Notes under the pieces: generated by a model
The model's database searches: none
What the model saw: only the letters and a program-made list of their open reading frames with translations
Told to the model about the DNA's origin: nothing
Assembly: GCA_030830105.1 (NCBI GenBank)
Contig: JAURNP010000151.1
Coordinates: 1 to 39,256, forward strand
Length of the DNA stretch: 39,256 bases
From: Rhodothermales bacterium
GTDB lineage: Bacteria; Bacteroidota; Rhodothermia; Rhodothermales; UBA10348
Direction: 5' to 3'
Position numbers and translations under genes: made by a program
In this document: positions 1 to 39,256 of the stretch, piece after piece
Numbering within the stretch: position 1 is the first letter of the stretch
How the letters are laid out: every line of letters starts with the position of its first letter

Positions 1-2
1 GC

Positions 3-2375
3 TGGGAAGTGTTTGAAGCTGGGCTTCGTTGCTTGTAGGGGAAATCTGTTGTCAAATCGATTAGTCTCAAGGAGGGCGAGGAGCAGTTCAGGGATAAAGT
101 CAAACGAGACGTGAGCTACGGCGCGGCGGTCATTGTCATGGCCTTCGACGAGGACGGACAGGCGGAGTCCTTTGAACGCCGTACCCAGATCTGTGAGCGG
201 GCCCATCGCATACTCACAGAGGAAATTGGATTCCCCGCCGATGACATCATTTTCGATCCCAACATTTTCGCGGTTGCTACAGGGATTCCCGAGCATAACC
301 GCTATGCCATTGACTTCCTCGAAGCGACGCGCTGGATCAAGGAAAACCTGCCAGGTGCCCGCGTATCTGGTGGTGTTTCCAACCTCTCTTTCTCCTTCCG
401 GGGCAATGATCGCGTCCGCGAGGCGATGCATACCATTTTCCTGTACCACGCCATCCAGGCCGGTATGGACATGGGTATCGTCAATGCCGCGCAGATAGAG
501 GTTCTGGATGAGATTCCCGACGACCTTCGGGTGGCCGTTGAAGACGTTCTATTTGACCGCCGGCCAGACGCAACCGAGCGCCTTGTGGACCTTGCAGAGC
601 GAGTCGTCCAGAAGGAGGGAGGCGATGATGTCAAGGATGAGGCCTGGCGGGAAGGCACGGTGGAAGAGCGGCTCGGGCATGCCCTTGTCAAGGGCATCGT
701 GGACTACATCGACGCCGATACGGAAGAGGCACGGCAGCAATACAGTCGGGCGATTGAAGTGATTGAAGGGCCCTTGATGGCAGGCATGAATCGTGTCGGC
801 GACCTTTTTGGGGCCGGCAAGATGTTCTTGCCCCAGGTTGTCAAGAGCGCCCGTGTCATGAAGAAGGCCGTGGCTTGGCTGATTCCTTACATCGAAGAGG
901 AAAAAGCCGATTCGGAGGAAGCCGGGCGTCCCGCTCGTGTGCTGCTCGCGACAGTGAAAGGAGACGTTCACGATATCGGGAAAAACATCGTCGGCGTAGT
1001 CCTAGGCTGCAACAACTACGACATCGTGGACCTCGGTGTAATGGTCCCCGCCGATCAGATTCTGGATGCGGCCGAGGAGCACGAGGTGGATATCGTTGGA
1101 TTGAGCGGCCTCATCACGCCTTCCCTGGATGAGATGGTGTATGTAGCGTCCGAGATGGAGCGTCGTGGAATGACACAACCTCTATTGATCGGGGGCGCTA
1201 CGACCTCGGAGATGCATACGGCCGTGAAGATCGAGCCGGCCCGTAGTGGTCCGGTTGTGCACGTGCTCGATGCCTCACGCAGTGTCACCGTTGCCGGCCA
1301 ATTACTGACACCTGGACAGGTGGATGAATTCGTCAGTCAGACGAAAGAGCGATATGATGTAATGCGGGAGCGCCACGCGGAGAGGCACCGAAAAATCGAA
1401 TTCCTGAGCCTGGAACAGGCACGTGAGAACGCGCTCCGACTTTCATTCACGGCTCAGACAGATCCCACGCCGGCGCAAACGGGATCCTGGGTCATAGATG
1501 AAGTCGGCGTGGCAGAGCTACGTCCCTTCATCGACTGGACACCGTTTTTCCAGGCCTGGGAAATGCGTGGGAAGTACCCGGCCATTCTGGATCATCCGGA
1601 GAAAGGGGAGGAAGCATCGTCCTTGCTGGCCGATGCACAGGCGTTGCTCGACGAATTGGAAGAAAGCCGAGCGCTGATGCCGCGGGCATTCGTAGCGCTT
1701 CATCCTGCGACGCGTGAAGGAGATGATATCCAACTGGACACTCCGGGTGGACCGGTCATGCTGCATACTCTGCGACAGCAAACAAAAAAGACGCCCGGAA
1801 AACCCAATCGAGCACTGTCTGACTTTATCGCGCCGGCCTCATCCGGTGTTCAGAGCCATCTGGGCATTTTCGCCGTTTCAGCAGGAGATGGGCTGGCGCC
1901 CCTGGTAGCTGCTGCCGAAGCAGATCACGACGACTACCGCGCCATCCTGCTTAAAGCCATCGCCGACCGACTGGCTGAGGCATTCGCAGAAAAAGTCCAT
2001 CAGGACGTGCGGCGCGGATACTGGGGGTACGAGAAAGGAGATCCTCATTCGAGCGAAGATCTCATAGCCGAGGTGTACCGTGGCATTCGTCCGGCTCCGG
2101 GATATCCTGCGCAACCTGACCATACAGAAAAAGAGATCCTTTGGGACTGCTTCGGTATCGAAGAAAAAACCGGGGTCAGTCTTACCGAACATCTGGCGAT
2201 GAAACCGGCCGCCTCTGTTTGCGGATTGATTTTCAGTCATCCGGCCTCGGAATATTTCAACTTGGGTCAGTTGGCGGCTGATCAGGTTGCTGACTATGCG
2301 GAACGTAAGGGAAGAAGCGTAGCAGACATGGAACGCTGGTTGCAGTCACGTCTCGGCTACGAACCAGCCAATTGA
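3..2375 (+). pseudogene. metH: Cobalamin-dependent methionine synthase MetH, 5'-truncated by the window edge; frame interrupted by TAG at 36-38; long ORF resumes to 2375
   Basis: Frame 3 reads [28 protein letters not shown]...[18 protein letters not shown]. Downstream are [25 protein letters not shown], the B12-binding [17 protein letters not shown] and the activation-domain [17 protein letters not shown], all typical of MetH. The stop may be an error or a real mutation. Confidence 0.9.
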
Positions 2376-2518
2376 GCTCAAACGGGTTGCAACAGGTACT
2401 TCAGGGCACTTGAGTCACATCAATCTTGTCCTTTCTTCGCAACCGCCGTGTGATGGAATGCTACTCGCTGCCTATCTTCGGCTCGTTCCGATCAGACATT
2501 CCAACCCAGACAGGACCT

Positions 2519-3109
2519 ATGGATTCGATTCTCGGCTTGCGCACCACCCGCGTTTCCACGCTTGATGATCTGCGAAGCGGTTCGGCCTCGGCCGGCATTC
2601 AAGTGGCCGGCATTGTCGGCTTTGCGCTATTGACGGCGCTTGGTGCCCAATTCCGTCTGTATCTGTGGGAGGTTCCCTTCACGCTCCAGACGTTTGCCGT
2701 CTATGGAAGCGGCCTTTATCTGGGATGGCGTAATGGACTGCTCGCCCAGGGACTGTATCTGATCCTTGGCCTGTTCCTTCCGGTGTACGCAGGAGACAGC
2801 TTCGGTCCGGCCTACCTGTTCGGAGCTGTTTCTGCCGGATACCTGCTGGCATATCCGCTTTCGGCAGCACTCGTCGGGTTCATTTCCAAACGGTTCAACG
2901 GCCTCACTGGAAGCGTGGTATCGATGATTGCTGGATCGCTCGTACTCTTCACCTTGGGTGTCACCTGGCTACACTATGCCGCCGATCACGTCACATGGTT
3001 CGAGTCCATTGACAAAGGCTGGCTGCGATTTGCGCCGGTCGATCTGGCCAAGATTCTGGCCGTAGCCCTTCTCTATCAGGGAAGCCGCTCGCTGTTCGGC
3101 AAGAAATAG
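2519..3109 (+). CDS. bioY: Biotin transporter BioY (substrate-specific S component); ORF can extend to 2426 but ATG 2519 is a likelier start
   Basis: Hydrophobic protein with WEVPFTLQTFAVYGSGLYLGWRNGLLAQGLYLILGLFLPVYAG and GYLLAYPLSAALVG, typical of BioY. Confidence 0.85.
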   Translation: MDSILGLRTTRVSTLDDLRSGSASAGIQVAGIVGFALLTALGAQFRLYLWEVPFTLQTFAVYGSGLYLGWRNGLLAQGLYLILGLFLPVYAGDSFGPAYLFGAVSAGYLLAYPLSAALVGFISKRFNGLTGSVVSMIAGSLVLFTLGVTWLHYAADHVTWFESIDKGWLRFAPVDLAKILAVALLYQGSRSLFGKK

Positions 3110-3137
3110 CCGCATTACGAGCCGCGTCTGATTCGCG

Positions 3138-3920
3138 ATGCTCACTCCAATAAAACGCCTCGGGCAGAATTTCCTGCAGGATCCCAATACGATCCGCAGG
3201 ATTGTGGATGCGCTGGACGCAGGTCCTGAAGACGCGGTCGTTGAGATTGGGCCAGGCACAGGAGCTCTGACAGGACTGTTGTCCAATAAGTATTCCCGCT
3301 TCGCGGCCATCGAAATAGACGACCGGGCCGCCGATCTCCTGGAACGGGATTTACCCGAAGCCCGCATCATAAGACAGGACATCCTGCAAACTGACTGGTC
3401 CTCATTGGCTGGAGAGATAGGTGCTGATCGCCTGCATGTGATCGGGAATCTTCCGTACTACATCACTTCCCAAATCCTGTTTTCCCTCCTGGACGCCGCT
3501 CCGCTCATCGAAGAGGCGGTAATTATGATGCAGTATGAGGTGGCTGAGCGTTTGGTAGCCCAGCCGCGGACCAAATCCTACGGCATCTTGTCGGTTGCTT
3601 TGCAACTTGCATGCGATGTCCGGATCCTGTTTCCGGTGTCGCGAAACGTGTTCTACCCCAAACCGGATGTTCGAAGCGCCATGGTTCATTTGCGCTTTCC
3701 GCAAGAGCCCCCGCATTCAGCTGGAGATCCAGCGTTTTTGCGTACGCTTATCCGAACAGCGTTCAATCAACGGCGCAAGACGCTGCGCAATAGCCTCTCC
3801 CGGATACTCACGGAAAATATGCCTCCGCTTCCAGAGGATTTGTCCGGCGCGCGAGCGGAAGAATTGACGCCGGACGATTTTGTCCGACTCGCAGACTATC
3901 TTCTCGGACGTTCTGCCTGA
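3138..3920 (+). CDS. rsmA: 16S rRNA (adenine1518/1519-N6)-dimethyltransferase RsmA/KsgA
   Basis: LGQNFLQDPNTIRRIV, VEIGPGTGALTGLL, NLPYYITSQILF and FNQRRKTLRNSL motifs. Confidence 0.95.
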   Translation: MLTPIKRLGQNFLQDPNTIRRIVDALDAGPEDAVVEIGPGTGALTGLLSNKYSRFAAIEIDDRAADLLERDLPEARIIRQDILQTDWSSLAGEIGADRLHVIGNLPYYITSQILFSLLDAAPLIEEAVIMMQYEVAERLVAQPRTKSYGILSVALQLACDVRILFPVSRNVFYPKPDVRSAMVHLRFPQEPPHSAGDPAFLRTLIRTAFNQRRKTLRNSLSRILTENMPPLPEDLSGARAEELTPDDFVRLADYLLGRSA

Positions 3921-4034
3921 GTGCGAAACTGCTCGATAGTCCGCAGGATACACCGTTGACCGATCTTCGGATCGAAACCTCCAGGCCCGGAGCCCGACCG
4001 CACCTTACTCGGTAGAATCTGATTCACCTCTTGC

Positions 4035-5447
4035 ATGGAACCCATTCTTTCCGATAACGCCATTGACACGTCACGCCCGGCAGGTGTGATTGATGTCGAT
4101 TCTGCTCTGGTTTCCGATATCTCGACCTTGATCGAGTCCGGTCAGCAGGCAATGGTGATGAATATCATAGCGGACCTACACCCGGCTGATCTCGCGATCA
4201 TCGTATCGCATATCAACAAGGATCTGGCGCGTCAGGTGCTGCACTGGTTGCCGGTTGAAACGGCGGCCGAAGTGCTGGCCGAACTGGATGACGATTACCG
4301 CGCGGATCTGGCAGACGCCATTCCCAATGAGCGCCTGACGGCCATGATCGATGAGCTGGACACGGATGACGCCGTGGACGTGCTCGCCGACCTTCCACAG
4401 GAGCTGGCTCACCAGATCATCCCTGAGCTGGAAGATGCCGAAGATGTCAAAGAGCTCCTGGCCTACGACGAGGATTCGGCCGGGGGGCTCATGGCCACCG
4501 AGTTCGTGTCCGTACTGCGCAAGCAAACGGTAGCGCAGGCGACCGAAGTGGTCCGGACTCACGCCGATGAAATCAGAGATATCTTCGCCCTCTTCGTAGT
4601 GGACAATGATGATCGTCTTGTCGGCATTGTGACCATGAAGCGGCTTCTGCTCTCGCCCGCGCATGCGATCATCTCCGACATCATGAAGGAGGAGATCGTC
4701 TCGGTGCCCACCTCCATGGACCAGGAGGAAGTCGCGCGTCTCATGGAACGCTACGACCTCGTGACTATGCCTGTCGTGGATGAGGTTGGCTGCATGGTGG
4801 GTCGGATTACGGTTGACGATATCGTCGACGTCATCCGTGATGAGGCCGAAGAAGACATCCAGCGCATGTCAGGTGTGGCGGGTGGAGAAGAGGCAACAGA
4901 CACTGTTCTGCGCATCACACGCGGCCGCCTTCCGTGGCTGCTGGTTGGATTGGCAGGAGCTTCCCTTGCTGCTCTGGTCATCATTTCCTTTGAGGAGTCC
5001 TTGGCGGCCGCGTCCATCCTGGCCGGCTTCATTCCCATCGTCATGGCTACGGCTGGAAATGCGGGGATTCAGAGTTCGGCCATTGCCGTGCAGGGCCTGG
5101 CAAGTGGGGACGTGTGGGCGTCTGATATCAAGCGTCGGCTGGGCAAGGAGTTTTCGGTGGCCATGCTCAATGGCCTCGCGACGTCCCTGGTGCTGGGAGT
5201 GGCCATCATCATCCTGGGTGGAGTATTTGCTGAACGACTTGGCGACCCGGTGAAACTGGCCTACACGTCGTCCCTGGCTCTGCTTCTGGTCATCGTGATC
5301 GCCACCACCATCGGTGCCATGACTCCCTTGCTTCTGGACAAAATGAACATAGATCCGGCTATTGCCACGGGCCCGTTCATCACGACCAGTAATGATATCC
5401 TGGGGATCCTGGTGTTCTTCCTGCTGGCAGACTGGCTGTATCTCTAA
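4035..5447 (+). CDS. mgtE: Magnesium transporter MgtE
   Basis: N-domain repeats (LHPADLAIIV, DLPQELAHQII), CBS pair and a C-terminal membrane domain with GNAGIQSSAIAVQGLASGD. Confidence 0.95.
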   Translation: MEPILSDNAIDTSRPAGVIDVDSALVSDISTLIESGQQAMVMNIIADLHPADLAIIVSHINKDLARQVLHWLPVETAAEVLAELDDDYRADLADAIPNERLTAMIDELDTDDAVDVLADLPQELAHQIIPELEDAEDVKELLAYDEDSAGGLMATEFVSVLRKQTVAQATEVVRTHADEIRDIFALFVVDNDDRLVGIVTMKRLLLSPAHAIISDIMKEEIVSVPTSMDQEEVARLMERYDLVTMPVVDEVGCMVGRITVDDIVDVIRDEAEEDIQRMSGVAGGEEATDTVLRITRGRLPWLLVGLAGASLAALVIISFEESLAAASILAGFIPIVMATAGNAGIQSSAIAVQGLASGDVWASDIKRRLGKEFSVAMLNGLATSLVLGVAIIILGGVFAERLGDPVKLAYTSSLALLLVIVIATTIGAMTPLLLDKMNIDPAIATGPFITTSNDILGILVFFLLADWLYL

Positions 5448-5502
5448 CCCTGCTCTCTCCAGCCTGGGGCCATAGCAGCTGTCCCTGAGCTCGCCCCTGG
5501 TT

Positions 5503-5925
5503 TTAGTTGCTGAGAGCCGTCGTTTCTACCGACATGCCTTCCGGAACCTGATTCAGACCGCTCGCATCGTTGTACTTCGATGGGCACTTGACCAGGATAT
5601 TCTCGGCGACGAAATGGTCTCCCTCGGCGTATCCATCAATCACCACTTTTTCGGCATCTTCGAAATTGGCCGGTTTGGGATTGTTGTACCGCACCATGCG
5701 CACATTGCCTTCCTCGTCTTCCATGCGGAATGAGAAGACGTTGCTGGTTGCATCGTATCGGAACTGGTCTGCATCAACCCACATGCCCACGACATGCGCC
5801 TTGTTGCCCGAGGCCTCTGCCTCGGCGAAGTTCATATAGCCACCTACCTGCTGCCCAAAATTGAGGAACAGCATGGAGGTGAAAGACACGATAAGTACGA
5901 GGCCAACGATTGTTTTGGGTCGCAT
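5503..5925 (-). CDS. ccmE: Cytochrome c maturation protein CcmE-like heme chaperone
   Basis: N-terminal TM anchor plus OB-fold-like sequence (AHVVGMWVDADQFRYDATSNVFSFRMEDEEGNVRMVRYNNPKPANFEDAEKVVIDGYAEGDHFVAENILVKCPSKY) and position next to ccmC/ccmB. Confidence 0.75.
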   Translation of the reverse strand: MRPKTIVGLVLIVSFTSMLFLNFGQQVGGYMNFAEAEASGNKAHVVGMWVDADQFRYDATSNVFSFRMEDEEGNVRMVRYNNPKPANFEDAEKVVIDGYAEGDHFVAENILVKCPSKYNDASGLNQVPEGMSVETTALSN

Positions 5926-6098
5926 GTCTTCGAACGGGATACCGATGGGTTGGAGATTGGGGGCGCGCCGTCGATTATCACGCAGGCTGATCTCGAAATA
6001 TCTCTGGCAGCGCGCTGAAGCAAGATTCTACGTGCAATGTCGGGATTAATGTTGCCACGATTTTTCAGGGAAACCCGCAGGAAACCCCGATTGGTGTG

Positions 6099-6374
6099 TC
6101 ACAGACCGTCATCAAAAGAAGTACCCTGCTCTTCCATCGTTCGTTCCACGGATTTAAGCCGGGCATCGTTTCTCAACAGGAGGATCACAATTCCAAACCA
6201 GATGATGAGAACAACGGCCAGGACGACATACAGCTTATCGTTTGAGAGCATGACCTGCTCCAGGCCGGAAAGGGTCTGGGTAGGGACGTCGCTGCCAGCC
6301 CATACACTGTCGTAGGCCGTTGACTGCTGGGCCTGATCCTGGGCGTCCTGGATAAAGGTTGTAGAAAGGGCCAT
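6099..6374 (-). CDS. Small single-TM CcmD-like protein
   Basis: 91 aa with one TM segment (KLYVVLAVVLIIWFGIVILLLRNDARL). Its start abuts the ccmC stop at 6374. Confidence 0.55.
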   Translation of the reverse strand: MALSTTFIQDAQDQAQQSTAYDSVWAGSDVPTQTLSGLEQVMLSNDKLYVVLAVVLIIWFGIVILLLRNDARLKSVERTMEEQGTSFDDGL

Positions 6375-7066
6375 TACAGTTCGGGGTCGTGGGAAACGCG
6401 GTTCTTGAGAAGGGCCGTCCGGACTCGCTGTGTGTACATGATCCAGAAGAGGCCAATGAAGCCGATTATGGCCGGATAGAAGATCAGGCGCATGATCGGA
6501 TGGGTGATTTCGCTGAATGCCGGGTTGCCTTCGGCGCCGGGATGCAGACTTTCCATCTGACGAGGTATCACATATAGCAGGAATGGCGTCGTCGTGGCGG
6601 CAAAAAGATTGTAGACGGCGGCAATACGGGCTCGTTTGTTCGGATCATCCAAAGCTCCACGCAGCACGAAATACGCTCCGTAAATGAGCAACTGCAAGGA
6701 GACCATCGATTGCCGGGGGTCGAAATTCCACCAGACATCCGTCCCGACATACCAGGTGAACTTGGACCAAATGATGCCTGTCAACAGGCCCAGGATGCCG
6801 AAAAAGGCACCGACGCGCGCTGCTTGCAGCGCGCGGATGTCGCGTACGATGTCGCCCGATCGAAGGACCTGAAACGAATGATAGGCCGATACAAAGACGG
6901 CTGCCATCAAGGTGAACCACATCGGCACGTGGAAATACAGGTTGCGCGCCGTGTGCTCGAGGATGTTGATTTTAGGGATGTTCAGTAGGAAGGCTGCGAA
7001 CAGCACCACCGTCATCCAAACAAGGATGGTGTTCCGGACGAGGGTGTACCGACGGAGATTGATCAC
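6374..7066 (-). CDS. ccmC: Heme exporter/cytochrome c biogenesis protein CcmC (CcsA-like)
   Basis: Multi-TM protein with NLYFHVPMWFTL and WSKFTWYVGTDVWWNFDPRQSMVSLQLLIY, the WxWD-like region of CcmC-type proteins. Confidence 0.85.
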   Translation of the reverse strand: MINLRRYTLVRNTILVWMTVVLFAAFLLNIPKINILEHTARNLYFHVPMWFTLMAAVFVSAYHSFQVLRSGDIVRDIRALQAARVGAFFGILGLLTGIIWSKFTWYVGTDVWWNFDPRQSMVSLQLLIYGAYFVLRGALDDPNKRARIAAVYNLFAATTTPFLLYVIPRQMESLHPGAEGNPAFSEITHPIMRLIFYPAIIGFIGLFWIMYTQRVRTALLKNRVSHDPEL

Positions 7067-7219
7067 GATCAGCTGGGATTGTGCGGACGCGGATTTAATA
7101 GGGGCGCCATCAAAGATGTCGAAGCGCTCTGGATACCGAAATACTCAGGATCCCAAAACAATAACACTGGGTCCTTCCACGCCCCTTGCCAAGCTTCGTT
7201 TCCAATGCGAATCCAAGCA

Positions 7220-7891
7220 TCAGTCCTGCCATACATAGTCGAAAAGCAGGACCGCTGCCGTAATGACAACGCCGCTGAACAATATGATGGTTTGCAGGTC
7301 TCCCATGGCTCCGCTGACTCCAAGGCCTCCTGATAGAGCGGCCCGCGAAGCACGCACTACGGACAGCAGCAGAGGGATCAGCAACGGGAACAGCAGGGCG
7401 GGAAGAAGCGGTCCCTTGTTGGAGGCTCGCGCGATGATCGCTGCCAGCAAGGTGGTAGCCCCTGCCAGTCCCACAGATCCAAGCAGGAGGGAAGCGATAA
7501 GCAATCCCCAATTCTCGATCACCATATTGAGCAGCAATGCGAACACGACAAGAGCCACTATGTCGACGGCGAGTAGCAGCAGGAAGTTGAATATCAGTTT
7601 GCCGGCGAAAACCTGGCTACCCGGGACATTCAGCTGCAGCAGTAGAACCGTTCCACGTTCTTCCTCGGCTACGAAGCTGCGACCAAGGCCAATGGAGGCG
7701 GAAAAAAGGATGACGATCCAGAGCAGCGCGGATTGCATCCGCTCGCTGACGGATTCTTGACCGATGGCGAATGCAATCAAGAGAAGGGAAGACAGGACGA
7801 ACATCAGGAGCATGTTCAGCGCATACCGGTTGCGCATCTCCAGTTTCAGGTCCTTCTGTAGGACTGCCCAGCTACCTTGAATCCAGTTCAT
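7220..7891 (-). CDS. ccmB: Heme exporter permease CcmB (ORF extends to 7939; ATG at 7891 preferred)
   Basis: LQKDLKLEMRNRYALNMLLMFVLSSLLL, FVAEEERGTVLLLQL, LLPALLFPLLIPLLLSVVRA; CcmB-like. Confidence 0.85.
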   Translation of the reverse strand: MNWIQGSWAVLQKDLKLEMRNRYALNMLLMFVLSSLLLIAFAIGQESVSERMQSALLWIVILFSASIGLGRSFVAEEERGTVLLLQLNVPGSQVFAGKLIFNFLLLLAVDIVALVVFALLLNMVIENWGLLIASLLLGSVGLAGATTLLAAIIARASNKGPLLPALLFPLLIPLLLSVVRASRAALSGGLGVSGAMGDLQTIILFSGVVITAAVLLFDYVWQD

Positions 7892-7925
7892 GTCGCGAAG
7901 ATACAGTCTCTTGGTCGGGAAACGC

Positions 7926-8900
7926 TCAAAATTCGCCAACGAAGGCTATCTCGGGCTCAAGCCGATACCCAGTGTCCCGCTCCACGGTCTTTACTACCAG
8001 GTCGATCATGGCCCGTACGTCAGCGGCCGTCCCGCCACCGCGATTGATCATGATGTTGGCGTGGCGTTGAGTGATTTCAATGCCGCCGATCCGCGTGCCC
8101 TTCATGCCACACTGATCGATCAGTCGTCCCGCACCGATGCCTTCGATCTTCTTGAATATCGAGCCGGCGCTTGGCTCCGAATCGAGTGGGGGATGCCGCT
8201 CAGATCGCCAGGCCAGGTTTTCCCGGATAATGCGACGCATGTAGTCCGTCGATTCTCTGGTTAGCTTGAATCGAGCGCTGAGTACGATGTCGCCTGAATG
8301 ATGCAGGATGGATTGATCGTAGCCAAAATTGAAGTAGTCGCGATTCTGGTCTGAAATAGAGCCGTCTGGGTGGATCAGTCGTGCGTCCAACACTACCTCG
8401 TCTATGAACATGGTTCGTTCACGTGCCGGAGCGGGGGACAGGAAGTGCAGATTCTGCCATAATGCGCCGCCTACGGTGGAAGGGATACCGGCGTAATGTT
8501 CGATTCCGGAATAACCACGAGCTACGGCATACTCGATAAGATCTGGCCAAACGATAGCGCCGCTTTCAGCCGTCAGAATGCCATCCTCGGAAATATCCAT
8601 CCCGTTTGCAGCATTGCGGATGACGAGTCCTCGGAAGCCCTTGTCACCGACCAGGATATTGGCTCCCAGTCCAAGTACGAAGTGCGAAAGGTTGTTTTTT
8701 CGGGCGAACAGTAACGCTGAGGCGAGTTCGTCTGCCGAGCGGGCTTCGAAGAACGCATCCGCGGGCCCACCGATCTGAAAGGTGGTATAAGGTGCCAGAT
8801 CATGATTGCGTTCAATCCGCCCTTCTCCCATCGCTGATTCGAGAGTAGCGATTTGATTCGGTTGAAGAGTTTGGTCGGGTGAACTGCTCGGTTGGCTCAT
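7926..8900 (-). CDS. murB: UDP-N-acetylenolpyruvoylglucosamine reductase MurB (ORF extends to 9167; ATG at 8900 preferred)
   Basis: NHDLAPYTTFQIGGPADAFFEA, VLGLGANILVGDKGFRGLVI, YAGIPSTVGGALWQN, PSAGSIFKK, HANIMINRGGGTAADV. Confidence 0.92.
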   Translation of the reverse strand: MSQPSSSPDQTLQPNQIATLESAMGEGRIERNHDLAPYTTFQIGGPADAFFEARSADELASALLFARKNNLSHFVLGLGANILVGDKGFRGLVIRNAANGMDISEDGILTAESGAIVWPDLIEYAVARGYSGIEHYAGIPSTVGGALWQNLHFLSPAPARERTMFIDEVVLDARLIHPDGSISDQNRDYFNFGYDQSILHHSGDIVLSARFKLTRESTDYMRRIIRENLAWRSERHPPLDSEPSAGSIFKKIEGIGAGRLIDQCGMKGTRIGGIEITQRHANIMINRGGGTAADVRAMIDLVVKTVERDTGYRLEPEIAFVGEF

Positions 8901-9030
8901 TCGGATCAAGAATGCGTATTCATCGGGTATTCCGGCTGTTTCAGGGTGGGTCCCGCAACACCGAACCCTACTCCCCGTTGCAGGAAGATACCCCACATTT
9001 TCTACTCCTACGGAAGAGCATTCAAAGAAC

Positions 9031-9867
9031 ATGGCGCAACAACAATATCCCAACTTGTCCCAAGCAGCCTTACGCCTTCTTGGCGGGGCTTTTGTATTCA
9101 TCCTGGTGGCTTCCCTTGCGGGTGGCTGCATGACCACGAGCATCGGATCCGGTGAGGGCGCCGTCAAGTACAGCGTATTTGGCGGGACAGACCTCGAGAA
9201 ACGCTACGGTGAAGGATTGCAGATCCATGCACCTTGGGTCAATCTGATTCGATACGACGTCCGGGTGCAGGAGCAGATGGAAGACATCGATGCACTGTCC
9301 TCAAATGGACTGTCCATCGGAATGGATGCCTCCATTCGCTGGCGCCCGGAGGCCGGTGCACTTCCTTCGTTGCATGTGACCTACGGTGAAGATTATTACC
9401 GAAAGCTCGTTCAGCCCGAACTCAGAAGCGCCGTACGCGAAATCGTTGGACAGTTCACGCCAGAGGAGCTTTACTCTTCTCGCAGAACAGAGCTGCAGGA
9501 AAGAATCTTCCAGCAGGTTCGAGATGCCGTTTCCGGAGAGAACGTGACCGTGGATGCCATCTTGATACGTGACATTTCACTGCCTGAGCAGATTCGTGGT
9601 GCCATTGAGAACAAGCTGAAAGAAGAGCAGGAAGCAGAGCGCTACCAGTTCACCATTGAAAAGGAACGTCTGGAAGCACAGCGAAAGGAGATTGAAGCTA
9701 CCGGCCAGGCCGAATATCAGCGCATCATCACCCAGAGTCTGTCAAATCAGTTCCTGCGTTTCAAAGGCATTGAAGCCACGCAGAATCTGGCGAACTCGCC
9801 GAACTCCAAAACCGTGGTTATAGGTAGCGGCAGTGATGGCCTGCCTCTGATCCTCGGCAACCAGTAG
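9031..9867 (+). CDS. SPFH/Band 7 (prohibitin-like) membrane-anchored protein
   Basis: N-terminal TM followed by a prohibitin-like core (RYDVRVQEQMEDIDALSSNGLSIGMDASIRWRP, LRSAVREIVGQFTPEELYSSRRTELQERI, AEYQRIITQSLSNQFLRFKGIEATQ). Confidence 0.8.
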   Translation: MAQQQYPNLSQAALRLLGGAFVFILVASLAGGCMTTSIGSGEGAVKYSVFGGTDLEKRYGEGLQIHAPWVNLIRYDVRVQEQMEDIDALSSNGLSIGMDASIRWRPEAGALPSLHVTYGEDYYRKLVQPELRSAVREIVGQFTPEELYSSRRTELQERIFQQVRDAVSGENVTVDAILIRDISLPEQIRGAIENKLKEEQEAERYQFTIEKERLEAQRKEIEATGQAEYQRIITQSLSNQFLRFKGIEATQNLANSPNSKTVVIGSGSDGLPLILGNQ

Positions 9868-9868
9868 C

Positions 9869-10207
9869 ATGAGCGAGCGGGAAGCGTCCGATTTTTTCGA
9901 ACGGGTCTGGGGAGTGGTTGCTGACATCCCGCTCGGGCGTGTTACCACGTATGGCCATATCGCCGCTTATTTGGGCTCAAAGCGCGCAGCGCGCACCGTA
10001 GGGTGGGCGCTGCGCGCAGCAGCCCAGAGTGGCTTGCCGTGTCACCGCGTTGTCAATCGATACGGCGGGTTGAGTGGACATGCAGCCTTCGGTGGTCCAC
10101 ACGTGATGGAAGATCTACTGCGTAGCGAAGGGGTCACTTTCGTGGAAGGGGACGACGAAGTCCCGTGCGTGGATATCAACCAGCACTTATGGGTGCCGGG
10201 GCACTGA
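9869..10207 (+). CDS. Small MGMT-family (Ogt/ATL-like) protein
   Basis: 112 aa covering only the DNA-binding/active-site domain: FFERVWGVVADIPLGRVTTYGHIA, GWALRA, LPCHRVVNRYGGLSG. Confidence 0.85.
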   Translation: MSEREASDFFERVWGVVADIPLGRVTTYGHIAAYLGSKRAARTVGWALRAAAQSGLPCHRVVNRYGGLSGHAAFGGPHVMEDLLRSEGVTFVEGDDEVPCVDINQHLWVPGH

Positions 10208-10208
10208 T

Positions 10209-10236
10209 CTGCCTGTGGCAGGAAAAGCCGCTTTTC
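10209..10236. terminator. Two adjacent hairpins between convergent genes
   Basis: CTGCC-TGT-GGCAG (10209-10221) followed directly by GAAAAG-CCG-CTTTTC (10222-10236), between the MGMT stop and the aroA stop. Confidence 0.5.
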
Positions 10237-10270
10237 TTGACCATTGAATTCGACGATGCCGTCGGCGAAC

Positions 10271-11560
10271 TCAGCGCAGCACCTCGATGGTATCGTAGAA
10301 ACCCGGGAAGGAAACGTTGGCGATGGAGGCATCGTGGATCAGCGTTGATCCCGTTGCCGCAAGGCCGGCCACGGCGAAGGCCATGGCGATACGATGATCG
10401 TGGTGTGTCGCAATCTCTGCACCCTTGAGTCCAGTTCCGCCCGTTATGGCCATGCCGTCGTCAAATTCCTCTACATTGGCTCCCATTGCTCGCAATCCTG
10501 ATACAACGGCAGCAATGCGGTCCGACTCCTTATGACGCAGTTCAGCGGCTCCCCTGATTTCGGTCACGCCATCAGCGAACACGCCAGCAACTGCCAAAAT
10601 CGGGATTTCATCAATCAGGTTCGGGATGATCGGACCTTCCACGCGAATACCTGACAGGGGTGCGGACTTGACGATCAGGTCGCCAATTGGCTCGCCACTC
10701 ACATCTCGCTCATTCTCAATGCGAATGCTGGCACCCATGGCGCGAAGAACATCCAGCAATCCGGTTCTCGAAGGGTTCAACCCGACGCGTGGCATACGGA
10801 TGAGAGATCCGTCCAGAATGCTCGCGGCCACCAGCAAGAAAGCAGCCGCCGAAAAATCGCTCGGAATGCTCCACATGCGGGCAAACGGGGCCTGGCCGCC
10901 AACGACGCTGATGATGGATTCGTCACCCATTTCGACGCGACTCAACCCGAGCATTCGCTCCGTGTGGTCGCGGGATGGTTTGGTCTCGATGACAGAGGTC
11001 TCTCCATGGGCATACAGCCCAGCGAGCAGTACGCAGGACTTGACCTGCGCTGAGGCCACCGGGAGTCGGTACGATATGGGAGTCAGGAGGCCTGAATCAG
11101 CCTGAATAGTGAGGGGGGCGTGACCATCTTCTCCATCGATCGCTGCTCCCATCTCGCGAAGTGGATTCATGATGCGGCCCATGGGTCGCACCGACAGGGA
11201 GGCATCTCCAATCAGCGTACTGGCAAACGATTGACCGGCCAGGATACCCGAGAGCAGTCGCATGGTCGTTCCGGAATTCCCACAGTCAAGCGGTGCCTCA
11301 GGTGCCTTCAGTCCGCGAAGACCCTGGCCGTGAACTACCAGTGCATCGTCGACCTGCTCGACTCGAATACCCAGGGCCCGTATGCAGGCGAGGGTAGATT
11401 GGGGGTCCGCAGCAGACGGAAATCCGACAATACGTGACGAACCATCGGAAATAGCTGAAAAGAGGGCGCTGCGATGAGCAATCGACTTGTCAGCGGGCAC
11501 TTCGACCGTGCCTACGAGGGCGTCTGCTGGCAGAATGGTCTGAGTATCGGATGGATTCAT
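10271..11560 (-). CDS. aroA: 3-phosphoshikimate 1-carboxyvinyltransferase (EPSP synthase)
   Basis: VEVPADKSIAHRSALFSA, LDCGNSGTTMRLLSGILAG, PSRDHTERML, DHRIAMAFAVAGL. Confidence 0.95.
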   Translation of the reverse strand: MNPSDTQTILPADALVGTVEVPADKSIAHRSALFSAISDGSSRIVGFPSAADPQSTLACIRALGIRVEQVDDALVVHGQGLRGLKAPEAPLDCGNSGTTMRLLSGILAGQSFASTLIGDASLSVRPMGRIMNPLREMGAAIDGEDGHAPLTIQADSGLLTPISYRLPVASAQVKSCVLLAGLYAHGETSVIETKPSRDHTERMLGLSRVEMGDESIISVVGGQAPFARMWSIPSDFSAAAFLLVAASILDGSLIRMPRVGLNPSRTGLLDVLRAMGASIRIENERDVSGEPIGDLIVKSAPLSGIRVEGPIIPNLIDEIPILAVAGVFADGVTEIRGAAELRHKESDRIAAVVSGLRAMGANVEEFDDGMAITGGTGLKGAEIATHHDHRIAMAFAVAGLAATGSTLIHDASIANVSFPGFYDTIEVLR

Positions 11561-11589
11561 ACGGCCTGTTGCAGTTTTTCGCCTTCCGC

Positions 11590-12642
11590 CTACGCAGAAG
11601 TCCGCCGGATCACGGATTCAGCCTCGGCGAGCATGCGCTTCTTCTCGCCGTGCTCGAGGAATGCATACCGAAATGCGTTCAACACTGCTTCCCGAGTCTG
11701 CGCAGCATCAAGACCGCAGCGAGTATGCGCCAGCCAGATTTCGCCCGTTGTAGTCGTGTGGCTGAAAAGACGGCTGTCGGTGTTGATGGTCACCGCGACA
11801 CCGGCATCGGCCAACTGTTTTAGAGGGTGGCCCTCGTACGACGGAACAACGTGGGTCTGAACGTTACTGGTCGGGCATATTTCGAGCGCGATCTGTCTGT
11901 CCACAACGAAACGAAGCAATTCCGGATCGTCTACCAGGGTTACACCATGACCAATACGGTGAGCCCCGCAGAAAAAGAGCGCCTGTCGGATGGATTCTGG
12001 ACCCCAGGATTCACCTGCATGGACCGTTAGGTTCAATAGCCGATTCCGTGCATGATAGAAGGCATTCAGGTGTTGTTTGGCCGGATTTCCTGCTTCACCA
12101 CCCGCCAGGTCAAATCCGATCACGCCGCGACCCAGATAGCGTTCGGCCAACTCGGCCTGCGCAACTGATGCTTCGACGAAGCGGTCACGTAGGGCGCATA
12201 CTATTACGCCTGAGCGTATGCCGAATTCTGATTCAGCGCGGGCCAGACCATCCAGAACCGCATCCATGACGGCTTCCATGGAGAGGCCGTCGGCGGTATG
12301 CAGCACGGGGCCAAAACGGACCTCGAGCCATCGGACATTCTCTGCCGCGAAATCTGCAGCCATTTCGTAAGCGATGCGCGAGAGAACCTCCTCGGATTGC
12401 ATCAGGCCGATCGTGTATTTGAACCAGGCCAGGTATTCCCACAGGTCGGAGGAATCGTCGACTTTTTTCAGTTCAACCTTCAGGCCGTCAAGGTCTGTGG
12501 CTGGCAGCAAGTCCATGCGGCCCTGCCGGTCGGCCTCTTCCAGCATGGTTTCCAATCGCATCGCACCATCAAGGTGCGAGTGCAGCTCGGCCTTCGGCCA
12601 GCTGTGGATCAGGGATGGGGTCAGTTTTGAGCGGAGTTCCAT
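11590..12642 (-). CDS. add: Adenosine deaminase
   Basis: PKAELHSHLDGAMR, LTVHAGESWGPESIRQAL, RIGHGVTLVDDPELL, EICPTSNVQTHVV, VTINTDSRLF. Confidence 0.92.
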   Translation of the reverse strand: MELRSKLTPSLIHSWPKAELHSHLDGAMRLETMLEEADRQGRMDLLPATDLDGLKVELKKVDDSSDLWEYLAWFKYTIGLMQSEEVLSRIAYEMAADFAAENVRWLEVRFGPVLHTADGLSMEAVMDAVLDGLARAESEFGIRSGVIVCALRDRFVEASVAQAELAERYLGRGVIGFDLAGGEAGNPAKQHLNAFYHARNRLLNLTVHAGESWGPESIRQALFFCGAHRIGHGVTLVDDPELLRFVVDRQIALEICPTSNVQTHVVPSYEGHPLKQLADAGVAVTINTDSRLFSHTTTTGEIWLAHTRCGLDAAQTREAVLNAFRYAFLEHGEKKRMLAEAESVIRRTSA

Positions 12643-12776
12643 CTTTAGAAAATAGGCATCTGCCGAACCGCGCCCTAACCATTTTTGCAGACTCTGGCGG
12701 AGGAACCCGAAATAAGTCGTATCGTTGTGTGATCGCAGACCGAATGCACATCTGACCGACTCTAACCCGCACTGTT

Positions 12777-13040
12777 ATGGGAAGCCTGGGACCTTTCGAA
12801 CTCGTATTAATATTCTTGGCCATTCTGCTCATCTTTGGCGCCAAGCGTATCCCTGAAATCGCTCGAGGGCTGGGCAAGGGAATAAAGGAGTTCAAGTCGG
12901 CTACAAATGAGATCTCCCGCGAGTTGAACGTGAATGAGCCGGCCAACCGGATTCATCCCACGCCACCTCAGCAAGGCCAAACCGCTCCGCGTCAGCCCGA
13001 GCAACAGCCGGATGCCAACGAAGGCGCCCATCCCCAGTAG
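12777..13040 (+). CDS. tatA: Sec-independent protein translocase TatA/E
   Basis: GPFELVLIFLAILLIFGAKRIPEIARGLGKGIKEFKSA, typical TM plus amphipathic helix. Confidence 0.92.
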   Translation: MGSLGPFELVLIFLAILLIFGAKRIPEIARGLGKGIKEFKSATNEISRELNVNEPANRIHPTPPQQGQTAPRQPEQQPDANEGAHPQ

Positions 13041-13278
13041 GCGGTTTCACTCCGGTTAGCAGCCCGGCCTTGATCCCGATACCTCCCCCTCTTTCACTAC
13101 GTGGAGTGGTCGCGCACGATTCCAGGGCGGATCGGTCCAAGCACCTAATTTTCGACAGGTGTTTACACAACCGTGATTGAAGCGGGAGGGCCTCTCCCGT
13201 AAACTCTGGTTTCGGTGCGTTCCAATCCGATCGCACGTTATCGGGCTCGCCCCATCGAATCACCCAACTTCACGGAAC

Positions 13279-14154
13279 ATGGCCATTCTGGTTGATCGCA
13301 ATACCCGCCTTGTTGTTCAGGGCTTTACGGGAAAGGAAGGATCCTTCCACTCCCAGCAGATGATGGAATACGGAACGCCCCTCGTTGCCGGTGTCACACC
13401 GGGCAAGGGAGGCACTTCACATCTGGACCGTCCTGTCTTCAATACCGTGTCAGAGGCCGTGGAGCATGAAGGCGCAAACGCCTCTGTGATTTTCGTTCCG
13501 CCTCCATTCGCTGCTGATGCCGTGCTCGAGGCCGCTGATGCGGGAATCAAGACCATTGTCTGCATCACGGAAGGCATTCCTGTGAAGGACATGATTCCTG
13601 TTTACCGCTACGTGAGAGACAAGGGTGCCGCCCTTGTTGGCCCCAACTGCCCTGGCGTCTTGACTCCTGGACAGGCCAAAGTGGGCATCATGCCAGCCAT
13701 GATCTTCTCAGAAGGTCCGGTCGGTGTCGTTTCCCGTAGTGGAACCCTGACGTACGAAGCAGTTGATCAGCTTACGCGTCAGAATCTGGGTCAATCCACA
13801 GCCGTCGGTATTGGTGGTGATCCAATAATCGGTTCCCGGTTCATCGACGTGCTCAAACGTTTCGAAGCCGACGCTTCCACGGAAGCCGTAGTAATGATTG
13901 GCGAAATCGGTGGAACGGCGGAGGAGGAAGCGGCTGAATACATCAAGGATCACATGTCCAAGCCGGTCTTCGTGTTCATCGCAGGCCAGACGGCGCCTCC
14001 GGGACGTCGCATGGGCCATGCGGGTGCCATCATCTCAGGAGGCAAGGGCACGGCAGAAGACAAATTTGCTGCGCTCGAAGAAGCCGGTGCCGTGATCGTC
14101 AAGAACCCGGCCGCCATCGGGGAAACCGTCAAGGCACACTTCAGCATGGCCTGA
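13279..14154 (+). CDS. sucD: Succinyl-CoA ligase [ADP-forming] subunit alpha (ORF extends to 13177; ATG 13279 preferred)
   Basis: [80 protein letters not shown]. Confidence 0.95.
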
Positions 14155-14209
14155 ACGAGGATATCCGAGCAGGGTCCCTCCAGATTCTAGAAGCCAAACC
14201 GATCGACCA

Positions 14210-14803
14210 ATGACGATCGACCAGGTAACATTCGTAAAGGGATCGACCAAGCTCGGTCAGATGCCAGAGGAACCCGTCGCAGAGTTCGCTTTCGTCGGGA
14301 GATCCAATGTGGGCAAGAGCTCGCTGATCAATCGCTTGTTCGAGCGTCGAAACCTTGCGCGGACGTCCTCCACGCCGGGAAAGACTCAGGAGATCAATTT
14401 CTATCTGGTCAACGATTCCTTCCATGTGGTTGACCTCCCTGGATTCGGCTACGCGAAGGTTTCCAAGGTGCAGCGCGCCAAGTGGCAAAAGCTCATCGGA
14501 TCCTATCTCCTGCATCGTCAGCAGCTGGTAGCTGTCTTTCAACTCATCGACTCTCGGCACGAGCCTACCGCGCTCGATAAGGAATTGATGATGCTTATGA
14601 GTGAATCCTCGGCTGAGCACGTGATCCTGCTGACGAAAGGAGACAAGTTGTCTGGCAACCAGCGAAACAAGGCCATCGCCCGGGTGAAGAAAGCGCTGGC
14701 TGCATTGGGTCAGGAAAAGCCCGTCATCCTTACCAGTGCAAATGATGGTCGCGGAAGGGGGGACATCCTCGATTGGATGGACACCTGGTTGACCGCACTT
14801 TGA
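14210..14803 (+). CDS. engB: Ribosome biogenesis GTP-binding protein YsxC/EngB
   Basis: EFAFVGRSNVGKSSLINRL, TSSTPGKTQEINFYLVN, VVDLPGFGYAKVSK, LLTKGDKL. Confidence 0.95.
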   Translation: MTIDQVTFVKGSTKLGQMPEEPVAEFAFVGRSNVGKSSLINRLFERRNLARTSSTPGKTQEINFYLVNDSFHVVDLPGFGYAKVSKVQRAKWQKLIGSYLLHRQQLVAVFQLIDSRHEPTALDKELMMLMSESSAEHVILLTKGDKLSGNQRNKAIARVKKALAALGQEKPVILTSANDGRGRGDILDWMDTWLTAL

Positions 14804-14847
14804 TAACCGGCTACTGACACACCTTTATATATAGCATCACATTTACT

Positions 14848-16443
14848 ATGTCGTATCGCGTTCTTCTGACCGACTCTCTACACCCGGTCTGTTATGAATT
14901 GCTAGAAGCAGCAGGAATGGAGGCGGTTGACGCCTCGAAGTGGGATGATGAGCGCATCACGAATGAGTGTGATGGCTTTGATGCCTGGATCGTCCGAAGT
15001 GGGACGACCATTACGGCTGATTGGATCGAGCAGGCAACGAAACTTAAAGTTGTCGGTCGTGCAGGGGTGGGCGTTGACAATGTGAACCTTGAAGCCGCCA
15101 CAAAGCGCGGCATTCTGGTCCTCAACGCTCCCGCAGGAAATACGCTGTCGACGGCAGAGCACACCATGGCACTCATGATGAGCGTCGTTCGGAACGTTCC
15201 CGGTGCCGTTGCCTCGATGAAAGAAGGTGCCTGGAACCGAAAAGCATTCATGGGAACGGAGCTTTTTGGAAAGACCCTTGGTGTAGTCGGGCTGGGGAAG
15301 ATCGGAAAAGAAGTCGCTTCACGAGCTGCCGCATTCGGCATGGATGTGATTGGAAGTGATCCCATGATGACGAGCGAAGCCGCCGAGCGTATCGGCATCG
15401 AGCTGGTTGATGTGGATACCATCTTCGAACGCGCTGACGTCATCACTTTCCATACTCCGTTGGTTGCCTCGACCCGAGACCTGATAAATGATCAGACAGT
15501 CGCACGCTGCAAAAAGGGCGTGTTTATTCTCAACTGCGCGCGCGGAGGTATCGTAGACGAGGGAGCTCTCTTGCGAGGACTCGAGTCGGGTCAGGTGGGT
15601 GGTGCCGGGATGGATGTCTACTCGAGCGAGCCACCGCCGAACTCACTTCGTCCGCTCATCGATCATCCGGCCGTGGTATGTACACCACATATCGCAGCCT
15701 CGACGGAGGAAGCTCAGGAGAAAGTTGCCCGTCAGGTGACGGATCAAGTTATTCGGGCGCTGACCTCCGAGCCGGTGCTGACGGCTGTGAATGCAATGGC
15801 CGTCAGACTGGCTGCGAAGTCCGAGGTCAAGCCCTACCTGTCCCTTGCAGAGCACCTCGGTAGTGCAACGGGTCAATTGGCTCCGGGGCGCTGTTCCAGT
15901 ATCAAGGTGCGTTGTCACGGCGAAGTGCCCCGCAAATACATGGACGTGATCCAGGTTGCCGCGCTGAAAGGATATCTGCAGTCGGGCTGGAGTGATCCGG
16001 TCAACCTGGTCAATGCTCCGGTTATCGCTGAAGAGGCCGGTATCGCGGTGGACGTCGAGACGTTCCACGCAGAGACCAGTCATACAAATCTGGTGGAACT
16101 ACAGCTGCAAACCGAGGCTGGAGCATTCACCATGGCAGGAACCCTGTTTGGCGACCGAGAAGGCCGCGTGGTATCTATTGATGGGTATGCCCTCGAACTA
16201 CCGCTACACGGGCGAATGTTGCTCTATCGTAATCAGGACCGTCCAGGGATGCTTGCTGCCGTGGGTTCGTTGCTTGCGGAGAAGTCAGTCAACATTGGTA
16301 GCATGGCGCTGGGACGCAATGAACCTGGGTCTGAGGCGCTGACGGTCATTGCCGTGGATGAGCCTATTCCAGCCGATACGCTGGAAGCCGTCTCGAACCT
16401 GGACGGGGTCCATCGGGTGAGCATGCTCGAATTCATGCCTTGA
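14848..16443 (+). CDS. serA: D-3-phosphoglycerate dehydrogenase (long form with ASB and ACT domains)
   Basis: GRAGVGVDNVNLEAATKRGILVLNAPAGNTLSTAEHT, LGVVGLGKIGKEVASRA, NCARGGIVDEGAL, C-terminal ACT region RPGMLAAVGSLLAEKSVNIGSMALGR. Confidence 0.95.
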   Translation: MSYRVLLTDSLHPVCYELLEAAGMEAVDASKWDDERITNECDGFDAWIVRSGTTITADWIEQATKLKVVGRAGVGVDNVNLEAATKRGILVLNAPAGNTLSTAEHTMALMMSVVRNVPGAVASMKEGAWNRKAFMGTELFGKTLGVVGLGKIGKEVASRAAAFGMDVIGSDPMMTSEAAERIGIELVDVDTIFERADVITFHTPLVASTRDLINDQTVARCKKGVFILNCARGGIVDEGALLRGLESGQVGGAGMDVYSSEPPPNSLRPLIDHPAVVCTPHIAASTEEAQEKVARQVTDQVIRALTSEPVLTAVNAMAVRLAAKSEVKPYLSLAEHLGSATGQLAPGRCSSIKVRCHGEVPRKYMDVIQVAALKGYLQSGWSDPVNLVNAPVIAEEAGIAVDVETFHAETSHTNLVELQLQTEAGAFTMAGTLFGDREGRVVSIDGYALELPLHGRMLLYRNQDRPGMLAAVGSLLAEKSVNIGSMALGRNEPGSEALTVIAVDEPIPADTLEAVSNLDGVHRVSMLEFMP

Positions 16444-16547
16444 ATTCGTTTCAACGCATGCGTACGCTTGTCATCAGATGATTTCCCGAACATAAAGGAG
16501 CCATTCCCGGGGGTCAGCATGTGCAAAACTCATGGGCTCACCACGGC

Positions 16548-16576
16548 TTGACAAACGGAATACGTCCCTCTATATT
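16548..16576 (+). promoter_or_regulatory. Sigma70-like promoter upstream of the TonB receptor leader
   Basis: TTGACA (16548-16553), 17-bp spacer, TATATT (16571-16576). Confidence 0.55.
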
Positions 16577-16680
16577 CGGTAATCGTTTCGGAAACACGGA
16601 TTGTTCAACCAGGAAAGGACCGCTTTTGGAACTTCGTTACAGCATTTCAACCACCACCTTTCAAGCGAAACCTGAAATCT

Positions 16681-17044
16681 GTCGCGAGCGCCCAGCGCGC
16701 GCGACTGCGCCTGTTGGAGCTGTGAAGTCGATTTCGTGGGCATACACTAGTATGCAGGACGTCAACCAGATCCGGTCCCCCCGGGCTGTACAATCCCATC
16801 CGACCCATTTTTTCGTGCTTGGCACGGGAAACGCTGAAAGCGCGCGTGGCGCGCTCGATGCAAAACTGCCGACAGCATGACGGAGTCATCCCGACTGCTT
16901 GAAGCGAATTGTTCGATGCAGATTTGCATTATGCAAACCACACGTGCGAAGCACGACACCATTGCAAGGATGGCCTTGCAAACGACTGTTGCAGGTTCTT
17001 CCTGCAAGCAAACATGCGCTCATTCCGATGTGGGAATGACGCGC
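16681..17044 (+). repeat. Array of about 10 consecutive stem-loops in the 5' leader of the TonB receptor gene
   Basis: Stems read directly: 16681-16705 (GTCGCG/CGCGAC plus inner GCG/CGC), 16740-16755 (GCATAC/GTATGC), 16814-16826 (CGTGC/GCACG), 16839-16855 (AGCGCG/CGCGCT), 16877-16889 (ATGAC/GTCAT), 16923-16937 (TTTGCA/TGCAAA), 16943-16955 (CGTGC/GCACG), 16962-16981 (TTGCAAGG/CCTTGCAA), 16989-17007 (TTGCAGG/CCTGCAA), 17016-17044 (TCATTCC/GGAATGA plus GCGC/GCGC across a bulge). Confidence 0.75.
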
Positions 17045-17076
17045 AGCACTTATTAAGCCACACATCAATTCACTAG

Positions 17077-17082
17077 AGGAGG
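17077..17082 (+). promoter_or_regulatory. Shine-Dalgarno for the TonB receptor
   Basis: AGGAGG 6 nt upstream of ATG 17089. Confidence 0.7.
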
Positions 17083-17088
17083 TAGCTT

Positions 17089-20000
17089 ATGTTACGTAAA
17101 TGGGGCATGATTGTACTCATGCTGCTAGCTACTCCGGCACTGGTTCTCGCCCAGAATACGGGTAAGATCTCCGGGGTAGTGACCGACGCGGATACGGGTG
17201 ATACCATCCCGGGCGCGCAGGTCGTAGTAGTAGGTACAACGCTCGGTGCCATTACGGACGTCGATGGGAATTACTTCATCATCGGTGTTCCGGTCGGCGA
17301 GCATGACGTAGAAGCTCGATTCGTCGGTTACCAAGCTCAAACCATTTCAGGGGTGCAGATTTCTTCGGGTTACACCGCGGAACTCAACTTTTCACTCCGG
17401 GAAGGCGTTGAGCTTGGCGAAATCATCGTTGAATACGAACGTCCGCTGATTCAGAAGGACGCCGTTGGTGTTCCTAAGATCGTCGACGCAGAAGAGATCG
17501 TGAACCTTCCGGTTCGCGGTGCAGCAGCAGTAGCCTCGATTCAGGCTGGTGTTGTTTCTGAAGAAGGCTCTGGGACGCTTAACGTCCGAGGTGGCCGAGG
17601 CAGCGAAGTCACGTATTACATTGACGGTGTGAAGGTTGTCGGTACCGCGGCCCTTCCTCAGTCCGCCGTGCAGGAGCAGGAGATGATTATTGGTAACATC
17701 TCAGCTCGCTACGGCGACGCCATGTCTGGCATCATCAGTATCACAACCAAGTCCGGTTCCCCGAATTTCTTCGGTTCGGTCGAGGGTGTGACTTCTGAAT
17801 CTCTCGATGATTTTGGATATAACCTGGCCTCTCTGGCCATCGGTGGTCCACTCCTGGGAGAAAGTGTCAATTTCTTCTTTGCAGCTGAGTATTTGGATCA
17901 GGCAGACAGCGGTCCACGTGCTGCAGGTCAGCTTCGCGTCTCTGACGCAACGCTAGACGCTCTGCGTACTGCTCCAACGTCTCTCATGGCAATGGACGGC
18001 GACGGAAATCAGGTTCTGATTCCTGTCCCTGCGTCATTGGGCGAAGCCACAATGCCTGTGGATCGCTTTGGTGACATTGCAGTCGGTGCTGATAACACAA
18101 TTACGGCAAGTGACGGAACGGTCATCAACGTCCCAGCAGGCGTTGTTGCTTCTTCTATCCAGCCTGATATGGTTCTCAGCTCTGATTACCTGCCTGAGTC
18201 TGCATTCTCTGTTGACAAAGCCAAGCGGCAGAACAACTACAACCGCCTGGCCCTCAACGGTAACCTGAACTTCAACGTCATGGACAACATCCGCATGCGT
18301 GTGGGTGCTCGCTACGTGACGAGTGAAAATCAGGGAATGTCGACGTTTGCAGTGTTCTCTCCAGAGGATGCTAGCGTTTCGACGAATCGCGACATGCAGT
18401 TCTTTACGACATGGACGCACTACCTGTCGAATTCAACGTTCTACCAGCTACAGTTCGACTACACGGATCGTACTGGCGACGGCTGTGATGAGCGGTTCGA
18501 TTGCTCCATCCAGAGTGCCCTGTACCAGGGTGACATCAGCCAGGATGCATGGGCAACCACTCGTGGTTACAAGAACCTCTCGTTCACGAGCGTAGAGGTA
18601 CCTTACACCGACGATCATGGTACGCCTGGCGATCCTTCGGATGACACGCAGGAAGTAGCAACGGTCAATGCACCTACCTACAGCTATCGCTGGCAGGATG
18701 GTCGTTTCCCAACATCGGAAACGGCTGCTCGCATGATCTTTACGGCAGGTGGTAACGGACCAAACGGTTACAGCGAGTTCCACAACTCGCAGGTACGCTT
18801 CCAGGCTACGGCAACGACTCAGGTTGGTCTCCACCAGCTCGAGTTCGGTGGCGAGTTTGAGCAGCAGACGCGTCGTAACTACGGTATCAGCGGATACTCG
18901 CTGCATCGTTTCGTCGATGACACGTCCACGGATCCGTATTCACCAGGCCCAGAGGGCGTTTCCAACGAAAACCTGGACGAAGCTGTTACCAGTTTTGACC
19001 AGCTGTCGTGGGAGCAGCTTGAAGGCGTTACTGGCTACACCGGTTACAACTTCCGCGGCTCGGAAGCCGATACGGAAAACCTGGATGCCTACGTAAATGA
19101 CATCGGTGGCGACGAAGCTTACAATGTGGCTCCGCACAAGCCGATCTACTACGGTGGATATCTTCAGGACAAAATCGAATTCCGCGATATCGTTCTGAAC
19201 GCTGGCGTTCGTATTGACGTTTTCGACAACAATACCCGTACGCTTTTCGATCGGTACTCACGTCTTCCGCTCGAGCGGATCTCTGACGTTGGCGGTACCC
19301 ATCCTAGCACCATCGGATCCGACTTCGTGCCTTACTACAACGGTGGCAATATCCAAGGATATCGCGATCGTGATGGTAACTGGTACGACAATAGCGGTAA
19401 CCAGGTACCTGGTGGAGACATCCTCCTGACGGGTGCTAAGCCGGTTTCGAAAAGCGGTAAGGTCACCGAAGAGTCCTTCGTGGACTATGAGCCTCAGGTA
19501 ACGATCATGCCACGTATTGGTGTTTCGTTCCCTGTTACGGACCAGGCGCTCTTCTTTGCTCGCTACGGTTCAGTGGCCCAGCGTCCTTCTTCCAACTCGT
19601 TCACGTCGCTTGATGGTATGTCTCGTTCTACGGGTCGTATCAGCAACAACGCTCTCGAGCCAGAGCGGACAACCGAATATGAAATCGGTTTCCGTCAGCG
19701 CCTGACGACGCGTTCGGCACTCACGCTCTCCGGGTTCTTCCGTCAGATCGAGAACCTGATCCAGTTGGACGACCTTCGTGAAGCATTCCCTCAGGGATAC
19801 TCCACGTACGGTAACAAGGACTTCGGTACGGTTAAAGGATTCGAACTCGACTTTGACCTTCGTCGCACGAACAACGTCGCAGCGAAAGTCAACTACACGA
19901 TGTCATTCGCTGCAGGTACGGGTTCCAACGCGTCCTCAACGAGCCTGATCGTGTGGATCGATGAGACTCCTCCGAACTTCATTTCACCTCTGGACTTTGA

Positions 20001-20505
20001 CCAGCGCCACACGTTCAACGTGTCTCTGGACTATCGTCTTGGTGAGGGAGAAGGTCCGACTCTTGGCGGAACCAACCTGTTCGAAAACTTTGGTGTTAAC
20101 GTGCTCATGAACGCTCGTTCAGGCCAGCCTTACACACCTCAGGTCGAGCCATTCAGCCAGATCGAGTCCAAAGCTCCGGTACCAGCCGGTGGCGTGAACT
20201 CAGCCCGTATGCCTTGGAGCAGCCGTATTGACCTTCGCGTCGATCGCAAGTTTGCCGTAGGCGAACGCTCCACGCTGTCTGCATTCCTGTGGGTCCAGAA
20301 CCTGCTTGATCAGGTCAACCAGCAGGGTACATGGGACTACACGGGTCTCCCAGATGATGATGGCTTCCTGGCAACGTCCGGTGGTCAGCAGTTCCTGAGT
20401 TCCAGTGTGCCTGTTGCAGAGACGATTTATCGTCACCGCAACCGCCAGCTGGGCAACTTCGGAATCCCACGTTTGACACGAATCGGTGTTCGTCTTGACT
20501 TCTGA
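17089..20505 (+). CDS. TonB-dependent outer-membrane receptor with N-terminal carboxypeptidase-regulatory-like domain
   Basis: Signal peptide; GKISGVVTDADTGDTIPGAQVVVVGTTLGAITDVDGNYFIIGVPVGEHDVEARFVGYQ; plug-like LNVRGGRGSEVTYYIDGVKV and RYGDAMSGIISITTKSG; C-terminal aromatic residue (LTRIGVRLDF). Confidence 0.9.
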   Translation: MLRKWGMIVLMLLATPALVLAQNTGKISGVVTDADTGDTIPGAQVVVVGTTLGAITDVDGNYFIIGVPVGEHDVEARFVGYQAQTISGVQISSGYTAELNFSLREGVELGEIIVEYERPLIQKDAVGVPKIVDAEEIVNLPVRGAAAVASIQAGVVSEEGSGTLNVRGGRGSEVTYYIDGVKVVGTAALPQSAVQEQEMIIGNISARYGDAMSGIISITTKSGSPNFFGSVEGVTSESLDDFGYNLASLAIGGPLLGESVNFFFAAEYLDQADSGPRAAGQLRVSDATLDALRTAPTSLMAMDGDGNQVLIPVPASLGEATMPVDRFGDIAVGADNTITASDGTVINVPAGVVASSIQPDMVLSSDYLPESAFSVDKAKRQNNYNRLALNGNLNFNVMDNIRMRVGARYVTSENQGMSTFAVFSPEDASVSTNRDMQFFTTWTHYLSNSTFYQLQFDYTDRTGDGCDERFDCSIQSALYQGDISQDAWATTRGYKNLSFTSVEVPYTDDHGTPGDPSDDTQEVATVNAPTYSYRWQDGRFPTSETAARMIFTAGGNGPNGYSEFHNSQVRFQATATTQVGLHQLEFGGEFEQQTRRNYGISGYSLHRFVDDTSTDPYSPGPEGVSNENLDEAVTSFDQLSWEQLEGVTGYTGYNFRGSEADTENLDAYVNDIGGDEAYNVAPHKPIYYGGYLQDKIEFRDIVLNAGVRIDVFDNNTRTLFDRYSRLPLERISDVGGTHPSTIGSDFVPYYNGGNIQGYRDRDGNWYDNSGNQVPGGDILLTGAKPVSKSGKVTEESFVDYEPQVTIMPRIGVSFPVTDQALFFARYGSVAQRPSSNSFTSLDGMSRSTGRISNNALEPERTTEYEIGFRQRLTTRSALTLSGFFRQIENLIQLDDLREAFPQGYSTYGNKDFGTVKGFELDFDLRRTNNVAAKVNYTMSFAAGTGSNASSTSLIVWIDETPPNFISPLDFDQRHTFNVSLDYRLGEGEGPTLGGTNLFENFGVNVLMNARSGQPYTPQVEPFSQIESKAPVPAGGVNSARMPWSSRIDLRVDRKFAVGERSTLSAFLWVQNLLDQVNQQGTWDYTGLPDDDGFLATSGGQQFLSSSVPVAETIYRHRNRQLGNFGIPRLTRIGVRLDF

Positions 20506-20525
20506 TTGAACTGATTGTGGCTAGT

Positions 20526-20553
20526 TCGGGGGCGAACTTCGGTTCGCCCCCGA
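20526..20553 (+). terminator. 12-bp stem with TTCG tetraloop
   Basis: TCGGGGGCGAAC-TTCG-GTTCGCCCCCGA, 20 nt after the receptor stop. Confidence 0.7.
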
Positions 20554-20611
20554 TAAGTGCTACAATCGCTTCCTAGGAATTCAAGCAGTTGTTATAGACA
20601 GAAATGCACGG

Positions 20612-23600
20612 ATGACTATGCACTACATAAGAAAAATCAGTCTACTACTCGCGGTCCTCGCCGTAGGCCTGATGAGCGCTCCGGCGACTCAGGCCCAGAG
20701 CGTTGGATCGTGTGAGCAGGCCATTGGTGAAGCCTATTTGGACATCAACAATGTGCGTGCTCGTATTCTCAATAACGGAAACCTGTTCTGGCGCGGTAGC
20801 CCGCATGTTTACAACATCCCTAAGGGCGGCCCGTCGAACGCAATCTTCGCATCCGGTATCTGGATGGGTGGTCAGGTAAATGGCCAGCTTCGTCTTGCCG
20901 GTTCTACTTACGGTCCTTACGAGTTCTGGGCTGGTCCACTGAACGACGACGGTACGGCTCCTGCCGACTGTTCCGTTTATGACCGAGTCTACAAGGTCTC
21001 GAAGGAAGACGTCGTTGGGTATGAAGGAAGTGGCCTGGCCACTCCTGACCTCGCTGACTGGCCAACTGGTCTCGGCGCGCCTACTCTCGATGCCAATGGC
21101 GAGATGATTGATCTCACCGACCAGCCGCTTGCAAGCCGTATTGACCGTAAGGTCAACCTCGGAGCCGGCGAGCGTCCAGCTATTCTGGGTGACCAGATGC
21201 TATGGTGGATCATGAACGATCGTGGTAACCAGCACACGCGCACCGATACGCCTCCAATGGGCGTTGAAGTTCACGGTACAGCATTTGCCTTCAACACGGC
21301 AGGTGCTATTGGTAACACGACGTTCTACAAGTACCGCATCATGTACAAAGGTTCGGTACCACTGGAAAACACCTACATGGGTCTTTTCTCAGATCCGGAT
21401 CTCGGAAACTATCAGGATGACTACGTAGGCTCTGACACTACGCTCGGTCTCGGTTTTGTTTACAACTCCGATAACGATGACGAAGGTGGTGAAGGCTACG
21501 GTGATGCTCCTCCAGCTTCCGGTTATGACTTCTTCCAGGGTCCTCTCGTTAGTGACAACGGCATCGATGATGATGGCGATGGCGAAATCGACGAGGACAA
21601 TGAGCGTCTGAAAATGACCGCCTTCGCGTTTTACAACAACGGTGGTGGTGTTCAGGGTGACCCAGGTAACGGTGCCGACATGTACAACTACATGAAGGGA
21701 CGCTGGAAAGATGGGCAGCGCTTTACGCTTGGTGGAAACGGACTCGGATTCTCGAATATTCCGACGTCATTCATGTTTCCTGGCAACCCTCCTGAGTTCT
21801 GGTCAGAGTTTGACTCTGACGGACAGGGTTCGGCGATTGCACCGGCTGACCGTCGTTTTGTTATGGCCACTGGTCCGTTCACGGTGAAGCCGAATGATGA
21901 GCAGGTGCTCGTTTTCGGTATCGTGACGAGCTTTGGTGATGACAACCTCGATTCAGTTCAGAAGATGAAGTCCGATGACGCCCTTGCACAGGCCGTCTTC
22001 GACATCAACTTCGAGCTGCCGTCACCACCCGCTGGCCCTCGGGTCACGACCACGGTTGACAACGGTTCTGTTCTTATCGAGTGGGGATACAACCCATCTG
22101 ATAACAACTATCTGAACAGCTACTCCGTTATCGATCCGCTGCTCTCCGACGATGTTACTGACAACGACTACATTTTCGAAGGCTACAACGTGTTCTCGTA
22201 CGCGAACAGCTCAGATCAGGAAGGCAAACTCCTTGCTGTGTATGACGTTGAAAACGGTATAACTCGTGTGATCGAAGGAACGGATCTGACGTTCATCACA
22301 GCTGATGGAACGGACGCTGGTGTCCAGACCTTCCACAAAGTGAATGGTCTGACGAACTACACGGACTACGAGTTTGGTGTGCAGGCATATGCCTACAACG
22401 CTACCTCCGGTCAGAAAGTGTATGCCGGTCCGATCACGCGTTTCTCCGTAACGCCTCAGATTTCTGAGACCATCGTAAGCGAGGATGCTGTAACCGCAGC
22501 CGCTTCTGCTGACGTTGATCTCGAAGCTGAAGGATCAACAGAAAACGTTGGTAACGGTAGCGTTTCGGCTTCTATCGTTAACCCGCATGCTGTCACGGGA
22601 GATAACTACTCGGTTGAGTTCTACTCGATCGAAGTTGAGGACGGTCACAAGCGCGCTGATGAAGATGCGCATGAGATCAACAACCCAGCTCCGACAGCAG
22701 CCAAGTCTGCGTCAGCCGATGTGACCGTATATGACGTCAAGAATGGCGCAGGATCGATCGTCTTCAATGGCACAGATGCTTACGCCTCCACGCACAGTGT
22801 TCCGATCGGTAACAACGTGCTGTCATTTGACGGTGTCTCTCTGAACGTTCTCGGTCCAGAGCCTGGCTTCACCAACTTCAGTGTTGTTGCCAACGCTAAC
22901 GGTCCGCTTGCAACGCCTGTAGGAGCCGCTGCTGACTGGTACGGATTCCCAGGCCTCGGTCGTCCTTCTGCTGATCAGCAGGTGGGCGGCGGCGCATGGA
23001 TGATCCAGGCCGGTGGCGGTACGGGTCCTTATGAGCAGTTCTTGTCACGTTGGGCACGTAACGGCCCGATTTACGGAGCTTACGACTACGAGGTCCGCTT
23101 CACAGGTCTCGGTACCGGCAACACGGGTCTGAACTACTGGGGCGACGGTGCAGTCATCGATGTTCCTTTCCAGCTTTGGAACGTAGGTATCGGAACGTTT
23201 GACGATCCTTCTGACGACGTCCGTCTCTGTGCTCTCCTTCTGGATAATGATGGAAACGGTGTATGGAATCTGAACGCAGTTGACCACCCGGTCTCCGGCG
23301 CATCAAATGATCCATACACAGATTGGATCTACTGGTACGAGTGTGACTATGCTGCGGAAGTCGCTAACGGCTACGATTTAGCCACCACAGGTGCAGCTCC
23401 ATTCTCTCGTACGGTATTTGTGAACTGGAACGGTGGTGACGTCTCTGACGGCACCCTAGATGCAGTTGACTGTTCTGCTGGCGAATGTATGCCAGAAGAC
23501 GGTACGGTATTCCGCATCGAAACAACGAAGCCTAACCAGCCAGGGGACATGTTCTCCATGTCAACGGATGGTCTTGGCTCACGTGCACGTACGGAAGCAG

Positions 23601-23926
23601 AAAACCGTGACGCAGTCGATGACATCGGCATCACTCCGAACCCATACAAAGGCGCTTCATCCTATGAAGTTAGCCAGCTTGTTGATCAGGTTCGTTTCAC
23701 GAACATGCCTAACCAGGCAACCATTCGCATCTTCACCGTGGCAGGTACGCTCGTTCGTACGCTCGAGAAGAACAGTGCAAGCGCAAGCTTCCCCTGGGAT
23801 CTCACCACGGAAGAAGGACTCCCCGTCGCCAGTGGTATGTATATCATCCACGTCGATTCAGAGTGGGGCGAGAAGGTTCTCAAGTTTGGTGTGGTCAAGA
23901 AGCGTATTCAGCTCAATACTTGGTAA
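20612..23926 (+). CDS. Large secreted/surface protein with T9SS-like C-terminal sorting domain
   Basis: Signal peptide; acidic Ca-binding-like DNGIDDDGDGEIDEDNE; fibronectin-like segment; C-terminus ITPNPYKGASSYEVSQLVDQVRFTNMPNQATIRIFTVAGTLVRTLEKNSASASFPWDLTTEEGLPVASGMYIIHVDSEWGEKVLKFGVVKK resembles T9SS type A/FlgD-Ig-like domains. Confidence 0.75.
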   Translation: MTMHYIRKISLLLAVLAVGLMSAPATQAQSVGSCEQAIGEAYLDINNVRARILNNGNLFWRGSPHVYNIPKGGPSNAIFASGIWMGGQVNGQLRLAGSTYGPYEFWAGPLNDDGTAPADCSVYDRVYKVSKEDVVGYEGSGLATPDLADWPTGLGAPTLDANGEMIDLTDQPLASRIDRKVNLGAGERPAILGDQMLWWIMNDRGNQHTRTDTPPMGVEVHGTAFAFNTAGAIGNTTFYKYRIMYKGSVPLENTYMGLFSDPDLGNYQDDYVGSDTTLGLGFVYNSDNDDEGGEGYGDAPPASGYDFFQGPLVSDNGIDDDGDGEIDEDNERLKMTAFAFYNNGGGVQGDPGNGADMYNYMKGRWKDGQRFTLGGNGLGFSNIPTSFMFPGNPPEFWSEFDSDGQGSAIAPADRRFVMATGPFTVKPNDEQVLVFGIVTSFGDDNLDSVQKMKSDDALAQAVFDINFELPSPPAGPRVTTTVDNGSVLIEWGYNPSDNNYLNSYSVIDPLLSDDVTDNDYIFEGYNVFSYANSSDQEGKLLAVYDVENGITRVIEGTDLTFITADGTDAGVQTFHKVNGLTNYTDYEFGVQAYAYNATSGQKVYAGPITRFSVTPQISETIVSEDAVTAAASADVDLEAEGSTENVGNGSVSASIVNPHAVTGDNYSVEFYSIEVEDGHKRADEDAHEINNPAPTAAKSASADVTVYDVKNGAGSIVFNGTDAYASTHSVPIGNNVLSFDGVSLNVLGPEPGFTNFSVVANANGPLATPVGAAADWYGFPGLGRPSADQQVGGGAWMIQAGGGTGPYEQFLSRWARNGPIYGAYDYEVRFTGLGTGNTGLNYWGDGAVIDVPFQLWNVGIGTFDDPSDDVRLCALLLDNDGNGVWNLNAVDHPVSGASNDPYTDWIYWYECDYAAEVANGYDLATTGAAPFSRTVFVNWNGGDVSDGTLDAVDCSAGECMPEDGTVFRIETTKPNQPGDMFSMSTDGLGSRARTEAENRDAVDDIGITPNPYKGASSYEVSQLVDQVRFTNMPNQATIRIFTVAGTLVRTLEKNSASASFPWDLTTEEGLPVASGMYIIHVDSEWGEKVLKFGVVKKRIQLNTW

Positions 23927-23941
23927 TTGATCAGGACGGAA

Positions 23942-23966
23942 GGTCCCGGCCTCCTCGGCCGGGACC
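23942..23966 (+). terminator. 10-bp GC-rich hairpin
   Basis: GGTCCCGGCC-TCCTC-GGCCGGGACC, just after the stop of the secreted protein. Confidence 0.65.
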
Positions 23967-24025
23967 GGATCGTCCGCTGAATACCTATGATGACAAACTT
24001 GATTATTACAAGGAGGAAATTGGAT

Positions 24026-25069
24026 ATGAACAAGCTGTCCAGAATTTTTCTGAACGCATTCTTGGTCGTGGCTATGCTCGGCATGAGTGCGCTGGACGCG
24101 AATGCTGGAGATGACCGTCGTCGTGGTACGGCTGGCGCCTCCCAGCTGCTAGTGCCGGTTACGGCACGTAGCGCTTCGCTTGGCGCTTCGATGACGAGTG
24201 GTCTTTCTGGTCTTAACGGCCTGGAAGCACTCATCTCGAACCCCGCCGGTCTGGCCACGAACCAGGGAACTGCGGCTCTCTTCAGCCGCATGGATTACGT
24301 TGCCGACATCGGTGTCAACTACTTCGGTGTTGCACAGAGCTTCGGTAATAACAACATCGCATTCCATGTTAACTCATGGGACTTCGGTGACATTCCTGTA
24401 CAGACGGAGCTGTCGCCTGAGATCACCTCGGTGACATACACTGCGTCTTTCATCACGGCCGGACTTACGTACGCTCGTGCCTTTACCGATCGTATCTCTG
24501 CTGGTGCCACCTTCAAGGTGGTCTCAGAGAACATTGACGATCTCTCAGCCTCAGCCGTTGCTGTCGATATGGGTATGACCTATGTCGTTGGTGAGACGGG
24601 TTTGCGTCTGGGCGTTGCGCTCAAAAATATCGGTACCGACATGCAGTATTCGGGTGTTGGTCTCACGCAGCAGGTTCGGCTCCCAAGCCAGCCTGGCAAC
24701 GCGACGAACAACGCTCTCGTCTTCGAGAGCGAAGGCGTATCGCTGCCATCGCTCCTCAACTTTGGTGTCGCTTACACGCGCCAGATGTCTGAAGGCGCAG
24801 TCGTGACGGTACTGGGTAACTTCCGTTCGAACTCGTTCGATCAGGATCAGTACTCAGGCGGTGTTGAGCTCGGTCTGTTTGACATGGTCTACCTGCGTGG
24901 TGGCATGGACATTATTGGAGACAATGATCTGTCCTTCTTCACGGGTACCAACTTTGGTGCTGGTGTAGACCTGGATCTGTCAGGCACTCGCCTGCAGGTT
25001 GACTACGCCTTGCGTTCAACCGACTACTTCAGCAATGTCTCTATGATTACAGCCGCTATCGATCTGTAG
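24026..25069 (+). CDS. PorV/PorQ-family outer-membrane beta-barrel protein (ORF extends to 23987; ATG 24026 with AGGAGG upstream preferred)
   Basis: Signal peptide; ARSASLGASMTSGLSGLNGLEALISNPAGLATNQGTAALFSRMDYVADIGVNYFGVAQSFG; typical PorV/UPF0164-like N-terminus. Confidence 0.75.
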   Translation: MNKLSRIFLNAFLVVAMLGMSALDANAGDDRRRGTAGASQLLVPVTARSASLGASMTSGLSGLNGLEALISNPAGLATNQGTAALFSRMDYVADIGVNYFGVAQSFGNNNIAFHVNSWDFGDIPVQTELSPEITSVTYTASFITAGLTYARAFTDRISAGATFKVVSENIDDLSASAVAVDMGMTYVVGETGLRLGVALKNIGTDMQYSGVGLTQQVRLPSQPGNATNNALVFESEGVSLPSLLNFGVAYTRQMSEGAVVTVLGNFRSNSFDQDQYSGGVELGLFDMVYLRGGMDIIGDNDLSFFTGTNFGAGVDLDLSGTRLQVDYALRSTDYFSNVSMITAAIDL

Positions 25070-25117
25070 ATCGATAACAGAAAGCTGTAATCGGCCGACA
25101 GTTGCCGATTAAGCACT

Positions 25118-25162
25118 GCGGGGTGGATCTTGCGATCAGTGATCGCATAAGATCCACCCCGC
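25118..25162 (+). terminator. 14-bp stem terminator with nested inner palindrome, followed by TTTGTATTT
   Basis: GCGGGGTGGATCTT ... AAGATCCACCCCGC, inner GCGATCA-G-TGATCGC. Confidence 0.8.
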
Positions 25163-25246
25163 TTTGTATTTGGCGGATTTGGTAATGCTCATGCAATCCC
25201 AGATCCGGTAGCCTTCCCGAAAGCTTTTCACACAGAGCACTTTTCC

Positions 25247-27418
25247 ATGTCTCGAACGCTGCTGGCTCTTGGCTTCGCTTTACTTCCTTTGGCTATAGCC
25301 TTGGGATGCTCAACGGGCGAAGTTGAAACCTCATCTGCAACTGCCTCGCCAGAGATCGTCTTCAGTAATCTGGGCTCGACCTCAGAATATGTTGGCGATA
25401 CTGTTTGCTTTGATTGTCACGAGGATCAGTATCAGGGCTTTTATGAGCATGGAATGGCAAACTCCATGTATCTCCTGACCAAGGACAATGCTGTTGAGGC
25501 ATTTGGTAGTGAGATTGTTGTCGATTCAACAACGGGGTTGCACTATGAAATGGTTGAGGCAGACTCCGGATACATCCAGATAGAATTCCTGCTGGATGAG
25601 AGGGGAGAACGTACTCATGAACTGGCAAGGACCATGAAATGGGTTGTCGGCTCGGGGACGACGGCGAGAACGTATTTGGCTGAGCAGGATGGGTGGTTCT
25701 ATGAGATGCCCGTGACTTGGTATACGCAACAAGGGCGCTGGGATTTTAGTCCGGGGTATCGGGTCGCCAACAAACGGTTCAATCGTAAAATTGCTGACCG
25801 CTGCGTTGTGTGTCACAACAGCTATCCGGAGCCGGTAGAACAGACCAACGGAATGTTTACCGAAATGCCAACCGGGATTGGTTGCGAGCGGTGCCATGGG
25901 CCCGGCTCAGATCATGTAGAAGCTCGATTGGTGTCGGATCCACCTGAAGGCCAGCCCGATGTGACCATCGTCAATCCCGCTCATCTTTCGTTGGATCTGA
26001 GACTGGACGTTTGCCAGCAATGTCATCTCAACGGAACCGTTTCCCTGCTTCGTGATGACGAGGATCCCTATTCGTACCGGCCTTCACAACCTCTGGAGGA
26101 ATATGTAGCCTTGTACACGGGCCTTGAATTCATTGAAGGGGAGGGGGAAGGTATATCGGTCATCTCCCACGCGGACCGTATGAAGCAGAGTGCCTGTTAT
26201 ACCGAAACTTTGGACACCCTGAGACCGCTAGAATGCACTACCTGTCACGATCCCCATGAAGGGTTCAGGGACCAAGGAGATGCCTATTTCAATGTCACCT
26301 GTATGAGTTGTCATGTAGGTGAAGATTTGAGCTCCATTGATGCAGGCCAGCCATTGGCGGTGCATACTACGTCGGCTAATTGTGTTGAATGCCACATGCC
26401 GCCAACTGACTTGATTGAGGCTCCTCATTCGGCATTTACAGACCATTACATTCGAGTGGTGGACCAGGATGAGCTCGAGCCAGAAAAGTCCACTGAGACG
26501 GACGCCTTGATGGCTCACTTCAATCGAGATCGTATCAAGAACCCCGAAGCCCGACTGTATGAGGGAATGGCTTATATCACCCGTGGTTACCAGGGAGGGG
26601 ATATTGAGTATCTCAATCAGGGAGTCGACATTCTTGATGAGGTTTTTGAGAGTGGACATCAGTTCAGCGAGGCTGTTTACCTGCATGGATATGCACTGCT
26701 GATCCTCAAGCGATTCGACGAGGCTATCCCGTCATTAGAGGAGTCGGTTCGTTTGGAACCGAACAAAGCAGAACGACTGAATGCGTTGGCTCAGGCCTAT
26801 GAATATGCCGGTGATCGTGACCCGGTCCGAATTGAGCGCTTGTATCGTGAAGCCCTTCGTGTGCAGCCTAAACTGGCGGATATCCGGCTTAATCTGGGAC
26901 GGTTTCTGCAGTCCAGAGGAAGGATAGATGACGCCAGAGGACAGTACCGCCAGGTCGTTGAAGACGAATCCTGGAATGCCCTCGGGTACTATAACCTGGG
27001 GACCTTGGCGCTATTGGAAGGGAATCTGGAAGAGGCTGAGGAGCAACTTGGTCAATCGCTGACGTTGGACCCGCTTTCCGGCGCTACGTTGACAAACCTG
27101 GGGCTGGTTCATTTGCAAAAAAACAAGATTGCTGAAGCCCGCAGATTGCTGGAGACAGCTGTCGAACGTGATCCGGAGCTTCCAGAGGCCCTCGATAATC
27201 TTGGTTCGTTGTACCTCAATCTTGAGGTAGAAGAAGAGGCTGTTACCTATCTGAAGCGTGCCACGGAGGTCCGGCCATACGCAGCCGGAATACACGCCAA
27301 ATTGGCCCTTGCATACTTCCGGTTGGAGCGCTATTCCGAGGCGCAGCGGAGTGCACAACAAGCCTTGGCCATCGATCCGAATGAATCCCTGGCACAGCAG
27401 ATTATGCTGGCCCTTTGA
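25247..27418 (+). CDS. Multiheme c-type cytochrome lipoprotein with C-terminal TPR repeats
   Basis: Lipobox-like ...AIALGCSTG; seven CxxCH motifs (CFDCH, CVVCH, CERCH, CQQCH, CTTCH, CMSCH, CVECH); C-terminal tandem TPRs (ALGYYNLGTLALLEGNLEEAEEQLGQSLTLDPLSGATLTNLGLVHLQ...). Confidence 0.88.
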   Translation: MSRTLLALGFALLPLAIALGCSTGEVETSSATASPEIVFSNLGSTSEYVGDTVCFDCHEDQYQGFYEHGMANSMYLLTKDNAVEAFGSEIVVDSTTGLHYEMVEADSGYIQIEFLLDERGERTHELARTMKWVVGSGTTARTYLAEQDGWFYEMPVTWYTQQGRWDFSPGYRVANKRFNRKIADRCVVCHNSYPEPVEQTNGMFTEMPTGIGCERCHGPGSDHVEARLVSDPPEGQPDVTIVNPAHLSLDLRLDVCQQCHLNGTVSLLRDDEDPYSYRPSQPLEEYVALYTGLEFIEGEGEGISVISHADRMKQSACYTETLDTLRPLECTTCHDPHEGFRDQGDAYFNVTCMSCHVGEDLSSIDAGQPLAVHTTSANCVECHMPPTDLIEAPHSAFTDHYIRVVDQDELEPEKSTETDALMAHFNRDRIKNPEARLYEGMAYITRGYQGGDIEYLNQGVDILDEVFESGHQFSEAVYLHGYALLILKRFDEAIPSLEESVRLEPNKAERLNALAQAYEYAGDRDPVRIERLYREALRVQPKLADIRLNLGRFLQSRGRIDDARGQYRQVVEDESWNALGYYNLGTLALLEGNLEEAEEQLGQSLTLDPLSGATLTNLGLVHLQKNKIAEARRLLETAVERDPELPEALDNLGSLYLNLEVEEEAVTYLKRATEVRPYAAGIHAKLALAYFRLERYSEAQRSAQQALAIDPNESLAQQIMLAL

Positions 27419-27419
27419 C

Positions 27420-27436
27420 GCTGCCTGACTGGCAGC
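27420..27436. terminator. Hairpin between convergent genes
   Basis: GCTGCC-TGACT-GGCAGC in the ~32-bp gap between the cytochrome and ASPIC/UnbV stops. Confidence 0.5.
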
Positions 27437-27450
27437 ACTGATTGCGCCAG

Positions 27451-29280
27451 CTACCGAGCAACAACCAAGGTTCGGGACTCTGACTTGCCGGTAATCGGGT
27501 CGAACACTCGAAGCAGATAAAAACCCGGAGGCCAACCACTTACGTCAATTGTGAAGTGTGCGTCGTGCTCCGCGTTTCCTGAGGCTACTTTGCGCCCGAG
27601 TGCATCGTGAGCAATCCAATTTGTGTCACCTGCAGCGTTCACAATAAGGCGGTCTTTAGCAGGTATCGGATATACTTCGACTGAACCTGCGTCTTTTTGC
27701 CGGGATGGCGTCAGAGATCCCACATTAGTGGCGAGCAAGGTTCCGGTGCCCTGTCTAAGTGTGATGGTTTGCCGAGCAAGACCGCCATCCCATTGTTCAT
27801 GCATTCCTCCAGGCCAGATTACCTCGATCCTGTCATATCCTGCATCCAATCCAAGACCGAACATGACAGGCTGTACATTCTGACCCAGAAAATCGACACC
27901 GTTGTTATGACGCATCTGTGTCCCTGTCGGTGAGAACAAGAAGACCTTGGCGCCAACGCCATTCAAGTTTGAAGCAGTCCCTTCCAATGCCACCTTCAGC
28001 CAGGAAAACGGCGTTCCTGGGTGCTCCAAGTAATAGAGGGGCTCATCCCAGTTGGTAATGATCACATCTGGGGATCCATCGTCATTGGCATCGAAGACAA
28101 GGAGGCTGTGAGATTCGGCGGTGCCATCCGTATTACTGGCTGCCGAGATGTCCTGCCAATCAAGTTGGCCCGTTTCCTGGTATACGTTTCGGAAGTACCG
28201 ATTGGCGGTGCCGCGCGCAATCAACGCACCATTGACGACCAGCAGATCCAGATCGCCATCGAGATCTCCGTCAAAAAACTCTGTACCCCAGGCCCAATCA
28301 GTATTGGCGATTCCAAAGGCTTGGGCTTCATCCTGCAGGGGCCCTTGCCCCTTGCCGAGAAAGAACGTATTGAGCATCGAGTTTCCCCCTCGAACGGCAT
28401 TGTTGGTGATGTACAGATCCAGGAAGCCGTCACCTGAGGCATCACCTAGCGCCAGTCCCATACTTTCACCTGAATCACCCAGTCCCCATTCTGCAGTACC
28501 ATCGCGAAACGACCCGTCACCTTCGTTAAGGAATAGCTTGTTCGGACCGAAGTCGTTGGCCAGGTAGAGGTCGGTGAGATTATCGCCATCAACATCCCAA
28601 GCCATGGTCATCCACGTCCGGTCGATTAGGTCGAGGCCTGTTTCCTCTCCGATATTCTCAAACGTGCCGTCCCCCCGGTTTCGATAGAATCGATTCGGAC
28701 CGTTCCAGGAGCTCAGATACACGTCCAGGTAGCCGTCGAGATCAAAGTCGAACCAGGTCACACCAGCCGTCTCGAAGTCATCGGTGGTTCCATCGACCGG
28801 ATTGAGACCAGCCTGTGTAGCCACATCCGTAAAGGTGCCGTCACCGTTGTTTCTGAAGAGAACTTCCGGTCCAACATTCGTGAGAAGGAGATCAGGATCT
28901 CCATCCCGATCGTAATCTGCCCAAGCTACACTGAACTTGTTGCCGAATACCTTTGTCGGAAGTTCTGGGAGGAAATCAACACGAGTGCCGGAGGCTTCCG
29001 TGACATCCGAAAACGTCCCATCACCATTATTTTGGTAAAGGCGGTTCCAGGATCGCGGATTGAACGGGTCGTATTTCCATCGCGATGCGATATAGACATC
29101 CAGGTCTCCATCACCATCAAAATCTGCCGTTCCAATGCCGTGACCTTGCCACATGGCATCAATGCCGGCATCAAACGTCCGGTTTTCAAAAACCTGAGCC
29201 TTGCTCTCGATCACCCAGAACCACATCGTCAGAAAAACGACAAGGAAGGATTTGGGAGAAGCAGAAAGGTGAACCGTCAT
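27451..29280 (-). CDS. FG-GAP/VCBS repeat protein with ASPIC/UnbV domain (CRTAC1-like) and T9SS-like C-terminus (ORF extends to 29364; ATG 29280 preferred)
   Basis: Repeated DxDxDGDxDL blocks (DFDGDGDLDVYIAS, DYDRDGDPDLLLTN, DFDLDGYLDVYLSS, DASGDGFLDLYITN, DGDLDGDLDLLVVN); ASPIC-like GTQMRHNNGVDFLGQNVQPVMFGLGLDAGYDRIEVIWPGG; C-terminal VEVYPIPAKDRLIVNAAG...GWPPGFYLLRVFD. Confidence 0.85.
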   Translation of the reverse strand: MTVHLSASPKSFLVVFLTMWFWVIESKAQVFENRTFDAGIDAMWQGHGIGTADFDGDGDLDVYIASRWKYDPFNPRSWNRLYQNNGDGTFSDVTEASGTRVDFLPELPTKVFGNKFSVAWADYDRDGDPDLLLTNVGPEVLFRNNGDGTFTDVATQAGLNPVDGTTDDFETAGVTWFDFDLDGYLDVYLSSWNGPNRFYRNRGDGTFENIGEETGLDLIDRTWMTMAWDVDGDNLTDLYLANDFGPNKLFLNEGDGSFRDGTAEWGLGDSGESMGLALGDASGDGFLDLYITNNAVRGGNSMLNTFFLGKGQGPLQDEAQAFGIANTDWAWGTEFFDGDLDGDLDLLVVNGALIARGTANRYFRNVYQETGQLDWQDISAASNTDGTAESHSLLVFDANDDGSPDVIITNWDEPLYYLEHPGTPFSWLKVALEGTASNLNGVGAKVFLFSPTGTQMRHNNGVDFLGQNVQPVMFGLGLDAGYDRIEVIWPGGMHEQWDGGLARQTITLRQGTGTLLATNVGSLTPSRQKDAGSVEVYPIPAKDRLIVNAAGDTNWIAHDALGRKVASGNAEHDAHFTIDVSGWPPGFYLLRVFDPITGKSESRTLVVAR

Positions 29281-29317
29281 GGTCGTTTTCCGAAGGCCAG
29301 GAACCAGCTCGAGGCAA

Positions 29318-30298
29318 TTAGGCAGGCACGTCTGCATGGAAGCGATCGGCAAGCTTCGACGCAATCAATGCTGCGTGGTGACGTCCGTTCTCAATAAACC
29401 AGCGGCTTGTATGCCTACCGCCGCACACGGTACCCGCGATAAAGACACCTTTTCGAAGCGTTTCGTGCGTGTCCGGGTCGAAAACAGGCGTTTCGACAGC
29501 ATCCTCGGCAATGGTCACTCCGAAGGACTTCAGGAACCCATAGTCCGGGTGATAGCCGGTTAGCGCCAGAACGACATCATTCTTCAATGTGACCGGTCCC
29601 TCGGGCGTTTCAATATCGAGACGGTCCTCATGAATCCGGGTCACATTGGATTGGAAGAGTACGTCTATGGACCCCTCTTCGATGCGATTGATGAGGTCGG
29701 GACGGATCCAGTATTTGACCGTGGGACCAACCTCCGGTCCACGGATAACCATGGTGACATGTGCTCCTCGCCGGTGGCACTGTAGAGCTGCCAGGGCTGC
29801 GGAATTCTTTGCGCCAATGATGCAGACTTCCCGCCCGGTGTAAGTAAAAGCTTCCCGAAAGTAGTGGGTGACTTTCGGCAGCTCTTCTCCAGGCACATTC
29901 AGCCTGTTGGGCTGATCAAAGAACCCCGTAGCGATTACCACCGCTTTGCATGCAATGGATCGCTTGTCGGTAGTCAATGTGAATGCGCCTGAGGTACCCT
30001 CTAGCCCAGCTACCCGCTCGTAAAGCAGCATTTGCAGGGATTCCCGATCGGCGACCCTTCGGTAATAATCGATGGCTTCTTCCCGAATGGGTTTGTACCG
30101 AGAGCTGACCAGCGGGTGCCCCCCGATTTCAATCAGATCGGGCGTGGAGAAGAACTCCATATTAGTCGGATACCCTGTCAAGGAATTGACCAGGGCACCC
30201 TTATCCACCGTTATGCAGGACAGACCTGTGCGTTGGGTTTCGATAGCACATGCCAGCCCCACCGGGCCGGCTCCAATAATGACGATATCCGTTTTCAT
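29318..30298 (-). CDS. ypdA: YpdA-family putative bacillithiol disulfide reductase (ATG 30298 preferred)
   Basis: DIVIIGAGPVGLACAIETQRTGLSCITVDKGALVNSLTGYPTNMEFFSTPDLIEIGG; EVCIIGAKNSAALAALQCHRRGAHVTMVIRG; VVLALTGYHPDYGFL. Confidence 0.88.
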   Translation of the reverse strand: MKTDIVIIGAGPVGLACAIETQRTGLSCITVDKGALVNSLTGYPTNMEFFSTPDLIEIGGHPLVSSRYKPIREEAIDYYRRVADRESLQMLLYERVAGLEGTSGAFTLTTDKRSIACKAVVIATGFFDQPNRLNVPGEELPKVTHYFREAFTYTGREVCIIGAKNSAALAALQCHRRGAHVTMVIRGPEVGPTVKYWIRPDLINRIEEGSIDVLFQSNVTRIHEDRLDIETPEGPVTLKNDVVLALTGYHPDYGFLKSFGVTIAEDAVETPVFDPDTHETLRKGVFIAGTVCGGRHTSRWFIENGRHHAALIASKLADRFHADVPA

Positions 30299-30801
30299 GG
30301 GGGACTCCACGTCTGCTGTGGCAGATCCTGCGAGCGCTTTTTCTGGAAGAAAGACGTCAAGAGATCCGCACAGCGCTGTTCCTCAACGCCTGATACAAGG
30401 TCTACGTAATGATTCAGGCGGGGGTCCTGGGGAATATTGTATAGCGTGGAAGCGGCACCGGCCTTGTCATCGAATGCGCCGAATACCACTTGCTTGAGGC
30501 GAGCCAGCGTTACCGCTCCAGCACACATCGGGCACGGTTCCAGCGTCACATATAGCGTGGCATCGGTAAGATGCTTGGAGTCAAGTCGGTCACAGGCAGC
30601 GGTGATTGCGATGATCTCGGCATGCGCGGTCGGGTCAGAGAGGCGCTCGACCTGATTATGACCTTTACCGACAATGATACCGTTGCGGACAACGACGGCT
30701 CCAACAGGCACTTCATCCGCCTCGTAGGCCTTCTCTGCCTCTCGGATAGCTGCCTTCATCCAGCGGCGATGATCCATCATGAGTTGGTCGAGCGCGCTCA
30801 T
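30295..30801 (-). CDS. tadA: tRNA-specific adenosine deaminase TadA (ORF extends to 30837; ATG 30801 overlaps the arcA stop)
   Basis: EVPVGAVVVRNGIIVGKGHNQVERLSDPTAHAEIIAI and LYVTLEPCPMCAGAVTLARLKQVVFGAFDDKAGA. Confidence 0.92.
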   Translation of the reverse strand: MSALDQLMMDHRRWMKAAIREAEKAYEADEVPVGAVVVRNGIIVGKGHNQVERLSDPTAHAEIIAITAACDRLDSKHLTDATLYVTLEPCPMCAGAVTLARLKQVVFGAFDDKAGAASTLYNIPQDPRLNHYVDLVSGVEEQRCADLLTSFFQKKRSQDLPQQTWSPP

Positions 30802-32039
30802 CCCGTCGTCTGCCTGTGAATGGGCATGGTCATACATCGCGGGCCACCTCGTCCACGTGACAGCTCATATCCATCCAGTTTGATCGCCATCTTTTCGCCA
30901 GGCTCAAAATCACTCGACTCGTAGAAAGACAGGAATCCTTCTGCCGTGACAACGCGATAGCCAGCTTCTGCCATGGTTGCAAAAGTGCGTTCATTACGCT
31001 CGTAGCCGAGTACGACGCCCGGAGCCACAGCAAACAGGTTTGCACCGTCCGTCCATTGCTCGCGCCGTTGGCTGAGTGGGTCCAACCCTCCGCACGGCAT
31101 GAAAGACATGCCGCGACCCATATGGTGCTCGAGCGCTTCTTGCAGCGTGTGCCACATCTTCGTAGCCAGCAGCTCCGGGCCTCCGTTGCGGGAAAAGGTC
31201 GCCACGTTGTTAAGGCCGTTCAGATCGATCAGCGGCGGGAATGCTACACATTCATCCGGGGCAGCAAACGTGAACACGGTGTCGAGGTGCATGCATGAGC
31301 GCTCATGCGGCATGCTGACCATGATCACATTCTCGATATTCGTTTTCTTAAACAAGGCGCGCGCCACGGAGACAAGGCCCCCGAAAGAAGTCCGCTCCGA
31401 ATTTCCGATCACAACCGTATCGGCCGAAGCGACGAGCAGGTCGCCTCCCTCGAATGTAACGCCCTTTGGGAGTTTGATGATGTTATCGCTCCAGTCCGCA
31501 AATGCTGGATGGTGATGAACCACAACGTCGATGATGATGCTCTCCCGTGCACGAGCTGACGTGGCTGCATGGCTCAGCACAATATGATCACCGACCACAG
31601 CAGCCAGATCCCGCATGAACATAAGATTCGGGATGGGCTGGGCTTCGATTTTCAACGGCGAAGAACCGGTCAGGGCAAAATGGCAAAGCTGATTCGGAGA
31701 AAGACGTTTGAGATCTGCTTCGAAAGCACGGAGGTTGGCCCCTTGCGATGCCTCACAGAGTTGGTCGATGAAGCTGAATCGTGCCTCCTCCAGATCGAAA
31801 GATTCCCGCAAGAGGGTACTGATTTGCATCACACCGTCCTGCTGACCAATGACTTTCTCGAAAACCGCACACATGAGCTCATGCTCTTTGCGGGCATGGC
31901 TCAGAAATAGAATGTCTTCGAACAGGAGCGCCTCGCGGTCCAGTGGAGAGACCATGTCCATTTCCGCTCCGGGAGTGTGGACAATGACTTGGCGGAGGTG
32001 ATCAGTTTCGGACTGAACCCCTAGAGTGACTGGACGCAT
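30798..32039 (-). CDS. arcA: Arginine deiminase
   Basis: FMRDLAAVVGDHIVLSHAATSARARES, FEGGDLLVASADTVVIGNSERTS, MPHERSCMHLDTVFTF and C-terminal RGGPRCMTMPIHRQ with the catalytic Cys. Confidence 0.93.
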   Translation of the reverse strand: MRPVTLGVQSETDHLRQVIVHTPGAEMDMVSPLDREALLFEDILFLSHARKEHELMCAVFEKVIGQQDGVMQISTLLRESFDLEEARFSFIDQLCEASQGANLRAFEADLKRLSPNQLCHFALTGSSPLKIEAQPIPNLMFMRDLAAVVGDHIVLSHAATSARARESIIIDVVVHHHPAFADWSDNIIKLPKGVTFEGGDLLVASADTVVIGNSERTSFGGLVSVARALFKKTNIENVIMVSMPHERSCMHLDTVFTFAAPDECVAFPPLIDLNGLNNVATFSRNGGPELLATKMWHTLQEALEHHMGRGMSFMPCGGLDPLSQRREQWTDGANLFAVAPGVVLGYERNERTFATMAEAGYRVVTAEGFLSFYESSDFEPGEKMAIKLDGYELSRGRGGPRCMTMPIHRQTTG

Positions 32040-32106
32040 GCAGCAGATGGTTGGATCAGGTGTGGAAAGCGACAGGAGGCCTGAGAGCGTTCCTCGGAGG
32101 ACGCCT

Positions 32107-33453
32107 CTATTGCACCCTCAATGATACGAAATCCACGACCGCAAGACCGTTTCCAGCTTCGTCGAAACCACCGATCAGGGCGATTCGACCATCTCGCATC
32201 CGAGTAGCAGAACCTCCAAATGTGGCCGTTAGACGAGCTTGTAGAGCCGAAGGGAACAGAAATGACTTCTCAGCGGCGGCTACATGGATTTCGCCCGAAT
32301 CCAATGGGGTATCATTCTCAACCGAGCGCCCGCCAAAGTGTGCTACGTATCCGGGTGCGATAGCCACACTAGCATGCCGAATGCGCGGGACCTGCATGGA
32401 AGGCCAGTCTGAGGTTTCGATTCCGCTCGGAGCGGCAAAATCCATCATCAATGTCACCCCCTTCGTTCCGTCATTCAGGTCGACACCCGTAACGAGAAAT
32501 GAATTGGCCTGATCATCCAGATTCCCATCCAACGCGATCTGGGTGTGGCCAGCCACAAATCGGATGAACGGTCCAACGGCCGGTGAGAGTGAAATGAGCG
32601 AATCATTACGCAACTCGAAGGTGCGCATGTCTTGCCGAATGCCGAGCGATGGCTCGGGTGTGTAACGAGTGTCCCCGCGACCTCCCAGTAAAACGATGAA
32701 GTGTTGGTCCTGAATGGTTCGTACCAAGCTCGTGTGATACATACGGCGAATGGGAGCTCCGACTACGGGCACTTCCAAGAACCGATCCTGGACCGGATCA
32801 TACATTTCTGCCTGCTCAATAAGGGCATCCACGGTTTCGATATTTCCGAAGGATCCACCGCCGAGAATCAGTATGCGATTGTCCGGCAAGACCGTTGCTG
32901 TGTGACCTATACGCGGCGCGAGAGTCTGATTCCTGGACGGGCTGAACTTGTCTCCCCCGTCTGGTAGTTGCCACATGTCGAACCCACCTGGACCTCCTGG
33001 AACGCCGGTTCCACCAATCATAGCAAGCGTACCGTCAGATAGAACGCTGGCCGTATGACCTCCCGATCCAAATAGCAGCGGACGTGAGGAGGTCAACGAT
33101 TCGAACGACCAGTTCATCCGAAGTACATCCAGCGTATCAATCGAAGTTGGACCATCGTCTACCACCGACTCCACAAGAAGACGATTCAAACCGGGTTGCA
33201 GATCCAATTCCGCTCTCCAAATATCCGACTCTACCGAGGCAAGCTCGATTCCCGCGACACTGACCCGCGTTACGTCCCGGACACTGGTGACCCGTAATTC
33301 CAGACTGATCCGATCGTCATCGACTGCAAACGAAAGGTCCGGGGATACGACTTCGACGGTCGCCTCGCCGACATCGGCAAAGGGGCGGTCGCACGCTGAC
33401 GTGATCAGCGCGAAAACAAGAAAAAGGGTAGCAGGCAATGTTCTCACATTCAT
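32107..33453 (-). CDS. Kelch-like repeat lipoprotein (ATG 33453 preferred over the 33522 extension)
   Basis: LVFALITSACDRP lipobox; GGHTASVLSDGTLAMIGGTG, IGHTATVLPDNRILILGGGSF, RHASVAIAPGYVAHFGGRS, MRDGRIALIGGFD. Confidence 0.75.
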   Translation of the reverse strand: MNVRTLPATLFLVFALITSACDRPFADVGEATVEVVSPDLSFAVDDDRISLELRVTSVRDVTRVSVAGIELASVESDIWRAELDLQPGLNRLLVESVVDDGPTSIDTLDVLRMNWSFESLTSSRPLLFGSGGHTASVLSDGTLAMIGGTGVPGGPGGFDMWQLPDGGDKFSPSRNQTLAPRIGHTATVLPDNRILILGGGSFGNIETVDALIEQAEMYDPVQDRFLEVPVVGAPIRRMYHTSLVRTIQDQHFIVLLGGRGDTRYTPEPSLGIRQDMRTFELRNDSLISLSPAVGPFIRFVAGHTQIALDGNLDDQANSFLVTGVDLNDGTKGVTLMMDFAAPSGIETSDWPSMQVPRIRHASVAIAPGYVAHFGGRSVENDTPLDSGEIHVAAAEKSFLFPSALQARLTATFGGSATRMRDGRIALIGGFDEAGNGLAVVDFVSLRVQ

Positions 33454-33518
33454 TGAGTGATTCCGGGAAACACTTTGGGACCTAAGGGTACTGCCCCCGG
33501 ATGATTGAATGAAGCCCT

Positions 33519-34331
33519 TCAAGCCGGGTGGTTCGATTCAGGCTGCGAATTGTCAGGATAGACGACTCTCTCCAGCATCAGCCCGTGAGCGGGAGCTGCA
33601 GGACCGGCGTAGGTGCGATCTCGCGCAGCCAGAATAGCCGTGATGTCCGCCACATCCCGCTTCCCCTGGCCGATTTCCACCGACGTTCCGACGATGGCGC
33701 GGACCATTCCATGAAGAAATCGATCTGCCCGGATCACGAAGTCAATTTTTCCCTCTTGATCCGGTACAAGGCCCCAAGAGGCCACCTCGACGGTACAGAC
33801 TCGATTTTCCGTTTCGGATTGGGTACGACAGAACGAGTCGAAATCGTGAGTACCCAGCAGAAGGGCAGCCGCTTCATTCATGCGATCCATGTCGGGAGCC
33901 GGACGCAGGTACCACCGAATGGACTCGTCAATGGCAAATGGTATGGTACCGAGGCGATACCGGTACTGCCGTGAACGGGCATCGAAACGAGCGTGGAATC
34001 CGTCTTGGACACTACGGATGGATCGCACGGCGATGGATCGTGGGAGAAGACCTCTCAATGACCCCAGAACGCGATTGGAATCGATCTCGCCTTCAATCGC
34101 CACATGGGCAACTTGCCCGCTGGCATGGACGCCTGAATCAGTTCGACCGGATCCAACAATGTTGACGGGCTGCCGAAGTGCAGTCCTCAGCGCCGTTTCG
34201 AGCGCACCTTGAACGGTTGGGTGCTCGGGCTGGATCTGCCAGCCGTGCCAGTCCGTTCCGACGTATTCTATATCCAGTCGGTATGTGGCCACTTTCCTGC
34301 TACTGCGTACCTTGCTGATGATTGACTCCAA
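33519..34331 (-). CDS. truA: tRNA pseudouridine(38-40) synthase TruA
   Basis: LDIEYVGTDWHGWQIQPEHPTVQGALETAL, GSGRTDSGVHASGQVAHV, YRLGTIPF, HGMVRAIVGTSVEIGQGKR. Confidence 0.95.
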   Translation of the reverse strand: MESIISKVRSSRKVATYRLDIEYVGTDWHGWQIQPEHPTVQGALETALRTALRQPVNIVGSGRTDSGVHASGQVAHVAIEGEIDSNRVLGSLRGLLPRSIAVRSIRSVQDGFHARFDARSRQYRYRLGTIPFAIDESIRWYLRPAPDMDRMNEAAALLLGTHDFDSFCRTQSETENRVCTVEVASWGLVPDQEGKIDFVIRADRFLHGMVRAIVGTSVEIGQGKRDVADITAILAARDRTYAGPAAPAHGLMLERVVYPDNSQPESNHPA

Positions 34332-34342
34332 GGTAGCGAATC

Positions 34343-34885
34343 GTGCGAACTGACAGGATTTATTTGACGGGATTCATGGGTTCGGGCAAGTCGACGGTTG
34401 CGCCGCGGCTGGCGCGGGGTCTAGGGTATGCCAGGCTCGATCTCGACGACGCGATCAGCAGGCATACTGGGCTTTCGATTCCTGCATTGTTCGAGCTTTA
34501 TGGAGAACAGCGGTTCCGGGCCGAAGAGAACGCCATGTTGCGATCCCTGGAGAAAGGAGCCAAGACGGTGGTATCTCTCGGAGGAGGAACCCTTGTGGAT
34601 CCCGAAAATCTGCGCTGGTGCCTTGAGCATGGGACATTGGTGTACCTGAGGGGTACGGCCGGTTTCCTGGCCAGCCGCCTTTCATCGTCCCGGCGGGATC
34701 GCCCTTTGCTCTACGATGCTGATGGTCGCCAGTTGGAAGCCTATGCCTTGCGTGAGAGGGTGGCAGATCTGCTAGGCTCGCGCGTGCACATCTATGAACA
34801 GGCTCACATTATCGTCGATATTGATGCCATTCCTGTTTCCCAGATTGTCCAAAAGATCCGACGCGCACTCGACAGCGCCGGATAA
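34343..34885 (+). CDS. aroK: Shikimate kinase
   Basis: IYLTGFMGSGKSTVAPRLARGLGYARLDLDDAISRHTGLSIPALFELYGEQRFRAEENAML, VVSLGGGTLV, RRDRPLL. Confidence 0.93.
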   Translation: MRTDRIYLTGFMGSGKSTVAPRLARGLGYARLDLDDAISRHTGLSIPALFELYGEQRFRAEENAMLRSLEKGAKTVVSLGGGTLVDPENLRWCLEHGTLVYLRGTAGFLASRLSSSRRDRPLLYDADGRQLEAYALRERVADLLGSRVHIYEQAHIIVDIDAIPVSQIVQKIRRALDSAG

Positions 34886-35995
34886 TTCACTGGGGCCTGC
34901 ACGCAGGGTTCTGAGGACGGTTTGGGGCTTTGAAGAATTTCGCCCGGCTCAAATCCCGGCATTGCGACAGATTCTGGGCAGCAGGGACGGACTGGTTCTG
35001 ATGCCCACGGGAGGAGGGAAGTCCCTGTCATTCCAGGTTCCGGCTCTGGTTCAGGGCGGCCTCACGATCGTAATCTCTCCCCTGATATCCCTCATGCAGG
35101 ATCAAGTGGGTAGGTTGGCGGGGCTTGGAATTCCAGCCTTTGCCATGACGGGCCGGGTGGGGTACGACGTAGCAGGATTCGTAAATCGACGAATTCGATC
35201 CGAGTCTGCGTTCTTTCTATATATGGCTCCTGAGCGCATCGGTTCTCGTCTGTTCCGTCGGATGATACATGGAGTCAAGCCCCAAATGATCGTCGTGGAC
35301 GAGGCCCACTGTATTTCTTCGTGGGGACACGACTTTCGACCTGATTATAGACGTATTGCCGCGCTCAGAGACGAATTTGGATCAGACCGACACATTCCCT
35401 GTGTGGCCTTTACGGCTACGGCTACGCCACGCGTAGCGCGGGACATCCTGGGATCGCTTCGCTTGCGCCGTCCATTCCGCGTAACGTCTACCTTGCGGCG
35501 CCCCAATCTCTGCTTCGTCGTCGTCAAGAGCGTGGATCCAACCTCGGAGGTATTGCGGCTTTTGCGCGCGAACGTACCCAGGATGCGTGGCTTCGGGGCT
35601 CCGTGCGCACCGTCGTGGCCACAAATGCATTCGGCATGGGGATTGACAAGCCCGACGTGCGTCTGGTAGTGCATGTGGGCATTCCGGAATCGCTGGAGGG
35701 CTGGTATCAGGAAGCAGGACGGGCCGGCCGGGACGGCCGGCCCGCAACGGCCATTACATTCGATACGCCGGATGCGCGGGTAGCCAGAGCGGCATTGGTA
35801 CGGGGCAGACGCGCGAGAAATCGGCACGCGGCAATGCGACGATGGTTGGATCGGGATGCGTGCCGTACATGGGGACTCCTGGGCTATTTCGGTGAAGTGG
35901 CTCCAGATCGATGCGGACAGTGTGACGTTTGCGAACCGGACCTGAGGAGGCGGTTATCTCAGCGGCTGGAGGCGACGTCGAGAGCCCGGTTGTAG
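34847..35995 (+). pseudogene. recQ: RecQ-family ATP-dependent DNA helicase, frame-broken with an internal deletion around 35547-35575
   Basis: Frame-0 part: FRPAQIPALRQILGSRDGLVLMPTGGGKSLSFQVPAL, VISPLISLMQDQV, VVDEAHCISSWGHDFRPDYRR, FTATATPRVARDI, LRRPNLCFVVVKS. The frame then changes to FARERTQDAWLRGSVRTVVATNAFGMGIDKPDVRLVVHVGIPESLEGWYQEAGRAGRDGRPA...CRTWGLLGYFGEVAPDRCGQCDVC. Confidence 0.85.
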
Positions 35996-36285
35996 ACAGC
36001 AACCAAGCGATCCGGATCGTTAGTGTAGGACGCCACCAGCTCGGTGTACAATGCTGTGTCCAGATCGTGGGCTTGTAGCACCGAGTCTTGTCGCGGATGA
36101 TCCGGGAGGAATATCCGATCTTCCATCGCGTCGAGGGCCTGTACGTCAGCATGGTGCAGATCGGCCAGTAACTCGGCGAACGATGAATCGGCCGCGGTCA
36201 GCGCCATCTCCATCACCGATGGGGGAGCTGAGCAGGCGGACAACATCGCAGCGCTCAGCAGGGTCAGTGTCAGTAAGCTGCGCAC
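35959..36285 (-). CDS. Small hypothetical lipoprotein
   Basis: MRSLLTLTLLSAAMLSACSAPPS lipobox; 108 aa; directly downstream of the DUF4837 gene. Confidence 0.6.
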   Translation of the reverse strand: MRSLLTLTLLSAAMLSACSAPPSVMEMALTAADSSFAELLADLHHADVQALDAMEDRIFLPDHPRQDSVLQAHDLDTALYTELVASYTNDPDRLVAVYNRALDVASSR

Positions 36286-36286
36286 G

Positions 36287-37426
36287 TCAGTCGGCCGACT
36301 TTTGATTCGAATGCGTCTCCTCTGCCATTACCTGATTCGCATTCTGGAACGTGTGCGCAATCGTTTCCATGTGGCGCAGGAATTCACGTTTGTCATAGCC
36401 AGGAGCGAAAACCATCCCGTCGATCATGTAGAGACGGCGGGAGTCATCATCATAGAACGCGTAGTTCACAAATGGTCCGCCCATACCCCATTCGGCCAGG
36501 TCACCATTGTCGCGACGCTCGACCATGTGCCAAAGACCCCTCGTCTCGAACCCGTATCGGCCCAGGAAGTCAATATTCTCGGTGTTCAATTCGCGGCGAT
36601 AATCAATGGTTACGAATCCATCCAGGTTACCCTGGATATGCGTCTTCGTCAGTCGATCGCGGGCGGCATGGATCCAGGACGGATTCAGGTTGGCCGGATT
36701 GAAGTCGTCGATGTAGTAGACGAAAAGGCTGCGCCAGGAATTCTGGTCGATCACACGGCGGAGCCATACGAAGTTGGTGGTATCGATGGCCGAGAAGTAA
36801 TCGTGCTGCACCTTGACACGAAACTCGTGCTTGTCGAGCAGCGCCTGCTCCATGTCAAACTGGCGACCTTTTTCGAACATGTCCAGCTCAACCCGTTGAC
36901 GCGTGATGTCATTGAATTGGTACTGGATGTCTTCACCACGCTCCTCAAGCTCGGCAATAATGGCTTCTTCTGTCTGCCCAAATACGTAGATCACCTGCTG
37001 CCCGGAGCGCCACAGATCCCGACGGGGGATGATCGATACGCTTCCATTGCGAATGGCTTCCTGTGCTTCTGCGTCCAGGCGGGCGCGCAGGAATGCAGCC
37101 TCTCGTGTCGAATCGGAAAGCGGAGCTACAACCAGGATGTTTTTCTGCTTCTGGATGGTCTCGATGATCCGGTTTGACGTGAGGGTCATGCGCTGCAGGT
37201 GGAATGCCCGTTCCGGCGCAGGCAGCGTTCCCAAATAAGGAGCTACGTTGCCACGGATGGCATCTCCCAATTCACCGCTCCAACTAGCGGAGTCCGTGAC
37301 AACAACCACGTCTCCTTCCTTTCCGACAGCTTCCGGACGGTACTCCAGGGTCTCACAGCCTGCCATGACGGCTATCGTCAGCAGGAGGAAGAAGGACATG
37401 ACAGGGTGAATGATTCGCTTTCGCAT
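36287..37426 (-). CDS. DUF4837-family lipoprotein
   Basis: Lipobox (IAVMAGCETLEY); GDVVVVTDSASWSGELGDAIRGNVAPYLGTLPAPERAFHLQRM, RRDLWRSGQQVIYVFG, RGLWHMVERRDNGDLAEWGMGGPFVNYAFYD; resembles DUF4837 proteins of Bacteroidota. Confidence 0.7.
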   Translation of the reverse strand: MRKRIIHPVMSFFLLLTIAVMAGCETLEYRPEAVGKEGDVVVVTDSASWSGELGDAIRGNVAPYLGTLPAPERAFHLQRMTLTSNRIIETIQKQKNILVVAPLSDSTREAAFLRARLDAEAQEAIRNGSVSIIPRRDLWRSGQQVIYVFGQTEEAIIAELEERGEDIQYQFNDITRQRVELDMFEKGRQFDMEQALLDKHEFRVKVQHDYFSAIDTTNFVWLRRVIDQNSWRSLFVYYIDDFNPANLNPSWIHAARDRLTKTHIQGNLDGFVTIDYRRELNTENIDFLGRYGFETRGLWHMVERRDNGDLAEWGMGGPFVNYAFYDDDSRRLYMIDGMVFAPGYDKREFLRHMETIAHTFQNANQVMAEETHSNQKSAD

Positions 37427-37493
37427 GCAGTTGGGGTACTAATGGCTCCACCGGGGAAGCCGTTCAACACAATCCAAGCCGAATCGGTTCGAA

Positions 37494-38324
37494 TCAGGCG
37501 AGGGTGCCACTTTTTAGCTCTCGGACAAAGGCTGAGATCGCAGCCAGTTTGGTTTCACGCGGCATGGCGTCATTGTCCCAGCATTCGCCGACCAGATTGA
37601 CCAAGGCCGACCCGACAATGGCACCGTCGGCCTCGGAAACCATCGCCCGGACATCATCCGCCGATCGAATGCCGAATCCGACGAGCAATGGATTCCGGGA
37701 GATACGCTCTTTGACATGGCTGAGATAGGCCAGAACAGGGTTTGTGTCGCCTTTGTCTGTACCTGTGACGCCAGTGACGGATACAGCATAGACGAACCCA
37801 GAGGAAAGCCGATCAATGAAATCCAGTCGGGCATCAGGCGTGGTGGGCGAAACGAGACATACCGTGTCAACGCCGTGCTCGGAAGCGGCCCGGAAAAACG
37901 GAGAATCCGGATCTGGGAGCACGTCAGGAAGAATGACTCCCTGCACTCCACAAGAGCGAGCATCACGAAAAAAGTTGCTGATTCCGTACTGCAGAACAGG
38001 ATTACCGTAGCCCATCAGCAGGAGCGGTGTTTCCGAATCGGCGGTGAACTCCCGCGCGTACGCAAGCGTGCGTTCCATGGTGACGCCCGCCGCCAGAGCG
38101 CGGGCACTGGATCGCTGAATGGGCACGCCTTCGGCTAACGGGTCGCTGAAAGGCATGCCCAGCTCGATAAAATCAGCTCCCCCGGCATCAATGGCACGCA
38201 ATACGTCGGGCGTCGCGTCCAGATCGGGGAAGCCGCTGGTCACAAACATACCGAGGGCCTTTTCACCACGCTCAGTAAGCGCACGAAGGTGCGCTGTCAA
38301 ACGGCTTTCAAGTGATACCGTCAT
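37494..38324 (-). CDS. trpA: Tryptophan synthase alpha chain
   Basis: DFIELGMPFSDPLAEGVPIQRSSARALAAGVTMER, LLLMGYGNPVLQYG, GVQGVILPDVLPDPD, FVYAVSVTGVTGTDKG, LVGFGIRSADDVRAM. Confidence 0.95.
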   Translation of the reverse strand: MTVSLESRLTAHLRALTERGEKALGMFVTSGFPDLDATPDVLRAIDAGGADFIELGMPFSDPLAEGVPIQRSSARALAAGVTMERTLAYAREFTADSETPLLLMGYGNPVLQYGISNFFRDARSCGVQGVILPDVLPDPDSPFFRAASEHGVDTVCLVSPTTPDARLDFIDRLSSGFVYAVSVTGVTGTDKGDTNPVLAYLSHVKERISRNPLLVGFGIRSADDVRAMVSEADGAIVGSALVNLVGECWDNDAMPRETKLAAISAFVRELKSGTLA

Positions 38325-38835
38325 TACAAGGCCCCCGCAATCGTTTGCATATCCTTATCGCCGCGGCCGGAGCAGTTCAGAACGATCAACTGATCAGGGG
38401 TGGTTTCTGAGGAAATGCGTGCCAGGCCGGCGATGGCATGAGCCGTTTCAAGCGCCGGAATGATGCCTTCCGTCTCCGACAATAGCTTTACCCCGAACAT
38501 GGCCTCATCATCCGTGGCCGATATGTACTCGACGCGACCGGACTGTTTGAGCCACGCGTGCTCCGGACCGACGCCAGGATAGTCCAGACCTGCAGAAATC
38601 GAATGAGCCAGGTCCACCTGACCCTCGCTGTCCTGCAGCAAATAGCTCAAGGCGCCGTGCAGGATGCCCGGGCGGCCAAGCGTCAGTGTTGCGGCGTGAC
38701 GTCCGTCGAGCCCTTCTCCGGAGGCCTCGACACCGATGCAGCGGACATCGGGATTATCCAGGAACGGGTGGAAGAGGCCGATGGCGTTGGATCCGCCACC
38801 CACGCATGCAACGAGGATATCGGGATCTGTGCGCG
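38324..38835 (-). pseudogene. trpB: Tryptophan synthase beta chain, C-terminal part only; N-terminal part replaced by unrelated sequence at about 38820-38840
   Basis: [109 protein letters not shown]...[14 protein letters not shown] matches TrpB; the PLP-Lys and VIGSVVGPHPYP regions are absent. Confidence 0.88.
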
Positions 38836-39010
38836 CGATCACGTCTCGGACGGCAAGGGCCTGCGCCTCTTTGCGCGAGATGTCGCGTAAGAGGAGGCCC
38901 GGGCCTTTGCGGGAGAGGCCCGCGCTATAAAAGGCGATGCGTAGGTCTTTTGCCCAAAGCGGTGAGGCAGTTGGGACGAGGAGCAGGAGTGCGTAAACGA
39001 TCAGGCCGAG
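38825..39010 (-). pseudogene. N-terminal fragment of an endonuclease/exonuclease/phosphatase (EEP) family protein with signal peptide, fused in frame to trpB
   Basis: [64 protein letters not shown] resembles the start of EEP proteins ('[22 protein letters not shown]...VIAxxxPDIL'). Confidence 0.65.
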
Positions 39011-39246
39011 GCGGTTTGCAATCCGCTTTTTTCGGCTTCTGAGTAGGCGCGATTGCGCTTTTCCTCGATCAACTCGGCGATCCGGCCCATGGCGATACCA
39101 CGCATGATCATACTGGCAGGAAGAAAGGCCCATGCTGTCATCGTCCAGATCAAGGTTTGCGGATTCTGCATCGAGATCGGATCAATGAAGCTTGATGCAG
39201 CTTTCACAATGGCTGGGATCAAGAATGGCAGCAAAATTCCTAACAC
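39001..39246 (-). CDS. Small two-TM hypothetical protein
   Basis: 81 aa with two hydrophobic segments ([34 protein letters not shown]); overlaps the start region of the EEP fragment. Confidence 0.5.
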
Positions 39247-39256
39247 AATGTTAAGA

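Follow-up and report, generated by a model that had tools for sequence, protein, structure and literature searches.

What is the function of the run of short hairpins that lies between serA and a gene for a TonB-dependent receptor in an uncultured Rhodothermales bacterium? We analysed a stretch of 39,256 nucleotides (the window), a contig that is part of a metagenome-assembled genome; its named relatives are Rhodothermales metagenome-assembled genomes as well. The first-pass annotation had placed about ten stem-loops at 16681-17044 and suggested, among other roles, a structured 5' leader, a cis-regulatory RNA or a set of protein-binding sites. The genes and the promoter around this interval are as follows.

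14848-16443: serA, the upstream neighbour of the hairpin interval 16681-17044
16548-16576, plus strand: sigma-70-like promoter of the receptor leader, TTGACA-N17-TATATT, 11 of 12 consensus positions
17089-20505, plus strand: the target gene, encoding a SusC/RagA-like TonB-dependent receptor of 1138 aa
20612-25069, plus strand: downstream genes for an 1104-aa protein with a T9SS-like C-terminus and a PorV/PorQ family protein

The receptor matches the Pfam families CarboxypepD_reg, Plug and TonB_dep_Rec; its match to NCBIfam TIGR04056 (E 1e-15) is under the family cut-off. The genes at 20612-25069 probably share one transcript with it. The interval is flanked by serA and the receptor gene, and both promoter hexamers are kept in the family alignments. 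As the promoter ends at 16576, the hairpins would lie within a receptor mRNA leader of about 500 nt, and region 16583-17088 is proposed to be the structured 5' untranslated leader of this mRNA.

Perfect stems with loops of 3-8 nt were counted in 16681-17044 and in dinucleotide shuffles. There are nine stems of at least 5 bp (shuffle mean 2.18; none of 1000 shuffles reaches nine), six of at least 6 bp (mean 0.64, P 0.001) and four of at least 7 bp (mean 0.20; 0/1000 shuffles), one of them of 8 bp. Just 0.2% of 364-nt segments along the contig contain the same number of stems of at least 6 bp. The folding energy is lower than that of shuffled sequences for the leader 16583-17088 (z -4.0), the hairpin interval (z -3.5) and region 16910-17060 (z -3.3). 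When the leader is folded as a whole at minimum energy, a number of the small hairpins are absorbed into longer-range pairings. Thus the run of hairpins described by the first-pass annotation is real, as is the excess of stems of at least 7 bp that it had claimed. The last five hairpins were found at the positions it gave, the fifth having a perfect core of 7 bp (17020-17039) within a bulged stem, and its opinion that no convincing protein is encoded there was upheld: an ORF of 119 aa has no Pfam match. The individual hairpins are listed below.

16740-16755, plus strand: hairpin GCATAC-ACTA-GTATGC, from the stem scan, present only in three members of the genus
16814-16826, plus strand: hairpin CGTGC-TTG-GCACG inside TTTCGTGC..GCACGGAAA, invariant in the genus, with a similar hairpin in other genera
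16839-16855, plus strand: hairpin AGCGCGC-GTG-GCGCGCT, from the stem scan and the genus alignment
16923-16937, plus strand: array hairpin 1, TTTGCA-TTA-TGCAAA, from the stem scan and the genus alignment
16943-16955, plus strand: array hairpin 2, CGTGC-GAA-GCACG, missing in G011
16962-16981, plus strand: array hairpin 3, TTGCAAGG-ATGG-CCTTGCAA, three pairs with double-sided changes, missing in G011
16989-17007, plus strand: array hairpin 4, TTGCAGG-TTCTT-CCTGCAA, two pairs with double-sided changes, missing in G011
17015-17045, plus strand: array hairpin 5, TGCGCTCATTCC-GATGTG-GGAATGACGCGCA, three pairs with double-sided changes, loop invariant

As drawn, the hairpins are 92.7% paired in the genus, and 11 pairs are changed on both sides versus 3.3 in shuffles. 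Compensatory changes within the genus were observed in array hairpins 3, 4 and 5. G011, the most divergent member of the genus, lacks hairpins 2-4, and the hairpins of genera g2, g8, g9 and g10 differ from those of the array. Taken together, these observations indicate that the array is a genuine but fast-evolving RNA structure. Given these losses and replacements, the array as such is mostly genus-specific, and it does not constitute an RNA family of deep conservation. Among the array hairpins, only the fifth, whose GATGTG loop is invariant, is common to genera g1, g3 and g10.

A DNA similarity search across the 27 genomes of the family of uncultured Rhodothermales recovered the leader, or else its two ends, in 24, upstream of the orthologous receptor. 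In the alignment the promoter is followed by a conserved 5' element, the TTTCGTGC..GCACGGAAA hairpin, a variable middle part, and a near-invariant AGCCACACATCA..CACTAGAGGAGGTAGC region that extends to the start codon. Between the 5' element and the start codon, the linker and the hairpins differ freely among leaders, both in length and in sequence. In G011 (G011:C2:413248-416650) the leader is kept and the receptor ortholog is in two overlapping frames with one TGA, either a broken gene or an assembly error; no sRNA of the kind described below was detected there.

16638-16724, plus strand: conserved 5' element, TACAGC..CCCACCTTTCAAG..CCTGA, covarying hairpin 16681-16705, CCTGTTGGAGCTGTG; 29 of 94 columns invariant among 19 leaders from 6 genera

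The hairpin of the 5' element has compensatory changes in seven of its nine pairs, and the near-invariant CCCACCTTTCAAG and CCTGA form long unpaired stretches. The segments ACAGC/GCTGT and CAAC/GTTG are able to close the element, with the outer closing pairs kept only in part in the 19-leader alignment. A TACAGCTTTTC-like core of the element can be traced to other families, 215-285 nt before the start codon. The Rfam scan of the leader yielded no family at the gathering score, in agreement with the first-pass annotation, which had recognised no known riboswitch. RAGATH-24 (Rfam RF03049) was rejected as the identity of the 5' element: the weak, full-length match over 16636-16747 scores 18 bits against a gathering score of 45.3 (E 0.2-0.7, the level of chance), and its aligned pairs are not those that covary. 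No terminator above chance was found in the leader. Nor did any clear fold sequester the Shine-Dalgarno box, which is largely open in the minimum-energy fold.

The promoter, the folding excess, the compensatory changes in the hairpins and the presence of the leader in 24/27 genomes all support the earlier suggestion of a structured, cis-regulatory 5' leader. Conservation in relatives holds for the leader, and covariation within the genus for several hairpins, the array as such being mostly genus-specific. The proposal of protein-binding sites stands in part: the idea of a binding site is retained, but the most conserved site (17056-17082) is outside the interval, 12-38 nt downstream of it, and its likely partner is an sRNA encoded in trans.

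17056-17082, plus strand: predicted sRNA target site AGCCACACATCAATTCACTAGAGGAGG, running into the Shine-Dalgarno box AGGAGG (17077-17082)
G000:C173:7105-7218, minus strand: predicted intergenic sRNA gene of about 115 nt, with a terminator, a covarying stem and the complement of the leader block

This block, the deepest conserved part of the leader, recurs in an intergenic region adjoining pyk, and the candidate sRNA gene is on the opposite strand there. The two loci are separate, the sRNA gene being on contig C173 and the leader on the window contig, C113. In the source genome exact matches to AGCCACACATCA occur only in the leader and the sRNA gene; the same is true across the genus, bar one coding match in G011. 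The sRNA consists of a stem GATGTCT/AGACATC, a loop with ..CTCTGGTGAATTGATGTGTGGCTAC.., and a hairpin of 14-15 bp followed by a T-run; in the source genome the minus strand ends in a 15-bp stem and GCTTTTTT, an intrinsic terminator. Interpretation of the second locus as a same-strand, leader-related RNA was dropped, because the terminator is seen on the other strand. U-tracts are poor in the sRNAs of G006, G007 and G009. A search upstream of the sRNA, confined to sigma-70-like sites, found no promoter, and comparison of the sRNA with Rfam gave no family at the gathering score.

The covariance model found the sRNA in six of the seven genomes of genus g1 and in all six of g10. Across 11 sequences the structure is 97.4% paired, and 15 of its 21 pairs show double-sided changes; these figures lean towards the structure, as the alignment had been fitted to it. 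The gene is syntenic in three genera, next to pyk and/or a small HEAT-like ORF: the homologous HEAT-like frame adjoins it in g1, g9 and g10, and pyk also in g1 and g10. In g10 it adjoins a divergent gene for an Rrf2-family regulator (Pfam PF02082; L142:1781-2230, L130:1021-1470), and a conserved TGTCTTAAAAC motif between the two is a possible operator. The gene adjoining the sRNA in the source genome (L131:1915-3000) encodes a TPR/multihaem cytochrome protein. Its paralog, with 28% identity, is found in the window at 25247-27418, as the last gene of the receptor run. One of the two sRNA genes of G048 (G048:C75:2500-3500, L276) is directly upstream of a receptor paralog on the same strand.

No sRNA was found in G011, whose two-contig genome retains the leader block, or in genera g2-g8, though their leaders keep GCCACACAYC. 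The leader block is also kept in g2, g8 and several other families where no sRNA was detected. Since the block persists where the sRNA was not found, either the sRNAs of g2-g8 may have changed too much to be caught by the patterns used, or the block may serve another purpose there. G022 presents the reverse case, with the sRNA present and no receptor ortholog found. Several other candidates were discarded. Matches to GCCACACAYCA in other genera of the family are nearly all in long reading frames, and none has a fitting terminator; candidates in G045:C407, G048:C193 and G049:C287 pair weakly or are coding; order-wide GATGTGTGGCWAC matches outside family f1 are coding, G055 excepted.

In the source genome, positions 17056-17078 are complementary to the sRNA over 23 contiguous base pairs (one of them G-U), followed by a mismatch and three more pairs. 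Up to about 31 leader-sRNA pairs are possible in sister species. The complementarity continues through the Shine-Dalgarno box in G006 and G008 and ends just short of it in most g10 genomes. Both partners change in concert between clades. In genus g1 the leader has AATTCACTAGAG and the sRNA CTCTGGTGAATT; in g10, ATTTCA and TGAAAT; in G020 of genus g9, TATCACAC and GTGTGATA; and in G055, from another family, AACTAGAGGAGG and CCTCCTCTAGTT. In G055 the sRNA was found first, by the model and the seed, and the leader obtained later turned out to be a 24/24 complement.

Comparison of five representative clades shows nine positions with changes in both partners. The paired fraction over nine distinct leader-seed pairs has a permutation P of 0.0005 against shuffled assignments, and of the 720 assignments of leaders to sRNAs in six clades the cognate one has the best duplex energy. 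Of 14 genomes, 12 have a net interaction energy, after unfolding costs, of -15 to -35 kcal/mol; in the other two (G024, G045) it is near zero. Matching sRNA candidates were observed in G020, which belongs to the source family, and in families f4, f5 and f7; for G048, which has two sRNA genes, and for G045, the leaders were already known when the candidates were accepted. We regard this co-variation of two separate genes as the decisive evidence for the predicted pairing. The sequence GGAGGTAGC at and after the Shine-Dalgarno box (17079-17086 of the window) is conserved across families; full sRNA pairing with it is clear only in G048 and G045 (GGCTACCTCC, CTACCTCC). A second contact between the two RNAs, for instance at the 5' element, was discarded, as the best runs fall at different places in each genome. 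Unconstrained duplex prediction at full lengths was uninformative.

The loop of array hairpin 5 resembles the sRNA seed and is complementary to the middle of the target site.

17027-17066, plus strand: putative pseudoknot, loop GATGTG (17027-17032) with CACATC (17061-17066)

All six pairs are compatible with every sequence of the genus. They are also all invariant and hence do not covary, and thus the pseudoknot is a candidate and not proved.

Other explanations of these data can be considered. That the hairpins arose by chance in a GC-rich spacer and have no function is scarcely credible: hairpins 1-4 are indeed not shared past close relatives, but stem counts and folding energy are above the shuffle levels, and compensatory changes are seen in 11 pairs, with 3.3 in shuffles. 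Another possibility is that the block common to both RNAs lies on the same strand in each and is bound by a protein or the ribosome, so that there is no antisense pair. Such a motif would be consistent with conservation of the leader block even in those genera and families that yielded no sRNA. However, the second locus has a stem and a U-tract at the end of its complementary strand, and the flanks of the block differ between clades and match within each genome, which would not be predicted for a fixed motif; we hold this reading to be hardly probable. It is also very improbable that the leader, or a fragment derived from it, is the regulator and soaks up an sRNA whose main targets lie elsewhere. 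Very long complementarity is typical of such sponges as well as of antisense targets, and G022 retains the sRNA without this receptor. On the other hand, the site abuts or covers the Shine-Dalgarno box in every family that has the block, and the source genome has no exact AGCCACACATCA site beyond the leader and the sRNA gene.

Finally, the leader could be primarily cis-acting, similar to a riboswitch or a thermosensor, with the 5' element sensing a ligand and rearranging the hairpins, and the sRNA being a minor or secondary input. The long invariant unpaired stretches and the covarying hairpin of the 5' element, the folding excess over shuffles, and the retention of a long leader across families agree with this model. 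Moreover, one TonB-receptor leader, that of E. coli btuB, has both a riboswitch and an sRNA site (PMC11162775). Still, no Rfam riboswitch was matched, neither an above-chance terminator nor a clear Shine-Dalgarno-sequestering fold was seen, and the linker and hairpins between the 5' element and the start codon are free to vary. We consider a primarily cis-acting leader unlikely.

With high though not complete confidence, based on comparative sequence data, we propose that a trans-encoded sRNA represses the SusC-like receptor by base-pairing at the Shine-Dalgarno box of its structured leader. The sRNA would be transcribed from the minus strand of the C173 locus, in the same genome as the receptor, and would pair with 17056-17082, covering or abutting the Shine-Dalgarno box. 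This would block ribosome binding and repress the receptor. Repression is the most likely outcome of the pairing, since an RNA over the Shine-Dalgarno box is expected to block initiation and since the FopS and OmrA sRNAs provide precedents. The GAUGUG loop of array hairpin 5 would mimic the sRNA seed and may pair with CACAUC in the target, competing with the sRNA. An extension of this scheme, which we find doubtful, is an integrated switch, where the 5' element (16638-16724) senses a signal and chooses whether the GAUGUG mimic or the trans sRNA occupies CACAUC; if true, a cis mimic and a trans sRNA would compete to read one site.

The candidate sRNA family is new and has a defined predicted target in uncultured Rhodothermales. 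The pair was identified via covariation of two separate genes across genera and families, and not from expression data. The divergent Rrf2 regulator (iron or redox type) beside the sRNA gene of g10 suggests a signal to test.

The literature searched contained nothing relevant on sRNAs in Rhodothermus or Salinibacter. By our analysis the system is a new sRNA-target pair belonging to a known kind and notable for the unusual length of the pairing and for clear covariation between the two molecules. In Bacteroides, FopS sRNAs block translation initiation at the start of SusC-like receptor mRNAs (PMC11697453), and the predicted pair would extend sRNA control of such receptors beyond that genus, with a one-to-one pairing that is directly testable. 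FopS/GibS of Bacteroides thetaiotaomicron (PMC11697453) are trans-encoded, as the candidate described here would be, and come from the same wider bacterial group. However, FopS comprises 14 paralogs that have many targets and a seed at the 5' end (PMC11697453), whereas the Rhodothermales sRNA is mostly a single gene with one very long pairing site that covers the Shine-Dalgarno box. We liken it to FopS/GibS by predicted mode of action and do not file it as a member, the sequence comparison having covered Rfam, with no match. In E. coli, the TonB receptor btuB, whose leader contains a riboswitch, is repressed by OmrA; OmrA pairs through the central part of its sequence, and repression requires binding of Hfq to the mRNA (PMC11162775). 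The btuB leader has a cobalamin riboswitch, whereas none was found in the leader considered here. The OmrA/OmrB-btuB system (PMC11162775) resembles the present one in that a TonB-receptor mRNA has a leader that is long and structured, and in that an sRNA controls translation initiation, here predicted.
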